Positions 1 through 64,000 of a stretch of 64,000 nt of DNA are shown here, in pieces. The first letter of the stretch is position 1; each line of letters begins with the position of its first letter. The notes under the pieces were generated by a model. The model was not told where the DNA came from and did not search any database. It worked only from the letters and a program-made list of their open reading frames with translations. Position numbers and translations under genes: made by a program. Source of the DNA: Chryseobacterium echinoideorum (GTDB lineage: Bacteria; Bacteroidota; Bacteroidia; Flavobacteriales; Weeksellaceae); the NCBI RefSeq assembly GCF_007474535.1, contig NZ_VKNW01000003.1, positions 310,001 through 374,000 on the forward strand, written 5' to 3'.

Positions 1-1
1 G

Positions 2-493
2 ATTTCCGTGAAAAAAGGTAAAATGGAAATGATTTCTATCCATGAATTGATTCTAAAGAAATATCCTAATCATGAAACCAAGCTGAAATATATTTTCGAC
101 AAAACATTAGCACTTATTGACGAATTCCACCCTGATGAAGTAGCCCTTGAAGCTCCTTTTTTCGGGAAAAATGTACAGTCAATGCTCAAGTTGGGGAGAG
201 CACAAGGAGTGGCAATGGCTGCAAGTTTACACCGAAATATTCCCATCACAGAATATTCTCCTAAAAAAATAAAAATGGCAATCACCGGAAACGGAAACGC
301 CAGCAAAGAACAGGTTGCAGGAATGCTGCAGAACCTTTTAAATCTTAAAGAGTTTCCTACGAAATATCTGGATGCTTCTGACGGACTGGCGGTTGCGGTA
401 TGTCATCACTTTAATTCCGGATCTATTACAGATACTAAGTCTTACACAGGCTGGGAAAGTTTCCTTAAACAAAATCCTGATCGGATGAAATAA
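2..493 (+). CDS. ruvC: Crossover junction endodeoxyribonuclease RuvC (5' end outside window)
   Basis: RuvC cuts Holliday junctions symmetrically in the RuvABC resolvasome during recombination. The frame is open to the left edge, so the start and the first catalytic Asp (in the usual IDPGT motif) lie outside the window. Visible are the second acidic motif in [10 protein letters not shown], the LGRAQGVAM helix, the basic loop around [22 protein letters not shown] and the C-terminal acidic motif in [13 protein letters not shown]. Only about 25 residues of the usual ~185 seem to be missing. A GTG at position 8 could be read as a start, but that would remove a catalytic residue. The family assignment is safe. 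Confidence 0.93.
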
Positions 494-537
494 AATATTC
501 TGCCGCAAATAAATTTTATTCAGGTTTAAAATTATTT

Positions 538-567
538 TTGCCGGAGATATTAAATATCTTACATTTG
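538..567 (+). promoter_or_regulatory. Bacteroidota-type promoter upstream of the 705-1025 gene
   Basis: TTG at 538-540, a 19-nt spacer, then TACATTTG at 560-567. This fits the TTTG-N17-20-TAnnTTTG consensus of the flavobacterial primary sigma factor. Transcription would begin near 574 and give a leader of about 130 nt before the next gene. Confidence 0.6.
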
Positions 568-704
568 CAATTCCTTAAAGAGGAGGTATTATGTTCTTTT
601 AAATTTCAAAACTTATAAAGTTGTGGTTAATGTAACTTAATCGTTCTTTATAAAGATAATTTAAAGGATATTAAACTCCTTTTCAGGCTACAAAATTTTA
701 TATC
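568..704 (+). other. Structured leader or small-RNA candidate with strong Shine-Dalgarno
   Basis: Between the promoter and the next gene lies a near-perfect Shine-Dalgarno (AGAGGAGGT, 579-587) followed by a three-codon ORF, ATG TTC TTT TAA (591-602). Strong SD sites are rare in this phylum. Two hairpins can be drawn: TTATAAAG (613-620) with CTTTATAA (646-653), and AAAGGA (663-668) with TCCTTT (677-682). The second 3' arm could instead pair with the AGGAG of the SD. An attenuation-like leader or a small RNA would both fit. This is inference from pairing by eye. Confidence 0.3.
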
Positions 705-1025
705 ATGCCGGATTTAAAAATTCAGGAAGCAAAATTGCTTTTTAATAAAATTCGCTCCAACCCAAAAAGTTATGATTTAAAAACTAGTACAGAAGGAATA
801 ACAGGCAACGATGAAAAAATTAGTTTCAGAATTTACAGGAACGGGGAAAGAAGTGTTTTTGAAGTAACCATCGACGGACTTACTTTCGCCAACTCCACAG
901 GAGAATGGAACAATGCGATGATCATGTTAGAAAACATCATCAAAAAGATAGCTAAAGAAACTGAAAATATTAAAGTGCAACAAGCACTGGATAAGCTCAA
1001 AAAGTACCTTTCAGAGGAAATCTGA
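705..1025 (+). CDS. Conserved small cytoplasmic protein, function unknown
   Basis: A 106-residue protein with no signal peptide or membrane segment. The N-terminal half reads as alternating short strands (KISFRIYRNGERSVFEVTIDG). The C-terminal half is a long charged amphipathic helix (residues about 65-105, rich in K and E). I do not recognise a named family. It follows its own promoter and structured leader and ends about 80 bp before rpsT, which has a separate promoter. The regular composition and clean start suggest a real gene. Its role is unknown. Confidence 0.7.
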   Translation: MPDLKIQEAKLLFNKIRSNPKSYDLKTSTEGITGNDEKISFRIYRNGERSVFEVTIDGLTFANSTGEWNNAMIMLENIIKKIAKETENIKVQQALDKLKKYLSEEI

Positions 1026-1053
1026 AGAATTTTAAAAAAAGTTAAAAATAAAT

Positions 1054-1084
1054 TTGGTGGGTAACAAAAAAGGTTATAAATTTG
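1054..1084 (+). promoter_or_regulatory. rpsT promoter
   Basis: TTG at 1054-1056, a 20-nt spacer and TAAATTTG at 1077-1084 match the Bacteroidota consensus. The start codon of rpsT at 1103 would follow the transcription start by only about 12 nt, giving a very short leader. It also shows that an in-frame TTG at 1082 lies inside the promoter and is not the start. Confidence 0.6.
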
Positions 1085-1102
1085 CACTCACATTTGAACG
1101 AT

Positions 1103-1357
1103 ATGGCAAATCATAAATCAGCACTTAAGAGAATAAGACAAAACGAAGTTAGAAAAGTTCGTAACAGATACTACCACAAGACTGCAAGAACTGCAATGAA
1201 AGTCTTGAGAAATGAAGAAGATAAAGCAGCTGCAAGCGAGCAATTGCCAAAAGTTATCTCTTTATTGGATAAGTTGGCGAAGAAAAACATTATTCACAAG
1301 AATAAAGCAGCTAACTTGAAAAGTAAATTGACTAAGCACGTTAATAAATTAGCGTAA
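1103..1357 (+). CDS. rpsT: 30S ribosomal protein S20
   Basis: S20 binds 16S rRNA and helps assemble the small subunit. The 84-residue product begins [20 protein letters not shown], the classic S20 start, and is almost entirely basic helices, as expected (usual length 83-90). The start is the ATG at 1103. A longer reading from TTG 1082 would add seven residues that do not fit the family and overlap the promoter. It is monocistronic, followed after 10 bp by tRNA-Glu, with which it may be cotranscribed. Confidence 0.97.
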
Positions 1358-1367
1358 TTATATAGTT

Positions 1368-1439
1368 GGCCCGTTCGTCTATCGGTTAGGACCTCAGATT
1401 TTCATTCTGGTAAGAGGGGTTCGATTCCCCTACGGGCTA
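1368..1439 (+). tRNA. tRNA-Glu (anticodon TTC), copy 1
   Basis: A full cloverleaf can be drawn: acceptor GGCCCGT with ACGGGCT (one G-U pair), anticodon stem TCAGA/TCTGG, 7-nt loop TTTTCAT with anticodon TTC, and T arm GGGG-TTCGATT-CCCC. CCA is not encoded. It lies directly behind rpsT. Confidence 0.95.
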
Positions 1440-1507
1440 CTAAATTAAGAGTTGAAACTTATAAAAACAAAATCTAACACGTAATTTTCGGATTATGGAA
1501 GATAGAG

Positions 1508-1579
1508 GGCCCGTTCGTCTATCGGTTAGGACCTCAGATTTTCATTCTGGTAAGAGGGGTTCGATTCCCCTACGGGCTA
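1508..1579 (+). tRNA. tRNA-Glu (anticodon TTC), copy 2
   Basis: Identical over its whole length, plus one following C, to the copy 140 bp upstream. The spacer between the copies is unrelated, so this is a tandem gene duplication kept identical. It is followed directly by a terminator hairpin, so rpsT and both tRNAs may form one transcript. Confidence 0.95.
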
Positions 1580-1581
1580 CA

Positions 1582-1607
1582 AGAGATTTCAGTGCTTTGA
1601 AATCTCT
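1582..1607 (+). terminator. Terminator after the tRNA-Glu pair
   Basis: Perfect 10-bp stem AGAGATTTCA (1582-1591) with TGAAATCTCT (1598-1607), a 6-nt loop and a following T run. It ends the rpsT/tRNA unit. Confidence 0.85.
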
Positions 1608-1636
1608 TTTTTTTGCTTATTATTCACCAATGCAAA

Positions 1637-1669
1637 AAAACCTAACAGGTAGAAAATCTGCTAGGTTTT
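1637..1669 (-). terminator. Terminator of the superoxide dismutase gene
   Basis: AAAACCTA (1637-1644) pairs with TAGGTTTT (1662-1669), with CAG/CTG extending the stem inward. On the minus strand it is followed by a T run. It lies just past the stop of the minus-strand SOD gene. Confidence 0.75.
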
Positions 1670-1705
1670 GTTATCATAAATTTTTGCTAAAAATTATAAG
1701 CAGCG

Positions 1706-2383
1706 TTACTTTTTCTTACTTAACGCTTCATCGTATCTTCTGCTGATTTCGTTCCAGTTGGTAACATTCCAGATGGCAGTAAGGTAATCGGCTCTTTTAT
1801 TTTGATACTTCAGATAATAAGCGTGTTCCCAAACATCAATTCCAAAAATAGGCGTTCCTTTTTCTTCTACAACATCCATTAAAGGATTATCCTGATTCGG
1901 TGTTGAAGAAATAAATAACTTTCCTTTTTTATCTACTGAAAGCCAAGCCCATCCGGAACCAAAACGTTCCGCTCCGGCTTTGCCCATTTTCTCTTTAAAA
2001 GCATCCATACTTCCAAACGCATCATTGATGGCTTTTGATAATTTTGCTGATGGCTGGGTATTTTTTTGTGGAGTAAGTACCGTCCAAAACAATTCATGAT
2101 TGTAATGTCCACCTGCATTATTTCTTACCGCTGTACTCAATTTTGATACATTAGAAAGTATTTGATATAAACTCTGCTTTTCCTGCGGAGTCCCGGCAAT
2201 CGCCTTATTAAGATTATTTACATATCCTGCCGCATGCTTTGAATAGTGGATTTCCATAGTCTGCGCATCAATATTCCCTTCCAAAGCATTGTAGGCATAA
2301 GGCAAAGGAGTCTGTTTAAACTGGGAAAATGCAAACTGAGCAGTCATAACAGCAGTAAGTGCTGCGATTTTAAAAATTTTCAT
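1706..2383 (-). CDS. Secreted Mn/Fe superoxide dismutase
   Basis: Converts superoxide to oxygen and hydrogen peroxide. The 225-residue protein has a cleavable signal peptide (about residues 1-20, ending AQFAFS), so it should act in the periplasm or outside the cell, unlike the usual cytoplasmic SodA/SodB. The SOD fold follows from PLPYAYNAL. Metal ligands are H46 (in HYSKH), H96 (GHYNHELFW), D183 and H187 (DVWEHAYY). Gln164-Asp165 in TPNQDNPL resembles the Mn-type signature, so a Mn or cambialistic enzyme is likely. It is monocistronic with its own terminator. Confidence 0.93.
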   Translation of the reverse strand: MKIFKIAALTAVMTAQFAFSQFKQTPLPYAYNALEGNIDAQTMEIHYSKHAAGYVNNLNKAIAGTPQEKQSLYQILSNVSKLSTAVRNNAGGHYNHELFWTVLTPQKNTQPSAKLSKAINDAFGSMDAFKEKMGKAGAERFGSGWAWLSVDKKGKLFISSTPNQDNPLMDVVEEKGTPIFGIDVWEHAYYLKYQNKRADYLTAIWNVTNWNEISRRYDEALSKKK

Positions 2384-2473
2384 ACTTTATTATTTTATGG
2401 TTACAAATGAAATTGAAAATCAAGGGATTATTTAAAGAACATTAAATATATTCACTCTCTTTATCTTCCAAAA

Positions 2474-3154
2474 TCATTCCAATAATTTCCTGATATCTTC
2501 AATTAATATTTCCCGGTCTGGATGATATTTTCCGTTGAGCTTAGGATTTTTTCCTTCAGCATCTTCATAATTCAATCCTGAATAATAAAGAATAGGCATA
2601 TTATGTTTATCATACCGGCAACGAATGTTTCCTTCTTTATCAACCAAAGCAATCATTCCGCTGTGATTGAGGTTTTCGCTTTCATCTTCTTTATCTCCTA
2701 CATAAATATCAAATTCATCCGCTAATTTACCGATATAATCTCGATTTCCTGTAAGAAAATGCCAGTTGGGAGATTTTACACCTATTCTTTTCGCATGTTC
2801 TTTTAATGCTTCGGGCGTATCATTTTTCGGATCAATGCTAATAGAGATCATTCCAAAATCTTTACTGTTAATTTCGTCCTCTATCGCTCTCATATTGGTA
2901 TTCATTACAGGGCAGATTGTTGGACATTTACTGAAAAAAAACTCTACGAGATACACCTTTCCCAGCATATCTTTTTGGGTAATTGTTTTATTATTTTGAT
3001 CTGTAAGCTCAAAATCAGGAACTTTCATTACCGTGTAAAGATTTTTTTTGAAATAACTCATCCCAAATCCTATCCCAAAGAAAAGCAAAGCAATGATGAT
3101 AATGGGAATAATAATTTTCGTTTTATTATTCCCTGCCTTTTTATTTTTGGACAT
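2474..3154 (-). CDS. SCO1/SenC family copper chaperone
   Basis: SCO proteins deliver copper to, or reduce thiols of, the CuA site of cytochrome oxidase. The product (226 aa) has one N-terminal membrane anchor (residues about 13-34) and a thioredoxin-like domain outside the membrane. The copper ligands are present: C77 and C81 in KCPTICP and H164 in LNHSG. It overlaps the upstream YHS gene by 14 bp and so belongs to the same minus-strand operon. The neighbours (YHS, CxGKC protein) all look metal related, which supports a copper-handling role. Confidence 0.92.
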   Translation of the reverse strand: MSKNKKAGNNKTKIIIPIIIIALLFFGIGFGMSYFKKNLYTVMKVPDFELTDQNNKTITQKDMLGKVYLVEFFFSKCPTICPVMNTNMRAIEDEINSKDFGMISISIDPKNDTPEALKEHAKRIGVKSPNWHFLTGNRDYIGKLADEFDIYVGDKEDESENLNHSGMIALVDKEGNIRCRYDKHNMPILYYSGLNYEDAEGKNPKLNGKYHPDREILIEDIRKLLE

Positions 3155-3416
3155 ATTTTTCAGGTTTTTTCTTGAATTCGTCTCTGCAATAGCTGCTGCA
3201 AAAACCGTAGGTTTTATTTTTATAAACCGCAGTATCTTTCATATCACTTTCGGTTCTCATGTGACAGATAGGGTCTACTGCATTGGCAAACTTTACATTT
3301 TTAGTTTCTGTTTTAGCTGACTTATTATTTTTTTTCTGTTTTACTTTCGGAGTTTCCTGAGCGCAGGCAAATAGTGACATTGACAATAATGCCGTGAATA
3401 AAATTTTAGATTTCAT
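3141..3416 (-). CDS. YHS-domain lipoprotein
   Basis: A 91-residue lipoprotein: signal sequence with lipobox LFAC (Cys18), a Lys-rich linker (residues about 22-42) and a YHS domain (about 45-90) with DPICHM and GFCSSYC. Cysteines C51, C73 and C77 could bind a metal. YHS domains are found in copper- and iron-handling proteins. The start at 3416 was chosen because the lipoprotein signal begins there; an upstream in-frame ATG would add 30 residues before it. It overlaps the SCO gene by 14 bp, so the two are probably translationally coupled. Confidence 0.85.
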   Translation of the reverse strand: MKSKILFTALLSMSLFACAQETPKVKQKKNNKSAKTETKNVKFANAVDPICHMRTESDMKDTAVYKNKTYGFCSSYCRDEFKKKPEKYVQK

Positions 3417-3562
3417 TTTATTTAAATTTAAATTAGAAATTGTTTGATTCAAAATCTGTTGGGAAGTCAAATTTAATATTAAAATAATCCAATAAGCAAA
3501 ATTCACTATAGAAATATGCTTTTTAATTGATCGTTAAAAATGACTAACAGATTAGCGGGAGT

Positions 3563-3928
3563 TTAAACTGACAATGGAGGATGGAATATTCTTGAAAAAT
3601 ATTGTGAATGGTATAAAAAAGAATTATTGATATATAATTTTACTGACTCTGAAGCTACAAAATGAGTTTCAGTAAGTGTTAAAATTTCATTAGAAACAAA
3701 AACATCCAAACCAGCAATCTTGATATTCTGGCTGTTCAAAGATTGTTTTTCTGTTTTTGAAAACTCTTTTGCTACATAACATTTCCCTTTGCAGTAAGAG
3801 TTTTCTACAGCTCGGTTTTCACAAAGATTTTCTACGATATAATCATAATTTACCACATAATTGATCAACGGCAAAACAGGACGGATTGCCATAGTAAAAA
3901 TGATAAAAAAAGATATGAAAAGCTTCAA
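3563..3928 (-). CDS. Small exported protein with CxGKC motif, metal-related context
   Basis: 121 residues with an N-terminal hydrophobic signal or anchor (1-25). The most striking segment is ENLCENRAVENSYCKGKCYV, with cysteines at 36, 46 and 50. Similar CxGKC proteins sit beside copper genes in other flavobacteria as I recall, but I cannot name a defined family. It is the first gene of the minus-strand cluster leading to the YHS lipoprotein (146 bp further) and SCO. A periplasmic metal-binding role is inference from the cysteines and context. Confidence 0.65.
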   Translation of the reverse strand: MKLFISFFIIFTMAIRPVLPLINYVVNYDYIVENLCENRAVENSYCKGKCYVAKEFSKTEKQSLNSQNIKIAGLDVFVSNEILTLTETHFVASESVKLYINNSFLYHSQYFSRIFHPPLSV

Positions 3929-4052
3929 TTATAAAATCTTTACTACAAATATACTATTCAAAATTTTATTTTGAGAGCATAATGATGAATGTCATTATAT
4001 TTGCAAAATCATTTCTTCATTATTAAATGAATATAAAAACCACTTCCCTGTC

Positions 4053-4463
4053 ATGAAAATTTTAATCATTAACGGTCCCAATCTTAATCTTTTGGGAACA
4101 AGAGAGCCTGAAATCTATGGTACTGTTTCTATGGAAGATTATCTGGAGAATCTGAAAACTGAATTTTCTTCTCATGAACTGGATTATTACCAATCTAACA
4201 TTGAAGGGGAAATCATTAACCGTATTCAGGAAGACGATTTTGCTGCTTTAATTGTAAATCCGGGAGCTTTTACACATTATTCTTATGCAATTGCTGATTG
4301 TTTAAAAAACATTCAGAAGCAAAAAATAGAAGTTCATATAAGCAACATCTACAAACGAGAAGAATTTCGTCAGAAATCAGTGACAGCAGCCAACATGGAC
4401 GGAGTTATCTCTGGTTTTGGCATGAATGGTTACAGACTGGCTGTATTAAGCTTGATTTCTTAG
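4053..4463 (+). CDS. aroQ: 3-dehydroquinate dehydratase, type II
   Basis: Third step of the shikimate pathway: 3-dehydroquinate to 3-dehydroshikimate, in the cytoplasm. The length (136 aa) is normal for the dodecameric type II enzyme. Key motifs are NGPNLNLLGTREPEIYG with R17 and the catalytic Y22, NPGAFTHYS (N69), VHISN (H95, N98) and REEFR (R106). It is transcribed away from the copper cluster and ends at a terminator shared with the converging yidC. A TATATTTG box about 60 bp upstream may be its -7 element, but the -33 spacing is poor. Confidence 0.96.
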   Translation: MKILIINGPNLNLLGTREPEIYGTVSMEDYLENLKTEFSSHELDYYQSNIEGEIINRIQEDDFAALIVNPGAFTHYSYAIADCLKNIQKQKIEVHISNIYKREEFRQKSVTAANMDGVISGFGMNGYRLAVLSLIS

Positions 4464-4491
4464 CCAAAAGATAAATAACATGTACCAAAAA

Positions 4492-4519
4492 ACAGTCTCA
4501 CCAAAATTGATGAGACTGT
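4492..4519. terminator. Bidirectional terminator between aroQ and yidC
   Basis: Perfect 9-bp stem ACAGTCTCA (4492-4500) and TGAGACTGT (4511-4519). T-rich on the right for aroQ and A-rich on the left (T run on the minus strand) for yidC, so it can serve both converging genes. Confidence 0.8.
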
Positions 4520-4529
4520 GTTATAAAAA

Positions 4530-6347
4530 TTATTTTTTTCTGTTTCTCTGTTGCTCCTGAGCTTTCTGCTGCTCTTGTGCTTTCTCCATCATTTCTCTCA
4601 TTCTTTTCTGAAACTTGCCTTCTTTTTTAGGCTGCGCCTTATTTGCCTGAATCTGTGCATGAATTTTCTTTTCATCCAGAATAACATATTTAATGATAAG
4701 GATAATTAAAATATTAATCGCATTGGATACAAAATAATACCAAGACAGACCTGAAGCAGACGTATTAAGGAAAAACAGGAAAGTAATCGGGAAAATATAC
4801 ATGATCACTTTCATATTCGGCATTCCTTCCTGTTGTGGCTGTTGCATATTTCCGGAAGTCATTATGGTATAAATTAAAATCACAACCGTACACGCAATCG
4901 CAAAAACGCTTAAGTGATCACCCAAGAAAGGAATATTGAATGGTAATTTAATCAAATCATCATACGCTGTTAAATCTTTTGCAAACCAGAATCCCTGTCC
5001 TCTTAAATCAATAAAATTCGGGAAGAATCTGAATAAAGCATAAAATATTGGAATCTGAACCAATGCCGGTAAACAGCCAGCCATTTGATTGACTCCTGCT
5101 TTTCGGTACACTTCCATGGTAGCCTGCTGCTTTTTCATTGGATCTGCATCCTTAAATTTAGCATTCACCTCATCAATTTCCGGACGGATTACCTTCATCA
5201 TTGCACTCAGCTTGTGCTGTTTGTACATGATGGGTGACAAGATCAGTTTCACAATAATCGTCATTAAGAAAATTACCCAGCCTGCTGCGATTCCCCAATC
5301 TGCAATGATGTTGTACATCGGCATGAAGAAATAACGGTTCATAGAACCAATAAATGACCATCCTAAAGGTAAAATTTCGTCAAAATTTTTGTCATAAGAT
5401 TTTAATAAAGGTAAATCAAGCGGCATAAAATACCATGTAAAATCCTGATTAAGTTCGCTTCCTGTCATTGGAACAAAACCTTCAAAATTTAATTTTTTCA
5501 GGTATTCGCCTTCTTCTATATTTTCCTGATTTCCTTTGCTTTGTGTGAAGCCGCTTTTAGATTCAATAACGGATGAGAAAAACTGCTGTTTTACCCCAAT
5601 CCAATTAAGGGTTTCATCTTTTTCATCCATTGTCGTTCTGCCGTCATAATCATAATCATTATAATTATTGAATGCATACGAAAATTCTGAATGCGACTGT
5701 TCCTGAGCTCTTCCCTTTTCAACATTTCTCACACTGTAATCCCAGATAAAATCTGCTTTATTATCAGAAGAAACATTTGCCAATCCCTGAGATCTCACTT
5801 TAAAATCTAAAGTGTACTGATCTTTCAGCTCTCCCGCCGTATTTAGAGTATAAATAAACTGGATGGCTGCTCCGTTGTAATTGGCTGTTAAAGTCACCGC
5901 ATTTCCGTTAACAGCAGGTGAGAAAATTAAATTTTTGGTATTGATAACTTTCCCTGTTTTGTCTTTGAACTGAAAACCGTAGCTCGAATTATTTTTATTG
6001 ATCAGATACAGCGGCAGATCTGCTTTATCGGTCTTTTGATCGTAAGCTTTGTATTTCAGAAGTTCCACTTTGGAAACCTGACCTCCCAGACTTGAAAACT
6101 CAAGTTTCAGTTCGTTATTGGCAAGTGTTGCCGTCTGAATAGAATTGGGGGTTACATTAGGATTGATATTGACTGCCTGGGTAGGTTTTACAGAATTTTG
6201 CGTTTGCTCTGTTTTTTGTTTTCCGGCATTTAAAGCCTCTTCTGTCTGCTGATCTTTCTGGAAGTAAAACATAAATCCGAAAAGAACCAAACATAAAACC
6301 GCAAAACTGATAATCTGACTTTTATCGAGTCCGTTGTTCTGTTGCAT
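4530..6347 (-). CDS. yidC: Membrane protein insertase YidC
   Basis: Inserts and folds inner-membrane proteins, alone or with SecYEG. The 605-residue protein has an N-terminal transmembrane segment (ISFAVLCLVLFGFMFYF), a large periplasmic beta domain (about residues 70-350) and the conserved five-helix core containing SPIMYKQHKLSAMMK and QIPIFYALFRFF. A charged Lys/Gln-rich tail (KEGKFQKRMREMMEKAQEQQ) may contact the ribosome. The start is the ATG at 6347, directly before MQQNNGLDKSQ; a further in-frame ATG at 6395 would add 16 atypical residues. It lies downstream of pyrG but behind a strong terminator. A TATTTTTG box at 6410-6417 is a candidate -7 element. Confidence 0.96.
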   Translation of the reverse strand: MQQNNGLDKSQIISFAVLCLVLFGFMFYFQKDQQTEEALNAGKQKTEQTQNSVKPTQAVNINPNVTPNSIQTATLANNELKLEFSSLGGQVSKVELLKYKAYDQKTDKADLPLYLINKNNSSYGFQFKDKTGKVINTKNLIFSPAVNGNAVTLTANYNGAAIQFIYTLNTAGELKDQYTLDFKVRSQGLANVSSDNKADFIWDYSVRNVEKGRAQEQSHSEFSYAFNNYNDYDYDGRTTMDEKDETLNWIGVKQQFFSSVIESKSGFTQSKGNQENIEEGEYLKKLNFEGFVPMTGSELNQDFTWYFMPLDLPLLKSYDKNFDEILPLGWSFIGSMNRYFFMPMYNIIADWGIAAGWVIFLMTIIVKLILSPIMYKQHKLSAMMKVIRPEIDEVNAKFKDADPMKKQQATMEVYRKAGVNQMAGCLPALVQIPIFYALFRFFPNFIDLRGQGFWFAKDLTAYDDLIKLPFNIPFLGDHLSVFAIACTVVILIYTIMTSGNMQQPQQEGMPNMKVIMYIFPITFLFFLNTSASGLSWYYFVSNAINILIILIIKYVILDEKKIHAQIQANKAQPKKEGKFQKRMREMMEKAQEQQKAQEQQRNRKK

Positions 6348-6461
6348 TTTATTTTTATTAAAATTTTTAAATTTAAACAAACATGGCAATCCCATGCTTT
6401 TTGAGTCGACAAAAATACTGTTTTTTTATCAAAACTCTATACTATAATGTGTTACTATATA

Positions 6462-6497
6462 ATAAACTCAGGCTGAGAATAATCAGTCTGAGTTTAT
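6462..6497 (-). terminator. pyrG terminator
   Basis: A 15-bp stem, 6462-6476 with 6483-6497, one G-U pair and a 6-nt loop (arms beginning ATAAACTCAGGC and ending GTCTGAGTTTAT). It lies between the stop of pyrG and the start of yidC, so the two are probably separate transcripts. Confidence 0.8.
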
Positions 6498-6544
6498 CTA
6501 TGACGTTCGTAATTTCAGAATTACTTTTTTTATTTAAACTTAAA

Positions 6545-8152
6545 TTATTTCCCTGTACAAGCTTTAATAAATGCTCTGAATAAAGGATGTGGTGTTGCAA
6601 CTGTACTTTTATACTCTGGATGATACTGTACCCCAACGTAAAAAGGGTGACCAGGCATTTCTAACGCTTCTACCAAACCTGTTTCAGGGTTTATTCCCGT
6701 TGCGGAAAATCCGTTTTTTTCAAATTCCCCGATGTACTCACTGTTGAATTCATACCTGTGACGGTGTCTTTCCATAATATTTTTCGCTCCGTAAATATCG
6801 TTTAATTTAGAACCGTTTTTCAAAGAACATTTCCATGCTCCAAGACGCATAGTTCCCCCTTTATCTACTACATTTTTCTGCTCTTCCATTAAAGAAATTA
6901 CCGGATGCTCTGTAGAAGTATCAAATTCCATAGAGTTGGCTTTAGAATATCCAAGAACATTTCTTGCAAATTCAATGGTCATGATCTGCATTCCCAGACA
7001 AATTCCCAACATCGGAATTTTATTTTCTCTTGCATATTGAGCAGTCAGAACTTTACCTTCAATTCCTCTGTCCCCGAAGCCAGGTGCAACCAAAATCCCG
7101 CTCACTCCGGATAAAGTTTCTTTGATGTTTTCAGAAGTCAAATCTCCACTGTACACCCATCTGATTTTCACCTCAGTTTCCAGATCGGCTCCGGCATGTT
7201 TGAAAGCCTCAGCAATAGATATATAGGAATCCTGAAGAGAAACATATTTTCCTACCAGTGCAATTTCCACAGACTTTTTAGGATTCTGAAATTTCTTAAG
7301 GAATGTTTTCCAGTCTTTCAGATCTGCCTCTTTATCACTTTTAAGGTCTAATTCTTTTAAAACTACATCATCAAAATTTTGCTTTTGAAGATACATGGGA
7401 ACTTCATAAATGGTTTCCAGATCTTTACATTCAATCACATTATCTAAAGGAACATTACAAAACTGAGCCAGTTTTGCTCTCTGATCTTTCGGGATTTTAT
7501 GCTCAGTACGGCAAACCAAAACATCCGCCATGATTCCGCTTTCCATTAACTGACGAACAGAATGTTGGGAAGGTTTTGTTTTTAATTCTCCACTTGAAGC
7601 TAGATAAGGCAATAATGTCAAGTGAATGACCATAGAGTTATTTTCACCTAATTCCCATTTCAACTGACGCACAGTTTCGATGTAAGGTAAAGATTCGATA
7701 TCACCTACAGTACCCCCGATTTCAGTAATAATGATATCGTAGTTTTGTTTGGATAAAATCTTAATTCTACGCTTGATTTCGTTGGTAATATGAGGAATTA
7801 CCTGAACTGTTTTTCCAAGAAAGTCTCCTTTTCTTTCTTTTTCGATGACAGTCTGGTAGATTTTCCCTGTAGTAACATTGTTGTTTTGAGAAGTCGGCGA
7901 GTCAAGATAACGCTCATAATGTCCTAAATCCAGATCCGTTTCCGCACCATCTTCAGTTACATAGCATTCTCCATGCTCATAAGGATTCAAAGTTCCCGGG
8001 TCAATATTAATGTAAGGATCAAGCTTTTGAATAGTTACGTTGAAGCCGCGTGATTTTAGTAATAGACCAAGAGAAGCAGAAACGATTCCCTTTCCCAAAG
8101 ATGAAGTTACACCTCCTGTCACAAAGATGTACTTTGTATTCTTTTTACTCAT
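6545..8152 (-). CDS. pyrG: CTP synthase
   Basis: Makes CTP from UTP, ATP and glutamine. The 535-residue protein has the N-terminal synthetase domain (KYIFVTGGVTSSLGKG with the P-loop-like site, and LDPYINIDPGTLNPYEHGE) and a C-terminal class I glutamine amidotransferase domain with the nucleophile in GICLGMQ and the His/Glu pair in GVQYHPEYKS. The start at 8152 gives the typical MSKKNTKYIFVTGG; upstream in-frame codons lie in the promoter. It is preceded by a good consensus promoter and followed by a strong terminator, so it is monocistronic. Confidence 0.97.
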   Translation of the reverse strand: MSKKNTKYIFVTGGVTSSLGKGIVSASLGLLLKSRGFNVTIQKLDPYINIDPGTLNPYEHGECYVTEDGAETDLDLGHYERYLDSPTSQNNNVTTGKIYQTVIEKERKGDFLGKTVQVIPHITNEIKRRIKILSKQNYDIIITEIGGTVGDIESLPYIETVRQLKWELGENNSMVIHLTLLPYLASSGELKTKPSQHSVRQLMESGIMADVLVCRTEHKIPKDQRAKLAQFCNVPLDNVIECKDLETIYEVPMYLQKQNFDDVVLKELDLKSDKEADLKDWKTFLKKFQNPKKSVEIALVGKYVSLQDSYISIAEAFKHAGADLETEVKIRWVYSGDLTSENIKETLSGVSGILVAPGFGDRGIEGKVLTAQYARENKIPMLGICLGMQIMTIEFARNVLGYSKANSMEFDTSTEHPVISLMEEQKNVVDKGGTMRLGAWKCSLKNGSKLNDIYGAKNIMERHRHRYEFNSEYIGEFEKNGFSATGINPETGLVEALEMPGHPFYVGVQYHPEYKSTVATPHPLFRAFIKACTGK

Positions 8153-8167
8153 TAGATTAGGTTTGTG

Positions 8168-8198
8168 CAAAGTTAGGGGAAAAAGAAACAAAAGTCAA
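8168..8198 (-). promoter_or_regulatory. pyrG promoter
   Basis: On the minus strand: TTG (8198-8196), a 20-nt spacer and TAACTTTG (8175-8168), a full match to the Bacteroidota -33/-7 consensus. It starts transcription about 10 bp before the pyrG start codon. Confidence 0.6.
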
Positions 8199-8256
8199 TT
8201 TTTTTGTCATCAATAAATTTATTATTATATTTACTATAAATATCATTTATAATCAA

Positions 8257-8811
8257 ATGTCAACTATAGATAGAGAAAACATTAATAAATCCATAGAAGA
8301 TTCGAGAAAACAACAAAACCTTTCTTACATTTCTAAACAAGGTATATATATTCCTGTTGATAGTTTACATTATCGAAGTTCAAAATATTTCGTACAGAAA
8401 GCAAGAAAAAGTGTTTTTTCAAAAGCTACTTTTGGAAGAAAAAGAAGAAATAAGTTTATATTTCCAGCAAGTATACAATCAGGTAAGATTAAATTCGGTA
8501 AAAATGAAATCTTAAGAATGCCTGCTAAAGAAAATAGACCTTTATCTGCGGCTAAATTCATTACTAAATATATTAACTTTTTAAGTTTAGATATTGATAG
8601 AATCACATATAAGGAAACTGACGAAAGTTATTTAATTGAGTTTCTATATCAAGAAAACTATTTTTTAATTGAATTTTTTTATGATAATGATGTAGTTTTA
8701 CTAATTCGCAACAACAAAAATAACATCAGAAAAGTTTGGGATTTTACAATAGATGAAATTATTAAACTATTACAAGTAATAGAAGAAAATACAATTAACA
8801 CAAATGAATAA
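8257..8811 (+). CDS. Unknown protein, first gene of a two-gene cassette
   Basis: 184 residues, soluble, no signal peptide. The N-terminal half is basic, with a cluster at SKATFGRKRRNKFIF (about residues 64-78). The C-terminal half is predicted alpha/beta, with aromatic and acidic strands (YLIEFLYQENYFLIEFFYDND). I recognise no family. It overlaps the following gene by 8 bp. Base composition is clearly more AT-rich than pyrG and radA on either side, which suggests acquired DNA. The pair ends in a terminator hairpin. A regulator or nucleic-acid-binding partner is only a guess from the basic patch. Confidence 0.6.
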   Translation: MSTIDRENINKSIEDSRKQQNLSYISKQGIYIPVDSLHYRSSKYFVQKARKSVFSKATFGRKRRNKFIFPASIQSGKIKFGKNEILRMPAKENRPLSAAKFITKYINFLSLDIDRITYKETDESYLIEFLYQENYFLIEFFYDNDVVLLIRNNKNNIRKVWDFTIDEIIKLLQVIEENTINTNE

Positions 8812-9337
8812 ATGTGATGAAATTTGTATTCCAAAAAGATTACATTGGGAAGCAAAGCCAATTGATGATGACTTTAACAATGAAATCTTGTTTAGAAGAG
8901 TAAAAGTGCCAATAAATGAAAATAAAATCAAAGAAAAAGAAATTTCAGCAATTATTTTTCCAATAAAAGATGACTCTTGTAATAGAGAAAAATATTCTTC
9001 TGCAAATGATGTTTTATACAATATTAATGCGAAAAACTGTGATGAGCATTTTCTCAATTTTGGAATAGTTAGCATAAATTCAAATCATATTCTATCAGAG
9101 TCAATAACACCCCATGGGTCTTCAGACATATTTACATTTAGAGTTTTACACTCTCCTACAGAATGTATGTATCCTCATTGCGAAGTGTTAGTTTTCAAAA
9201 ACGACATAAGAATTACAGACAATAAGCCTAAATCAGTAAAAGCATATATTCGGGACATAATAATTAAAAACTGTATAATCATAAAAGATTTTGATTTAGA
9301 TGAAAAAGAGAATGATTTTAATCGACAAATATTATAA
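8804..9337 (+). CDS. Unknown protein, second gene of a two-gene cassette
   Basis: 177 residues, soluble and acidic. A Cys/His-rich stretch is visible: HILSESITPHGSS followed by FRVLHSPTECMYPHCEV, with possible metal or catalytic residues H, C and H (about residues 102-130). Other cysteines are at 4 and 8. I recognise no family. It starts inside the last codons of the upstream gene (8-bp overlap), so the two are almost certainly coupled. The compact, AT-rich, two-gene layout between two housekeeping genes resembles toxin-antitoxin or defence cassettes, but no known domain supports that. Confidence 0.6.
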   Translation: MNKCDEICIPKRLHWEAKPIDDDFNNEILFRRVKVPINENKIKEKEISAIIFPIKDDSCNREKYSSANDVLYNINAKNCDEHFLNFGIVSINSNHILSESITPHGSSDIFTFRVLHSPTECMYPHCEVLVFKNDIRITDNKPKSVKAYIRDIIIKNCIIIKDFDLDEKENDFNRQIL

Positions 9338-9342
9338 ATATA

Positions 9343-9368
9343 AAGGCTTCCCAAAACTGAGAAGCCTT
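9343..9368 (+). terminator. Terminator of the unknown two-gene cassette
   Basis: Perfect 8-bp stem AAGGCTTC (9343-9350) and GAAGCCTT (9361-9368) directly after the stop codon. The following T run is weak, so efficiency is uncertain. Confidence 0.55.
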
Positions 9369-9631
9369 AACCTAAACCAAATTATATATATGAAAATTAT
9401 TGTTGCAACGACTCTTTTAAAAGTCTTACATCATATAGATTAAAAATGATTACAAAAGTTAAATTAATTTGAGTCTGCAATCAATCATCGTAAATTTTTT
9501 TTTAAACTATAATAAGCATCAATCTCTTTTGCGAACTTTCAAAAAGATGATTAAAGGCAGACAATCATTTTTAAAACACAAAAACTCCTGTTTTTTTTAC
9601 TATTTAGTTTACTTTGAATTGAAGATTATTT

Positions 9632-9781
9632 AACGCAAAGTTTTATTTTTGAAAACATTTTATTTTAAAATGCAAAGGCAAATCAATTGCTTCGCAAAGC
9701 ATGAAAACATGGCTTCATCAATCAACCTGTTGATCATCTTTGCTCCTTATATAGTTTCTATTTTTTAAAAAACTTTGCGTT
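9632..9781. repeat. 150-bp segment bounded by 13-bp inverted repeats
   Basis: AACGCAAAGTTTT (9632-9644) is repeated in inverted form as AAAACTTTGCGTT (9769-9781). The interior holds no ORF but several short self-complementary stretches around ATTGCTTCGCAAAGC. The layout resembles a MITE or REP-derived element. The whole intergenic region 9369-9899 shows nothing else I can support. Confidence 0.45.
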
Positions 9782-9899
9782 TAAAATATGTGCATTAAAA
9801 TTAAGTATGTAAAAATGACATTACTCTAAAAATATTCATGTTTAAAATTTAAGCAATTTTCAGTCTGAAAAATTCAAAAAAAATATTGAAATTCGCAGT

Positions 9900-11249
9900 A
9901 TGGCAAAACTCAAGACGGCATATTTCTGTCAGAACTGTGGTTCACAATATCCACAATGGACAGGACAATGCAAAAACTGCGGAGAATGGAACACTTTAGT
10001 AGAAGAAGTCGTTGAAAAAACCTCATCCAAAACTCCCCCTTTTTCAAAATCTAAACAACACGTTATCAACATCATTGAAGTTGAAGCCATTGAAGAGCCG
10101 AGAATAAAAACTCCTTCCGATGAATTAAACCGCGTTTTAGGAGGCGGAATTGTTTTGGGTTCAGTAACGCTAATAGGTGGTGAACCCGGGATTGGGAAAT
10201 CTACCCTGCTTCTCCAGCTTGCCCTGAAAATGAAGAAAAAAGTTTTTTATGTTTCCGGGGAAGAAAGTGCTTCACAAATCAAAATGAGAGCCGATCGTCT
10301 GGCGGAGATTAAAAACCCCAACTGCTTTCTCTTCACAGAAACCAATCTGGAAAAAATCCTCCATGAAGCCAAAAAACTGGAACCTGATTTTGTCATTATT
10401 GATTCTATTCAGACTTTACAATCGCAGTTAATCGAGAGTTCTCCCGGAACTGTTTCTCAGATTAGAGAATGCTCTAATGAGATTATCAAATACGCCAAAG
10501 AAAATAATGTGCCTGTATTTTTGGTGGGTCACATCACAAAAGACGGACAAATTGCAGGTCCCAAAGTACTGGAACACATGGTAGATGTCGTTTTGAATTT
10601 TGATGGAGACAGAAATCATCTTTTCAGATTGTTGAGAGCTAATAAAAACCGTTTCGGTTCTACTTCCGAGATTGGAATTTATGAAATGATTTCGCAAGGT
10701 TTAAAAGAGATAAAAAACCCATCCGAAATTTTAATCACTAAAAAATTTGAAGAACTGTCCGGAAATTCTGTTGCGGTAACATTAGAAGGCAACCGTCCGA
10801 TGCTTTTAGAAATTCAGGCTTTGGTAAGCACGGCAGTTTACGGAACACCGCAAAGAAGTTGCACTGGTTTTGATTCTAAAAGACTTAATATGCTTTTGGC
10901 AGTTCTGGAAAAAAGAGCAGGTTTTCAACTGGGAGCAAAAGACGTTTTTCTGAATATTACAGGCGGAATAAAAACAGATGACCCTGCTTTGGATTTAGCC
11001 GTAGTTGCATCCATATTATCATCTAATGAAGACATTGCGATCTCCGAACAGTTTTGCTTCGCAGGAGAAATTGGTTTAAGCGGAGAAATACGCCCGGTTG
11101 CCCAGGTAGAGCAAAGAATTACTGAAGCCGAAAAATTGGGATATGAGAAGATTTTTGTTTCTAATCTCAATAAAATCCCTAAAAGAAAATTCGGAATCAA
11201 GATTGAAGAAGTAAGTAAGGTTGAGGATTTCCACGAAAGGTTATTTTAA
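9900..11249 (+). CDS. radA: DNA repair protein RadA
   Basis: RadA is a RecA-like hexameric ATPase that drives branch migration in recombinational repair. The 449 residues show the expected order: a CxxC-CxxC zinc finger (C10, C13, C24, C27), Walker A GEPGIGKS (94-101), Walker B VIIDS (165-169), the RadA-specific KNRFG motif (249-253) and a C-terminal Lon-like domain with its ADP-binding-type segment LDLAVVASILSS. Length and start (MAKLKTAYFCQNCG) are standard. It stands alone, with no clear terminator seen. Confidence 0.96.
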   Translation: MAKLKTAYFCQNCGSQYPQWTGQCKNCGEWNTLVEEVVEKTSSKTPPFSKSKQHVINIIEVEAIEEPRIKTPSDELNRVLGGGIVLGSVTLIGGEPGIGKSTLLLQLALKMKKKVFYVSGEESASQIKMRADRLAEIKNPNCFLFTETNLEKILHEAKKLEPDFVIIDSIQTLQSQLIESSPGTVSQIRECSNEIIKYAKENNVPVFLVGHITKDGQIAGPKVLEHMVDVVLNFDGDRNHLFRLLRANKNRFGSTSEIGIYEMISQGLKEIKNPSEILITKKFEELSGNSVAVTLEGNRPMLLEIQALVSTAVYGTPQRSCTGFDSKRLNMLLAVLEKRAGFQLGAKDVFLNITGGIKTDDPALDLAVVASILSSNEDIAISEQFCFAGEIGLSGEIRPVAQVEQRITEAEKLGYEKIFVSNLNKIPKRKFGIKIEEVSKVEDFHERLF

Positions 11250-11368
11250 AAAATTTAAGATCTGATTAAAAAAGATTATATTTACCATTGTAAAAGCTTT
11301 ATTTATAAACTTTAGAAGAAATTCGATTTAAGAAAAAAACAATATAAATTCATATTAAAATACCAAAT

Positions 11369-12907
11369 ATGAGAAACAGAATTACTTTTTTGATGCTTTT
11401 TTGCAGTATCATTATTTTTTCACAGCATAAAATATTTCAGAACAACATCAGTGAAAACAGCCTCAGTTCAGAACAAAAAATAAATAAAGATCTTGCCTCA
11501 ACTTATCTTTCAACAAAATATTACTTGCAGCCTTCTTTTAGTTTAAAGACTGATCTTACGATACTTTTACCCACAAACAAAGAAATCAAAGCACAATTTG
11601 CCAGAAGTTTCAAATACAGCAACGGAAGCGAATCTTCAGTTTTTACCATACAAAACGAACCAAAATCTGAATTAGTTTTATCTAAAGCAGGAAATGCTAT
11701 TACAGGAATGTATGTTTCGGTTTCCGGAGAAAAAATAATTTTTCATCAGCTAGACAGCAATTTATTTGCCGTTTCTGTGGTAAACGAAGGTTCATTGATT
11801 CAGAAAGATTCTGATGAGGATTTTATTTTACACAATTCTGCAGTTTCACAAAAGGTAAACTCTAATGTCTGTCTCAATACCACACCTATTTGTCCTTCGA
11901 CAACAATAGACGTTCTTATTGTCTACACCCCTGCCGCACGAGCATCATGGGGAGGTGTTTCACAAAGCAATTCTTTTGCAGCAACGGCTATTACCAACTT
12001 CAATACTGCACTGATCAACTCAGGAGTGACCAATACCTTTATTAACTTAGTATATTCCGGGGAAATTTTTTATAACGAATCAGGAAGTATTTCTACAGAT
12101 TTATCCAGTTTCAGGAATAACGGCGATGGGGAACTTGATGATGTACATATTTTAAGAAGCACTTATGGAGCAGATCTTTGCGCTTTAGTAACAGCAACAC
12201 CAACCAATACTTGCGGGTTGGGTTATCTCAATACAAACCCTACTAATTATTCTGCTAACGCAGCATTTTCGGTAACTTTATTTAACTGCGTGGTTAGTAA
12301 TTACAGTCTTTCACACGAAATGGGACACAATATGGGACTGAGACATGACTGGTTTGTGGATACTAGTACAACGCCATGCAGCAATCATCATGGTTATGTG
12401 AATCAGACTGCTGTACTTTTAGGTACATCAAGCACCTCATCACAGCGTTGGAGAACAATTATGGCATATAATGACGAGTGTACCAACAGCGGAATCTCTT
12501 GTTCAAGAATCAACAGATGGGCAAATCCGAATGTCAACTACAATTCTGAACCTACCGGAGTTGATGTAGGAAATCCAAATCCTGCCAATGAAGCTGTGGG
12601 ATTCTCAAGATTTGCATGTGTTGTATCGCAGTTTATGCCTACATCCAGCCTTGGCACTTTTGAAGTGGGAAACAGAGATGTAATAGATTTTACCATTTTT
12701 CCTAATCCTGCAAAAGATGAAATTAATATCTGGATTAAAAATGATGAAACTTATACCTATAAAGTCGTTAATATTCTCGGACAAACCGTTATTTCGAGTG
12801 ATAAAAAAACTGTCAATTTAAAAGGGCTGTCTTCAGGAGAATATTTTCTAAATGTTTACACAGACAAAAATACTTTTGTTGCAAGCAAAAAGTTTATCGT
12901 AAAATAA
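11369..12907 (+). CDS. Secreted reprolysin-type zinc metalloprotease with T9SS sorting domain
   Basis: A 512-residue exported protease: signal peptide (about 1-18), a propeptide-like region up to about residue 165, a metzincin catalytic domain from about 175, and a T9SS type A sorting domain from about 435 (FTIFPNPAKDEINIWI, NILGQTVIS, LSSGEYFLNV). The zinc motif HEMGHNMGLRHD is at 316-327 (ligands H316, H320, H326), with the Met-turn probably IMAYNDEC. The sorting domain implies export through PorSS to the surface or medium. Cysteine-rich segments suggest disulfides. The substrate is unknown. It ends at a strong terminator. Confidence 0.9.
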   Translation: MRNRITFLMLFCSIIIFSQHKIFQNNISENSLSSEQKINKDLASTYLSTKYYLQPSFSLKTDLTILLPTNKEIKAQFARSFKYSNGSESSVFTIQNEPKSELVLSKAGNAITGMYVSVSGEKIIFHQLDSNLFAVSVVNEGSLIQKDSDEDFILHNSAVSQKVNSNVCLNTTPICPSTTIDVLIVYTPAARASWGGVSQSNSFAATAITNFNTALINSGVTNTFINLVYSGEIFYNESGSISTDLSSFRNNGDGELDDVHILRSTYGADLCALVTATPTNTCGLGYLNTNPTNYSANAAFSVTLFNCVVSNYSLSHEMGHNMGLRHDWFVDTSTTPCSNHHGYVNQTAVLLGTSSTSSQRWRTIMAYNDECTNSGISCSRINRWANPNVNYNSEPTGVDVGNPNPANEAVGFSRFACVVSQFMPTSSLGTFEVGNRDVIDFTIFPNPAKDEINIWIKNDETYTYKVVNILGQTVISSDKKTVNLKGLSSGEYFLNVYTDKNTFVASKKFIVK

Positions 12908-12930
12908 ATTTTGTTTTTAAATAAATCAAA

Positions 12931-12969
12931 AAAAATCCTTTATCTTAGTCTGAAAGATAAAGGATTTTT
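12931..12969 (+). terminator. Strong terminator after the metalloprotease
   Basis: Perfect 16-bp stem, 12931-12946 with 12954-12969, 7-nt loop, with A-rich left and T-rich right arms (AAAAATCC/GGATTTTT). It lies inside the 5' extension of the next reading frame and supports a later start for that gene. Confidence 0.85.
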
Positions 12970-12994
12970 AAATTTAAGCCTTTATAAAAATTAT

Positions 12995-13588
12995 ATGAAT
13001 TTTCTCGCCCATTCTTTTCTCTCCTTTTCTGACGGACAAATTGTCGGGCAGTTTCTAGAAGATTTTATACGGAACAATGAGCGGTATAATTTTCCAAAGG
13101 AAATCCAGGACGGAATTACCATGCACAGAGCCATTGATACTTTTACCGACGCCCATCCCGTAATTCATGAAGCTAAAAAAGTATTCAGTCCGCTTGTGAG
13201 ACTGTATGCCGGAGCTTTTGTAGATGTTTCGATGGATTATTTTTTGGCTAAAGATGTTAATTTGAATGATTTAAAAAGCTGGAAAGATCATTCACATAAA
13301 GTTTACCAAGTTCTTAATGAGAATTTAGAATATTTTCCGGATGCTTTCAAAAGGATGCTCGTAAAAATGGAGCACGATGACTGGTTATTCAATTACCGGG
13401 AAGATTGGGCAATACAATTCAGCATTCAAAATGTTTTAAACAAAGCAAAATATTTAGATAAAAACATTCCTGTTTTTCAGGCTTTTTTAGATAACAAAAA
13501 GATACTTCAGAAATGTTATAATGATTTCTTTTCTGATTTAATGGCGCATGCAAAAGCAGAAAATGCGCTTTTACAATTGGAGAGATAA
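12995..13588 (+). CDS. Acyl carrier protein phosphodiesterase (AcpH-like)
   Basis: AcpH removes the 4'-phosphopantetheine group from acyl carrier protein. The 197-residue product begins MNFLAHSFLS and carries family hallmarks: NFLAH near the N-terminus, GQFLEDFIRN, GITMHRAIDTFTDAHP (metal-type His/Asp residues) and a C-terminal helical bundle, as in the HD-like AcpH fold. Start 12995 is chosen because an upstream TTG (12911) would place the terminator hairpin within the gene. It converges on the DUF6702 gene with only 1 bp between the stops. Confidence 0.85.
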   Translation: MNFLAHSFLSFSDGQIVGQFLEDFIRNNERYNFPKEIQDGITMHRAIDTFTDAHPVIHEAKKVFSPLVRLYAGAFVDVSMDYFLAKDVNLNDLKSWKDHSHKVYQVLNENLEYFPDAFKRMLVKMEHDDWLFNYREDWAIQFSIQNVLNKAKYLDKNIPVFQAFLDNKKILQKCYNDFFSDLMAHAKAENALLQLER

Positions 13589-13589
13589 C

Positions 13590-14090
13590 TTAAAATTGCT
13601 GATACAAATATCGGTTCGGATAAGTAAGTTTTACACTTTTTCGTGTTCCATTGACAATGATATGAACCAAATTAATCTGGTCATCAAATAAATTATATAA
13701 AAAACTTACGGCAACTTCTACTTTCTGAGGATTGGACACCTGTTCAGATTCAAGATAAATATTTACCGATTCGTTATCTTCTTCGTAACCAATATAATTT
13801 GCTTTTACAAACTGATTATTTGTTTTTAGTTTAAAATATTCTGAACTATATTTTTTTAATGCTTCATTAAGTTGGGTTTTGTATGCAGCATCATTAAAAT
13901 GAAAAGGTTTTCCGTATTTTTTTGATAATCCGTTTTCCAAATCATCCAGAAAAAATCGTCCCGTAACTTCAAATTTTTCGGATTTTGAATTGTAATTTAT
14001 TTCTACCGAACCCACATGATAAGGATGTTTTGATTTATTAAAAGACAAAAGAAAAAAAAGAAAAGTTAAAAAGAGAATTGTATTTTTCAT
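13590..14090 (-). CDS. DUF6702 family exported protein
   Basis: 166 residues with an N-terminal signal peptide (about 1-18). The mature start KHPYHVGSVEINYNSKSEKFEVTGRFFLDDLE matches the DUF6702 family as I know it. No catalytic motif is visible and the role is unknown. In flavobacteria such genes usually sit beside an M1 peptidase and a HupE/UreJ-like protein, and both are found just upstream here. Its ATG overlaps the stop of the frameshifted toxin frame (ATGA-type), so it seems to be the third gene of a minus-strand operon behind a toxin-antitoxin pair. Confidence 0.75.
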   Translation of the reverse strand: MKNTILFLTFLFFLLSFNKSKHPYHVGSVEINYNSKSEKFEVTGRFFLDDLENGLSKKYGKPFHFNDAAYKTQLNEALKKYSSEYFKLKTNNQFVKANYIGYEEDNESVNIYLESEQVSNPQKVEVAVSFLYNLFDDQINLVHIIVNGTRKSVKLTYPNRYLYQQF

Positions 14091-14388
14091 TTCAGTAAAT
14101 CAATAATTTTTTCAGGATTTTGCCTTATATCAAAGAATAAAAGAACTTTTATCTGGTTTTCATCTTCTTTTCGGAAGTACATTCTGACGTGTTTTTGCCG
14201 ATTAAAACACTCTTTGTAAACTGCGATGAGTTTTGAAATTGAGCATATTTTCCATTTTCAAGATCAGTGGTAATTCTTTTTACATCTTCCAAAAAGTTTA
14301 CAACTTCACGATTCGTCCACAGCTTTCTTAGAAATTGAATATTTTCGGCTAATGTTTGTTTGGCTATTTTTGAGAATTCAACCTGCAT
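14087..14388 (-). pseudogene. RelE/ParE-like toxin, frameshifted
   Basis: The first 79 codons run to a stop at 14149 and read like a RelE/ParE toxin (QVEFSKIAKQTLAENIQFLRKLWTNREV, then SVLIGKNT). Near 14189 the frame breaks: from there the next frame continues RMYFRKEDENQIKVLLFF and then DIRQNPEKIIDLLK, the normal C-terminus of this family, and ends at TGA 14087-14089. One lost base (or two gained) explains it. The missing C-terminal strands normally carry active residues, so the toxin should be inactive unless the ribosome shifts. The family is clear and the break is seen directly. Confidence 0.8.
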
Positions 14389-14615
14389 ATTTCCTCATCA
14401 ATAAATTTTAAAAAATCTTTTTGGGAAATCATATCTTCATCTTTCAAAGATTTTCCATACTGCTCAATCGCATCAAAAACATGAGCCGGAACTCCTTCAA
14501 TCATTTCATACTCTTCTTTCTGCACAGAAACAGACTTCACCCCTTTTATTTTTTCTAAAAGTTGCTTGATAAACGCAAAGTCCTCAGAGTTTTCCAGTTC
14601 TATATTAACAATCAT
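14364..14615 (-). CDS. Putative antitoxin paired with the broken RelE/ParE toxin
   Basis: 83 residues, acidic, no signal peptide. The N-terminal half forms a beta-alpha-beta-like unit (MIVNIELENSEDFAFIKQLL, VKSVSVQKE) and the C-terminal helices are of the kind that wrap a ParE/RelE toxin. It lies directly upstream of the toxin and overlaps it by 25 bp, the usual antitoxin-first order. I cannot name the antitoxin family. With the toxin frameshifted the antitoxin may have no partner left in this locus. The call rests mainly on context. Confidence 0.6.
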   Translation of the reverse strand: MIVNIELENSEDFAFIKQLLEKIKGVKSVSVQKEEYEMIEGVPAHVFDAIEQYGKSLKDEDMISQKDFLKFIDEEICRLNSQK

Positions 14616-14681
14616 GATGTTGAAATTTATACAAAGTTAAAATAAATTTTGTATCATCGCATTTCCTTAAAATTATTAGAA

Positions 14682-15260
14682 ATGCAGGACTTTTTATTCT
14701 ATCTCAATCTCGGCTGGGAACACATAATTTCACTAGATGCACTGGATCATCAACTTTTTGTTTTAGTTTTAATTGCTGTATACACGTCCAAAGACTGGAA
14801 AAAAATTCTGGTTTTGGTGACTGCTTTTACGATTGGGCATTCCATCACTTTAGCTTTAAGCATTTTAGATATCGTAAGAGTTTCCTCAGACTGGGTAGAA
14901 TTTTTAATTCCGTTGACTATCGTTCTAACTTCTTTGGCTAATATTCTCAATAAAAATAAAAATCAGACAAAAAATCAGTTTAATTATTATATGGCTTTAT
15001 TTTTCGGATTAATTCACGGGATGGGTTTTGCCAATACTGCAAGAGTGATGATAGCCAAAAGCCAGAGCATTGCAGTTCCACTACTGGGGTTCAACATTGG
15101 TTTGGAACTCGGACAGATCCTTATTGTTTTAGGAATTTTAGTTCTGCTTTTTATTCTTTTAAATGTATTTAAAATCAATAAAAAGGACTGGGTTTTGTTT
15201 ATTTCTTCAGGAGTTTTTGCTTTGGCTTTAAAGATGACTTTGGAAAGAATTCCTTTTTAA
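14682..15260 (+). CDS. HupE/UreJ family membrane protein
   Basis: A 192-residue polytopic membrane protein with about six hydrophobic segments. HupE/UreJ-like features: LDALDHQLFVLVL near the N-terminus, FTIGHSITLALS, and FFGLIHGMGFANTAR, with conserved His residues that could bind nickel or cobalt. HupE and UreJ are linked to metal supply for hydrogenase or urease, but neither enzyme is visible here. In flavobacteria this gene typically precedes an M1 peptidase, as it does here (68 bp apart), and it may serve another role. The start is the ATG at 14682; the TTG upstream adds 11 poor residues. Confidence 0.85.
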   Translation: MQDFLFYLNLGWEHIISLDALDHQLFVLVLIAVYTSKDWKKILVLVTAFTIGHSITLALSILDIVRVSSDWVEFLIPLTIVLTSLANILNKNKNQTKNQFNYYMALFFGLIHGMGFANTARVMIAKSQSIAVPLLGFNIGLELGQILIVLGILVLLFILLNVFKINKKDWVLFISSGVFALALKMTLERIPF

Positions 15261-15327
15261 GGCCGAAACATTTTAAAGTTTTCAACTACTTATTATTATA
15301 TTTGATAATTATTAAATTTTTCTTCTC

Positions 15328-17700
15328 ATGAAACTACAGGTTACTGCCCTTTCGGTATTTTTGTATTTTGGTATTTCTGCGCAGCAAATTCAAAACAATC
15401 CGGGAAGCAATCACGGAAATAAATTTGAGCAGCTTGGAACCATCCTCCCGACTCCGAACGTGTACAGAACAGCTTCCGGAGCGCCGGGTCATGCGTATTG
15501 GCAGAACAGGGCAGATTACGAAATCTCAGCTTATCTTGATGAAGACAAAAGAAATTTACGAGGTTCCGAAACCGTCACTTATTACAACAACTCGCCGGAT
15601 GATTTAGATTACATCTGGTTACAGCTAGACGAAAACCAGCAATCCACAGTAAAAAAGGCTGACTATCCTTTTTCTTCCACTTTACCCAAAGACTTAAACG
15701 ATCAACAACTCAAAGTTTCAGAACTTCCCGCAAAAGATAACGGATACGGAGTAAATTTGGAAAAGGTTGCTGACGCTTCAGGAAAACCTTTAAAATATAC
15801 GGTCAACAAAACCATGATGCGTATTGATCTTCCTAAAATCCTAAAAAAGGGAGAGAAGTTTGTTTTTAAAATTGATTGGAATTATAACATTCCCAACCGG
15901 ATGAAAATGGGCGGTCGTGGTGGCTATGAAAATTTCGCAGAAGACGGTAATGATCTGTATACCATTACGCAATGGTTTCCAAGAATGTGCGTCTACAGTG
16001 ACTTTCAAGGATGGCAAAATCATCAATTTACAGGAAGAGGAGAATTTGCTTTAGTTTTCGGAAATTATAAAGTTTCGATGAATGTTCCTGCCGATCATAT
16101 TGTGGGTGGTACAGGAGAATGTAAAAATTATGAACAGGTTTTGACTTCGGAGCAGCTTGCGAGATACAGAAAAGCAGAAAAATCAACTGAGCCTGTTGAA
16201 ATTGTCACTTTAGACGAAGCTAGAAAAGCAGAAAAAAATCATTCAAAACAAAGAAAAACCTGGGTTTTTGAAGCGAATGATGTAAGAGATTTCGCATGGA
16301 CTTCGTCAAGAAAATTTGTTTGGGACGGAATGGGAGTATTAATTCCGGAGAACAATAATAAAGTAATGGCCATGAGCTTTTATCCCAAAGAAGCTTATGG
16401 TTTGTACAGAAAGTTTTCTACGAAAGCCGTTGCACACACGATAAAAACATATTCGGAATATACCGTTCCCTATCCGTATCCTGTTGCGCAGTCTGTAGAA
16501 GCTTCCAACGGAATGGAATATCCGATGATCTGCTTTAATTTCGGAAGAACAGAAAAAGATGGAACCTACTCCGAAGGCACAAAAAATGGGATGATCGGCG
16601 TTATTATTCATGAAGTAGGTCACAATTTTTTCCCAATGATCATCAATTCAGACGAAAGACAATGGAGCTGGATGGATGAAGGTTTGAATACATTCACCGA
16701 ATATTTAACGGAAGAAAAATGGGACAACAAATTCCCTTCAAAACGCGGACCGGCATGGACAATTGTTGATTATATGAAGCTTCCAAAGGATCAGTTGGAG
16801 CCCATCATGAGCAATTCTGAAAATATTATTAAGTTTGGACCGAATGCTTATGCAAAACCGGCAACAGGATTAAATATTCTTCGTGAAACCATCATGGGAA
16901 GAGAACTTTTTGATAAAGCTTTTAAAATGTATGCTAAGAGATGGGCTTTCAGACACCCTGAACCCGCAGATTTTTTCAGAACAATGGAAGATGCAAGTGG
17001 TGAAGATTTGGATTGGTTTTGGAGAGGTTGGTTCTACGGAACAGATCCTGTAGATATTGCCATTGATAAAGTTACAGTTGCAACTCCGGACTTCGCAGTT
17101 TCCCAACAGGAACGTGAAACTAAATATAACGTTGAAAAACCTCTGCAAAACGAATTTGAAGATATTTCTAAAATAAGAAACAGAGAAGATAAGAGCATTG
17201 CCTTTGAAGTAGAAAAAGACAAAAGTCTTCAGGACTTTTACTACCGATATGATCGTGGTCAGGAAAAAGTAGATACTAATAAAGAATATACCATCAAAAC
17301 AGACGAGAACGAAGTTTTGGACAAAAAAGAGCAGGATAAAATTAAAAATATAACCGCCTATCAGATTGATTTCGTTAACAAAGGCGGTCTTGTTATGCCG
17401 ATTATTCTTGAGTTTACTTTTGAAGACGGCTCAAAACTAAGAGACAAATCATCAGCCCAGATCTGGAGACACAATGAACAGAAAGTGTCCAAAACTTTTT
17501 ATTTTGATAAAAAATTAAAGTCAATACAGCTTGACCCAATGCGTGAAACGGCAGATATTGATACTTCTAACAACTTCTGGAGCCATAACGGAAGTGCATC
17601 CGAAACTTCAAAATTTCAGATATTTAAAGAAAAACAAAAAGCTACCGTAAGAGGAGGCGCCAATGGAAAAGTAAATCCGATGCAGGCTGCAGGAAAGTGA
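15328..17700 (+). CDS. Exported M1 family metallopeptidase
   Basis: A gluzincin aminopeptidase-like enzyme of 790 residues with signal peptide (about 1-19). The catalytic site is complete: HEVGH at 428-432 and the third zinc ligand E451 (WSWMDEG). The exopeptidase-type GxMEN motif appears as NGMEY about 35 residues before the zinc site. An N-terminal beta domain (about 60-300) precedes the catalytic domain, and a long C-terminal beta and charged region ends GGANGKVNPMQAAGK without a T9SS domain. It should act in the periplasm on peptides. It sits with HupE-like and DUF6702 genes, a common flavobacterial grouping. Confidence 0.92.
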   Translation: MKLQVTALSVFLYFGISAQQIQNNPGSNHGNKFEQLGTILPTPNVYRTASGAPGHAYWQNRADYEISAYLDEDKRNLRGSETVTYYNNSPDDLDYIWLQLDENQQSTVKKADYPFSSTLPKDLNDQQLKVSELPAKDNGYGVNLEKVADASGKPLKYTVNKTMMRIDLPKILKKGEKFVFKIDWNYNIPNRMKMGGRGGYENFAEDGNDLYTITQWFPRMCVYSDFQGWQNHQFTGRGEFALVFGNYKVSMNVPADHIVGGTGECKNYEQVLTSEQLARYRKAEKSTEPVEIVTLDEARKAEKNHSKQRKTWVFEANDVRDFAWTSSRKFVWDGMGVLIPENNNKVMAMSFYPKEAYGLYRKFSTKAVAHTIKTYSEYTVPYPYPVAQSVEASNGMEYPMICFNFGRTEKDGTYSEGTKNGMIGVIIHEVGHNFFPMIINSDERQWSWMDEGLNTFTEYLTEEKWDNKFPSKRGPAWTIVDYMKLPKDQLEPIMSNSENIIKFGPNAYAKPATGLNILRETIMGRELFDKAFKMYAKRWAFRHPEPADFFRTMEDASGEDLDWFWRGWFYGTDPVDIAIDKVTVATPDFAVSQQERETKYNVEKPLQNEFEDISKIRNREDKSIAFEVEKDKSLQDFYYRYDRGQEKVDTNKEYTIKTDENEVLDKKEQDKIKNITAYQIDFVNKGGLVMPIILEFTFEDGSKLRDKSSAQIWRHNEQKVSKTFYFDKKLKSIQLDPMRETADIDTSNNFWSHNGSASETSKFQIFKEKQKATVRGGANGKVNPMQAAGK

Positions 17701-17707
17701 AACTAAA

Positions 17708-17740
17708 AAAATGGCTGATTAAATTAAAATCAGCCATTTT
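17708..17740. terminator. Bidirectional terminator after the M1 peptidase
   Basis: Perfect 13-bp stem AAAATGGCTGATT (17708-17720) and AATCAGCCATTTT (17728-17740), 7-nt loop, A-rich and T-rich flanks on both sides. It serves the M1 gene and the converging minus-strand gene. Confidence 0.85.
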
Positions 17741-17743
17741 ATA

Positions 17744-18298
17744 TTACAAAATAGAAAAAGTTGATATGATTGTACTTTTCTCGTCCAATGAGTTGGGATT
17801 AGTAACCGTAATCCCATATTCTCCCGGCAACTTGTCTTTCAGTGTTATTAAATAAGAATTTTGCCCATACTTTTTACCTGTGAAATTAAGGTAATGAAGC
17901 TTATTGGTTTTAGTAGTACCAAAAGTATTTATAGAAGCCATTTCTGCTCTTCTGAATTTTTTGTTTGAGTCTAATTCAAAAATTTTAATAATTGCCATAG
18001 GATCTGTATTATTGTCTACAGCACGCACAATAAACTGAATATCATCGCCAGACTTTAGCTTCGTTGCAGAGCAGCAACCTTCAATCTGGAGCTTAGATTT
18101 TATACTTCCAAAACCGGTAATCACCATTCCCGCATTCATGGCAGAACGGGTTTGGGTCATATGTTTTTCCAGAAGCAATGTACTTTGATCAGGTTTTAGT
18201 AATAAACATTCTCCAATAAATTCCGGCTCAACTGCCGTTTGACCATAAAGGCTGATTGATGACAATCCAACCGCAGCCAATAATAAAAGTTTTCTCAT
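17744..18298 (-). CDS. Exported protein of unknown function
   Basis: 184 residues with a clear signal peptide (MRKLLLLAAVGLSSISLYGQ). The mature part is mostly beta: it contains an adjacent Cys pair in QIEGCCSATKLKSGDD and ends KLPGEYGITVTNPN, a pattern reminiscent of small beta-sandwich proteins. One other Cys lies in FIGECLLL, so a disulfide is possible. I recognise no family and see no catalytic residues. It is monocistronic, with 291 bp of AT-rich sequence upstream that also contains one copy of an 18-bp repeat found before groES. Confidence 0.7.
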   Translation of the reverse strand: MRKLLLLAAVGLSSISLYGQTAVEPEFIGECLLLKPDQSTLLLEKHMTQTRSAMNAGMVITGFGSIKSKLQIEGCCSATKLKSGDDIQFIVRAVDNNTDPMAIIKIFELDSNKKFRRAEMASINTFGTTKTNKLHYLNFTGKKYGQNSYLITLKDKLPGEYGITVTNPNSLDEKSTIISTFSIL

Positions 18299-18400
18299 TT
18301 ATATTAATTTTCTTTAATTTTTATGCAAAAATATCATTTAATTCGAGATGAAAATATATTTTATGTAAAATTATTTCACTAAAACATAGAAAATAATATC

Positions 18401-18418
18401 TGCCAAAATTTCATATTA
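18401..18418 (+). repeat. 18-bp direct repeat, left copy
   Basis: TGCCAAAATTTCATATTA. An exact second copy lies at 19555-19572; together they bracket the decayed gene 18590-19503. The rest of 18299-18589 holds nothing else I can support. Confidence 0.6.
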
Positions 18419-18589
18419 CAAATAGAAAATTAATAGTAAAGACAAAGGGGGGATCTGAGACCGTAAGAATCAATATGAAATACAGAACAGCATTATAACA
18501 GTTTATTTTAACTATAATATGATGCAGATGTATTCCTGAAAATCATAATGAATTTTTGTGAGGGATTTATTTTTTATGTTTACCCAATT

Positions 18590-19503
18590 TTAATTGCCTG
18601 GTTTAAAAACCGTCCAGTTGGCACCGTCACTGATAAACATTAATGTCTTGGTTTTGGAGGTATGGTTATCCAAGCCAATCATATAAAAATTATTTGCTCC
18701 TCCAACATTGGATGCATTAATAATATTTCCTACAGGCGTTATAATTTCAGCCGTATTTGAATTTGAAATATTACGTATAAAAATGATTGCGCCTGGTGCA
18801 GCAGTTGGATCGGGTAAAATAAAATCATCATCATTATTGGAAGGATTTACATTCACAACGTACTGGTAATATTCGCTCCATTTACAGCCAAAGTTTGAGG
18901 CGTAGAACTTATTACTCCATTTACTTCCAGCTTTGTTTTTGCTGTTCTCACCGTTGGATCTACTCCAATACCGAAATTTCCGTTTTTATCAATTGAACTG
19001 TTATAATGAAAATCGTAATTACTTGTATTGGTGGGTGAAGTTCCAAACCAAAGCTCACCTCCTCCAGTTCTGCCTGTCCTTACAACCATTGATCCTAATA
19101 AATTGGGTGCGGTTGCAAAAACATTATACGCATAACCTTCAAATGCAGAGATTGATCTGCCGTTTCATACAATTGTCGGAGCGGACGGTGTTCCTCCAAA
19201 CATCATATTATGGTAAGCAATAGATTGTGCCGTATTAGTCCCTGAGAATAATGCAATATCTATATCGGCATCCCCTTGTCCGATCATCGTAAGCAATTCC
19301 GTAGGATTTGTTGTGCCTATCCCTACCTTGCCATCTGATTTAACAGTGAAATCATTGAGTTCCTGAGTAGGAGTTGAGGAGGACGCATTGTCTTTACCTC
19401 CATCAATGTGAAAAATTCCTTTTGGATTGGTGGTATTAATTCCCACTTGTGAATAAAATAAAAGTGGACACACCATAAGTAGTAAAAATTTGTATTTCAT
19501 CAT
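18590..19503 (-). pseudogene. Decayed exported surface protein (nonsense codon plus frameshift)
   Basis: Begins with a signal peptide (MMKYKFLLLMVCPLLFYSQ) and the repeat-like VGINTTNPKGIFHIDGG and VGIGTTNPTE, typical of flavobacterial adhesin or tail-fibre-like surface proteins. The frame stops at TGA 19165-19167, yet the same frame continues with good coding sense (NGRSISAFEGYAYNVFATAP); a C-to-T change of CGA to TGA would explain it. A second break lies near 18855, where the frame shifts into NVNPSNNDDDFILPDP and runs to 18590. At least two independent lesions mean the gene is dead. No T9SS domain is visible at its end. Confidence 0.8.
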
Positions 19504-19554
19504 TTAATATTTTAATTCAAATATATAAATTAATTTCATTCAAAAATAAAAAAG

Positions 19555-19572
19555 TGCCAAAATTTCATATTA
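19555..19572 (+). repeat. 18-bp direct repeat, right copy, upstream of groES
   Basis: Exact copy of the repeat at 18401-18418, placed 92 bp before the groES start codon. The groES leader shows no normal TAnnTTTG box, so the repeat could be part of a heat-shock control site, or a scar of recombination around the pseudogene. Confidence 0.5.
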
Positions 19573-19663
19573 AGGTTAAAAATCTGCCATTTTTAAACAA
19601 TTCAAACCGGTGGCATACAATTAGAGAGTTACAAGACAGAATAACTAAAAAATTAAATATATT

Positions 19664-19942
19664 ATGTCAGTAAACTTTAAACCATTAGCAGACAGAGTTT
19701 TGGTAGAACCAATCGCTGCAGAAACAAAGACAGCTTCAGGTATTATTATTCCGGACACTGCAAAAGAAAAACCTCAGGAAGGTACCGTAGTAGCAGTAGG
19801 TCCTGGTAAAAAAGATGAGCCTACAACTGTAAAAGTGGGTGATAAAGTTCTTTACGGGAAATATTCAGGTTCTGAATTGAAATTGGAAGGAAAGGATTAT
19901 TTAATTGTAAAAGAAGGAGATCTTTTAGGAATAATTGGATAA
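19664..19942 (+). CDS. groES: Co-chaperonin GroES
   Basis: The heptameric 10-kDa lid of the GroEL chamber. 92 residues with the family start [20 protein letters not shown], the mobile loop around [18 protein letters not shown], and the C-terminal [27 protein letters not shown]. Length and motifs are normal. It should be cotranscribed with groEL but is separated from it by 448 bp containing an inserted four-helix-bundle gene. No consensus housekeeping promoter was found upstream, which may reflect heat-shock control. Confidence 0.97.
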
Positions 19943-19949
19943 AAGCAGT

Positions 19950-20376
19950 AAGCTTTAGGCAGTAAGCAGTAAGCAATGAGAGACTACAAAAAATATGATA
20001 CTTGGAAAATTGCCCATGAGCTGGTAAAAGAAATTTATATTATTTCTGAAAAATTTCCTAAATCTGAACTTTTTGGTTTAACATCTCAAATTAGAAGAGC
20101 ATCAGTCTCTATTCCAACAAATATTGCCGAAGGTTGCGGAAGGTCTACCGATAAAGAATTTGCAAGATTTTTAGAAATAAGTATTGGTTCAACAAATGAA
20201 ACAGAATATTTGCTTCTTCTTTCTTGCGAGCTAGGCTTCACAACCGAAGAAAACTTACAAAGCCTTAATCCTAAACTGAATTTAATCAGACAGAAACTTA
20301 TACAACTTAGAAAAAATTATTAAATAATAATTAACAGCTTAAAGGTGAAAAGCTTACTGCTTATCGCCTAAAGCTT
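19950..20376. mobile_element. Four-helix-bundle (S23) gene bounded by 25-bp inverted repeats
   Basis: The left arm 19950-19974 (AAGCTTTAGGC...CAGTAAGC) and the right arm 20352-20376 (GCTTACTG...GCCTAAAGCTT) are inverted copies matching at 23 of 25 positions. They enclose a single gene, whose ATG begins one base after the left arm. The left arm itself contains the direct repeat GCAGTAAGC. The unit interrupts the groES-groEL operon. This is the layout of a small transposable cassette without a known transposase. No target-site duplication is obvious. Mobility is inference. Confidence 0.55.
19976..20323 (+). CDS. Four-helix bundle protein (S23 / 23S rRNA IVP family)
   Basis: 115 residues, all helical. 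Family signatures: YKKYDTWKIAHELVKEIY, FGLTSQIRRASVSIPTNIAEGCGR and EFARFLEISIGSTNETEYLL. The family is named after ORFs in intervening sequences of 23S rRNA; relatives also occur as orphans and as Avd proteins of diversity-generating retroelements, where they form a basic pentameric barrel binding nucleic acid. No reverse transcriptase or rRNA is near. The gene sits within inverted repeats between groES and groEL and is co-oriented with them, so it is probably transcribed with the operon. Confidence 0.9.
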   Translation: MRDYKKYDTWKIAHELVKEIYIISEKFPKSELFGLTSQIRRASVSIPTNIAEGCGRSTDKEFARFLEISIGSTNETEYLLLLSCELGFTTEENLQSLNPKLNLIRQKLIQLRKNY

Positions 20377-20378
20377 AA

Positions 20379-22016
<1,638 letters not shown>

Positions 22017-22045
22017 CAGCGTGTCGCTGAGACAATTTAATATAC

Positions 22046-22073
22046 TAACCGTTCTGCTTTTGTGGAGCGGTTA
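22046..22073 (+). terminator. groEL terminator
   Basis: TAACCGTTC (22046-22054) pairs with GAGCGGTTA (22065-22073), one G-U pair, followed by a T run. The stem core (AACCG/CGGTT) resembles the terminator part of the repeats further downstream. Confidence 0.8.
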
Positions 22074-22134
22074 ATTTTTTTTAATAATTTATCAAACAAA
22101 ACACCATAAATAAAATTGAAAAATTACCAATATT

Positions 22135-22165
22135 TTGCAAAAATCAAGTTTAATTTATACCTTTG
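22135..22165 (+). promoter_or_regulatory. Promoter of the AAA15 ATPase gene
   Basis: TTG (22135-22137), a 20-nt spacer and TACCTTTG (22158-22165) match the Bacteroidota consensus. Transcription would start about 6-8 bp before the ATG at 22178, so the mRNA is nearly leaderless. Confidence 0.55.
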
Positions 22166-22177
22166 AAAAAAATCTAT

Positions 22178-23392
22178 ATGCTTATATCTTTTAAATTTAA
22201 AAATTTTCTTTCATATAAAGATGAAGTTCAACTTTTGATGAGTAGTGTAAAAGCATTTAAAGAATTAAAAAAAAACAATGTATTTATTAAAAAAGACTTT
22301 GAATTACTCAAAACTGCCGCTATTTATGGCTCAAACGGTGGAGGTAAAAGTAATTTTATAAAAGCAATGGGATTCATGAATAAGTTAATTCATAATTCAT
22401 TTGCCGATTCTTTAAAAAAGCCTGAAGATAGGTTTGATTATGATCTTCAATTCAGACTTAATAATGTATCTGAAAAAGCTCCGATTGAAATGGAAGTTGT
22501 TTTTATTAAAAACAATATAATTTACAGATACGGATTCCAAGTTAACAACAATATAATTATCAAAGAATGGCTTTTTCAAAAAAAAGAGGTTGAAACCCGT
22601 TTATTTGAAAGATATTTAAATGATTTTCAAATAAATAATAATAGTTTTTCAGAAGGAAATAAATACAAAAAAAATATAAATAATAATGTACTATTTTTAA
22701 GCTATTTGGCTCAGAATAATGCACCCGTTTCCTCAGAAATATTTGAGTGGTTTTATGGAATTAATGCCACAAATGCCCTCAGTAATGATAATTATGAAAA
22801 ATTGACAAAATCTCTACTTAAAGAAGATTCTAAATTTAAAATTTGGCTAAGTTATGCAGTTAAATTTTTGTCTATATCAAATGTTGAATTAGATAATGAA
22901 AACAATATTGTAACTTATCATAACAAATTTGATAACAATGATTTCATTATTGACTCGGTTGCCTTTGATTTAGATTATGATGAAAGTCAAGGAACCATAA
23001 AATTAATTTACTTATTAGGAGCTATTTATCATACTCTTGTTAACAATGAGATATTATTTATCGATGAATTAGATTCAAAGTTACACCCGAACCTTACTAA
23101 AAAAATAATTAATTTTTTTCATGAGTTTAATAATAATTCACAATTTGTTTTCACATTGCATGATTCCAGTCTTTTGGATAAAAAAATATTTAGGCGTGAT
23201 CAAATATGGTTTGTTGATAAAAATAAATTTGGCTCATCAGAACTTTACTCTTTATCGGACTTTGATTCGTCAGTTGTAAGAAGTACATCTGATTACAGAA
23301 AAAAATATTTAGAGCTTACTTTTGGAGCTGCAGATTCAATTGATATTTCGGAACAACTAATTGATTTACTCTATGACAAAGCTAAATCGTAA
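22178..23392 (+). CDS. AAA15-family ABC-type ATPase (RloA/AriA-like), putative defence
   Basis: A 404-residue SMC/ABC-type ATPase. Walker A GSNGGGKS is at 51-58, the signature-like ESQGTIKL at 269-276, Walker B ILFIDELD at 292-299 with E297 as likely catalytic base, and the switch His at 328 (TLHDS). The insert between (60-260) is Asn/Lys-rich and probably helical. AAA15 proteins of this shape occur in RloAB, PARIS (AriA) and abortive-infection systems, where they sense phage and release an effector. It overlaps a small downstream gene by 20 bp. The sequence is more AT-rich than groEL. The start is fixed by the promoter. Confidence 0.8.
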   Translation: MLISFKFKNFLSYKDEVQLLMSSVKAFKELKKNNVFIKKDFELLKTAAIYGSNGGGKSNFIKAMGFMNKLIHNSFADSLKKPEDRFDYDLQFRLNNVSEKAPIEMEVVFIKNNIIYRYGFQVNNNIIIKEWLFQKKEVETRLFERYLNDFQINNNSFSEGNKYKKNINNNVLFLSYLAQNNAPVSSEIFEWFYGINATNALSNDNYEKLTKSLLKEDSKFKIWLSYAVKFLSISNVELDNENNIVTYHNKFDNNDFIIDSVAFDLDYDESQGTIKLIYLLGAIYHTLVNNEILFIDELDSKLHPNLTKKIINFFHEFNNNSQFVFTLHDSSLLDKKIFRRDQIWFVDKNKFGSSELYSLSDFDSSVVRSTSDYRKKYLELTFGAADSIDISEQLIDLLYDKAKS

Positions 23393-23792
23393 ACAGGGTA
23401 ATCGATCTGCAGTCGAAAAAAAGCCAACAATTTCTTTCTGTTTTTCAAAATTAGATAGAAATCAAGGGCAAACTGTCAAGCAATGGGAGGAAAAAGGGCT
23501 TTTATCAATATTCATAACCCGAACACAGCAAATTGGAAATTATTTATACCAAGAAGCTTTAGCTAATAAGTTAATAAAACAGTATACAAAAGTAGGATTT
23601 CCACCTGAATCTGAATTTAAGCCACCGACCCATGTTAATCCGCAATATTGGGCTGTAATACATATAACTCCCAACAGTAAAGAAGTTGTAGCAGGATATA
23701 TTGATGAAAATGTCTTTTATATAATTTTTTTAGATGAAGAACATAAATTTTGGCCAACAAATATACAAAACAGAGGCAAAAATAGAAGGTAA
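23373..23792 (+). CDS. Small partner of the AAA15 ATPase, candidate effector
   Basis: 139 residues, no signal or membrane segment. The basic N-terminus (TKLNRKQGNRSAVEKK) is followed by a helical part (WEEKGLLSIF to ANKLIKQY) and a C-terminal beta part, WAVIHITPNSKEVVAGYIDENVFYIIFLDEEHKFWP. The last pattern (strand, turn, strand ending LDxxHxFxP) resembles the core of RelE/ParE-like toxins, but I cannot confirm this. It is neither RloB nor AriB by the features I know. The 20-bp overlap with the ATPase indicates coupled translation. Effector or toxin activity is inference; the ATG at 23373 is preferred to TTG 23361. Confidence 0.6.
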   Translation: MTKLNRKQGNRSAVEKKPTISFCFSKLDRNQGQTVKQWEEKGLLSIFITRTQQIGNYLYQEALANKLIKQYTKVGFPPESEFKPPTHVNPQYWAVIHITPNSKEVVAGYIDENVFYIIFLDEEHKFWPTNIQNRGKNRR

Positions 23793-23841
23793 ATTATTCT
23801 CTACAAAGTATATTATATATCACTTATAGATTAAGAATCTC

Positions 23842-23920
23842 CTGCTAGAGCAAGCGTCTTACTCGTACCCACAAATATAAAAACCGTTCAATCCAGAGCG
23901 GTTTTCCATTTCAAAACAAA
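23842..23920 (+). repeat. Dispersed palindrome-plus-terminator repeat, copy 1
   Basis: Starts CTGCTAGAGCAAGCG, includes a degraded palindrome of the GCGAGCG/CGCTCG type and the hairpin AAACCGTTC (23881-23889)/GAGCGGTTT (23896-23904), and ends CCATTTCAAAACAAA. It aligns over its whole length with copy 2. It lies behind the ATPase/partner pair and may end their transcript. Confidence 0.7.
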
Positions 23921-24068
23921 CCCCGCTGCCGCACGAATCCCTTCGTGTGGTCTTTGTATAAAAAACAACCTTTACTAATCAGATTCCCCCGCTGGTGCGA
24001 GCGTCTCGCTCGTAACCACAAACATACAAACCGCTCCCATCCGAGCGGTTTTTCCATTTCAAAACAAA
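23921..24068 (+). repeat. Dispersed palindrome-plus-terminator repeat, copy 2
   Basis: Contains a palindrome CCGCACGAA/TTCGTGTGG (23929-23950), a second palindrome built on GCGAGCG-TCT-CGCTCGT (about 23998-24013) and the hairpin AAACCGCTC (24028-24036)/GAGCGGTTT (24043-24051), ending CCATTTCAAAACAAA. The part from 23989 is a diverged direct repeat of copy 1. No gene fits in 23793-24102. Confidence 0.75.
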
Positions 24069-24102
24069 TTCTTAAGTTTACAGGTTTTCAAATAAGATAA
24101 TC

Positions 24103-24666
24103 ATGATAGATGAAATTTTAGTACAAAAAATGATTGAAGATAAAATACATCCCGATTATAAAATCTTCAAGCTCTATGATACACAACCTTACATATTTAT
24201 TTTTTGGAAACACAAAAAGTATGATAAGGATGATGAGAGAGGAATGCTAATTGGAGTTGGACCGATCGTTTACGATAAAGAAAAAAAAGATTATACAATA
24301 TTAGGTTCTGGATCCAATAACGAGCATTATTACAAACACTTACCTAAGAATCTTTTTGAAGAATATAGGGTTATCAACTCTTTTGAAAGTATTAAAGCTG
24401 GAATTTTAAGAAGAAAATATGTAAATACTGATGATATTGATAGATTATGTCAAATTATAACTAACGGTTGGGGTTATACTGATTTTGACATATACTCTCC
24501 TTCTGGTTATAGTATTGAAACGCATTCTGTCGTAGTCTTAAAAGATAAGATTCATCAGGAAATTCTAATTGATTTTTGGAATAAAATAAACTATCAATAT
24601 GAAATCATAAATGATACAGAAATATTACTTTGGAAAATAAAGGATGAGAAAAACATAAAAAAATAA
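24103..24666 (+). CDS. Orphan protein of unknown function in the repeat-rich island
   Basis: 187 residues, soluble, rich in Tyr, Ile and Lys, with no signal peptide. Patterns such as KIFKLYDTQPYIFIFWKHKK, YTILGSGSNNEHYYKHLP and a C-terminal strand-helix-strand (HSVVVLKDKIHQEILIDFW) recall the alpha/beta folds of polymorphic-toxin immunity proteins, but no family can be named. It lies alone between two copies of the dispersed repeat and is AT-rich, so it looks acquired as a single cassette. No toxin is next to it. Confidence 0.6.
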   Translation: MIDEILVQKMIEDKIHPDYKIFKLYDTQPYIFIFWKHKKYDKDDERGMLIGVGPIVYDKEKKDYTILGSGSNNEHYYKHLPKNLFEEYRVINSFESIKAGILRRKYVNTDDIDRLCQIITNGWGYTDFDIYSPSGYSIETHSVVVLKDKIHQEILIDFWNKINYQYEIINDTEILLWKIKDEKNIKK

Positions 24667-24773
24667 TCCCCAGATAATGCGAGCGTCTCGCTCCGCTCCG
24701 CAAAGATTCTCCCGACTTTGAGTAATTAACAAAAAAAAACGCTTCACACAAGCGGTTTTCACTTTTCCAAATG
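24664..24773 (+). repeat. Dispersed palindrome-plus-terminator repeat, copy 3
   Basis: Contains GCGAGCGTCTCGCTC, a middle part AAAGATTCTCCCGACTTTG and a hairpin built from AACGCTT/AAGCGGTT followed by TTTC. It starts at the stop codon of the upstream gene, so it probably acts as its terminator. More diverged than copies 1 and 2. Confidence 0.6.
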
Positions 24774-24842
24774 TCACATATTTCCAATCCTCCATTTTTT
24801 CCTATATTTAAAACATATTTTTCAACCCAAACCTCCACACCC

Positions 24843-25769
24843 TTGAAAACAAAATCATTCCTCCTTTCACTTTTCGGTTTATGCTTAGCCAATGCACAAA
24901 CCCTAAATTTTAAACACCTTTCGGATATGTCGATGAAAAGAGGAGCGATAACCAGTGCTATTGCAGATGGCAATATCTATGTAAGCAATGGCTATAAAGA
25001 TTCGGATGGTAATGCCACGATTATTGAGAAATACAGCATTAAAGACAACCGGTGGAGTGTTATCAACTCCAGTCTTGTTCCTAAGAGATTTGCCAATTCG
25101 GAGACTTACGGTAATAAAATTTATATTTTTAACGGTTGGGGAAACAGCAATCTTGAAATTATAGACCTTGAAACGCATCAGAAAACGAAGGGAGCCGTCA
25201 ATCGTGCTTATACCGGAAATGCCGGTTCTGCCATCCACAACGGAAAAATATATACGTTTGGAGGAAGCGGGCTAAACAATGCCGCCACCACTGTATTTTC
25301 TGATAGATTCCAATACTATGACATTGCTTCGGACACATGGCATCCTTTACCGAATATGCCCAACGCCAGAGAAGCAAGGGGCAAAATCGTGAATGATAAA
25401 CTCTATGTCATTGGCGGTTTTAATGGTACATCATCCCGCTTGGTTAATGTGTATGATCTCACCAAAAATGAGTGGACTGAGCAATACACAATGCCTGCTG
25501 CGATATCCGGTCATTCATTAGCGGTTTCCGGGAATAAGATTTTTATTGCAGGCGGTTATAATAATCAGAATTTTCTTGCATATTTCGATACAGAAACCAA
25601 TAAGCTGCATAAGTTATCATCCAACATGATTCCCAGAAGACATGCTGCTGCGGAAATTTATAATAATAAATTATACATCATGGGCGGAAGTACAGCATCC
25701 TCAACCAAATCAGCTCTTAAAAGCATTCAGGTTGCGGATATTAGCGGAGAAGTGCTTTCTGCTAAATAA
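24843..25769 (+). CDS. Exported kelch-repeat beta-propeller protein
   Basis: The best start is the TTG at 24843, which gives a clean signal peptide (KTKSFLLSLFGLCLANAQ); an ATG at 24771 lies inside a repeat and would add 24 odd residues. The mature part (about 290 aa) has six or so kelch units, seen as repeated blades with GNIYVSNGY, NKIYIFNGW, GKIYTFGGSG, DKLYVIGGFNG, NKIFIAGGYN and NKLYIMGGS, each followed by a Trp or Tyr strand. Kelch propellers bind proteins or sugars; the target is unknown. It lacks a T9SS domain. Flanked on both sides by the dispersed repeat. Confidence 0.82.
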   Translation: MKTKSFLLSLFGLCLANAQTLNFKHLSDMSMKRGAITSAIADGNIYVSNGYKDSDGNATIIEKYSIKDNRWSVINSSLVPKRFANSETYGNKIYIFNGWGNSNLEIIDLETHQKTKGAVNRAYTGNAGSAIHNGKIYTFGGSGLNNAATTVFSDRFQYYDIASDTWHPLPNMPNAREARGKIVNDKLYVIGGFNGTSSRLVNVYDLTKNEWTEQYTMPAAISGHSLAVSGNKIFIAGGYNNQNFLAYFDTETNKLHKLSSNMIPRRHAAAEIYNNKLYIMGGSTASSTKSALKSIQVADISGEVLSAK

Positions 25770-25784
25770 ACTCAAGACGAATTT

Positions 25785-25860
25785 CCCACTGCCGCATGAA
25801 TCCTTTCGTGTGGCTCATATAAAACAAAAACCATTCATATCTTCCGAACGGTTTTCACAT
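25785..25860 (+). repeat. Dispersed palindrome-plus-terminator repeat, copy 4
   Basis: Palindrome GCATGAA-TCCT-TTCGTGTGG, then an AAAACAAAAA spacer and the hairpin ACCATTC/GAACGGT followed by TTTT. Closely matches the copy at 51961-52036. It lies just past the kelch gene. The region 25861-26056 has no gene I can support. Confidence 0.65.
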
Positions 25861-26056
25861 TTCACACAAGATGTTCCGGATTCCCAAATATTGCGGATTT
25901 TCCAATCTATAACTTTACAGCTGCGAAAAAGGTTTACTCAATGTTATTAAAAACATCTTCCGCTACTCAAAGTCTCCCGGCTTTAAACAACAACTTTAAA
26001 TCACAGAACATCAATCTGTATTTTTTTGCTTGGAAATTAGGTAAGATTAATTATTT

Positions 26057-26290
26057 CACGCAAGGTGTTTAAGACTTCCGTAGTCTTCCGGAAGTTTAAA
26101 ACAAGATTGTTCGTAACCTCCTGCAATTGCATTTTATTATAAACACACCTGTTTGTAACTTTCTGCGATTGCATTTTGTTTCCTGCAAGTTGCGCAAGAC
26201 CTCCGTCATTCTCCGGTGGTTTAAAACAAGTGTGTTTGTAACCTTCTGAAATTATATTTGGTTTTACGCAAGACCTTTGTAGTTTATAGG
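26057..26290 (+). repeat. Long degenerate tandem repeat in a gene-free region
   Basis: Two diverged units of about 130-140 bp: each starts near CGCAAG, has an ACTTCCG...CCGGAAG-type palindrome, then GTTTAAAACAAG, then TTTGTAACCTTCTG-like and GCAATTGCATTTT-like blocks; a third partial copy of the last blocks lies between them. No ORF is present. Together with the neighbours it leaves 25770-26554 without a gene. Confidence 0.5.
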
Positions 26291-26554
26291 TGTATAGAAC
26301 TGATTATCAAGAACTCGCTTGTATATTAAAAAATTAATCACATTCATATTTTCATATAAAATAAGGGTTTACTTATAAGATTAAAAACTTGACAATTGTT
26401 TTGCTCTTTTTATTCTTTCATTTCAAATTTTTGATTAAGTCTGTCCGATAGAAATATTGGTTTCCACTCCGTCTTTTAACTTAAATTCTTACTTAAAGGC
26501 TTGCTGGCTATACTTCTCTGTTACAGATAACTTTAAATAAACATTTTATTATAC

Positions 26555-26767
26555 ATGAAATTCAAATTCACTTTTGTTATTCTTTTATTTATTTTTTGTC
26601 AAGTATTTTCACAAACAAAACTTTTTGAAAGTGTAAAGAATGAAAATTCTGATTCACTAAAAATATTAGGGATGTATTATAATTGGGATGAAAACAAAAT
26701 ATATGAGCGATATAATTTTTACATAACTGACAAAAAAACTATTGATTCTTTGGTTAGTAATACATGA
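26555..26767 (+). pseudogene. Exported protein gene cut off by an IS element
   Basis: The first 70 residues of an exported protein: signal peptide MKFKFTFVILLFIFCQVFSQ and then NENSDSLKILGMYYNWDENKIYERYNFYITDKK. The stop codon TGA (26765-26767) straddles the left end of the IS5-type element: the T is flank, the GA belongs to the element. No continuation is found on the other side, where only 43 bp separate the element from argS. The 3' part was therefore lost, not just displaced. The original function is unknown. Confidence 0.7.
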
Positions 26768-27668
26768 AGTTGTTTAAACTTATTTAGAAAAAAAAGTTCC
26801 GAGAAAATTAGCAATTTTGGATTGCAATTTAAAAGACTAATAATCTGGAACTCATCAGCAAAGATAAAATAGAGAAATGGATTTTACCCCATTTAAGCAA
26901 AGGAAAAAGAGGGTTTTCTACGAAGTTTGATTTGGTAAAAATAATTCAGACCATTATAAAACGGCTGAAAACCGGTTGCCAGTGGCGTGAGATTTCGGTA
27001 AAAGACTATTTCGGGGAAGAAAAAATAAGCTGGCAGAATGTATATTATTATTTCAATAAATGGAGCAAAGACGGCAGTTTCAGGAATATTTGGGTTCATC
27101 TTTTGAATCGAAACAAGAGGTTGTTGGATCTCTCGTGTGTTCAACTCGACGGAAGCCAAACCCGGAGCAGAATGGGCGGCGAATCAACAGCATATCAAAG
27201 CAGGAAATCTGCGAAAACCAGCAATATGATTTTTCTTTGCGACAATCGTGGTCAAATGCTTTCGATGGGAAATCCCAGAAGCGGCAATCATCACGATTTA
27301 TATGAAATAGAAGATGTTATGGGCGAGATTATTGAAATTTTGTCCGAAGCAGAAATCTCTCATAAAGGTCTTTTTTTGAATGCAGATTTGGGATTTGACA
27401 GTGAAAATTTAAGGCATCAATTAGAAATGGAGGAAGTAATGGGCAATATCAAAACCAATCCCCGAAATGGAAAAACAGTAGACAATAATTACTATTTTGA
27501 TGAAAAATTGTACGAAAACAGATTTAAAATAGAACAGGCAAATGCATGGTTAGACGGTTTCAAGGCTTTACTGATAAGATTTGAAACATTGGATAGCACT
27601 TGGAAGAATATGCACTTTTTAGCATTCTCCTTAAGACTAATCATAAAATTAAAAATTTAAACAACTTC
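26766..27668 (+). mobile_element. IS5-family-like insertion sequence, 903 bp
   Basis: Ends are perfect 13-bp inverted repeats: GAAGTTGTTTAAA (26766-26778) and TTTAAACAACTTC (27656-27668). One transposase gene fills most of the interior. I see no target-site duplication at these exact borders (flanks CAT and TAA). It truncates the upstream gene and lies 43 bp from the end of argS. Confidence 0.85.
26845..27660 (+). CDS. IS5-family transposase
   Basis: DDE transposase. From CTG 26845 the frame reads ELISKDKIEKWILPHLSKGK and continues through KRLKTGCQWREISVKDYF and YYYFNKWSKDGSF. Catalytic candidates: Asp in VQLDGSQTR, Asp in LNADLGFDS, and Glu in RFKIEQANAWLDGFK (the Y-R-E-K region). The stop codon lies within the right inverted repeat. 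No ATG precedes the conserved N-terminus: the expected start appears as CTG (an A-to-C change from ATG would restore it), while the first TTG, 26932, would drop about 29 conserved residues. The element may thus be weakly expressed. Otherwise the frame is intact. Confidence 0.82.
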   Translation: MELISKDKIEKWILPHLSKGKRGFSTKFDLVKIIQTIIKRLKTGCQWREISVKDYFGEEKISWQNVYYYFNKWSKDGSFRNIWVHLLNRNKRLLDLSCVQLDGSQTRSRMGGESTAYQSRKSAKTSNMIFLCDNRGQMLSMGNPRSGNHHDLYEIEDVMGEIIEILSEAEISHKGLFLNADLGFDSENLRHQLEMEEVMGNIKTNPRNGKTVDNNYYFDEKLYENRFKIEQANAWLDGFKALLIRFETLDSTWKNMHFLAFSLRLIIKLKI

Positions 27669-27678
27669 TAAATCAAAA

Positions 27679-27705
27679 AATCCTCCCGAATTTTTCAGGA
27701 GGATT
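27679..27705 (-). terminator. argS terminator
   Basis: AATCCTCC (27679-27686) pairs with GGAGGATT (27698-27705). The minus-strand continuation is a T run. It lies just outside the IS right end. Confidence 0.8.
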
Positions 27706-27710
27706 ATTTG

Positions 27711-29471
27711 TTACATTCTGTTTACGGTTTGTATCCCGAGTAAATTTAATGATTTTCTTATGGTTTGTGCAGTGAGATTAGATAAATTCAGACGCATCTG
27801 CTTTATGTTTTCATCTTCCTGGTTCAAAATAGGGTTGCTTTGGTAGAAAGAATTATAGGTTTTCACCAAATCATAAACATAATTGGCGATCAAAGCCGGG
27901 CTTAAAACCTCTGCTGCTTTTTCCACCGTTGGCTTATAATTGGCGAGCTGCATCACTAGTTGTTTTTCAGACTGGTTGAGTTCGACATCAGAAATTTCTC
28001 TGTGAAGATAGTTGGCTTTAATTAACAACGACTGGATGCGCGCAAATGTATACTGAATGAAAGGACCTGTGTTCCCGTTAAAATCAATACTTTCTTCAGG
28101 ATTGAACAACATTTTTTTCTTAGGGTCAACTTTCAGCATAAAATATTTTAATGCACCGATACCAACATTTTCGTAGTTAGACTCTTTTTCCTCATCCGAT
28201 AAATTTTCCAGCTTGCCCAACTCTTCAGCTTTCAGCTTGGCAATATGGTGCATTTCCTGCATTAAATCATCGGCATCAACTACCGTTCCTTCACGAGACT
28301 TCATTTTTCCATTAGGGAGCTCTACCATTCCGTAAGATAAATGATACAGTTGATCTGCCCATGAATAGCCAAGCTTACCTAAAATTTTAAATAAAACCTG
28401 AAAGTGATAATCCTGTTCGTTTCCAACCGTGTAAATTAACTTCTGAATATTATTTTCTTTGAAACGCTCAACAGCAGTCCCCAAATCTTGGGTCATGTAC
28501 ACCGAAGTTCCGTCTGAACGAAGCAACAATTTCTGATCTAAACCATCATCCGTTAAATCACACCAAACGGAGCCGTCTTCTTTCTGATACAAAACTCCTT
28601 TATCCAAGCCTTCCTTGATAAGATCTTTTCCCAAAATATAGGTATTGCTTTCGTGCTGTATCTGGTCAAATGCTACTCCCAGTCTTTTGTAGGTTGCGTT
28701 GAAACCATCATACACCCACGAATTCATTTCGTTCCAAAGATTTCTTACTTTTTCGTCTCCGTTTTCCCAATCCAAAAGCATTTTTTGAGCTTCCTTCATC
28801 AAAGGAGCCTCTTTCTTCGCCTGATCTTCCAAAATTCCCTGAGCTACAAGTTCTGCAACTTCCAGTTTGTAATGTTTATCAAATTCAACATAGTAATTCC
28901 CGACAAACTTGTCTCCTTTTGTATTGGTAGATTCGGGAGTTTCACCTTTTCCGAATTTTTCCCAAGCCAGCATAGATTTACAGATGTGAATTCCTCTGTC
29001 ATTGATGATCTGAGTTTTGACTACATCATATCCTGCTTCTTCAAGAATCTGCGAAACTGAAAATCCCAACAAGTTGTTTCTTATATGTCCTAAATGCAAT
29101 GGTTTATTGGTGTTCGGCGAAGAATATTCAACCATTACTGTTGCATTTTTCTTTTCTATATTTGAAAAATTTTGAGCTATATCCTTAAGCTGATCAACAA
29201 AAAAATTGTTCTTAATTTTTACATTTAAAAATCCTTTTACAACATTGAAACTTTCCAGCAGATCGGTTTGTTCAGTCAATGCCTGTCCCAGTTCAACCCC
29301 GATACTTTCAGGATTTTTCTTGAGCTGTTTTACCAAAGGAAAGGTAACGATGGTAAAGTCTCCTTCAAATTCAGTTTTATTTTCCTGAATTTCAAGATAT
29401 ATATCTTTCAGCTGATAGACGTTAAGAATAACCTCTTCCAGTTTTTGTTCTATTATATTTTTAATATTCAT
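27711..29471 (-). CDS. argS: Arginyl-tRNA synthetase
   Basis: Class I synthetase charging tRNA-Arg. 586 residues. The HIGH-type motif is HLGH in SSPNTNKPLHLGHIRNN and the KMSKS-like site is KMKSREG. The N-terminal Add-1 domain and the C-terminal anticodon-binding domain (FARIQSLLIKANYL to the end NLLGIQTVNRM) are both present. Start at 29471 (MNIKNIIEQKLEEVI); an upstream in-frame ATG lies before the likely -7 element TATATTTG on the minus strand. Essential core gene, monocistronic. Confidence 0.97.
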   Translation of the reverse strand: MNIKNIIEQKLEEVILNVYQLKDIYLEIQENKTEFEGDFTIVTFPLVKQLKKNPESIGVELGQALTEQTDLLESFNVVKGFLNVKIKNNFFVDQLKDIAQNFSNIEKKNATVMVEYSSPNTNKPLHLGHIRNNLLGFSVSQILEEAGYDVVKTQIINDRGIHICKSMLAWEKFGKGETPESTNTKGDKFVGNYYVEFDKHYKLEVAELVAQGILEDQAKKEAPLMKEAQKMLLDWENGDEKVRNLWNEMNSWVYDGFNATYKRLGVAFDQIQHESNTYILGKDLIKEGLDKGVLYQKEDGSVWCDLTDDGLDQKLLLRSDGTSVYMTQDLGTAVERFKENNIQKLIYTVGNEQDYHFQVLFKILGKLGYSWADQLYHLSYGMVELPNGKMKSREGTVVDADDLMQEMHHIAKLKAEELGKLENLSDEEKESNYENVGIGALKYFMLKVDPKKKMLFNPEESIDFNGNTGPFIQYTFARIQSLLIKANYLHREISDVELNQSEKQLVMQLANYKPTVEKAAEVLSPALIANYVYDLVKTYNSFYQSNPILNQEDENIKQMRLNLSNLTAQTIRKSLNLLGIQTVNRM

Positions 29472-29512
29472 ATTAGGTCTATATTGATACGCAAATATAC
29501 GGAAATAAAAAA

Positions 29513-29528
29513 ACCGCACTAAGGCGGT
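29513..29528 (-). terminator. Terminator of the first Sus operon
   Basis: ACCGC (29513-29517) with GCGGT (29524-29528), 6-nt loop, followed on the minus strand by a run of seven T. It separates the four-gene operon from argS. Confidence 0.7.
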
Positions 29529-29552
29529 ATTTAATATGAATGTGTAATATGC

Positions 29553-30056
29553 TTAATGCTCATCTTCGGCGAAGCCAGTTCTCTTATATCCACTTATCCT
29601 ATAAATTGTTCCTGGATCATCAGAAAATTCAGCATCGAATTCAATGGCATCAGATTTATTCCCTCCAGTAGTGGTAGCTCCTCCTTTAATGATTTTTCCG
29701 TTGGTAATATTAACAGTTATATCATACCCGTCAACAGAACTCTGTAATCCACTTCCTGCGAAAGTTTTTGCAGTATAATTTATTGGAGTTTTAACTTTAA
29801 AATCCCAAATATTGTGATTATCATCAATCCACATTTCCTGCCCATTATTGGCTGAAGTATTATATGTGGTAATTTTAGCATAATCCGCTACTTGTGTTCC
29901 TCCAACACTCGTTGTAACAAACCAATCTCCAGACATTTCTTTTGTAGACGTTTCACCTTGATCATCTGAAAGATCGCCATCACCTGTTCTATCACAAGAA
30001 AGCAACAATCCACCAAAGACTAACAAAAGCAAAAATAAATTTAATATTTTTTTCAT
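29553..30056 (-). CDS. Lipid-binding-type (Lipid_bd) outer-membrane lipoprotein
   Basis: 167 residues with a lipoprotein signal (LLFGGLLLSC-type, lipobox Cys about 21) and an acidic stretch after it. The rest is one small beta-barrel: MSGDWFVTTSVGG, WDFKVKTPINYTAKTF, and the end GTIYRISGYKRTGF. This matches the family annotated as lipid-binding putative hydrolase in Bacteroidota, often the last gene of SusC/SusD operons. It is the fourth gene of the operon starting at 34868, 11 bp after the previous one. Catalysis is not supported by any visible motif; ligand binding is more likely. Confidence 0.75.
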   Translation of the reverse strand: MKKILNLFLLLLVFGGLLLSCDRTGDGDLSDDQGETSTKEMSGDWFVTTSVGGTQVADYAKITTYNTSANNGQEMWIDDNHNIWDFKVKTPINYTAKTFAGSGLQSSVDGYDITVNITNGKIIKGGATTTGGNKSDAIEFDAEFSDDPGTIYRISGYKRTGFAEDEH

Positions 30057-30067
30057 TTTTTCAATTT

Positions 30068-30691
30068 TTAATCATAATACTCGAAACCATAAGAATAGCC
30101 ATAAGGCAAAATATCTATTGTAAATTTTTTAGTTGTAGGATTATAGTCCATGCTTACAGATGTTGTAGGATCATATCCATTAAATGCTTGCGGTATAGCC
30201 GAAGGAACATTTCCATTCATTTCAAAATACACCGGAAAAGCACCTGCAAAGCCAAAATCAGTACAGTAATAGATGTTTGGAGTTCCAGGAACCAGAGAAA
30301 TAACACCTGTTCTTTTATCGTTATTAACATCTTTAATTTTTCCTGATACATCAATTCCCGAACCACTTGGATTATATACTACAACCGTTTGAGTTACAAT
30401 GGCATTAAAACCATCACTATTTTGAGCACTATAAGTAATTTCGTATGCACCGATAGCATTAGTATTTACGCTACCATCAACATTTACTGTTAATTCTGTA
30501 GAACCTTCAAAAGCAGTAACATCACCAGTGCTAAAGCTTCCTCCTAAAGGTACAGCAACTACTGGATTATAATTAAAATCGGGATACTGTGTTACTCTTG
30601 ATACACCGATAGTATCTGAATCTGAAGAACAAGATATTATAAAGCTTATTGTAGCCAATAATATCAAAAATTTATTTAAAATATTTTTCAT
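30068..30691 (-). CDS. Ig-like (DUF5011/DUF5012-type) surface lipoprotein in Sus operon
   Basis: 207 residues with a lipoprotein signal (SFIISCSSDSD, Cys about 21). The N-terminal module (about 30-105) is an immunoglobulin-like domain (YNPVVAVPLGGSFSTGDVTAFE to IVTQTVVVY). The C-terminal module (about 115-207) has aromatic strands and ends YGYSYGFEYYD. Such lipoproteins sit between SusD and a lipid-binding protein in Bacteroidota uptake operons and are thought to help bind substrate at the cell surface. It is 11 bp from susD-like and 11 bp from the next gene. Substrate unknown. Confidence 0.72.
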   Translation of the reverse strand: MKNILNKFLILLATISFIISCSSDSDTIGVSRVTQYPDFNYNPVVAVPLGGSFSTGDVTAFEGSTELTVNVDGSVNTNAIGAYEITYSAQNSDGFNAIVTQTVVVYNPSGSGIDVSGKIKDVNNDKRTGVISLVPGTPNIYYCTDFGFAGAFPVYFEMNGNVPSAIPQAFNGYDPTTSVSMDYNPTTKKFTIDILPYGYSYGFEYYD

Positions 30692-30702
30692 AATTATTAA
30701 AT

Positions 30703-32172
30703 TTAATTAGCATCATACCATAGTTTTTCAGTAATTGGTTTTATGCCTGGAAAACTTGGATTGGTCTGGCTTTCTGACACTGGATAAGGAATTCTTTTTG
30801 GAAACTTACCTCCAGTTTTTCCTGTTATCGAATATGCAAACTGTCCCGGGATATAGGCAGCATCAGATTGTGCAACACTGCTAATTGCCGGAATATTTGT
30901 TCTTTTCTGTTCGAAAAAAGCTTCATATCCTTTACCTGGAAAAAAAGATATCCATTTTTGTGTGATAATTGCTTTCAGATTATCATTCATTGTTGAATTA
31001 GGATATGCATAAGCTCCTGATAAAAGATTAGATACTGGAGTACTCGGCGGAGTTGCAGTAGGATTATCAATTATACCCCATTGTGCAAAAGATGCTTTAA
31101 CACCACTTTCATATAAAGTTTGGGCATTTGTTCCTGCATTATATCTTAATGCTGCTTCAGCCTGTAAAAAATAGCTTTCCGCAGTCGAAATAAGGTACAC
31201 AGGATCAGTTGCCGATAATTTAATCACAGCTGCAGTACTGTTAGCAGAGTTGTCATAATCTCCCTGATCTTGTGAAGAACCATTTTCGTAGAAATAGGAA
31301 AACCGAGGATCATTGCTAGTATCCAGATATGAATAAAGTGTTGTACTAGCCCTCAAATTTGTTGCAACATTAAGCTGTCTTCTATCAGTTTCATATAATG
31401 GATTACTTCTGTTAGCTTCATTAATATACTGTGTGATAGCCGCATTTGAAGTTAAAAACTGAGCTCCATTCGATAAAAGTTGTTGAACACCTTGTTGAGC
31501 AACATTAGGTCTTGAGTTAGTTTGTCTTAAATATAATTTTAAAAGCATGGTGTTAGCAAATCTTTTCCAATTATCCATATTACCACCGAATACAAGATCA
31601 TCATTTCCTGGTATTATATCAGTAGGTGAAGTGCTAATATCTTTTGAAAGCGCATCTTTTAAATTAGCAACCAAACCATCATATATAACTTCTGGTTGAT
31701 CAAAGGATGGTGCCAATATTTCTGGATTAGTAGCTTGTGTAAAAGGAACAGCTCCATAAGAATCTGTAAGCACCTGAAAGGCATAAGCTTCCATTACCGT
31801 ACTCATTAAATAATAATCCCAATGTCCCGTTGCTTCCGCATTTTTCTTAATATTTCTCAAATCAAGAATTGCATCATACATCGAATTCCAAGCACCATTA
31901 TAGTCTAGAACGCTGATTGAGTAATTATCAATTGTTTTATATTGATTAGCCGCAGAGCTTTGCGTAAAATACTGACTCCAAAACCCGCCAATTAATGCAT
32001 AGTAAGAGCCTGCTGAAGTTGCTACTCCTGTTGTTGCGCCAGGAAACTCTCTGTTCATTGGAATCTGCTCAGGTAATAGTGAATCAGGATCTCTATTTAT
32101 ATCTAAGTCACTACATGAAACTATTGCAAAGACTGTCAATAAGTGTAGAATAACTAATTTTATTTTTTTCAT
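30703..32172 (-). CDS. SusD/RagB family surface lipoprotein
   Basis: 489 residues; lipoprotein signal (VFAIVSCSDLDINRDP, Cys about 20) and the tetratricopeptide-like SusD fold. Features are the N-terminal NRDP/DSLLP region, the mid-protein YGAVPFTQA and the C-terminal WISFFPGKGYEAFFEQKR and GKFPKRIPYPVSE, typical of the SusD-like_2 group. It forms the lid on the SusC partner encoded 11 bp upstream and captures the nutrient at the cell surface. The operon has no glycosidase, so the cargo may be a peptide or small molecule instead of a glycan (inference). Confidence 0.92.
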   Translation of the reverse strand: MKKIKLVILHLLTVFAIVSCSDLDINRDPDSLLPEQIPMNREFPGATTGVATSAGSYYALIGGFWSQYFTQSSAANQYKTIDNYSISVLDYNGAWNSMYDAILDLRNIKKNAEATGHWDYYLMSTVMEAYAFQVLTDSYGAVPFTQATNPEILAPSFDQPEVIYDGLVANLKDALSKDISTSPTDIIPGNDDLVFGGNMDNWKRFANTMLLKLYLRQTNSRPNVAQQGVQQLLSNGAQFLTSNAAITQYINEANRSNPLYETDRRQLNVATNLRASTTLYSYLDTSNDPRFSYFYENGSSQDQGDYDNSANSTAAVIKLSATDPVYLISTAESYFLQAEAALRYNAGTNAQTLYESGVKASFAQWGIIDNPTATPPSTPVSNLLSGAYAYPNSTMNDNLKAIITQKWISFFPGKGYEAFFEQKRTNIPAISSVAQSDAAYIPGQFAYSITGKTGGKFPKRIPYPVSESQTNPSFPGIKPITEKLWYDAN

Positions 32173-32183
32173 TGTAATTACTT

Positions 32184-34868
32184 TTAGAAATTAAATTTAA
32201 ACATTACTCCATAAGTTCTTTGGGTAGGATTGGCACTAAATTCACCAAACTCACTTACTAATCCGTCTGCTCCATAAGTAGTAGATTCGGGATCAACATA
32301 AGGATTATCCTTAGGTGTCCACAAGAAAAGGTTTTTTCCGTACAGGGTGAAAGTAGCATTTTCTATTCCTACACCGGAAAGCCATTGCTTTGGAAATTTG
32401 AAAGATAAAGATACATCTCTTAATCTTACAAATGTTTTATCTATAATATGAGTTCTTTCAATTCCAGGATTACTTTGAGTATTGTAAAAATTTGCAATTT
32501 CTTCATAAGCAACCGGAGTTGTATTTTCCGAATAAGTTCCGTCACCATTATCTATAACCGAGTTAGGAATTATAAATGGATTTCTATCATTATATAGTGT
32601 CTCTATACCATTTCCTACGAAATGACTCAATCTCTTGGTATAAGAATACATTTTACCGCCTTGCTTCCAATCTACTCCTACGGTTAACGAAAAGTTTTTA
32701 TATTTAAACTCATTTCTAAAGCCCATAATAAAATCTCTTTGTGAGGAACCAATCTTTTCTTCCTGTGATGTCGTTTCATAAAAACCGGTATCTGGATTAA
32801 CTATGTATTGTCCATTGGCATTAGTTTTAGGCACAAGCGAATAGTAAGTTCCAGGTTCTTCCCCTTCTACAAACTTAAATGAAACACCATAATTACTTTG
32901 AACAGTAATTTGATTATCATCTCCTACAATATTTTCTACTTTACCTTTATTTTTTGTAAATGTGTAAGTAAGATTCCACTGAAAATCTTTTGATTTAATA
33001 GGTGTAAAATCCATCATTAATTCAATCCCTCTATTTCTGACATCTCCGAAATTACCTAAAATAGACGCATAGCCTGTTGATCTAGGAAGAACTTTAGGAA
33101 GTATAACATTATCTGTTAACCTGTCATATAAAGAAACATCAAAACCTATACGATTATTGAAAAATCTACCCTCTGCGCCAAATTCAACTTCTGTAGTAAG
33201 TGCATTGACCAACTTATCATTAGTTACTAACTCACCAATTTCATATGAATTAACCCCGCCAAAAGGAAAGAGTAATTGTCCAAAATAACCATCATTAACA
33301 GAAGACACAGCTTTCGTATATACTTGATAAGGATCAGTATCTGTTCCCGCTTGTGCCCAACTTCCTCTTAGTTTCAAGAATTTATTACTTGAACCTAAAA
33401 CAATTGCTGAAAGCCCAACTGAAGGATAGAAGTAGGAATTAGAGCCTTGTGGCAAAGTAGAAGTCCAATCATTTCTTCCTGTAACAGTTAAGAAATAACG
33501 ATCTTTAAATCCTAATTCTGCAGAACCAAATGCATATGTATATCTTCTCTTCATATCATTTTGTGTCAATATAGGAGTAGACGCAGAATTGGAAAGCTCA
33601 TAATAGTATGGAATATCAAGATTGGTTACCTGCGCTGCCAAAGCATTTGAACTTTCTTCTGTGAATCCAATACCGGCAGCTGTATTTAATTTCCAATCGT
33701 CTGAGAATTCGGCGTTATGATTAAGTGTGAAATATGAATCATATTTTTTACTAGTGAGCTTTTGCTCTCTAACAGCACCAACCACACCATTTGCATTAGC
33801 TAAATCTTGTGGTGAACCCGGTAAATATTTAACAATAGCTCCCCATCTTTTAACAGTTTCATTCAAAACATCTGCACCTGTTTGAAATGTTGCAGATAAA
33901 TTTTTCGTTATCTCATAATTGAAATTGATATTTCCAAAGAGTCTGTCTGAATTAGCTCTTACCACATTGTTTTCTAAAGAAGTATATGGATTTGCAGCGT
34001 ATGGAGTAAAAAAGTAAGACGGGGTATTGAAGATATTGTTTCTATCTTGCATATCCACTAAACTTACATCATTGGGCATCTGAATTAGTTCCTGAAAAAC
34101 AGTTTTACCAAATGAAGCATCATCTCCTTGTCCTGTTGGCACAGCATTAGTTTTTCTATTTGAATAATTAGCAGAAACTTTTATTTTCAATTTATCAAAG
34201 TTAAGACCTCCATTAAAACCAATTGTTCGGCGAACAAATTTATCGTTATCGGTAGGATAAACTCCGTCAGAGTTTATATTACTAAGTGTTAATGCACCAT
34301 CTGCATTTTCACTCCCACCAGATAAACTCAGTGTATTTGTGGTAATTAATACAACTCCATTTGCGCCGTCTTTACCATACAACGCAGTTGCTGCAGCACC
34401 TTTAAGGAAATTCATTGATTCAATAATGTTAGGATCAATATCATTTAAAGTTGATCCAGAATCGAATGTGTTGTCAAATCCTACTTTACTGGAAGTAGCA
34501 TTATTAAGCATTGGAGTACCATCAATTACAATTAACGGTTGCGAAGAGCCCAATGACTTAAATCCTCTACTTACGATTTTTGGTGTAGCTCCTGGCTGAG
34601 CTGGCGCAGAAATGTCAACACCTGGAACTTTTCCAGATAAACTTTCGAAAGCGTTTGTATTTACTATTTCTGTTAATTGATTACCTGAAACAATTGTCTT
34701 TCCATAAGAACTTGCCTTTTCTTGTCGCTTAACTCCCAAAACAGTAACAACTACACCTTCAATTTCCTGAGTTTTTAAACTATCGCCAGATTTTGTTTCT
34801 TGCGCTTGGGCAATGACGAAAGAAGAAGATAATACTAAAACTAGTATTCCTGTTGTTAGTTTCTTCAT
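32184..34868 (-). CDS. SusC/RagA family TonB-dependent outer-membrane transporter
   Basis: 894 residues: signal peptide (1-22), plug domain (about 40-190, with GVVVTVLGVKR, IVSRGFKSLGSSQPLIVIDG and AATALYGKDGANGVVLITT) and a 22-strand barrel ending GVMFKFNF. It lacks the N-terminal carboxypeptidase-D-like domain that many SusC proteins carry. The plug's FLKGAAATALYGKDGANG motif is diagnostic for the SusC/RagA group. First gene of a four-gene operon (SusC, SusD, Ig-like, lipid-binding). No ECF sigma or anti-sigma pair is adjacent, so regulation is unclear. Confidence 0.95.
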   Translation of the reverse strand: MKKLTTGILVLVLSSSFVIAQAQETKSGDSLKTQEIEGVVVTVLGVKRQEKASSYGKTIVSGNQLTEIVNTNAFESLSGKVPGVDISAPAQPGATPKIVSRGFKSLGSSQPLIVIDGTPMLNNATSSKVGFDNTFDSGSTLNDIDPNIIESMNFLKGAAATALYGKDGANGVVLITTNTLSLSGGSENADGALTLSNINSDGVYPTDNDKFVRRTIGFNGGLNFDKLKIKVSANYSNRKTNAVPTGQGDDASFGKTVFQELIQMPNDVSLVDMQDRNNIFNTPSYFFTPYAANPYTSLENNVVRANSDRLFGNINFNYEITKNLSATFQTGADVLNETVKRWGAIVKYLPGSPQDLANANGVVGAVREQKLTSKKYDSYFTLNHNAEFSDDWKLNTAAGIGFTEESSNALAAQVTNLDIPYYYELSNSASTPILTQNDMKRRYTYAFGSAELGFKDRYFLTVTGRNDWTSTLPQGSNSYFYPSVGLSAIVLGSSNKFLKLRGSWAQAGTDTDPYQVYTKAVSSVNDGYFGQLLFPFGGVNSYEIGELVTNDKLVNALTTEVEFGAEGRFFNNRIGFDVSLYDRLTDNVILPKVLPRSTGYASILGNFGDVRNRGIELMMDFTPIKSKDFQWNLTYTFTKNKGKVENIVGDDNQITVQSNYGVSFKFVEGEEPGTYYSLVPKTNANGQYIVNPDTGFYETTSQEEKIGSSQRDFIMGFRNEFKYKNFSLTVGVDWKQGGKMYSYTKRLSHFVGNGIETLYNDRNPFIIPNSVIDNGDGTYSENTTPVAYEEIANFYNTQSNPGIERTHIIDKTFVRLRDVSLSFKFPKQWLSGVGIENATFTLYGKNLFLWTPKDNPYVDPESTTYGADGLVSEFGEFSANPTQRTYGVMFKFNF

Positions 34869-34993
34869 AATTAATATTAATTTTGTGTTAACAAAGTTGT
34901 AAAAACTTTATCTACAAAACTGCTAAATTTTCAAATTATTATTATTTATCACATAGCATGGTGAATTATGTTAAATAACAAATGTTAAAATTT

Positions 34994-35578
34994 ATGGAAT
35001 TATTAAGAAAATGGTCAGAAAATTATATAGAAGCCGGTTGTGATGAGGTAGGACGCGGGTGTCTGAGCGGACCGGTTGTCGCTGCAGCCGTTATTTTAGA
35101 CGAAAAATTCGAGCAAAGACTTGTTAATGATTCTAAAAAATTAACATTTAAAACAAGAATGGAACTGGATAGCTATATAAAGGATAACGTAAAATGCTTT
35201 GCAATTTCCGAGCTACCACCTTCTTTCATTGATCAACATAACATACTGAATTCTAGTATACATGCGATGCATAAAGCTTTAGACCAGCTTACGATTCGTC
35301 CTGAGCTAATCTTAGTGGATGGAAATAAATTTCACCCTTATCATTATATTCCTCATCAATGCATTATTAAAGGTGACTCCAAATTTTTATCCATTGCTGC
35401 TGCTTCCATATTGGCAAAGAATTATCGTGACAAACTGATGATGCAACTTCATGAAGAACATCCTGAATATGGGTGGAATACCAATTTCGGATATGCTACA
35501 AAAAAACATCAGGAAGCTTTAAAAAAATACGGAATAAGTAAATATCACAGATTATCGTTCAGATTAAAATATGATTAA
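34994..35578 (+). CDS. rnhB: Ribonuclease HII
   Basis: Cleaves RNA in RNA-DNA hybrids and removes single ribonucleotides from DNA. 194 residues from the second ATG (MELLRKWSENYIEAGCDEVGRG); an in-frame ATG 12 bp earlier (34982) is equally possible. Acidic active-site residues are in GCDEVGRG (Asp and Glu) and LVDGN (Asp), with a fourth in KGDSKFLSIAAAS. The C-terminal YGWNTNFGYATKKH is also characteristic. Divergent from the Sus operon and ended by a perfect hairpin. Confidence 0.95.
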   Translation: MELLRKWSENYIEAGCDEVGRGCLSGPVVAAAVILDEKFEQRLVNDSKKLTFKTRMELDSYIKDNVKCFAISELPPSFIDQHNILNSSIHAMHKALDQLTIRPELILVDGNKFHPYHYIPHQCIIKGDSKFLSIAAASILAKNYRDKLMMQLHEEHPEYGWNTNFGYATKKHQEALKKYGISKYHRLSFRLKYD

Positions 35579-35586
35579 ATAATCAC

Positions 35587-35620
35587 AATGTGAATTATTG
35601 ATTTTAAAATAATTCACATT
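35587..35620 (+). terminator. rnhB terminator
   Basis: Perfect 13-bp stem AATGTGAATTATT (35587-35599) and AATAATTCACATT (35608-35620), 8-nt loop, 9 bp past the stop codon. The T tract is weak. Confidence 0.6.
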
Positions 35621-35771
35621 GAAATTTAAATCAATTCTAAATAAAACAGATTTTATAAAAAACGTATAAAATTTACAAACAAACCAGACTGAAAATCAAT
35701 TAATTATTCAAATTCATCAGCATTATTTCCTGCGCAAGTCGCTATTTGACAATACTCGAAATTGACCAAAA

Positions 35772-35802
35772 AAAATCCGCTTCAGCATCTGAAGCGGATT
35801 TT
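35772..35802 (-). terminator. pckA terminator
   Basis: Perfect 14-bp stem AAAATCCGCTTCAG (35772-35785) and CTGAAGCGGATTTT (35789-35802), 3-nt loop, followed on the minus strand by more T. One of the strongest hairpins in the window. Confidence 0.88.
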
Positions 35803-35809
35803 ACAATTA

Positions 35810-37426
35810 TTAAATCGTTTGTTTCTGTAATTGAGGTCCTGAAGAAATAAGTTTTTTTGCTTCTTCATTATCACAATACTGTTCAAAGTTTTTGATATAT
35901 TTTGCTGCTAAATCTTTTGCTTTTTCTTCCCATTCCGTTACATCAGCATAGGTATCTCTAGGATCCAGAATTCCTTCAGAAACATTGGGTAATGATGTAG
36001 GAATCTCAAGATTCATGATAGGCAATGTTGCTTTTTCTGCGTTCTCAATTGATCCGTCTATGATCGCATCAATGATCGCTCTTGTATCTTTCAAAGAAAT
36101 TCTTTTTCCGGTTCCGTTCCATCCTGTATTTACAAGATATGCTTTGGCTCCGTGTTCTTTCATTTTACCAATAAGAGTTTTGGAATACATTGTAGGGTGC
36201 AGTGTAAGGAAAGCTTCTCCAAATGCTGGTGAAAAAGATGGTTCTGGTGACGTAATCCCTCTTTCAGTTCCTGCAAGCTTTGAAGTGTAACCGCAAAGGA
36301 AATGATACTGCGCCTGATTTTCATCTAATATAGAAACCGGTGGCAAGACCCCGAAAGCATCAGCAGAAAGATAAACAATTTTCTTAGCATGGCCTGCCTT
36401 TGAAGGCAGAACAATCTTATTAATATGATAAATAGGATAGGAAACTCTTGTATTTTCAGTAATAGAGCCATCAGAATAGTCGCAAACACCATTATTTACT
36501 ACCACATTCTCAAGAAGAGCATCTCTTTTAATTGCTCTGAAAATATCCGGTTCTTTTTCGGCAGATAAATCAATAACTTTTGCATAACATCCGCCTTCAT
36601 AGTTGAAAACACCATTGTTATCCCAACCATGCTCATCATCACCAATTAAATATCTTTTAGGGTCAGCAGATAAAGTAGTTTTCCCTGTTCCTGAAAGTCC
36701 GAAGAAAAGAGCAACATCTCCATCTTCTCCTACATTTGCAGAGCAGTGCATTGATGCCATTCCTTTCAAAGGAAGATAATAATTCATCATCGCAAACATC
36801 CCTTTCTTCATTTCGCCACCATACCATGTTCCTCCAATTATCTGAAGTTTCTGTGAAAGATTAAACATGATAAAATTCTCAGAATTCAAATCCTGTGCTT
36901 CCCAATTAGGGTTGGTCGTTTTTGACCCGTTGATTACAGTAAAATCCGGCTCTCCATAATTTTCAAGCTCATAATGTGAAGGACGGATGAACATATTGGT
37001 AACAAAATGTGCCTGCCAAGCTACTTCTACAATAAATCTCACTTTAAGTCTTGTATCTGCATTAGTTCCGCAAAAAGTATCTACAACATAGATTTTTTTT
37101 GCAGATGAAAGCTGATCCAAAACTAAATCTTTGCAAGATTCAAAAATTTCAGGAGTTGTAGCTAGATTTACCTTTCCATCCCAGAAAATAGTATCTTTTG
37201 TAACATCATCCTTCACAATATACCTGTCTTTAGGCGAACGGCCAGTGAAAACCCCTGTCTTTACAGATACTGCTCCCGATTCTGTAACTTCAGCTTTTTC
37301 AAAACCCTGATTTTCAGGTGAAACTTCGGCTTGATATAATTCTTCGTAAGAAGGATTATAAATTAATTCGTAATCTCCTTTAATCCCTAATTTTTGTAAA
37401 TCTTGGATGATTTTAGCGTTTTTCAT
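35810..37426 (-). CDS. pckA: Phosphoenolpyruvate carboxykinase (ATP)
   Basis: Converts oxaloacetate and ATP to phosphoenolpyruvate, CO2 and ADP, the entry to gluconeogenesis. 538 residues, normal length for the ATP-type enzyme. Motifs: [11 protein letters not shown] (substrate loop), the kinase-1a P-loop [13 protein letters not shown], the kinase-2 metal site LIGDDEHGW and ENTRVSYPI. It is monocistronic, with a separate leader of about 130 bp before the next upstream gene and a strong terminator. A gluconeogenic role fits an organism living on peptides. Confidence 0.97.
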
Positions 37427-37556
37427 TTTACTTATATTTTCTGTTTCTTTTTTGCTGTTTACACAAATTAATATTAACTAATTGTTAAACGTTGATAAAT
37501 ATAAACATATAAGCGAAAATGACAAATAAAAAATACAAGATTTATAATTCTGAAAA

Positions 37557-38459
37557 TCAAACAATTAAATCTTCCCAATTAAAAATAGTGGTAAAACCTT
37601 TGCCCCAAAAATAGTTCTTATAACCTCTAAATTTTGTACTTATTACAAAATCTCCTCCCCAAGCACCTAAACTTTTGATAAAAACCGGACAATCTGTAAA
37701 AAACCTCGACTTAACTGTCGGAATTTCAATAAAATCTGATATTTTTTGCTCATGTATCATCATTAATTGAGAAAAATTTTCCAATTCGTTACATAATAAA
37801 ATTTTTCTTGTAAGATCAGAAAATTCATCAACCAAAAATTTTGATCTTTTTTTTGATTGATAAAGATGAATTCCTTCACGGCTATCCTGCTTCTGATTAA
37901 GATGTATAAAGATGAGTTCATTTTTAAACTCAGGACTGTAAACAATCTTTTCAAAATGAATATTGGGTTTATTCTGAAAAAGCACTGCGGAATTTGAATG
38001 AGCGACCGCAATATCATAACCGCTTCCGCCTAGACTGACATGATTTAATTTAAAAGGATCTATTCCCGACCATTCTGCAAGATTATTCATCAGTGTTGAA
38101 CTGCTTCCTAATCCGTAATCAGACGGAAATTGAAGATTTGTTTTTAGAAAATAAGTTTGGGAATTTTTAAACTTTGTTTCAGAAAGTTTCTGAACATTTC
38201 TGAGAGTTTTTAGAACAAACTCAGCACTTGAAGAGATATTGGTTTGTAAAATCTGCCAATTATTATAGTCAATTTTGACTTGTAACCATAATTTATCTTG
38301 ATGATACGCTTCCCAGAAAATCATTGATTTTCCATCTGCTTTTTCTTCAAAAAAAAACTCTTGTCCCAGCTTTGTGGGTACAGCCAGAACAAGAGCTCCA
38401 TCTACAGCGAAATATTCTGAAGTAAGCATTAGCTTTCCTGATGAATATAGCTCGCCCAT
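37557..38459 (-). CDS. GYDIA family GHMP kinase
   Basis: A small-molecule kinase of the galactokinase/homoserine/mevalonate/phosphomevalonate fold; 300 residues. The N-terminal ligand strand (GELYSSGKLMLTSEYFAVDGALVLAVP), the P-loop DYGLGSSSTL and the group name motif GGSGYDIAVAHS are all visible; the C-terminal motif 3 appears as LGAWGGDFV. The GYDIA group is typical of Bacteroidota and has been linked to mevalonate-pathway kinases, but its exact substrate is not certain. It follows fabD by 9 bp and is probably cotranscribed. Confidence 0.88.
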   Translation of the reverse strand: MGELYSSGKLMLTSEYFAVDGALVLAVPTKLGQEFFFEEKADGKSMIFWEAYHQDKLWLQVKIDYNNWQILQTNISSSAEFVLKTLRNVQKLSETKFKNSQTYFLKTNLQFPSDYGLGSSSTLMNNLAEWSGIDPFKLNHVSLGGSGYDIAVAHSNSAVLFQNKPNIHFEKIVYSPEFKNELIFIHLNQKQDSREGIHLYQSKKRSKFLVDEFSDLTRKILLCNELENFSQLMMIHEQKISDFIEIPTVKSRFFTDCPVFIKSLGAWGGDFVISTKFRGYKNYFWGKGFTTIFNWEDLIV

Positions 38460-38468
38460 GATAATATT

Positions 38469-39344
38469 TTATACGGCAGAAGCTGTCATTGCTTCGCTGT
38501 CAATTTTTTTAATGAGTCCCTGAAGAGTTTTTCCTGGTCCTACTTCCACAAAATTAGTAGCACCATCTTTGATCATATTCTGTACAGACTGTGTCCATTT
38601 TACAGGACCTGTTAATTGTGCAATAAGATTATTTTTAATCTGATCCGGATCTGTAACTGCCGTGGTAGTAATATTCTGGTAAACAGGAATAGTAGGTTTT
38701 CTAAACCTGGTGTTTTCAATTGCTGTCGCCAGTCTTTCTTGTGCCGGCCGCATCAGAGGAGAGTGAAAAGCGCCATTTACCGGTAAAAGTAATGCCCTTT
38801 TAGCCCCTGCTTCTTTCAGCTTTACACAAGCTTCTTCTACTGCTGCTGTTTCTCCAGAAATCACAAGCTGTCCCGGGCAATTGTAATTTGCAGGAACAAC
38901 TATTCCGCTGATTGAAGCACAGATTTCTTCAACTTTAGCATCATCAAGACCTAAAATTGCAGCCATAGAACTTGGGTTTGCATCACAGGCTTCCTGCATT
39001 GCTTTAGCTCTTTCTGAAACCAGCTTCAGCCCATCATCAAAAGATAGAACACCATTGGCAACCAATGCTGAAAATTCTCCTAGAGAATGTCCCGCAACCA
39101 TTTCTGCACCTAAGCCATTAACAGCCTTTAGAGCAGCGACAGAATGTATAAATATTGAGGGTTGAGTAACCTCAGTTTTTTTAAGATCTTCATCGGTTCC
39201 ACTAAACATAAGCGAAAGAATATCAAAACCTAAAATTTCATTGGCAGATTCCATCAAATCTTTAATGTCTTTGCGAGAATCATACAGTTCTTTCCCCATT
39301 CCCACATACTGTGACCCCTGCCCAGGAAATACAAGTGCTTTCAT
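38469..39344 (-). CDS. fabD: Malonyl-CoA:ACP transacylase
   Basis: Transfers malonyl from CoA to acyl carrier protein, supplying fatty-acid elongation. 291 residues. The active-site serine is S87 in GHSLGE, the catalytic His is H194 in GAFHSPLM, and the oxyanion motif GQGSQ lies at 8-12. Upstream gene of a two-gene unit with the GHMP kinase. A normal core gene. Confidence 0.97.
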   Translation of the reverse strand: MKALVFPGQGSQYVGMGKELYDSRKDIKDLMESANEILGFDILSLMFSGTDEDLKKTEVTQPSIFIHSVAALKAVNGLGAEMVAGHSLGEFSALVANGVLSFDDGLKLVSERAKAMQEACDANPSSMAAILGLDDAKVEEICASISGIVVPANYNCPGQLVISGETAAVEEACVKLKEAGAKRALLLPVNGAFHSPLMRPAQERLATAIENTRFRKPTIPVYQNITTTAVTDPDQIKNNLIAQLTGPVKWTQSVQNMIKDGATNFVEVGPGKTLQGLIKKIDSEAMTASAV

Positions 39345-39397
39345 TTATTAATTTAAAAATTAGTACAAATATAATATTTAAGAAAAATACGTCCAAA

Positions 39398-41122
39398 CTA
39401 TGGAACAAGTCTTATGATACGGAAACCTTTGTTGATGTAAGCACCATTAGATTTTGTTCTCACAAATTCAAATTTTGTGGCAAGCTGTGTCTGTACTTTA
39501 TTGATCTGCTTAAAGATTTCTCCTTTTTTGTTTTCTCTAGTCAGCATATCATTTACGATATCAAAGCCAATAATTGCATATTTACCGGGAGTTTTACAGT
39601 ATTTTTCTCTGTAAGCTGCTAAAATTTCTTTTTCAAATCTTCCATCAGTATCAATTTTTCTATCCATCAGATAAACCAAATTTACCTGGCTCAACTCATC
39701 GACTTTTTTATCAAAACTAGAAACAGAATACATACTGAATGCTTTTATACCAGAGACTTCTTTAGAAAGAGCAATCATTTTATTCGAGAAAGCCTCTCCC
39801 ACGTTTTCATTATCATTTGCCAATATGGCAATGACCGGCGCAGACTGCCCCGTCATCATATTCTTATCTAACTGTATATCTGCGGCAGAGTTTACAATAA
39901 TAACATTTGGATTTTTGAGATTCTTTTCCAGAGCTGATTTCAAATAATTAGCATTATCTTTTTTAGCATCTGCTACAATATATATTTTCTGATCAGAATA
40001 TGCAGCCTTTACTTCTTCAGCTATTTTGTCTGCATAAGTTTGGTCTGTAGTTTCCAGAATAATAAGATTGCTGTATCCATATAACTCTGCAGAATTGGCA
40101 AAAGGTGCCACAACAGGTATTTTCTGAGTTTTAGTAAAATCTAAAAGATCAATAACATTCGACTTGAAAAACGGACCGATTATTAAATCTGTATTATTTG
40201 GATTAATTTGAGAAAGAGAACTCTTAAAAGAAGCTTCATTCCCCGAATCCACAATCTTGATATCTAATTTCTGACCTCCTGAAGCGTTTCTTTCTATTGC
40301 TAATCTGGCTCCTGTAAGAAAATCAACAGACATTGAACGATACTGTGTTTCGTTGGTGCTATATCCAAAAGGCAGCATCAAAACAACACTTAAAGCATCA
40401 CCGTTTTTCTTTACATAAGCCGGATCCAGTTTTCTTATCTTCAAAATCATTCCGGTCTTTAGTCCTTTAGATAAATCCGGATTGAGCGCAATAAGCTCGT
40501 CAATAGAAATACCAAATTTATTCACAATAGAAAAAACAGTATCTCCTTGTTCTACAGTATATGTTGCATATTCATCCTGAGAAGAATCATTAGATAAAGC
40601 AGAAGATTTTTGGTTATCCGAATCTATTTTAGATTTACTGTTGGTAACACTAGCTGATGCAGCATCTATGGGTGTTGCTGATGCAATGACGGATGAACCG
40701 CCATATTTTTTTATATTATCAAGAGGAAGCGTAATTTCGTCACCAATTTTCATGTGAGAATCCAATTCAGGATTCAATTTTCTTAATTCGGCTTCTGAAA
40801 TTTTATATTGTTTGGTAATTCCGTAAATAGTCTGTTTAGGCTGAAGAATAATTTTCGCCAGCTGACTGTTTTTATATGAACCTGCAGAAATTCCCGAAGC
40901 TGTACTGCCACTTGGTTTCACCACAAGAATGTCACCGATAGCAATTTTTCCGTCTTTAGATTTCGGATTAAGTTTCAGCAATTCATCCACTGTAAGACCA
41001 TATTTTTTAGAAATATTGTAGGGAGTGTCGCCTTTTACAACCGTATGAGTTTTCTGTGCAGACATACTCAGAAACATACATAAACCAGATAGTACAAAAA
41101 ACCTCTTTATCATATTTGACAT
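39398..41122 (-). CDS. Exported LysM protein with periplasmic-binding-like domain
   Basis: 574 residues with signal peptide (MIKRFFVLSGLCMFLSMSAQ; a second ATG at 41113 is an alternative start). Three LysM domains follow: THTVVKGDTPYNISKKYGL (about 25-70), an intermediate one (about 85-130, LAKIILQPKQTIYGITKQY) and YTVEQGDTVFSIVNKFGIS (about 187-232). The rest (about 250-574) looks like a type I periplasmic-binding fold, as in LpoA or amino-acid-binding proteins (GARLAIERNASGGQ, IIGPFFKSNVIDLLDFTK, VVAPFANS). It may tie peptidoglycan to a sensor or synthesis regulator. It lies 28 bp after bshC. Confidence 0.87.
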   Translation of the reverse strand: MSNMIKRFFVLSGLCMFLSMSAQKTHTVVKGDTPYNISKKYGLTVDELLKLNPKSKDGKIAIGDILVVKPSGSTASGISAGSYKNSQLAKIILQPKQTIYGITKQYKISEAELRKLNPELDSHMKIGDEITLPLDNIKKYGGSSVIASATPIDAASASVTNSKSKIDSDNQKSSALSNDSSQDEYATYTVEQGDTVFSIVNKFGISIDELIALNPDLSKGLKTGMILKIRKLDPAYVKKNGDALSVVLMLPFGYSTNETQYRSMSVDFLTGARLAIERNASGGQKLDIKIVDSGNEASFKSSLSQINPNNTDLIIGPFFKSNVIDLLDFTKTQKIPVVAPFANSAELYGYSNLIILETTDQTYADKIAEEVKAAYSDQKIYIVADAKKDNANYLKSALEKNLKNPNVIIVNSAADIQLDKNMMTGQSAPVIAILANDNENVGEAFSNKMIALSKEVSGIKAFSMYSVSSFDKKVDELSQVNLVYLMDRKIDTDGRFEKEILAAYREKYCKTPGKYAIIGFDIVNDMLTRENKKGEIFKQINKVQTQLATKFEFVRTKSNGAYINKGFRIIRLVP

Positions 41123-41150
41123 TATAGTTTACAAAAATACTTCTTTAAAA

Positions 41151-42734
41151 TTAAATGGCAACTATTATTAGATTTGAATCTTCAACAGACATTTCTTCCA
41201 GACAAAATTCTACCCACTGATTACCAAAATCTGAATAAAACACACTGAAATTATAAATTCTTTCCTGCCATGATTTAGCAGGATGTATGTCTAAAAAAAG
41301 TTTTTCAAGACGTTCTAAAAGTTCCTTTTGTTTTATTTTCTCTGCTTTTAATAGTCTTTTTCTCATTCTTCCGAAAGATTTCAGCTGCCGGGTTTCTTCG
41401 GCTTTCACTAAATTTCCAAAAGATTTTTCTGTAAGCTGTGCTGAATTTTTTAACTCAGCAAAGTGTTGTCGAAGTTCTTCCTCTTTACTTTGAAGCAAAT
41501 CCTGAATTTCGTTACCAAATAATATCTTTTCATTCGTAAGTTTGGTAAAATTACCAAAAAAGTCTTCAATACTGAGATGAAGTTTTTCTATCTTGTCCAA
41601 TTTTTTTTCTGACAAAAAAAGCATTGAATTTCTGGGTATTAAAATCGGAAAAGGTAAGTTGATCTCAGAAAAATAATCTTTTAATTCCAGCCAATACATT
41701 ATTTCAGCATTTCCTCCGATATAAGCCAGATTGGGAAGAATATTTTCCTGATATACCGGTCTCATAAGCGCATTGGGACTGAACTTTTCGGGATGCTTTT
41801 CAAGTTCAGAAATAAGATCTTTTTTGCTGAATTTTATATCTTTATCAACAATAAAATATTCTGTTCCGTCATAATCAATCCTATTTCGTGTTTCAGTAAA
41901 ATAAAATAAATTGATATTACGGGGATTTACCTGAACTTTTCCGTACTTTTCTGTAAGGAAATCTACTTTTTCTTTGGATGCTTTTTCAAGGCTGAAATGG
42001 GTAAGTTCGTTCTTAAAAATATCAACCATCTGTTTTTTCAGCTCTTTTGAATCGCCATCCACAATTAGCAGTCCAAATTCAGAAAAAAGCCTTTGAACTA
42101 AAGTCTGAATAGACTTCGTTAAAGTATTTCCCGTTTTATAAGCTTCTTTCAGCATCAAAATCAATTCAGTTCCGAAAATGGTGTCTTTAAATTCCTTTTC
42201 GAATTCAGAAATAAAAAAAACATCATTTATTTTTATCTTTCCTACAGCTCCGCCACTTTTTTCATTGATTTCGTAGAAACCGTTTTCAGTTTTAAAATGA
42301 TTAATCTCATCAAAATCATGATCTTCCGATGCCATCCAATAGAGAGGAACAAAATTAAAATCCGGAAATTTATCTTTCAAATAAACGCAGGTTTTGATGG
42401 TCTGCAAAATTTTATAAATGAAAAATACAGGACCTGAAAAAAGATTGAGTTGGTGTCCTGTAGTGATTGTAAAAGTATTGTTTAATGTAAGCTTTTCTAA
42501 ATTCTCTGTTTGTTTTGCTGAAAATTTGTACTCCGAAAGCTGCTGCCCAATTGTTTCTGCAAGAATCTGTCTTTTCTTTTCAGAAAAATTTTGCTTTATT
42601 TTAATTTGTTCGGCGAAATTTTCTTTTGAAAAGGTAACATTTTCAAAACCATCAATATTTTTACTCAAAAAATCTTTGATCAGTTGGGGAATACTTTCTA
42701 TATCGCTGAATGCTATTTTTTTTACTGTTCTCAA
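41151..42734 (-). CDS. bshC: Bacillithiol biosynthesis cysteine-adding enzyme BshC
   Basis: Adds cysteine to GlcN-malate, the last step of bacillithiol synthesis. 527 residues (usual about 530). Family motifs: TTGHQLNLFSGPVFFIYKI, FVPLYWMASEDHDFDEINH, the LRP-like LMRPVYQENILPNLAYIGGNAE, and a coiled-coil region (about 400-470) rich in Glu and Lys. The other genes of the pathway (bshA, bshB) are not in the window. It lies between a LysM gene and the putative porin, all on the minus strand with short gaps, and may be cotranscribed with them. Confidence 0.94.
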   Translation of the reverse strand: MRTVKKIAFSDIESIPQLIKDFLSKNIDGFENVTFSKENFAEQIKIKQNFSEKKRQILAETIGQQLSEYKFSAKQTENLEKLTLNNTFTITTGHQLNLFSGPVFFIYKILQTIKTCVYLKDKFPDFNFVPLYWMASEDHDFDEINHFKTENGFYEINEKSGGAVGKIKINDVFFISEFEKEFKDTIFGTELILMLKEAYKTGNTLTKSIQTLVQRLFSEFGLLIVDGDSKELKKQMVDIFKNELTHFSLEKASKEKVDFLTEKYGKVQVNPRNINLFYFTETRNRIDYDGTEYFIVDKDIKFSKKDLISELEKHPEKFSPNALMRPVYQENILPNLAYIGGNAEIMYWLELKDYFSEINLPFPILIPRNSMLFLSEKKLDKIEKLHLSIEDFFGNFTKLTNEKILFGNEIQDLLQSKEEELRQHFAELKNSAQLTEKSFGNLVKAEETRQLKSFGRMRKRLLKAEKIKQKELLERLEKLFLDIHPAKSWQERIYNFSVFYSDFGNQWVEFCLEEMSVEDSNLIIVAI

Positions 42735-42748
42735 CTTTCACTGATTTT

Positions 42749-44689
42749 TTAGTTGAACAAATACCACACTATACCAATGTTTAATCTGAAATCATATACA
42801 GGGTAATGTGGAAATGCGTACGCTTTGTTGTGAGAAATCAAAGTTCCTATCTGCTGACCTTCTATGAAGAAAAACATTTTTTTTACTTTCATATTAAAAT
42901 ATAGATCGGCGATTGGCTGTCCGCCAATAGAGAAAGAGTCATTCCCAGGCAAAATATATTCATTAAGAATAGGAAAATATTCTCTTGATGCAAATTTTGA
43001 AAAGTAATACACTTTTAAACCTGTCTGAATTTCCGCAGCATTTTTAAATGCTTTAGACTGAAAGAAAAAATTGGCTCTTCCGATTATTGATGGCATCGGA
43101 AGCAATTCTTTATTAGTAAGTGCATTCTGAAACTGAACTCTCGTATTCAGATGGAATTTACCGTATGAAAATGTAGCATCACCACCAATCTGAGAAATAT
43201 TTAAGGAGTTATTGCTTTGCTTGGGCTGTGCATCCGCACTGAAATAAGTATAGTTATCTATTCTGAAATAATTAGCAAATAATTGAGACTGAAACCATTT
43301 TAAATTAACACTTCCTCCTACTTCTGTCACCGATTGATTTTTTGCATCTTCTAGGAAATAATTGAATCCTCGGTAAATTGAAGTATTTGCTAAATAGTTG
43401 AATGACGGATATGCACTTTGGAAATTAATTTTTGCGTCAACAAAATAATCCTTGATTGGTTCAAACTTTACATTATTGGTTGATTTAATATAACTGCCAA
43501 ACTTACTTCCGTTTGAAAATTCGAGAAAAGATTTTAATTGGAATTTCTCAAATAATTTTATCTGGATATTTCCTACTGCACCCAATCTGCTTTCTTTAAT
43601 TTCAGAAGGTATATTTAAAGAGGGTAAAACATTTTCTGTAATCCCAAATTTTAAATTTTGATATCTTACTCCTGCATCTAGCTTAAAACGCTCATTATCG
43701 AAAACCAGACTCACTGTATTGCTTAAATTGTTTGAATATTTTTTTGTAGAAAGTGGAAATCCGCCAATAATATCTGTAGGCAATTCAAACCAATAATTCT
43801 CTACCGCGTTTTGATCGTAGTAGTATTTATTTCCTTGGTTAAATATTGTGTGTCTGATTCTAAATGGAAATTTTTCACTATTAAAAGGCGTAAACTGATG
43901 ACTCAAATAATATCGTCGATATGAAAACTGTGAACTTGATGACTGCAAATTGACCTGTGCATTTTGTCTGTTTCTAAATTGTCTTTCTCCAGATAAAAAA
44001 AGATCGTCATCAATTATTCCTCCATTTTCCTGATTATTAACATTCTGATGAAGGTAATGGGCAAATAATTCATAATTTCCTTTCTTAGAGGTATAATGAC
44101 CAGAAAACAAAGTATTATTATTGGCTGCCAAAGAATTTCTATAGAAACCTTGCGAACGAAGTCCCATATAATCCAGTGAAAAATTAAATTGCTTTCCAAT
44201 ATTCTGAGTGTAGGTAGACTGCAATGCAGCGCCGTTTCTCATCGCTGTATGATAAATAAATGTTGCTGTCGGGGTTTTAACATCATAATATTTTACATCA
44301 TTGATCCCAATAATCCCGTACGATTTATTAGCAGGTAAAAGAGAAAGATTCTGCTCAGGATTTACTTCGTAAGATAATGGATTGAAGCCGGCTCCGATAT
44401 TGGCAAACTGCACTCTTCCAAAATTATCTCTATTGTTATACTGTGAAAAAATATAGGTTTTATTAAACGTCATGACCGTATCAAAGATCTTCTTTTCAGA
44501 AAACTGTGTTTGATATTGGTAATCATTAATCGTCGGTTTAAAGATTTTCAATGAGTCTTTGTTACCCGAATCTACGACTAAGGTATCAGACATTTTTTTT
44601 TCAAGTCTGTTTGAATCTGTTTTATTCCTTATAACTTGTGCATTAGCAGAAAGACTAAGGAAAAATATAATGAGAAATAAGTATTTCAT
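42749..44689 (-). CDS. Putative outer-membrane porin
   Basis: 646 residues from the ATG at 44689 (MKYLFLIIFFLSLSANAQ signal peptide; an in-frame upstream ATG adds seven poor residues). The mature protein is an aromatic-rich beta barrel: many alternating strands such as NFSLDYMGLRSQGFYRN and KRSFLEFSN-like segments, ending FRLNIGIVWYLFN with a terminal aromatic residue as required for the BAM machine. The N-terminal DTVMTFNKTYIFSQYNNRDNFG matches the Bacteroidota putative-porin family. Substrate unknown. It lies 14 bp upstream of bshC and may be cotranscribed with it. Confidence 0.85.
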   Translation of the reverse strand: MKYLFLIIFFLSLSANAQVIRNKTDSNRLEKKMSDTLVVDSGNKDSLKIFKPTINDYQYQTQFSEKKIFDTVMTFNKTYIFSQYNNRDNFGRVQFANIGAGFNPLSYEVNPEQNLSLLPANKSYGIIGINDVKYYDVKTPTATFIYHTAMRNGAALQSTYTQNIGKQFNFSLDYMGLRSQGFYRNSLAANNNTLFSGHYTSKKGNYELFAHYLHQNVNNQENGGIIDDDLFLSGERQFRNRQNAQVNLQSSSSQFSYRRYYLSHQFTPFNSEKFPFRIRHTIFNQGNKYYYDQNAVENYWFELPTDIIGGFPLSTKKYSNNLSNTVSLVFDNERFKLDAGVRYQNLKFGITENVLPSLNIPSEIKESRLGAVGNIQIKLFEKFQLKSFLEFSNGSKFGSYIKSTNNVKFEPIKDYFVDAKINFQSAYPSFNYLANTSIYRGFNYFLEDAKNQSVTEVGGSVNLKWFQSQLFANYFRIDNYTYFSADAQPKQSNNSLNISQIGGDATFSYGKFHLNTRVQFQNALTNKELLPMPSIIGRANFFFQSKAFKNAAEIQTGLKVYYFSKFASREYFPILNEYILPGNDSFSIGGQPIADLYFNMKVKKMFFFIEGQQIGTLISHNKAYAFPHYPVYDFRLNIGIVWYLFN

Positions 44690-44900
44690 GAATCTTTTTT
44701 GTAAAGGCAAAAATAAGAAATAAATATGGTTAGGTATTAAGAAAGTATATTACAGACAAATAAATTGAATAATTAAATTGTATTACCATATCTATATAAA
44801 GCATCTGTTTAAAATTTTGTTTTTAAAAACAAAATAGGATAAGTAAAACTAACAGGTTCTCAATACTAAACACACAAATTACTAGAGTGAATTACAAAAA

Positions 44901-44928
44901 AATCCGCCTCAAAGTTATGAGACGGATT
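44901..44928 (-). terminator. Terminator of the second Sus operon
   Basis: AATCCG (44901-44906) pairs with CGGATT (44923-44928), continued after one mismatch by CTC/GAG. The minus-strand continuation is a T run. Confidence 0.75.
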
Positions 44929-44982
44929 CTTAAATTGATTATTTGGAAGTTATTAATCCTTTATTAATTTAAACTAAACATA

Positions 44983-45792
44983 TTAATAACCTGTGAAAAC
45001 ATCGTCATAAGATGTCTTTCCTCCAGAAGTGTAAGTTGCACCTGTTGGTGTACCATAAGATAGTCTTAGAATCATTTTTTTATTACAAAAAGCTATACTT
45101 CCTTTTGTACCATCAACAGCTGGTTTAATCATGATCATTCCATTTGCACCATTTACATATCCAGTTTGTTGAGGAGTAGTTGGCAATGAAGCCTCTCCAG
45201 TTAATGGATTAAAATTAACAACAATATCAAAACCAGTTTCTATATAATCTTTTAAAATAAGTGTATTTGGAGAAGACCCAAGTGTTATTTGAGTGTCATA
45301 TGTTCCAAATAAAACATTTTTAACAGAAAATATTCCTGGGAAAGTTGATGCCGGGCAAACTAAATCAAATGCAACTTCAACTTCTCTATTAAATGTTGCT
45401 AGAGGTAAAGAAGCAGATTTAATTGTGAAGTAAGCTTTTTTACCAGACTTTGCTGCAGCTTCTTTAACATTTATTTTAAAATCTCCAATAGATGTTCCAG
45501 CTTTTAAGACGTCAGTTCCCTCAACAATGGTAAAATCAGTTCCTAAAACGGCTGTAGATTTAGAAGAGTTAAATACTATTTCTACAGTATTATCAGAATC
45601 TACTGATTTTGTTACACCATAAGTAATTACATTGTCAGAACTACCCGTATTCAAAGTAACTAATGCTTTTTGCGAAGTTGTATTAAAATGTAATTCACTA
45701 TCGCCCTCTGTAAAAGGTTGCTCTGCTTCGCATGACAAATTTAAACTACATATTGCTATGCCTAAAAATAATGTATTCAGAATTTTTTTCAT
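44983..45792 (-). CDS. Surface lipoprotein of the second Sus operon (Calx-beta/DUF1735-like)
   Basis: 269 residues; lipoprotein signal with lipobox LNLSC (Cys20). The N-terminal half (about 40-145) looks like a Calx-beta or BT_3987-N type sandwich: DSDNTVEIVFNSSKSTAVLG, TDFTIVEGTDVLKAGTS and AYFTIKSASLP. The C-terminal half is beta-rich with two Cys (in DLVCPAS and IAFCNKK). Such proteins accompany SusC/SusD pairs and present or bind the substrate at the surface. It is third in the operon, 23 bp after SusD. I cannot assign the exact Pfam family. Confidence 0.68.
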   Translation of the reverse strand: MKKILNTLFLGIAICSLNLSCEAEQPFTEGDSELHFNTTSQKALVTLNTGSSDNVITYGVTKSVDSDNTVEIVFNSSKSTAVLGTDFTIVEGTDVLKAGTSIGDFKINVKEAAAKSGKKAYFTIKSASLPLATFNREVEVAFDLVCPASTFPGIFSVKNVLFGTYDTQITLGSSPNTLILKDYIETGFDIVVNFNPLTGEASLPTTPQQTGYVNGANGMIMIKPAVDGTKGSIAFCNKKMILRLSYGTPTGATYTSGGKTSYDDVFTGY

Positions 45793-45815
45793 AAGAAAAA
45801 CTTTAATATTAAAAA

Positions 45816-47360
45816 TTAATAACCTGGATTTTGCTGAATCGCAGAGTTAACTTTAGTCTCAATAGTAGGAATTGGCAATGCCCACTTATAGCTATTTAAT
45901 GGTAAATTTGAAGGATTTGCCGCAGGATAATTAGCCGTTGACGATTGATAATCTGCTGGATGTCTATCTATACCAGAATTAGCTAAAGTACCTAATCTTT
46001 TTATATCAATAAACCTATAACCCTCGAAAGCAAATTCGATTCTTCTTTCATCTAATATTGCTTTCCAAGCCTCAGTAACAGTTGCATAAGTAGGAAGTAC
46101 TTGTGGAGAAATAAATCTGTTATCTCTTAAAGCTTTGATCGCAGTAGCAACACCTACTAAATCATTTGAATTAGCTCGAGCTTCTGCTTTGATTAAATAC
46201 ATTTCAGATAAACGCATTATTTTAATATCGTTATTATTTGCATTAGATGCTGTACTCGCCCAAGGAGTACCATTTAAAGTTAATGTACCACCATGTTTAT
46301 TTAATAGTAGTCTATCTGAAGATCTAACATTTGAAGATGTTGCATAGTTAGGATCTATAATTGAATTAGGATGCACCAGAGTTCTGTAACGAGTGTCGTT
46401 TAGGTCCAACTTATTATATAATGCTCTACTTAATTCAAAGAAAGGTGCACCAGCAACAGATGGTGATCCATTGTACCAAGCATTATGTAGATTGCTAGCT
46501 TGTGCATTTTGCGTAGCTAGTCTTTTAAACTTAAATATTACTTCAGTGTTAATACTATTTGATTCTGTAAGAAAAACACTCGGATAATTATTATAATTAG
46601 CAAGTACTAAACCAGAATTATTAATGACAGTATTAGCCCAAGTTTCAGCATCAGAATAATCTCCAGCATAAGCATAAGCTCTAGCTTTTAATCCTTGAGC
46701 AAAAAACTTATTAGCATAAATATTTGAAAAAAGATTACTTGTCAAGCCGTCAAATAATGTAATTGCAGTAGTCAGATCACTTTGAATTAAGCTATAGAAC
46801 TGTGCATTAGTATTTCTAGGAAAATCGTTATCGTCTACAACAAAAACTCTATCAGCCAAAATTCCTGCTAATGCATTGGGATTTTTCATATCCGTTGTAA
46901 AATACGAAAGAATTGTTAAGTGACAATAAGCCCTTAGAGTAAGTGCCTCAGCTTTAATCTTATTAATTTTATTTTTTTCTACAGCGGTTGTAGAAGGTAA
47001 TTTATCTGCTAGAATAAGTATTCGATTGATTCTAGCTAAATTTGCATAATTATTAGCCCAAATACTCTCTGGACCATTAGAAAGAGGATTAAGAAAGAAT
47101 ACATAATCATCATTTAGACCTTGACCTCCATTATCAAAGGCTATGCTCGCTTCATCAGTAAAAACTGACACAAATGCTGATTGACTACGACTAGTTAATC
47201 CAGTATAAGTTGTATTTAAAAATAGTTGTAGTTCATCTGCGTTTTGGATAGCAGTCTCTTCTACCAAGGCACCTGGTGCGTAAGTCTCCATTAGTTCTTC
47301 GCTGCAAGAAATGAAGCTTAAGCTAAAAACTGCAGCAGTAATATATAATATCTTTTTCAT
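45816..47360 (-). CDS. SusD/RagB family surface lipoprotein (second operon)
   Basis: 514 residues; lipoprotein signal (LSFISCSEELMETYAPG, Cys19). SusD hallmarks include the N-terminal LNTTYTGLTSR, KAEALTLRAYCHLTILSYFTTD, the TPR-like helices in the middle and the C-terminal ILDERRIEFAFEGYRFIDIKRLG followed by a final ALPIPTIETKVN-type segment, typical of the large RagB group. The partner SusC lies 17 bp upstream. This operon differs from the first Sus operon in having the larger RagB-type SusD and only one accessory lipoprotein. Confidence 0.94.
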   Translation of the reverse strand: MKKILYITAAVFSLSFISCSEELMETYAPGALVEETAIQNADELQLFLNTTYTGLTSRSQSAFVSVFTDEASIAFDNGGQGLNDDYVFFLNPLSNGPESIWANNYANLARINRILILADKLPSTTAVEKNKINKIKAEALTLRAYCHLTILSYFTTDMKNPNALAGILADRVFVVDDNDFPRNTNAQFYSLIQSDLTTAITLFDGLTSNLFSNIYANKFFAQGLKARAYAYAGDYSDAETWANTVINNSGLVLANYNNYPSVFLTESNSINTEVIFKFKRLATQNAQASNLHNAWYNGSPSVAGAPFFELSRALYNKLDLNDTRYRTLVHPNSIIDPNYATSSNVRSSDRLLLNKHGGTLTLNGTPWASTASNANNNDIKIMRLSEMYLIKAEARANSNDLVGVATAIKALRDNRFISPQVLPTYATVTEAWKAILDERRIEFAFEGYRFIDIKRLGTLANSGIDRHPADYQSSTANYPAANPSNLPLNSYKWALPIPTIETKVNSAIQQNPGY

Positions 47361-47377
47361 TAGTTAAATTTTAAGTA

Positions 47378-50212
47378 TTAGAATTTAATATCAAACCCAA
47401 GGGTATATGTTCTAGGTGTCGGATACCTTCCTTGATCTGATGCTATGTTACTTTCTGCATCAAACCCCTTCCATTTACTCCATGTTAGGAGATTTTCGGC
47501 TTGTAAAGTAATAGAAACACTATTTACAAAAGTACCACTAAGTAATGATTTTGGCACATTATATCCAACCTGTAAATTTCTTAATCTCAAATAAGAGGCA
47601 TCAACTAAAAATCTGTCTGAAAGACCTTGAGCGTTTAAATTTGATGCTTTTAAAGAAGGAACATTAGTATTAGTATTGTTCGGTGTCCAAGCATTAAGCA
47701 TATCAGCACTCATGTTAAAATTACCAATACTACTAGGATTCATAACTGATGACCAGTCATAATCATATCTATATACTTGAGCCACATAAGTAAATGTTGT
47801 ATTTACAAACAAACCTTTATAAGTAAAATCGAACCCGAACCCTCCTTGATACCTTGGATTAAAGCCATATTTTAGAGGTTTCAAATCAGCTGTAGTTGGG
47901 CTTTCGGTTGGTCTTCCATTAGCATCTTCAAACAAAAGATTACCATTTGATTGATTTACTCCTAAATAGTGATATACATATGGAGCTTGATAAAGCTGAC
48001 CATTAGCGCTATAAACTTGTGGGATTTCTCCGTCAATTAAAATCTCTGTAGGTAAATTGTACACCCTCTCTTTATTGAACGCTCCATTACCTCTTAAAGT
48101 AAACTTGACATTACTATTTCTAATTATATCATAAGCCAAATTAACTTCTATACCATTGTTTTTTAAATCAATAGGAGAGTTTGTATTTACTGCTGCTTGT
48201 CCAACAAGTAAACTTTGTGGCCATGGATAGAAGATTTCAACCCCTTTCTTTTCGTACACATCGAACGTACCTCTTAATCTTCTACTTAACAGTTCAAAGT
48301 CAAAACCTACATTCCATTGCTTTGTTGTTTCCCAACGTAAATCAGGATCTCCTAAACTCACATTCAGACCTTGAGTACCATTATAAACGTTTGTTACTCC
48401 TACAAATGAATCTTTATATAATGGGGGATTTAAACCCGCAAAAACCGAACCATCAACAACCCTTTGATTACCAGCCGTTCCATAAGAACCTCTAAACTTT
48501 AAAATATTAATAAAATCCAAGTTCTCCATAAAATCCTCCTCATTAATATTCCATCTTGCACCTACCGACCAAAAGGTCCCCCATCTATTATCCTTACTAA
48601 ATCTACTCGTAGCATCTCTTCTAACATTTGCTACGACACCATACTTAGTATTATAATCATAATCTAAATTACCAAAAAAAGAATACATATTAAGTCTAGA
48701 TTGCCCTGCACTTATATCAGGAACATTATAATTATCTCCTGGGACATATGCAGGGTACCCTGTTCCAGCACCCGGAACCCATAATTTTGGATTTAAACCG
48801 TTTTGGGTGAGACTTTGTGTCCTAATCATATAATTATTGTATTCGTATCCTGCTAAAACATCAAATTTATGATTACCTATACGTTTTACATAATTTAATT
48901 GATATAAATTATTGAAATTAAACTGTCTTGATGCAGACATTGTTTCAAATCCGATCCAAGTCTGACCATCTCCTCTGAAATAGTTTGCATTCCAAGATTC
49001 AGGTCTTTCATAAGTATTTCCGTCAAGCGATAGTAATTGAGCATTTGTTCTCATCGTAGCCGTCAAATCGTCTGTAATCTTATAATTAACCTCAGATGTT
49101 AAATCTAATCTTAAATCATCAACATAAGTCTTATATGTTTTGACTTTGTCAATCAAAAATAAAGGCGAATTAACTAAATTAGCGGAAATTTCTCCATTTG
49201 CTGCCCATTCATCTGGTGAAATATATCTTGCACCTCTAAGTGCTCCGATTACTAAATTATTATTAACACCTCCTGTACCCAGACCAGCAGCTTGATTATT
49301 CCTAGAGAATCCCGCATAAACACCAACTCTATAAGTCAGTTTATTATCATTTGACTTTCCATTAACATTTGTTCTTAGGGCAAATCTTTTCAAACCTGTT
49401 GTTGCTAAAATACCAGCCTGTTCCAAATAATGAACATTTGTGTAGGAACTTATATTTTTAGCACCAGTTGTTATTGAAAAATCATGACTTTGCAAAAGAG
49501 ACGGATTAAAGAAATAATTCAACCAATCTGTATTTGTTCCACTATAATTATTAATAGCCTGATCGGTCATGGTAGAACCCCTACCAGCACCAAACATTTT
49601 TTCAATCCTAAGCATCTGCTGAGCATCCGCCATATTATATCTGTTAGACTGCAAAGTTGAAACCCCTACTTGAGAACGATAATTAAAAGTCGTTCTAGAA
49701 TTAAATCCACCCCCTCTAGTTTTAATAACAATCACACCATTTGCTCCTCTATTACCATACATTGCTGTAGCCGAAGCATCTTTTAAAACCTCCATTGATT
49801 CAACATCATTAGGATTTAAAGATCTAAAACTATCAGCGTTTGTTGGAAAACCATCAATAACATACAAAGGATCTGAGTTACCATTAATAGTACTAAATCC
49901 TCTAATAATTACTGTTGGTTTAGCTCCAGGCTGCCCACTTCCAGTAGAGATATTAACACCTGCTAACTGACCCTGAGCAATATTCATTAGATTAGAATTG
50001 GGTCTGTTATTAATTTGTTCACTTTCAATTTTTGCTGTCGAAATAACAGCTTCTTTCTTCGTTGTAGACTTCAATCCAACAACAACAACCTCTTCAATTA
50101 TTCTTTCTTGCCCATTTTTCACGCTATCGCTTTGTTTTTCCTGTGCAATTACCATTGCACCTCCTAAGAAAAAAAGCACACCAGTACTTAGTAACTTGAG
50201 TTTAACATTCAT
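47378..50212 (-). CDS. SusC/RagA family TonB-dependent transporter (second operon)
   Basis: 944 residues from the ATG at 50212 (MNVKLKLLSTGVLFFLGGAM signal peptide; an ATG at 50242 lies inside the promoter). The plug (about 40-180) contains RIIEEVVVVGLKSTTKKE, PTVIIRGFSTINGNSDPLYV and LKDASATAMYGNRGANGVIVIKT, diagnostic for SusC/RagA. The barrel ends TYTLGFDIKF. No carboxypeptidase-D-like N-terminal domain is present. First gene of a three-gene uptake operon (SusC, SusD, lipoprotein). It has a good consensus promoter. Confidence 0.95.
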   Translation of the reverse strand: MNVKLKLLSTGVLFFLGGAMVIAQEKQSDSVKNGQERIIEEVVVVGLKSTTKKEAVISTAKIESEQINNRPNSNLMNIAQGQLAGVNISTGSGQPGAKPTVIIRGFSTINGNSDPLYVIDGFPTNADSFRSLNPNDVESMEVLKDASATAMYGNRGANGVIVIKTRGGGFNSRTTFNYRSQVGVSTLQSNRYNMADAQQMLRIEKMFGAGRGSTMTDQAINNYSGTNTDWLNYFFNPSLLQSHDFSITTGAKNISSYTNVHYLEQAGILATTGLKRFALRTNVNGKSNDNKLTYRVGVYAGFSRNNQAAGLGTGGVNNNLVIGALRGARYISPDEWAANGEISANLVNSPLFLIDKVKTYKTYVDDLRLDLTSEVNYKITDDLTATMRTNAQLLSLDGNTYERPESWNANYFRGDGQTWIGFETMSASRQFNFNNLYQLNYVKRIGNHKFDVLAGYEYNNYMIRTQSLTQNGLNPKLWVPGAGTGYPAYVPGDNYNVPDISAGQSRLNMYSFFGNLDYDYNTKYGVVANVRRDATSRFSKDNRWGTFWSVGARWNINEEDFMENLDFINILKFRGSYGTAGNQRVVDGSVFAGLNPPLYKDSFVGVTNVYNGTQGLNVSLGDPDLRWETTKQWNVGFDFELLSRRLRGTFDVYEKKGVEIFYPWPQSLLVGQAAVNTNSPIDLKNNGIEVNLAYDIIRNSNVKFTLRGNGAFNKERVYNLPTEILIDGEIPQVYSANGQLYQAPYVYHYLGVNQSNGNLLFEDANGRPTESPTTADLKPLKYGFNPRYQGGFGFDFTYKGLFVNTTFTYVAQVYRYDYDWSSVMNPSSIGNFNMSADMLNAWTPNNTNTNVPSLKASNLNAQGLSDRFLVDASYLRLRNLQVGYNVPKSLLSGTFVNSVSITLQAENLLTWSKWKGFDAESNIASDQGRYPTPRTYTLGFDIKF

Positions 50213-50239
50213 ATTAACAAATTTTAATATTATTTGGTG

Positions 50240-50270
50240 CAAATATGTTAAAAAATATTAACACTACCAA
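50240..50270 (-). promoter_or_regulatory. Promoter of the second Sus operon
   Basis: Minus strand: TTG (50270-50268), a 20-nt spacer and CATATTTG (50247-50240), 7 of 8 positions matching TAnnTTTG. It lies 28 bp before the start codon. The stretch 50271-50914 that follows is about 640 bp of very AT-rich DNA in which I can support no gene. Confidence 0.5.
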
Positions 50271-50914
50271 ATTTTCGATATTTTTTTATAGAAAATAAAT
50301 TATATAGTTGTGAGATTTGTAAAATTATATCAAATTAACACAAAATAACACAATATCAAATATAAATTAATTTTTTTTAAAATAGAAAATTATTTATATA
50401 ATGAAAATCTTTGTTGACAACTCATATAAACTACATTTTTGATTTTCGCATTAAATCATTTCACTAATGCACTTGTAATTTCTATTCAAAGTAGTTCAAA
50501 ATATCGCTCAACCATTAAGATTAATTCAAAAATTGTCTGAAAAGAATAAGATTTGTAATAACAATTTACTAGAAACAACAACTCGTATATAAAAATTTAA
50601 TTTATTCTGAAATTATTATGATAATGGTTTAGTTTCATTTCGAAATCTACAAAACATTTAAAATTATTGGTAATAATTTATGAATATTAAGATTCTCCCA
50701 AATAACCATTCTCTTATGGGTTAAGAGAGCGAGAGTTTATCATGGATTAGTTTGTACGCCGTCAAACTACATTTGGCATGTGAGAACTTTTGTCATTTTA
50801 TTTAAAAAAAGAAATTGCTTAACAGAAATCGGAACATTGATAAAATGATAGTGTAACTTTTGATCACTGTTTGTTGACCAAGGACACTTATCAAACAAAT
50901 AAATACATTTGAAA

Positions 50915-51764
50915 TAACGTGAGTTCGGGATAAGAATAAATAAATTTATGATACAAAAAAGCAGAAAAATCAGTATATTTAAGGTATTGAAATTCAAATT
51001 TTTAACTAGAATTTCTGCTATGATTTCTGATGATAAAATTACAACTATTTATTACATTGTTGATGAGTTTTTTAAAGAATTTAATAGTGTTCTGAAAGAT
51101 TATACTCTGAAAGATCCGAAAATTAAGATCCGAAACCGAACATCTGCCCCTGTCTCAAAGTGAAGTAATGACTATTATGATCCTGTTTCATTACGGTGCA
51201 TTCAAAAACCTCAAGCACTTTTACCAGGGCTACGTACATAAAACCTTTAAAAACATTGCCCAAAAAGGACAATGTTCTCTGGGGTGGTTTTATGGATTTA
51301 AACTTCATTTGATTATTAATGACAGAGGAGAAGTTTTAGATTTTATCCTAACAACAGGAAATGTAGATGACCGAGAACCACTGAAAAGTATGGATTTGCA
51401 TAAATGGATTTTTGGAAAACTATTTGGTGACAAAGGTTATATTGGGAAGGATTTGTTTGAACAGCTTTTTATTGATGGAGTTCATCTCATCACGAGAATA
51501 AAGAAGAATATGAAAAATTCTTTAATGCTTTTACAAGACAAAATTATGCTCAGAAAAAGAGCTTTGATAGAGTCTGTCAACGATGAACTCAAGAATATTT
51601 GTCAAATAGAACATACCCATCACAGAAGTTTTGATAACTTTATTCTGAATATTTTGTCGGCTTTAGCAGCTTATTCGTTCTTTGATAAAAAACCATCAAT
51701 AAACACCAAGGGCGACATTATTGATGAAGATAGATGGATTGCGGCTTAAATCGAACTCACGTTA
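50915..51764 (+). mobile_element. Internally deleted IS982-family element
   Basis: Bounded by perfect 13-bp inverted repeats: TAACGTGAGTTCG (50915-50927) and CGAACTCACGTTA (51752-51764), of the type seen in IS982 ends. The interior holds only a transposase remnant with a frameshift and a central deletion. The element could be mobilised only in trans. I see no clear target-site duplication. Confidence 0.8.
51020..51749 (+). pseudogene. IS982-family transposase, frameshifted and internally deleted
   Basis: The N-terminal part (ISDDKITTIYYIVDEFFKEF) is in one frame until a stop at 51163; the rest continues in another frame from about 51150: LSQSEVMTIMILFHYGAFKN, then GYVHKTFKNIAQKGQCSLGW, GWFYGFKLHLIINDRGEVLD, FGDKGYIGKDLFEQLF and RKRALIESVNDELKNICQIE. 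Compared with full IS982 proteins as I know them, some 70 residues are missing between KHFYQGYV and HKTFK, including the first catalytic Asp. The later acidic residues (Asp in GDKGY, Glu in IESVNDEL) remain. The gene is dead. Confidence 0.85.
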
Positions 51765-51781
51765 AGTAATACCTTTGAGTT

Positions 51782-52000
51782 ATGAATATTGAAAATATCA
51801 GACAGCCATTTATAGAAAAATTTCCCGGAGACTTTTCAGGAAATACCATGCAGAATAAATTTAACGAAAATGATCTTTATTTTTTAGCCGCAACCCATCT
51901 TCCGGATTATATTAAAACTTATTCTACAGCGTATGCCGGACATAAGTTCGGAAACTGGGCCTCTCACTCCCGCACCAATCCTTTCGTGAGGCTTACCTAA
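51782..52000 (+). pseudogene. SelO (protein adenylyltransferase) N-terminal remnant fused to a repeat
   Basis: The first residues (MNIENIRQPFIEKFPGDFSG) are the typical flavobacterial SelO/YdiU start. After NTMQ the sequence jumps to FNENDLYFLAATHLPDYIKT and YSTAYAGHKFGNWA, so about 35 residues are missing; GHxFGNWA is a SelO hallmark. At about 51961 SelO sequence stops and the frame runs into the dispersed repeat, ending SHSRTNPFVRLT. The other roughly 430 residues, including the kinase-like core, are absent. This is a relic of at least two deletions, 17 bp from the IS982 element, which probably caused part of the loss. Confidence 0.78.
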
Positions 52001-52036
52001 ACAAACCATTCATAAAATCTGAGCGATTTTTAAAAG
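51961..52036 (+). repeat. Dispersed palindrome-plus-terminator repeat, copy 5
   Basis: CCGCACCAATCCTTTCGTGAGG-like palindrome arms, the AAACAAA spacer and a degraded hairpin ACCATTC...GAGCGATTTTT. It aligns with copy 4 at 25785-25860. The rest of 52037-52200 shows no gene. Confidence 0.6.
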
Positions 52037-52201
52037 TTCTTTTATAATTCTGAGAGCAAGAACTGTATCTTTGAATGGTTAGTTTTTCTTTATAAGAATC
52101 TATGAGTGAAATAATTTCCAGGTATGTTTTTTAGTAAAAAATTTGTCTATCCAAAAAATATCAATCAGCAAAACATATAAAAGAATTGGCGCAATATATA
52201 T

Positions 52202-52231
52202 TTGTCATTATTGAAGTAATGCGTAAATTTG
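52202..52231 (+). promoter_or_regulatory. Promoter of the propeller-protein gene
   Basis: TTG (52202-52204), a 19-nt spacer and TAAATTTG (52224-52231): full consensus match. The start codon follows about 50 bp later, at 52283. Confidence 0.6.
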
Positions 52232-52282
52232 GGTGTTAACAGCAATAGTAAAACGACACTCTTCAATAAACAAATAGAATAA

Positions 52283-53746
52283 ATGAGAAAAACACTTTTT
52301 ATCCTTTTCGCAATCGTGACTTTCCAGGCGAATGCACAAAACCTGTTTCCGGTAAAACTAAACAACTGCAAAACTGAAAGATTTTGCCTTGATTGTGGAG
52401 ATGTAAAGGCTGGTTATAATGAAAACGAATTTTTAAAACTACAGGATAAACTCAGCAAGGAGTTGAACTTACAAGGAATAAAAGGTGCAGTCAAATTTCA
52501 AATTCTTGTCGATGCAAAAGGCAGGGCTTGTGTTTTAAGCCATACTGATCAATCGAACAATCCAATTTCCTTAAAAATTATTGAAGAACTTAACAAGTTT
52601 AAAAAATGGACACCTGCTGTAACAAATGGGAAGAATGAAGAAAAATCTTCTATCAATTTAATTTTTGTAGTTAACGAAAATAAAATTTCGGGGAAAATAG
52701 AACGGGTTGACATAAAGGCTTTTAATAAATCGTTTGATAAGCCAAACAGTCCCGAGATTTACAATAAGACATACGAGTATAAAAACGAAAGTTTAAAGAA
52801 CTATAAAATGACGGTTTGGAATTCGAATAATTCAAATCTTCCAAACAATATGAACGACAATATCAGTATTGACAAAAACGGACTTATTTGGTTGACCGTT
52901 GATGAAGGACTGGTGACTTTTGACGGCAAAGAATTTAAAAATGCTGAACAGAATATTACTGACAAAGGCAAATTCTTTTCTTATTATGCATTAGCTACAG
53001 ACAATGCTAACATTAAGTGGGTATATGGAACTAAAAACATTTACAGTTTTGATAATGTTAAATGGACAAAGTATGACTCAGCAGATATCGGAATAGATGG
53101 AGCGTATGAAATTGTTAATAACCCAAAAACCGGAGAAGTATTTTTCTGTTCCGATGAAGGCTTGACAATCTACAAGGACGGAAAATGGACAAATCTAAAT
53201 AAAAGCAAACTCAAAGACCTGCCATCAAATAGAGTAACATTCGCCAAGAGAGACTCAAAAAACAGAATTTGGATTGGGACATTTAGCGGTACAGCTATGA
53301 TTGACGAAAATAACCAAATAACAAACTTTGAAAACATAAATACCGTTTTGAAAGGAAAATGTATTACTTCAATGGACGAAGATGAAAATGGCAATCTTTT
53401 TTTTACGCTTTATGAGTTTGACAGAAAAGAGAAAGGAAAGGTAAACAATAACGAAGGAATTGCAATTCGTTATAAAGATGGAACTTTCAAGCAGTTCACA
53501 ACTGAAAATTCAGGAATCCCATTCAATCATACTAACTGTGTACTTTACGACAAAGCAGAAAAAGTTCTTTGGATTTCAACAGATAGAGCTGGTTTAATAA
53601 GATATGACCTAAAAGATGGTTGGGAAAATTATCACAATGAAAACTCTGACATTCCAACTTCGTATATTTCGAAAATGGTTTTTGACGACAAAGGAAATTT
53701 ATATTTAGCAACACGACAAGGATTAGTGAAAATTGAAAGAAAATAA
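52283..53746 (+). CDS. Exported protein: TonB-C-like domain plus two-component-type propeller
   Basis: 487 residues with signal peptide (MRKTLFILFAIVTFQANAQ). Residues about 55-135 resemble a TonB C-terminal domain (GIKGAVKFQILVDAKGRACV, LNKFKKWTPAVTNGK). From about 175 on are beta-propeller repeats of the regulator type: ISIDKNGLIWLTVDEGLVTF, RDSKNRIWIGTFSGTAMI, MDEDENGNLFFTLYEF, EKVLWISTDRAGLIRYD and DDKGNLYLATRQGLVKI. Such propellers usually form the sensor half of hybrid two-component kinases, but no kinase domain follows. It may sense or bind a ligand in the periplasm. It has its own promoter. Confidence 0.78.
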   Translation: MRKTLFILFAIVTFQANAQNLFPVKLNNCKTERFCLDCGDVKAGYNENEFLKLQDKLSKELNLQGIKGAVKFQILVDAKGRACVLSHTDQSNNPISLKIIEELNKFKKWTPAVTNGKNEEKSSINLIFVVNENKISGKIERVDIKAFNKSFDKPNSPEIYNKTYEYKNESLKNYKMTVWNSNNSNLPNNMNDNISIDKNGLIWLTVDEGLVTFDGKEFKNAEQNITDKGKFFSYYALATDNANIKWVYGTKNIYSFDNVKWTKYDSADIGIDGAYEIVNNPKTGEVFFCSDEGLTIYKDGKWTNLNKSKLKDLPSNRVTFAKRDSKNRIWIGTFSGTAMIDENNQITNFENINTVLKGKCITSMDEDENGNLFFTLYEFDRKEKGKVNNNEGIAIRYKDGTFKQFTTENSGIPFNHTNCVLYDKAEKVLWISTDRAGLIRYDLKDGWENYHNENSDIPTSYISKMVFDDKGNLYLATRQGLVKIERK

Positions 53747-53864
53747 ATTCTGCTGTTAACAAGGTATTGGATACAAGCGTAGAATAAAAATACAACTATG
53801 ATTTTGAAGTGTATGGAGAGAAAACTCAGAAGTTGAAAATTATTTATCTGTATCAGTAAAAAAA

Positions 53865-54260
53865 ATGGTAAAATTCAAATACACAATCCTTTACGTAAAA
53901 GACGTAACTAAATCAATTGGTTTTTACGAAAAAACATTTGGTTTTGAAAGAATATTTATAACGCCAGAGAATGACTATGGCGAATTAGAAACAGGACAGA
54001 CAACAATTTCTTTTGCTTCAATTGAACTTGCAAATTCAAACTTAAAAACTGGTTTTACAGAAAGTAATTTAAACCAAAAACCTTTTGCAACTGAATTAGG
54101 ATTGGTAACGGACAATGTAGATGAAATTGTTAAACTTGCTCAACAAAACGGAGCAACAATTTTAGAAGAACCAAAAGTAAAACCTTGGGGGCAAACAGTT
54201 GCTTATTTGAGAGATATTGACGGGTTTTTATTGGAAGTTTGCACACCAATGGATGAATGA
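53865..54260 (+). CDS. VOC (glyoxalase/bleomycin resistance-like) protein
   Basis: 131 residues forming two beta-alpha-beta-beta-beta modules: MVKFKYTILYVKDVTKSIGF to SFASIELAN, and ATELGLVTDNVDEIVKLAQQ to GFLLEVCTPM. The usual VOC metal ligands are partly visible (Glu near the C-terminus in LLEVCTP, Glu in ELETG), but the first His is replaced (YTILYV), so metal binding is uncertain. The reaction cannot be deduced from sequence: lyase, dioxygenase or antibiotic-binding roles all occur in the family. It stands alone between two unrelated genes. Confidence 0.85.
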   Translation: MVKFKYTILYVKDVTKSIGFYEKTFGFERIFITPENDYGELETGQTTISFASIELANSNLKTGFTESNLNQKPFATELGLVTDNVDEIVKLAQQNGATILEEPKVKPWGQTVAYLRDIDGFLLEVCTPMDE

Positions 54261-54437
54261 CAATAAAAACACCAGTCACTATAAAAGGATATAAGTAATT
54301 GACTTTATATTTTTAGATTAAACGAAAGCGAATAAATAAAGGACAATGTAAAACCAAAAAGTTAGGGCATAAAATCCCGCTGAACGTAGCCGAGACCTTT
54401 AACTACAATACATCGTGAAACTCTACAAACAATAAAC

Positions 54438-55682
54438 ATGATAAGAGCACTAATAGCAACTCTTTTTATCTTGGCTTTGACCTGTTGTAAAAGCGGTAAA
54501 CAATCAATCCAGGAAGAAAATTTACTACAGAAAGACTCATTGACAAACGAAATTAAAGCAGTTAGCAAAACTGATGTTTTTAATGGTTTTACCGTTTCAA
54601 TAGTCAATGATAAAGGTACTTTATATCAAAAAGGATTTGGATTTTCGGACATTAAAAACCAGAAAAAGTATACAGACGCTACAATTCAAAATATTGCATC
54701 AATTTCTAAAACATTTGTTGGATTGGCATTGTTAAAAGCACAAGAATTGGGAAAACTAAAATTAGACGACCCGATCAATAAATATTTACCTTTTAAGGTC
54801 GTCAATCCGAATTTTCCTGACGTGGAAATAACCATAAGACACTTGGCTACGCATACTTCGAGTATTGTTGACAATGACTTTTACTTATCTAAAAACTATT
54901 TTTTGAAAGAAAATCAAGACTTAAAGGGAAGACATTTAGTTTTTGATGAAACACAAATCTTTAACCCAAAAGATTCTATCGTTTCTATGGAAGTATTTCT
55001 AAATAATTTATTAACCGAAAAAGGCAAATGGAACACCAAAGAAATTTATACAAAAAACAAACCCGGTGAAATGTATGAATACTCAAATACTGCCACAACT
55101 TTAGCCGCTTTTGTAATTGAAAAAGCTACAGGTGAAATGTTTGATAAATTCACGACAAAACATATACTGAAACCGTTAAAAATGAATGCTTCGGGTTGGC
55201 ATTTTGAAGATGTTGACTTTGCCAATTATTCCAATCTTTATGAAAATCCAAAAACCGTTTTGCCATTTTACAGTATGGTTTCTTATCCGGACGGAAATTT
55301 TATTACTTCAGTAAACGATTTAAGTTTGTACTTAACTGAACTCATCAAAGGATACAATGGTAAAGGATCCATATTAACTAAAGAAAGTTTCAAAGAATAC
55401 TTTAAACCACAATTGCAAGCAAAAAATTTTATCGAACGTAACGATAAAAACCCCTATAGCGAAAGTTATAATGTTGGAATTTTTATTGGCTTTGGTTACA
55501 CCGGTTTTATTGGACACACAGGTGGCGACCCGGGAGTTGGCTCAATGATGTTTTTTGATCCTAAAAATAATATTGGTCGAATTTTGATCGTGAACACTTC
55601 TTTTTCTGACAAGAAAGGGAACGATACATTTTATGGCATCTGGGACAAATTAGAAAAATATCAAACCAAATTGATCAACTAA
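54438..55682 (+). CDS. Serine hydrolase, class C beta-lactamase-like lipoprotein
   Basis: 414 residues. A lipoprotein-like signal ends in LALTCC (Cys16 or 17). The penicillin-binding fold motifs are present: SxxK as S88-I-S-K91 (IASISKTFVG), YxN as Y215-S-N217 (YEYSNTATTL) and HTGG in FIGHTGGDPGVG. Class C-type enzymes with this lineage are often esterases or D-peptidases; true beta-lactamase activity cannot be inferred. Preceded by 177 bp without a gene and followed by 104 bp. It belongs to the accessory region downstream of the IS982 remnant. Confidence 0.87.
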   Translation: MIRALIATLFILALTCCKSGKQSIQEENLLQKDSLTNEIKAVSKTDVFNGFTVSIVNDKGTLYQKGFGFSDIKNQKKYTDATIQNIASISKTFVGLALLKAQELGKLKLDDPINKYLPFKVVNPNFPDVEITIRHLATHTSSIVDNDFYLSKNYFLKENQDLKGRHLVFDETQIFNPKDSIVSMEVFLNNLLTEKGKWNTKEIYTKNKPGEMYEYSNTATTLAAFVIEKATGEMFDKFTTKHILKPLKMNASGWHFEDVDFANYSNLYENPKTVLPFYSMVSYPDGNFITSVNDLSLYLTELIKGYNGKGSILTKESFKEYFKPQLQAKNFIERNDKNPYSESYNVGIFIGFGYTGFIGHTGGDPGVGSMMFFDPKNNIGRILIVNTSFSDKKGNDTFYGIWDKLEKYQTKLIN

Positions 55683-55786
55683 CCAGTACTGTCACTAAAA
55701 ACAAACCTATACAAACTTATCCACCGCTAATTTTCATATTGTTTTTTTTTATTTAATTTAGTCAATCTGAAAATCATCGTCTCCTT

Positions 55787-56635
55787 TTGTTGGAAACTGA
55801 ATACAAGTTCATTTTCCTCCGCACTTCCGTTAGTGGCAAGTTTAACCATCATTCAATCTACAAAATACAACATAAATTGAATAGTTGCAACATTGAATAT
55901 CAATCTATACAACCAGACGAATCGTTATGCGACTTTGTAGAAAGTTTTTGGATGCTGCACAATCCAACCGACACCGACAAACAAGTTGTAATTTTACCAG
56001 ACGGCAGAGTTGATATATTTTTTACTGAATCGGCATCCGAATCTTTTCATATTACACTTTTAGGAATAGGAACAACCCCGGAACAGTCTATAATCCGAGC
56101 TAAAAGGACAACTTTTGCTATAAGTTTCAAACCACTTGCGACAGAATATATATTGAGGAAGAGTGTTTCACACTTACTGAACAAAGGAGAAAATTTGCCC
56201 GATGATTTTTGGAGTTTTAGCGCAATAGACCTGAAGGATTTTAATTCATTCTGCCAAAAAGCAACCCGACAAATCAAAGCATTTCTCCCCAATGAACTTG
56301 ATAACAGAAAACAAAAACTTTTTGACTTAATATACAGCTCAAACGGAGCCTTTTCCGTTGCCGAACTATCGGAAAAAGTATGTTGGAGCAACCGACAAAT
56401 CAATCGGTATTTCAATCATCAATATGGTATCTCTTTAAAAGCTTACTGCAATATTCTTCGGTTCAGAGCTTCCTTTCAACAAATTAAAGATGGGCAACTT
56501 TTCCCGGAGCAAAACTTTGCTGACCAACCCCACTTTATTAAAGAAGTGAAAAAGTTGGCAGGAGTTAACCCCAAACAATTAACACAAAATCAAAACGACC
56601 GATTTATACAATTTTCAACTTTGCCAGACCAATAA
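55787..56635 (+). CDS. AraC family transcriptional regulator
   Basis: A DNA-binding regulator with an N-terminal sensor domain (about 35-150: SIQPDESLCDFVESFWMLHN, VVILPDGRVDIFFTES) of the DUF6597 type and a C-terminal AraC domain (about 180-275: NGAFSVAELSEKVCWSNRQI, NRYFNHQYGISLKAYCNILR). No ATG precedes the conserved part; TTG 55787 is the maximal start and TTG 55877 is closer to the family start. It lies 29 bp before the flavin monooxygenase gene in the same direction, so it probably controls that gene, a common arrangement for AraC-linked detoxification enzymes. Confidence 0.85.
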   Translation: MLETEYKFIFLRTSVSGKFNHHSIYKIQHKLNSCNIEYQSIQPDESLCDFVESFWMLHNPTDTDKQVVILPDGRVDIFFTESASESFHITLLGIGTTPEQSIIRAKRTTFAISFKPLATEYILRKSVSHLLNKGENLPDDFWSFSAIDLKDFNSFCQKATRQIKAFLPNELDNRKQKLFDLIYSSNGAFSVAELSEKVCWSNRQINRYFNHQYGISLKAYCNILRFRASFQQIKDGQLFPEQNFADQPHFIKEVKKLAGVNPKQLTQNQNDRFIQFSTLPDQ

Positions 56636-56664
56636 TTTTGTGCCGTAATTAAAATTTTACGGTA

Positions 56665-57810
56665 ATGAATATCAAAGACAAAAAAATCGCAATCATTGGT
56701 GGTGGTCCCGGTGGTTTAACCTTGGCAAGACTTTTACAACAAGGGGGTTGTAACGTAACGGTCTACGAAAGGGACATTAACGAAGATTTCCGGGTACAAG
56801 GTGCCAATCTCGACTTACACGAAGAATCGGGTATAGCCGCACTCAGGAAAGCAAATCTTTTGGATGCTTTTTATGCTAATTATTTACCTGACGCAGGGAA
56901 ATTACGAATTATGGACAATGATGGAAAAATTTATTTGGACGACCATAAAGATGAGCATAGTGCAGAACATCGTCCGGAAATTGACCGGGGACCTTTAAGG
57001 AAGATTTTATTGGAATCTTTACAAACCGGGACTGTTGTTTGGGACAGCCAATTCGTTTCCATGAAAAAGGAAAATGAGGGCTGGAAACTATTGTTCAAAA
57101 ATGGAAAGGAATATGATGCTGACATTGTAATTGGAGCAGATGGGGCAAACTCGAAAATAAGACCCTATTTAACAGACATAAAGCCAATTTATTCAGGTGT
57201 TACTATCATTGAAGGAAATATTTATGACGCTGAAAAAAACGCACCTCATATTTTCAACGTACTTAAAGGCGGAAAAATATTTGCATTCGGAAATGAGCAA
57301 TCCATAATTTTAAGCACTAAAGGCGATGGAAGCATTGCTTTTTATACCGGCGAAAAAGTCGATTCCAATTGGGTAAAAGAAAGCGGAATTGATTTTGGGG
57401 ATTTGGCAGCTGTTAAGAAATGGTTCGAGACTCATTTTTCAAATTGGGACAGTATGTATCAGGAACTATTTGCTACAGACAACATCAGTATTGTGCCGAG
57501 ACCATTATTCCATTATTCATCTGATCAATATTGGGCAACTCAAAGTAATCTTTCCATCATTGGAGATGCAGCCCATCGAATGCCGCCCTACGCAGGCGAA
57601 GGCGTAAATATGGCGATGCTTGATGCTTTGGAATTGAGCGAAGAACTTCTACATATCGAAAATATAAAATCTGCTTTCGAAAATTATGAAAGAAAAATGC
57701 TTGAAAGAGCCAAAGAAGTGACCGCCATCACAATGCAAAATACCGTTGAGCTGCATGGCTCCAACGGATTGCAATACATTCTGGATATGTTTAAGAGTTT
57801 TGACCAGTAA
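56665..57810 (+). CDS. FAD-dependent monooxygenase, Tet(X)-like
   Basis: 381 residues. A class A flavin hydroxylase: GGGPGG dinucleotide site at 12-17, E35-R36 at the end of the second strand, the mid motif DIVIGADGANSKIR, and the second FAD motif IGDAAHRMPPYAGEGVN (Asp301). Overall it aligns with Tet(X), for example GANLDLHEESG and PEIDRGPLRKILLESL. From memory, the Tet(X) tetracycline-contact residues Gln192, Arg213 and His234 correspond here to Glu or other residues, so tetracycline may not be the substrate. Neighbours are an AraC regulator upstream and a small membrane protein 10 bp downstream. The substrate is unknown. Confidence 0.88.
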   Translation: MNIKDKKIAIIGGGPGGLTLARLLQQGGCNVTVYERDINEDFRVQGANLDLHEESGIAALRKANLLDAFYANYLPDAGKLRIMDNDGKIYLDDHKDEHSAEHRPEIDRGPLRKILLESLQTGTVVWDSQFVSMKKENEGWKLLFKNGKEYDADIVIGADGANSKIRPYLTDIKPIYSGVTIIEGNIYDAEKNAPHIFNVLKGGKIFAFGNEQSIILSTKGDGSIAFYTGEKVDSNWVKESGIDFGDLAAVKKWFETHFSNWDSMYQELFATDNISIVPRPLFHYSSDQYWATQSNLSIIGDAAHRMPPYAGEGVNMAMLDALELSEELLHIENIKSAFENYERKMLERAKEVTAITMQNTVELHGSNGLQYILDMFKSFDQ

Positions 57811-57820
57811 AATTGGTTCT

Positions 57821-58315
57821 ATGAAAAGTCGGATACAAATTATCGCTCTTTATTCAGCCATTATTATAAATAGTGGTGTGTTATTCGTAAACATTTACAA
57901 TTCAATTGTAGATGCACCCAATTGGGGAGCGAATATTCCCGAATCAATAGAAATAGCAAGGAATTATTTCGCAGAAAAAAGTCCGCAAGACTTTTTTAAA
58001 ACAATTGGCATCGTTATTCATATTCTTGGAATCAATTGCGTGATCCGTTTTTGGAAAACTGATAAGCAAATACGTTTTTTTAACATTTCTGCTCTTGCTT
58101 TAATTCTCATTATAGATCTGCTGACGTTTACCTATTTCTTTCCACGAAACGACATAATATTCAACCCAAATAGTACGATCAACATTCAAACATTCACTAA
58201 AGTTTTAAAAGAATGGGAAATCACCAATTGGATAAGGACATTTATAACTCTTGGAGTTGTTGCCTTATATAGTTTATCATTGCATAAATTATTTTCAATC
58301 AAATATAAAAGCTAG
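57821..58315 (+). CDS. Small membrane protein with four helices (DUF1772-like)
   Basis: 164 residues, hydrophobic, with about four transmembrane segments (IQIIALYSAIIINSGVLF, FFKTIGIVIHILGINCVIRF, ISALALILIIDLLTFTYFF, RTFITLGVVALYSL). It shares with DUF1772/anthrone-oxygenase-like proteins the compact four-helix form and a charged loop after helix 1 (APNWGANIPESIEIARNYF). The start at 57821 is chosen because it lies 10 bp past the monooxygenase stop; an upstream in-frame ATG overlaps that gene. Probably cotranscribed with the monooxygenase. Role uncertain. Confidence 0.72.
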   Translation: MKSRIQIIALYSAIIINSGVLFVNIYNSIVDAPNWGANIPESIEIARNYFAEKSPQDFFKTIGIVIHILGINCVIRFWKTDKQIRFFNISALALILIIDLLTFTYFFPRNDIIFNPNSTINIQTFTKVLKEWEITNWIRTFITLGVVALYSLSLHKLFSIKYKS

Positions 58316-58337
58316 CATAGACTATTACACGAAGAAA

Positions 58338-58365
58338 AAACTGTCACTAACAAAGGTGGCAGTTT
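58338..58365 (+). terminator. Terminator of the AraC/monooxygenase/membrane-protein unit
   Basis: AAACTGTCAC (58338-58347) pairs with GTGGCAGTTT (58356-58365), one G-U pair, 8-nt loop, followed by ATTGCTTG. It lies 22 bp past the membrane-protein stop. The remaining intergenic DNA to 58581 shows no gene. Confidence 0.7.
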
Positions 58366-58581
58366 ATTGCTTGTATTATGGTTTTCCAGTCGCCGGATTA
58401 GTCACAAGTAAAATTTTTGAACAAAATCTATAGAGTATCATTTTGTCTATTTCAAGCAGCACCTGAAAACGGAATAAAAACCTGCGGCTGACAACGCACA
58501 TAAAAAATAACAGTTGAAGCGCTTCATTCAAAATGATTTGTATACATCTATCATATATTAAACTGATCTTCTCTTCTCAGA

Positions 58582-60054
58582 TTATTCTGCAATCCATACA
58601 CTTACATTTCCTGCAGGAACCGGGAAGTTTCCCCATCCATTTTCGTCAATAATTACTTTAGCTTCACTTCTTCCAAGTTGATCATAAAAAGTTTTTCCAA
58701 TATATTTCTCACCCATTTCCATAGGTTTTTCATACGCATCTTTATTGCTCAGAACCACAGCACAGCCGGAATGGTCATCATCCCCTTCTCTTACCCAGCC
58801 TAAACAATTGGCATCTTCAAAATAATCCCGCTGAATTCCGTAGGCATTTTCCTTTCTTGCTTTCAATAAACCCTCGATTCCATCTACTTTATCCATAAAA
58901 ATATCCTGCTCGTTTCCTTCACGGTCAAAATCTCTGTAATGGGCGCCATACAAATCCGGATAAAAAACACACGGATAACCGTTTTCTCTCAGTAAAATCA
59001 GTGCATATGCAAGAGGTTTAAACCAATATTCTACAGGAGCCTCCAAGTCTTGCAAAGGCTGTGTATCATGATTATCAACCAAACTTACGGAATGCATAGG
59101 ATCTGCCTGTGTAAGCGTTTCATCAAAAATTCTTCGAAGATCATAAGAATTACCTTCTCTTGATGCAGTAAAGAAATTATTTTGTAAAGAGCTGTCAAAA
59201 AGGCTCATACAACCCTCTGTAGCATCAATATACTTTTGAAGAAGATTAAGATATCCGGGAGCCCAATATTCACCAACTGCAAAAATATTCTTTCCTGAGT
59301 TGGAACGCAAAAGGGTAAGCCATTCTTTATAAAAATCAAATGAAATATGCTTTAGAGCGTCCAGTCTAACACCATCAAAATCGGTCTGTTCAAAATACCA
59401 TTCTGCCCATTTATTCAGCTCCTCTCTCACATGAGGATTTCTATGTTCTACGTCATTGAACATCAGATAATCGTAATTCCCTTTTTCATTATCAATCATT
59501 TCTTCCCAGTCATCACCATACTCAGAAAGGATTTTATAAATATGTGAATCTTTTCCCTCTGCATAATCTACCCCACTGAAGCAGGTAAAATTCCATTCAA
59601 AATCTGAATATTTTTTCCTGCGTCCCGGAAATGTAAATTTGGTGTAAGATTCTATCTCAATAACATCCGAAATAATTTTATCACGGTTATTTTCGTCAAC
59701 TTTTACTGCTCTGAACTTTTCAAGCTCATCTCCTCCTGCTTTATGCCCTAAAACAATATCAACGATAATCTGAATATTTTTTTCTTTAAGATTTTTGATG
59801 GCTTTCTGATAATCTTCTTTTGTCCCGTATTTTGTTGAAACAGAGTTTTTCTGGTCAAATTCTCCAAGATCAAATAAATCGTAAGCATCATAACCTACAG
59901 AGTTTTCTCCATCTGTCCCTTTGTAGGCAGGAGGAAACCAAATGGCAGTAATACCTAATTCTGCTAAATATGATGATTGTTGCCCGGCGTGTTTCCACAG
60001 TTTTCCTCCACCTTCTGTGTACCAGTGGAAGAACTGAATCATAGTTGGGTTCAT
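58582..60054 (-). CDS. Cytoplasmic alpha-amylase (GH13)
   Basis: Hydrolyses alpha-1,4-glucan. 490 residues without a signal peptide, so intracellular. All four GH13 regions are present: DIVLGHKAGGD (99-109), GVRLDALKH (228-236, nucleophile D232), VGEYW (acid/base E262) and VDNHD (326-330, D330). The N-terminal FFHWYTEGGGKLWKHAG and the fold match the GH13_5 group that includes bacterial AmyA. It begins 40 bp before the end of dinB on the same strand and may be read from its own promoter. Likely used on stored or imported glucans. Confidence 0.95.
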   Translation of the reverse strand: MNPTMIQFFHWYTEGGGKLWKHAGQQSSYLAELGITAIWFPPAYKGTDGENSVGYDAYDLFDLGEFDQKNSVSTKYGTKEDYQKAIKNLKEKNIQIIVDIVLGHKAGGDELEKFRAVKVDENNRDKIISDVIEIESYTKFTFPGRRKKYSDFEWNFTCFSGVDYAEGKDSHIYKILSEYGDDWEEMIDNEKGNYDYLMFNDVEHRNPHVREELNKWAEWYFEQTDFDGVRLDALKHISFDFYKEWLTLLRSNSGKNIFAVGEYWAPGYLNLLQKYIDATEGCMSLFDSSLQNNFFTASREGNSYDLRRIFDETLTQADPMHSVSLVDNHDTQPLQDLEAPVEYWFKPLAYALILLRENGYPCVFYPDLYGAHYRDFDREGNEQDIFMDKVDGIEGLLKARKENAYGIQRDYFEDANCLGWVREGDDDHSGCAVVLSNKDAYEKPMEMGEKYIGKTFYDQLGRSEAKVIIDENGWGNFPVPAGNVSVWIAE

Positions 60055-60093
60055 AGTTTACAAGTAAATTTTGTGAATAGTCTGTCGTTATAA

Positions 60094-61188
60094 TTAATCC
60101 TCAAATTCTTCAAACCGGATTTTGAGCTGTACAGAGATCTGCTTTTTTTCTTCGGTATTGAGGTGTGATAATGATAATCCCAATAATCGTACCGCTTTAT
60201 CGTAAGGACGTTGTTGCCAAAGTTTTTTTGCCGTGGAAAAATATTGCTCGCCTGAACTAAAATATTCTTCCTTGGTAAAACTTCTTGTAAAAAGAGAGAA
60301 GTCTTTATATTTTATTTTCAGTGTTAAAGATCTTCCCATCATGTTGTTTTTGGTTAATCTCTGATGAAGTTCGTTACTTAAATTTTCCAGCTTTTCATCA
60401 ATTTGCTGCTCATCAGAAAGATCTTCAAAAAAAGTACGTTCTACCGCTACACTTTTTCGGATTCTATTTGGCTTTACTTCAGAATGGTGAATTCCCCTTA
60501 CTACATCATAATAATATTTTCCGGATTTACCGAAAAGTCTAGTTAGGTCTTCCAGAGACCTGTTTTTCAAATCTTTACCTTTATAAATTGACAGGCTAAA
60601 CATTTTGTTGGCAGTTACTTTTCCTACACCATAAAATTTATCGACAGGAAGTTCTTCCAGAAAACTTTCAATTTTATCAGGGTGAATTGTTTTCTGCCCG
60701 TTTGGTTTATTGATATCCGAAGCAACTTTGGCGAGAAATTTATTTACCGAAATACCTGCAGAAGCCGTTAAGCCCGTTTGCTGAAAAATTTTCTGGCGGA
60801 TTTCTTTAGCAATCTGATTGGCTGATTCTATTCCTTTTTTGTTTTCGGTAACATCCAGGTACGCTTCATCTAGAGAAAGCGGTTCTACCAGATCGGTATA
60901 TTCATAAAAAATTTCGCGGATTTTTCTTGAAATCTCCTTATATCTTGCAAATCTAGGCGGAACAAATATGAGATGCGGACATTTTTCACGCGCAGTTTTA
61001 CTTGGCATGGCAGACCTTACTCCAAATTTTCTGGCTTCATAGCTTGCTGCAGAAACTACCCCCCGATGACCGCCACCAACCGCAATGGCTTTTCCCCTTA
61101 ATTCAGGATGATCATGCTGCTCTACAGAAGCATAAAATGCATCCATATCCACATGAATTATTTTTCGGATGGGAAAAGAAGAATCCAT
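60094..61188 (-). CDS. dinB: DNA polymerase IV
   Basis: Y-family translesion polymerase. 364 residues. Catalytic acidic residues are D14 (VDMDAFYASVE), D107 and E108 (SLDEAYLDV). The nucleotide-contact motif SAASYEARKFGVRSAMPS, the helix-hairpin-helix (KFYGVGKVTANKMFSL) and the little-finger domain (about 235-350) follow. No beta-clamp motif of the QLxLF kind is obvious at the C-terminus. An SOS-type operator is not recognisable. It lies 25 bp from the upstream secreted-protein gene on the same strand. Confidence 0.95.
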   Translation of the reverse strand: MDSSFPIRKIIHVDMDAFYASVEQHDHPELRGKAIAVGGGHRGVVSAASYEARKFGVRSAMPSKTAREKCPHLIFVPPRFARYKEISRKIREIFYEYTDLVEPLSLDEAYLDVTENKKGIESANQIAKEIRQKIFQQTGLTASAGISVNKFLAKVASDINKPNGQKTIHPDKIESFLEELPVDKFYGVGKVTANKMFSLSIYKGKDLKNRSLEDLTRLFGKSGKYYYDVVRGIHHSEVKPNRIRKSVAVERTFFEDLSDEQQIDEKLENLSNELHQRLTKNNMMGRSLTLKIKYKDFSLFTRSFTKEEYFSSGEQYFSTAKKLWQQRPYDKAVRLLGLSLSHLNTEEKKQISVQLKIRFEEFED

Positions 61189-61212
61189 ATCACAAAGATA
61201 TGGATTCTAAGT

Positions 61213-61725
61213 TTAAACCAGAATACCATTGGTGGTATTTGCAGCAGCACTTGTCCCGATTGCTACTTTCGCAGTGGTGTTTTCTCTTTTGTTATCCTGT
61301 AGAGAGCTATCTACTACATTATTTGCCGTAATCGTCTGGGTGGAATTATCTGCTTTTGTAACCGTCACAGGGTAGGTTACATTGGTAAGATTAAACCATG
61401 CTCCGTCTTTTCGGTATTTTACATTGCTGTCAGAAAGATCAAATATGAGAGTTCCGTTCTGAATGGTTCCCTGCATACCTCTATAACCTGCTCCGGTTGT
61501 TGTGTTGTATGCTACAGGTTGATTATTTACCGTAGAAGTCCAAGGAAGAACAATCCCATATTTATTATCGCCTGAATCATAAAACTCTAAAGAAATACTT
61601 GTATTGGTGATTGTATTTCCCGGCTGTATTTTGGAAATTTCGCTTTTCCCAATAGCAATTTGCGCTCTTGCAGGAAGAAAGGCTGCAAAAACAATTATAG
61701 TGATGATATTTTTAATATTTTTCAT
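61213..61725 (-). CDS. Small exported protein of unknown function
   Basis: 170 residues with signal peptide (MKNIKNIITIIVFAAFLPARAQ). The mature part is beta-rich and Thr/Asn-rich, with NTSISLEFYDSGDNKYGIVL, YRKDGAWFNLTNVTYPVTVT and a C-terminal IGTSAAANTTNGILV. It resembles the end regions of flavobacterial surface proteins, which often carry a FYD..NKYGIVLPW-type segment. It is the gene directly downstream of the large surface protein at the right edge (50-bp gap) and was probably made with it as a pair. No catalytic motif is visible. Confidence 0.7.
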   Translation of the reverse strand: MKNIKNIITIIVFAAFLPARAQIAIGKSEISKIQPGNTITNTSISLEFYDSGDNKYGIVLPWTSTVNNQPVAYNTTTGAGYRGMQGTIQNGTLIFDLSDSNVKYRKDGAWFNLTNVTYPVTVTKADNSTQTITANNVVDSSLQDNKRENTTAKVAIGTSAAANTTNGILV

Positions 61726-61775
61726 TTTAAATTATCTTAAATCTTTTACGATGAGGATATATTGTATAAATAAGT

Positions 61776-64000
61776 TTAATCCGGACAAGCCTGATTTTCA
61801 AAACAATGCCAAGCAGGATTAGCTTCCCCAGACTTCAAAGCATAAATTTTAAGACATTTTGCCTGAATATCATATACCATCATTCCGACAACAGGATTGG
61901 TAATATTGCTGAGTGATGCCGTATCAGGAACCCTGTTGATTACAAATCCCTTTTCTTTTGACTCAATGACGCTCCATGCACTTTCTCGTACCATCGGCCA
62001 GTTTCCGTTATCGGTTCCGGCTGCAGGTAATGCTGTTATACCGTGCTTTGCAGGATATGTAGATCCTGCATTAATCACAGCTGGTTTATAGCAATGTGTA
62101 GAATTTACTGTAATCGAAAATGTCTGAATAGGCGAAGTATCAATTCCCCCATTAGCCGTTCCACCATCATCCTGAATTCTAACACTTACAACAGCAGTTC
62201 CTGCCGCATTTGCCGCAACCGTATACTGAAGCTGACCTGCTGCATTTACAGAAGGCTGTACACTAAATAGTACATTATTGCTATTGGTAACTATAAAACT
62301 AACATTCTGTACTGATTCATTAACAGGTCCCCTGCGAATATTGGTAGCCCATCCGGAAACTGTATAAACCGTCGGAGATCCGCTTTGTGAATGAGTCTGA
62401 TCTGCTCCTTTCGTGAACGACGGCGCATCATTTACTGGAACTACGGTAACCGTAATGGAAGTGGGATTAGATATAAATCCTCCATTACTCTCTACAGTAT
62501 AAAGAATAGAATCAGTACCAAAATAGTCAGCAACAGGTGTAAAAGTAACATTTCCACTGTTATCAATACTCCAGCTTCCGTTTGCTGTGGTCATTGAAAC
62601 CTGACGTCCTGCTGTTGACGGATCAAGATCTACTGATGCTGCATTAATACTTCCGGTAGGAACCGTATCATTTGATATAATATTAAATGTCACGGGATTG
62701 TCTTCTAAAGTATTTGCTGTATCAGGATTAGCAACAGGATTATTAACTAGAATTCCAAAATTAACATTGGTATTGTTGGTATTGTTGCCTGCGGTTACTG
62801 CAAGGAATCCATTAGTTGTATTTCCGCCTGTTAAGGAGTTTGATGCATCGTTATCAATTGCCCCGTTGAATGTAGCACCAGATGGAAGATCTGATGTCGC
62901 TGGCACCGCAATACCATCACCATAAGGTGTAGTTTTAATATTGACTCTGTAAAAGTTAGCTGTAGTATTAGGAAGATAACTAAATTTATATGTTCCGTCA
63001 GGAGCTATTGTTATAGATGAAATAGCGTTGAAAGGAGATGTATTTGAAGTTAATACCGCATATAGCTGCTGTCCTCCAATCTGTGAAATAGGAATACCAT
63101 CTACCTTCTGTGGTGAAACAGATCCGTTTTGATCATTATAAACAGTTCCAGAAATTTCGTTATTTACATTATTGGTTATGGCAATAGTACGACAAACCTG
63201 TGTTCCTGTACTACAAGAATTTGTGGGAGTAGCACAAACATTATAAGTTCCGCTTTGTCCCGCATTATTAAAATTCACTAAAATGGAATCGGTACCTTGT
63301 CCGGAAGTAATAGTTGCACCCGTAGGAACCGTCCAGGTATATCCGGTAGCTCCTGAAATTCCTGTTATTTTAAAATTCACACTACTTTGGTCATCCCCGA
63401 AAGCAGCGTAAAAGACAGTAAACGTAACATAATCAATATTTGCAGTTGCAGCAGATGCACTATTGTTAAATGCCTGAATTCTGAGTTTAGTATTTGCAAA
63501 ATCCCCGGCTGTCCATGTAGTTCCCCAAAGATCTGAGGCATCACCGTATGAAACTGTAGCATCAGCTGTTGGCCAAAAAACTGCTGTGGATGCCCTGTTA
63601 GCTCCGACCGGAATGTTATTTCTAAGAAGCTGAATAATATTATCTCTTATACTGTTAACAACACTTCCATTTCTTTCAATCCCCACAGCAATTCCCACTA
63701 TTGTATATCCCGTAGGAATAGTCAATGAAGGAAAAGGAATTTCCAAATATTGTGATGTTCCGCCATTTGCAGCAATATTAGCTGATGTGGTATTAACATT
63801 ATTGCTGCTAACTACATTTCCTGGGTTTGCCCATCCTGTATTTCCTGCAGCAGCATTATTCACAGCCGTATTAGGTGCGGCTACCGCCCCCGTATTTGCA
63901 TTTGTACCGTTAGCACTTGTTGAACTGTTTATTACTCCTGTTCCCATAATGCTGTTTGCCGAAGAAACTGTTGCAGTTACCGGTGTACGACCTGTTTCGC
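61776..64000 (-). CDS. Large multi-domain surface protein (N-terminal part outside window)
   Basis: The minus-strand frame is open to the right edge (residues ETGRTPVTATVSSANSIMGTG precede the first ATG inside), so the start is missing; at least 740 residues are visible. Order from the N-terminal side: a beta domain with VNTTSANIAANGGTSQYLEI, a PKD-like domain (about SSVNFKITGISGATGYTWTV, ATPTNSC), a Cna-B/SdrD-like segment (NEISGTVYNDQNGS), a cadherin-like unit (EDNPVTFNIISNDTVPTGS), a second one (VNDAPSFTKGADQTHSQSGS), and a C-terminal domain with GMMVYDIQAKCLKIYALKSG and two terminal Cys. Probably an adhesin or surface scaffold. No T9SS sorting domain is present at the C-terminus. Confidence 0.85.
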   Translation of the reverse strand, partial: ETGRTPVTATVSSANSIMGTGVINSSTSANGTNANTGAVAAPNTAVNNAAAGNTGWANPGNVVSSNNVNTTSANIAANGGTSQYLEIPFPSLTIPTGYTIVGIAVGIERNGSVVNSIRDNIIQLLRNNIPVGANRASTAVFWPTADATVSYGDASDLWGTTWTAGDFANTKLRIQAFNNSASAATANIDYVTFTVFYAAFGDDQSSVNFKITGISGATGYTWTVPTGATITSGQGTDSILVNFNNAGQSGTYNVCATPTNSCSTGTQVCRTIAITNNVNNEISGTVYNDQNGSVSPQKVDGIPISQIGGQQLYAVLTSNTSPFNAISSITIAPDGTYKFSYLPNTTANFYRVNIKTTPYGDGIAVPATSDLPSGATFNGAIDNDASNSLTGGNTTNGFLAVTAGNNTNNTNVNFGILVNNPVANPDTANTLEDNPVTFNIISNDTVPTGSINAASVDLDPSTAGRQVSMTTANGSWSIDNSGNVTFTPVADYFGTDSILYTVESNGGFISNPTSITVTVVPVNDAPSFTKGADQTHSQSGSPTVYTVSGWATNIRRGPVNESVQNVSFIVTNSNNVLFSVQPSVNAAGQLQYTVAANAAGTAVVSVRIQDDGGTANGGIDTSPIQTFSITVNSTHCYKPAVINAGSTYPAKHGITALPAAGTDNGNWPMVRESAWSVIESKEKGFVINRVPDTASLSNITNPVVGMMVYDIQAKCLKIYALKSGEANPAWHCFENQACPD

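Follow-up and report, generated by a model that had tools for sequence, protein, structure and literature searches.

An S23 gene framed by inverted heptad arrays between groES and groEL in Chryseobacterium, with cassette turnover at this junction

Introduction

The 23S rRNA intervening sequence (IVS) of Coxiella burnetii, in the parts of its description on which we draw, is 428 nt long, carries an S23 ORF and is closed by a terminal stem of 28 bp (PMC4990558). Usually three copies of the heptamer GACAGAT, two in some strains, together with one GACAGAA lie right before the S23 ATG, and the first heptamer is the site of RNase III cleavage (PMC4990558). The authors treated the heptamers as strain variation and the S23 protein as probably not made; the origin and role of rRNA IVSs were still called unclear in 2016, more than 25 years after their discovery (PMC4990558).

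Heptameric repeats have been described separately, as GGGAATC in Xanthomonas, where two genomes hold 70 and 75 convergent inverted pairs, as GGGGA(C/T)T in Nostoc (PMC4692102) and as TAACTGA (PMC4679880). In the portions of these two papers considered here, such repeats are linked to G-quadruplexes or translation control, and the term S23 does not occur in the main text of either (PMC4692102, PMC4679880).

S23 genes are very common yet have no known function: matches were present in 58 of 59 sampled genomes of the genus Chryseobacterium and in 116 of 148 sampled genomes of the phylum. Here we analyse an S23 gene in a 64-kb stretch of the Chryseobacterium echinoideorum genome (the window). The original prediction, made from the sequence of the window, was that this gene and the inverted repeats around it split groES from groEL, that the unit may move as a small cassette with a trans-acting enzyme and could affect the groEL leader, and that such flanked S23 orphans could be a neglected type of mobile element.

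Results

The S23 unit and its arms

The unit and its host genes comprise the following features, in window coordinates.

19664-19942, forward strand: groES, the upstream host gene (ORF; 270 nt of its 3' end were used for the flank tree).
19939-19974, forward strand: left arm, AAGCAGT-AAGCTTT-AGGCAGT-AAGCAGT-AAGCA, overlapping the groES stop codon (sequence, inverted-repeat match, lag-7 periodicity).
19976-20323, forward strand: gene for an S23/four-helix-bundle protein of 115 aa (ORF, PF05635, TIGR02436, AlphaFold model, dN/dS).
20352-20387, reverse strand: right arm, inverted heptads GCTTACT-GCTTATC-GCCTAAA-GCTTAAA-GCTTTAA (sequence, RNA fold).
20391-22016, forward strand: groEL, the downstream host gene (ORF).

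The arms had been predicted as 25-nt repeats (19950-19974 and 20352-20376) pairing at 23 positions, with the S23 ATG one base past the left arm and the groEL ATG 14 bp from position 20376, and all of this is borne out by the sequence and the ORFs. They are in fact part of an ungapped pair of 36 nt with 31 complementary positions (86%), which runs into the groES stop codon on the left and stops 3 bp short of the groEL ATG on the right. Each arm is made up of five 7-bp units in direct repetition, with the core [AG]GC; the fifth heptad of the left arm, AAGCAAT, overlaps the S23 ATG. The arm pair is not due to chance. With a score of 47, it was the sole ungapped inverted repeat scoring at least 30 (arms of at least 18 nt, spaced by at most 700 bp) in the window, and one first-order shuffle of the window gave none. 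The 427-bp unit itself is present in one full copy in its own genome, where the other DNA-level matches are partial, and it thus lacks the multiple copies with common terminal repeats in one genome that characterise insertion sequences and MITEs.

The S23 protein

The predicted family assignment was confirmed by profile matches of the encoded protein (P0001) to PF05635 (125.6 bits vs a cut-off of 33.8) and TIGR02436 (120.6 vs 24). Its AlphaFold model (pLDDT 97.8) has four helices and resembles the structures 2gsc (XCC0516; TM 0.91-0.95) and 2rld (TM 0.73-0.84). Both of these contain five chains, and they are pentamers, like Avd. To Avd in 4dwl and in DGR ribonucleoproteins the model has a TM of about 0.8 at a sequence identity of 6-8% (7% to 4dwl). 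No Avd-model match was among the P0001 matches at E<=0.001, and two paralogues, L007 (30 bits) and L011 (21.5 bits), match that model weakly, under its cut-off of 80. The genome encodes nine PF05635 matches in total, of which two have an internal stop and one is partial.

The predicted trans-acting enzyme found no support from the two profiles that were searched. The RVT_1 reverse transcriptase profile has no match in this genome, as against 3 of 14 control genomes that do match, so an Avd-like partnership with a reverse transcriptase is not supported there. The Y1_Tnp profile has one match (L449, contig C12; 38.6 bits), a transposase-like gene distant from the unit and without a known link to it.

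Heptad arms at other S23 genes of Bacteroidota

By eye, most of the other S23 genes in the same genome are framed by short-period arrays whose theme differs from locus to locus; TTAGAnn, GTTyAAn and TTTGAAA are among the themes, and one array has a 4-bp unit. At a truncated S23 gene (L014, contig C7) the upstream side is a 4-bp TTAG array with no heptads.

For each S23 gene, the sequence upstream was scored against the reverse-complemented downstream side of its own locus and of all other loci. Over 91 loci from the genus, order and phylum the median was 27 for own and 16 for swapped sides, with 60 loci above the 95th percentile; over 79 of the 80 named genome-scan loci (L306 was left out) it was 28 vs 16, with 51 above. 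From the 160 usable loci of these two sets, we then retained 47 independent ones by removing loci with a common flanking gene family or 70% identical S23. Their own arms score 27.3 on average, compared with a permuted mean of 15.8 (sd 0.59) that did not reach this value in any of 2000 permutations. Taken singly, 31 lie above the 95th and 20 above the 99th swap percentile, and 16 lie at or below the 95th.

Taken together, the arms of these 47 loci have a 7-nt period. Identity at a lag of seven is 0.44 upstream and 0.43 downstream of S23, compared with 0.28-0.33 at control lags of 4 to 15 except 14 and with 0.255 in a far-upstream control (79-locus set). Of the dinucleotides listed for 167 non-independent loci, none recurs at lag 7 on the left side as often as AG (378 vs 106 expected), and the preference is strand-specific, CT recurring 54 times vs 13 expected. 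The longest ORFs on both flanks are co-directional with S23 in 37 of the 47 independent loci. These data show that S23 genes across Bacteroidota tend to lie in inverted 7-bp arrays with a theme private to the locus, and they support the suggestion that flanked S23 orphans are a neglected type, in that they form a real, widespread and poorly recognised class.

The arm theme does not strictly mirror the sequence specificity of its S23 protein: where two S23 proteins from different sites are 50-70% identical, their arms are in most cases unrelated. Only S23 pairs at least 70% identical (21 pairs) have raised arm similarity (median best score 28 vs 16-20), part of which may come from missed orthology. 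The longest run of similar units has its mode at five in both arms (43 loci on the left and 39 on the right, of 167; windows of 70 nt and 90 nt, respectively) and at two in 88 control stretches. Since runs of three on the left (42 loci) and of four and three on the right (34 and 33 loci) are almost as frequent, the match between a pentamer and five heptads is a lead only.

Plasmids, other phyla and phages

Plasmid-borne S23 matches are mostly cyanobacterial (30 records). From these records, 16 loci were chosen by hand (15 cyanobacterial and one from Riemerella), some of which, such as L444 and L445, are the same site in related species. Nine of the 16, including 8 of the 15 cyanobacterial loci, exceed 27.4, which marks the 99th percentile in the 47-locus swap control. 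At L442 the unit ACAGGGA is repeated in near-perfect arms, and at L436 near-perfect repeated TAGGGAG flanks an S23 gene between two ribonucleotide reductase genes. The remaining seven fall below this cut, among them L433, where the heptads are direct rather than inverted. S23 runs opposite to the annotated genes on both sides at three of the 16 loci (L434, L435 and L436), so sense orientation is a tendency and not a rule; L436 is the best-armed plasmid locus, yet its S23 gene is antisense to both neighbours. Three of the cyanobacterial plasmids (L433, L447, L440) carry their S23 genes within CRISPR gene clusters; in two of them the neighbours are cas6 and cas4, in the other cas10 and a cmr3-family gene.

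Heptad arms were also present at genome-scan loci from metagenome bins that bear names of other phyla, for example Anaerolineae (L305), Gastranaerophilales (L274) and Chlorobiota (L249). In the same scan, a locus named as Chryseobacterium (L272) shares its arms with a genus locus (L031). A single query of 50,697 phage records for S23 gave no match.

Cassette and spacer types at groES-groEL

Of 118 genus genomes searched, 117 had a match at groES-groEL, and 90 spacers were analysed (30 automatic, 60 hand-chosen). At least 17 of the 27 matched genomes outside this set have full-length S23-like matches, and the 90 spacers therefore include fewer S23-bearing sites than their true share. An S23-sized cassette is present in 39, of which 18 are of type A, like that of the window, and 21 of type B, whose proteins begin MRDFKK... 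and comprise at least two S23 subtypes. Four of the 18 type-A and three of the 21 type-B cassettes, kept within their classes, have a non-intact S23 gene; in the other 14 and 18 the gene is intact. With a median dN/dS of 0.098 in type A and 0.081 in type B, compared with about 0.033 for the groES end, S23 evolves under purifying selection (dN/dS about 0.1).

The other 51 spacers have no S23-sized insert, and 48 of them are shorter than 130 bp. Identity at lag 7 in the short spacers is 0.485, vs 0.27-0.34 at other lags except 14, and their two halves match in inverted orientation at or above the 95th percentile of plain letter shuffles in 34 of the 48; 14 fail singly, ten of which have the theme AGAnnnn. 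By regular expression, the 51 divide into 25 with GTAnnnn, 20 with AGAnnnn, three with a leftover theme-B right arm and three that are decayed or odd. As to the empty sites sought by the original prediction, the insertion is absent from some relatives, but most sites without S23 carry other heptad arrays, and no clean empty site, against which a target-site duplication would be read, was recognised among the 90 spacers.

Three spacers of 244-270 bp (L149 of genome G105, L144 and L145) hold other sequence beside a leftover theme-B-like right arm; L149 has a short open frame that is not S23-like by eye. In L391 (genome G345) an apparent 5'-truncated S23 remnant lies between heptad arms and seems by eye to be decaying.

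Heptad arrays without S23 at other sites

At the guaA-purD junction, themes A and C occur in different species and S23 is found in none of the 27 sites parsed (59 genomes searched, 30 loci fetched; classes by regular expressions). One theme per genome was considered for the 19 genomes typed at both guaA-purD and groES-groEL, which are too few for this purpose: 10 agree (5 A/A, 5 C/C) and 9 differ, with phylogeny still in these counts. One guaA-purD array (L342, genome G023), labelled C by the script, is a hybrid with a theme-B left arm and a theme-C right arm, perhaps a step in theme change.

Arrays lacking S23 are also found away from these junctions. The 2-Mb genome G345 has six near-identical, scattered theme-A arrays (L385-L390), some followed by a common GGTGCGTGG-like stretch. 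In genome G057, heptad arrays adjoin tRNA-Ile and tRNA-Ala at seven near-identical sites (L378-L384), with theme A between the two tRNA genes and a TTAGA array before tRNA-Ile; one of the seven (L378) lies between 16S and 23S rRNA, and the tRNAs were confirmed at three. Contig C26 of the window's own genome carries REP-like palindromes without a 7-bp period at about 134509-134581, 137549-137618 and 281860-282010 (CTTCGACAAGCTCAG..., TTGTCATTCTGAACGAAG...), and the Y1 transposase-like gene may go with these.

Such arrays bear on a reading in which the heptads are the mobile or slippage-prone part, growing through slippage and being copied between sites, and S23 is a passenger or a captured ordinary regulator with no role in movement. 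It is favoured by the ORF-less arrays with matched halves at groES-groEL and by those at guaA-purD, between 16S and 23S rRNA in G057 and at the six G345 sites. Array number likewise does not track S23 number. In a survey of 320 kb of the own genome and 100 kb of each of seven relatives (one first-order shuffle per sequence), array density per 100 kb is 9 in genome G238 (14 S23 matches), 0 in G191 (13) and G145 (9), and 2 in G046, which is free of S23; S23 number as a driver of array density is not supported across the genomes sampled. Against a passenger role stand the very strong association of S23 with two matched arms in the 47 loci, the purifying selection on S23 and the IVS of Coxiella, which, in the portion of its description used here, pairs S23 with heptamers likewise (PMC4990558). 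We regard a passenger role for S23 as possible but rather doubtful.

Inheritance and turnover of the cassettes

The spacers were grouped into six classes by length (A below 460 bp, B above 460 bp) and regular expressions, theme D holding at least two sub-themes and three spacers being classed as other. When mapped onto a tree built from the coding DNA on either side, these classes require 45 changes compared with a shuffled mean of 52.3, a value as low being seen in 1 of 200 shuffles, and hence cluster weakly. Flank distances correlate with those of an independent marker (3,326 columns around guaA-purD, 22 genomes; r=0.67), by which genomes of equal cassette type are no closer (0.146 vs 0.148). 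Among 27 independent close pairs with flanks at most 5% apart, 13 share their cassette type, where type frequencies predict 6.0, and 14 differ. Cassettes are therefore heritable, yet divergence of a few per cent is enough for turnover. (L178 was left out of this comparison and of the flank-pair and flank-association comparisons below.) Turnover at groES-groEL within the genus is the part of the proposed mobility that stands, whereas the lack of a second copy in the own genome does not fit a small mobile cassette.

Cassette and flank divergence are correlated in type A (r=0.80) and less so in B (0.22), C (0.16) and D (0.10), and other genera of the family also have relatives of P0001 at this junction. 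Both observations indicate that the type-A unit is old at this site; it is inherited vertically and has been repeatedly lost or replaced. The junction offers a site for strain-level study of cassette exchange.

Turnover could also reflect spacer alleles swapped between species by ordinary homologous recombination via groES and groEL, given flanks that are about 90% identical. The pair L154 and L157, with near-identical groES (0.4%) but other groEL neighbours, looks as after a crossover, and groES differences at 12-30 bp from the spacer are slightly commoner in pairs with differing than in those with agreeing types (0.107 vs 0.077, raw frequencies). The association of type with flank is, however, confined to about 12 bp upstream, in groES (z -8.6, -5.6, then -0.3), and about 30 bp downstream, in groEL (z -2.0, -3.4); further into groEL, only a weak signal recurs at 120-200 bp (z -2.4). 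Differing pairs have no SNP excess at 30-270 bp in groES, the groEL figures are small and close, and no clear trace of exchange was found in the flanking genes of differing close pairs. Ordinary recombination therefore appears to us a less than probable, if conceivable, source of the turnover.

Arm pairing and the stem

The window unit folds as RNA with a z of -4.85, and an inverted heptad array or its remnant is present in most of the 90 spacers. Both fit a conserved RNA hairpin or attenuator whose function would be to set groEL relative to groES, with S23 in its loop by chance. Over the 18 type-A sites, however, none of 30 arm pairs (13 of them invariant) has a compensatory change, and arm pairing is 81.3% compared with 83.2% in shuffled columns. 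A covarying RNA stem is thus not supported by the type-A arm pairs, and the lack of covariation speaks against a hairpin that is simply conserved. All 18 sites keep the GC of heptads 2 to 5 in both arms, whereas the positions between these cores vary, mostly without a compensating change; this pattern is more in keeping with units that are bound than with a hairpin under selection to pair. Arrays that differ in theme show no sequence relationship, 14 of the 48 short spacers lack matched halves above shuffles, and like arrays frame S23 genes beside unrelated genes. We consider the hairpin explanation unlikely. It had been raised, along with presence of the same insertion in all relatives, as a result that would count against a mobile unit; in the 90 spacers the insertion is missing from some relatives and the arms do not behave as a plain hairpin.

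A classical transposon cassette, whose terminal inverted repeats would be read by a trans-acting transposase such as the product of the one Y1-like gene, agrees with the repeats and with presence or absence at one site, and Y1 enzymes can read hairpins, but it is very improbable given that arms differ among elements of one genome (such private themes arguing against a transposase that reads arm sequence), that the unit has no second copy there, that type A is vertically inherited at groES-groEL, and that the REP-like palindromes of the genome would probably suit a Y1 enzyme better.

Discussion

We propose that the unit is a heptad-armed, IVS-like S23 element in an mRNA operon, and that S23 docks on the arrays and aids cassette turnover, a proposal to which we give about even chances. 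Its anatomy in a protein-coding operon and the turnover of cassettes at this junction are established here; the roles of S23 and RNase III are inferred. In a groES-S23-groEL transcript the arms would pair into an imperfect stem, which RNase III could cut, thereby separating the messages and releasing the S23 mRNA. The S23 protein, likely a pentamer with the Avd fold, may dock on the heptad arrays, recognising their 7-nt spacing and an AG core and no single sequence, and could promote the loss, retention or exchange of cassettes where a site is already occupied. Hosts might tolerate the cassettes because they sit between genes.

More tentatively, and with rather less conviction, we suggest that S23 and the inverted heptad arrays could be one autonomous system, in which the pentamer acts by spacing rather than sequence, maintains the match between the arms through changes of theme and swaps cassettes between genes of an operon, with borders sharp to about 10-30 bp; rRNA IVSs would then be only its best-known location. 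The common cis-anatomy of inverted 7-nt arrays with a private theme, mostly in sense and between genes, gives S23 a candidate substrate.

Comparison with known systems

The protein has the same fold as Avd (PDB 4dwl, 8ub7). It differs from Avd of DGRs in its sequence, which is 7% identical to 4dwl and has no Avd-model match at E<=0.001, and in that its genome has no RVT_1 match. The arms are similar to REP/BIME and MITE sequences in being short intergenic palindromes or inverted repeats with ORF-less, non-autonomous forms, but differ in that their sequence is private to the locus, the common elements being the 7-nt spacing and often the AG core. With the repeats of Xanthomonas and Nostoc and with TAACTGA, as far as the sections used here describe them, they share a 7-bp unit and an intergenic location (PMC4692102, PMC4679880).

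A close likeness is to the Coxiella IVS, on the basis of the part of its description cited above (PMC4990558). The two are of nearly equal size (427 bp vs 428 nt), and both have a sense S23 ORF inside terminal inverted repeats and AG-containing direct heptamers immediately 5' of the S23 ATG. Unlike the IVSs of 23S rRNA, which occupy helix 9, 25 or 45, our unit lies outside any 23S rRNA gene, in a protein-coding operon between groES and groEL, and most type-A and type-B copies retain an intact S23 gene, which is under purifying selection; S23 of Coxiella, by contrast, is in its authors' view probably not made (PMC4990558). Because the Coxiella IVS has the same parts in the same order, we read the groES-groEL unit as an IVS-like element outside rRNA.

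Heptameric repeats, rRNA IVSs and the family of S23 proteins have all been described separately. Searches of the open-licence PubMed Central literature gave no account of S23 genes with inverted heptad arrays on both sides other than in rRNA. Apparently new are thus the matched arms, private to each locus, of S23 genes that lie between protein genes, and the cassette turnover at groES-groEL. These arms link the literature on IVSs with that on heptameric repeats.
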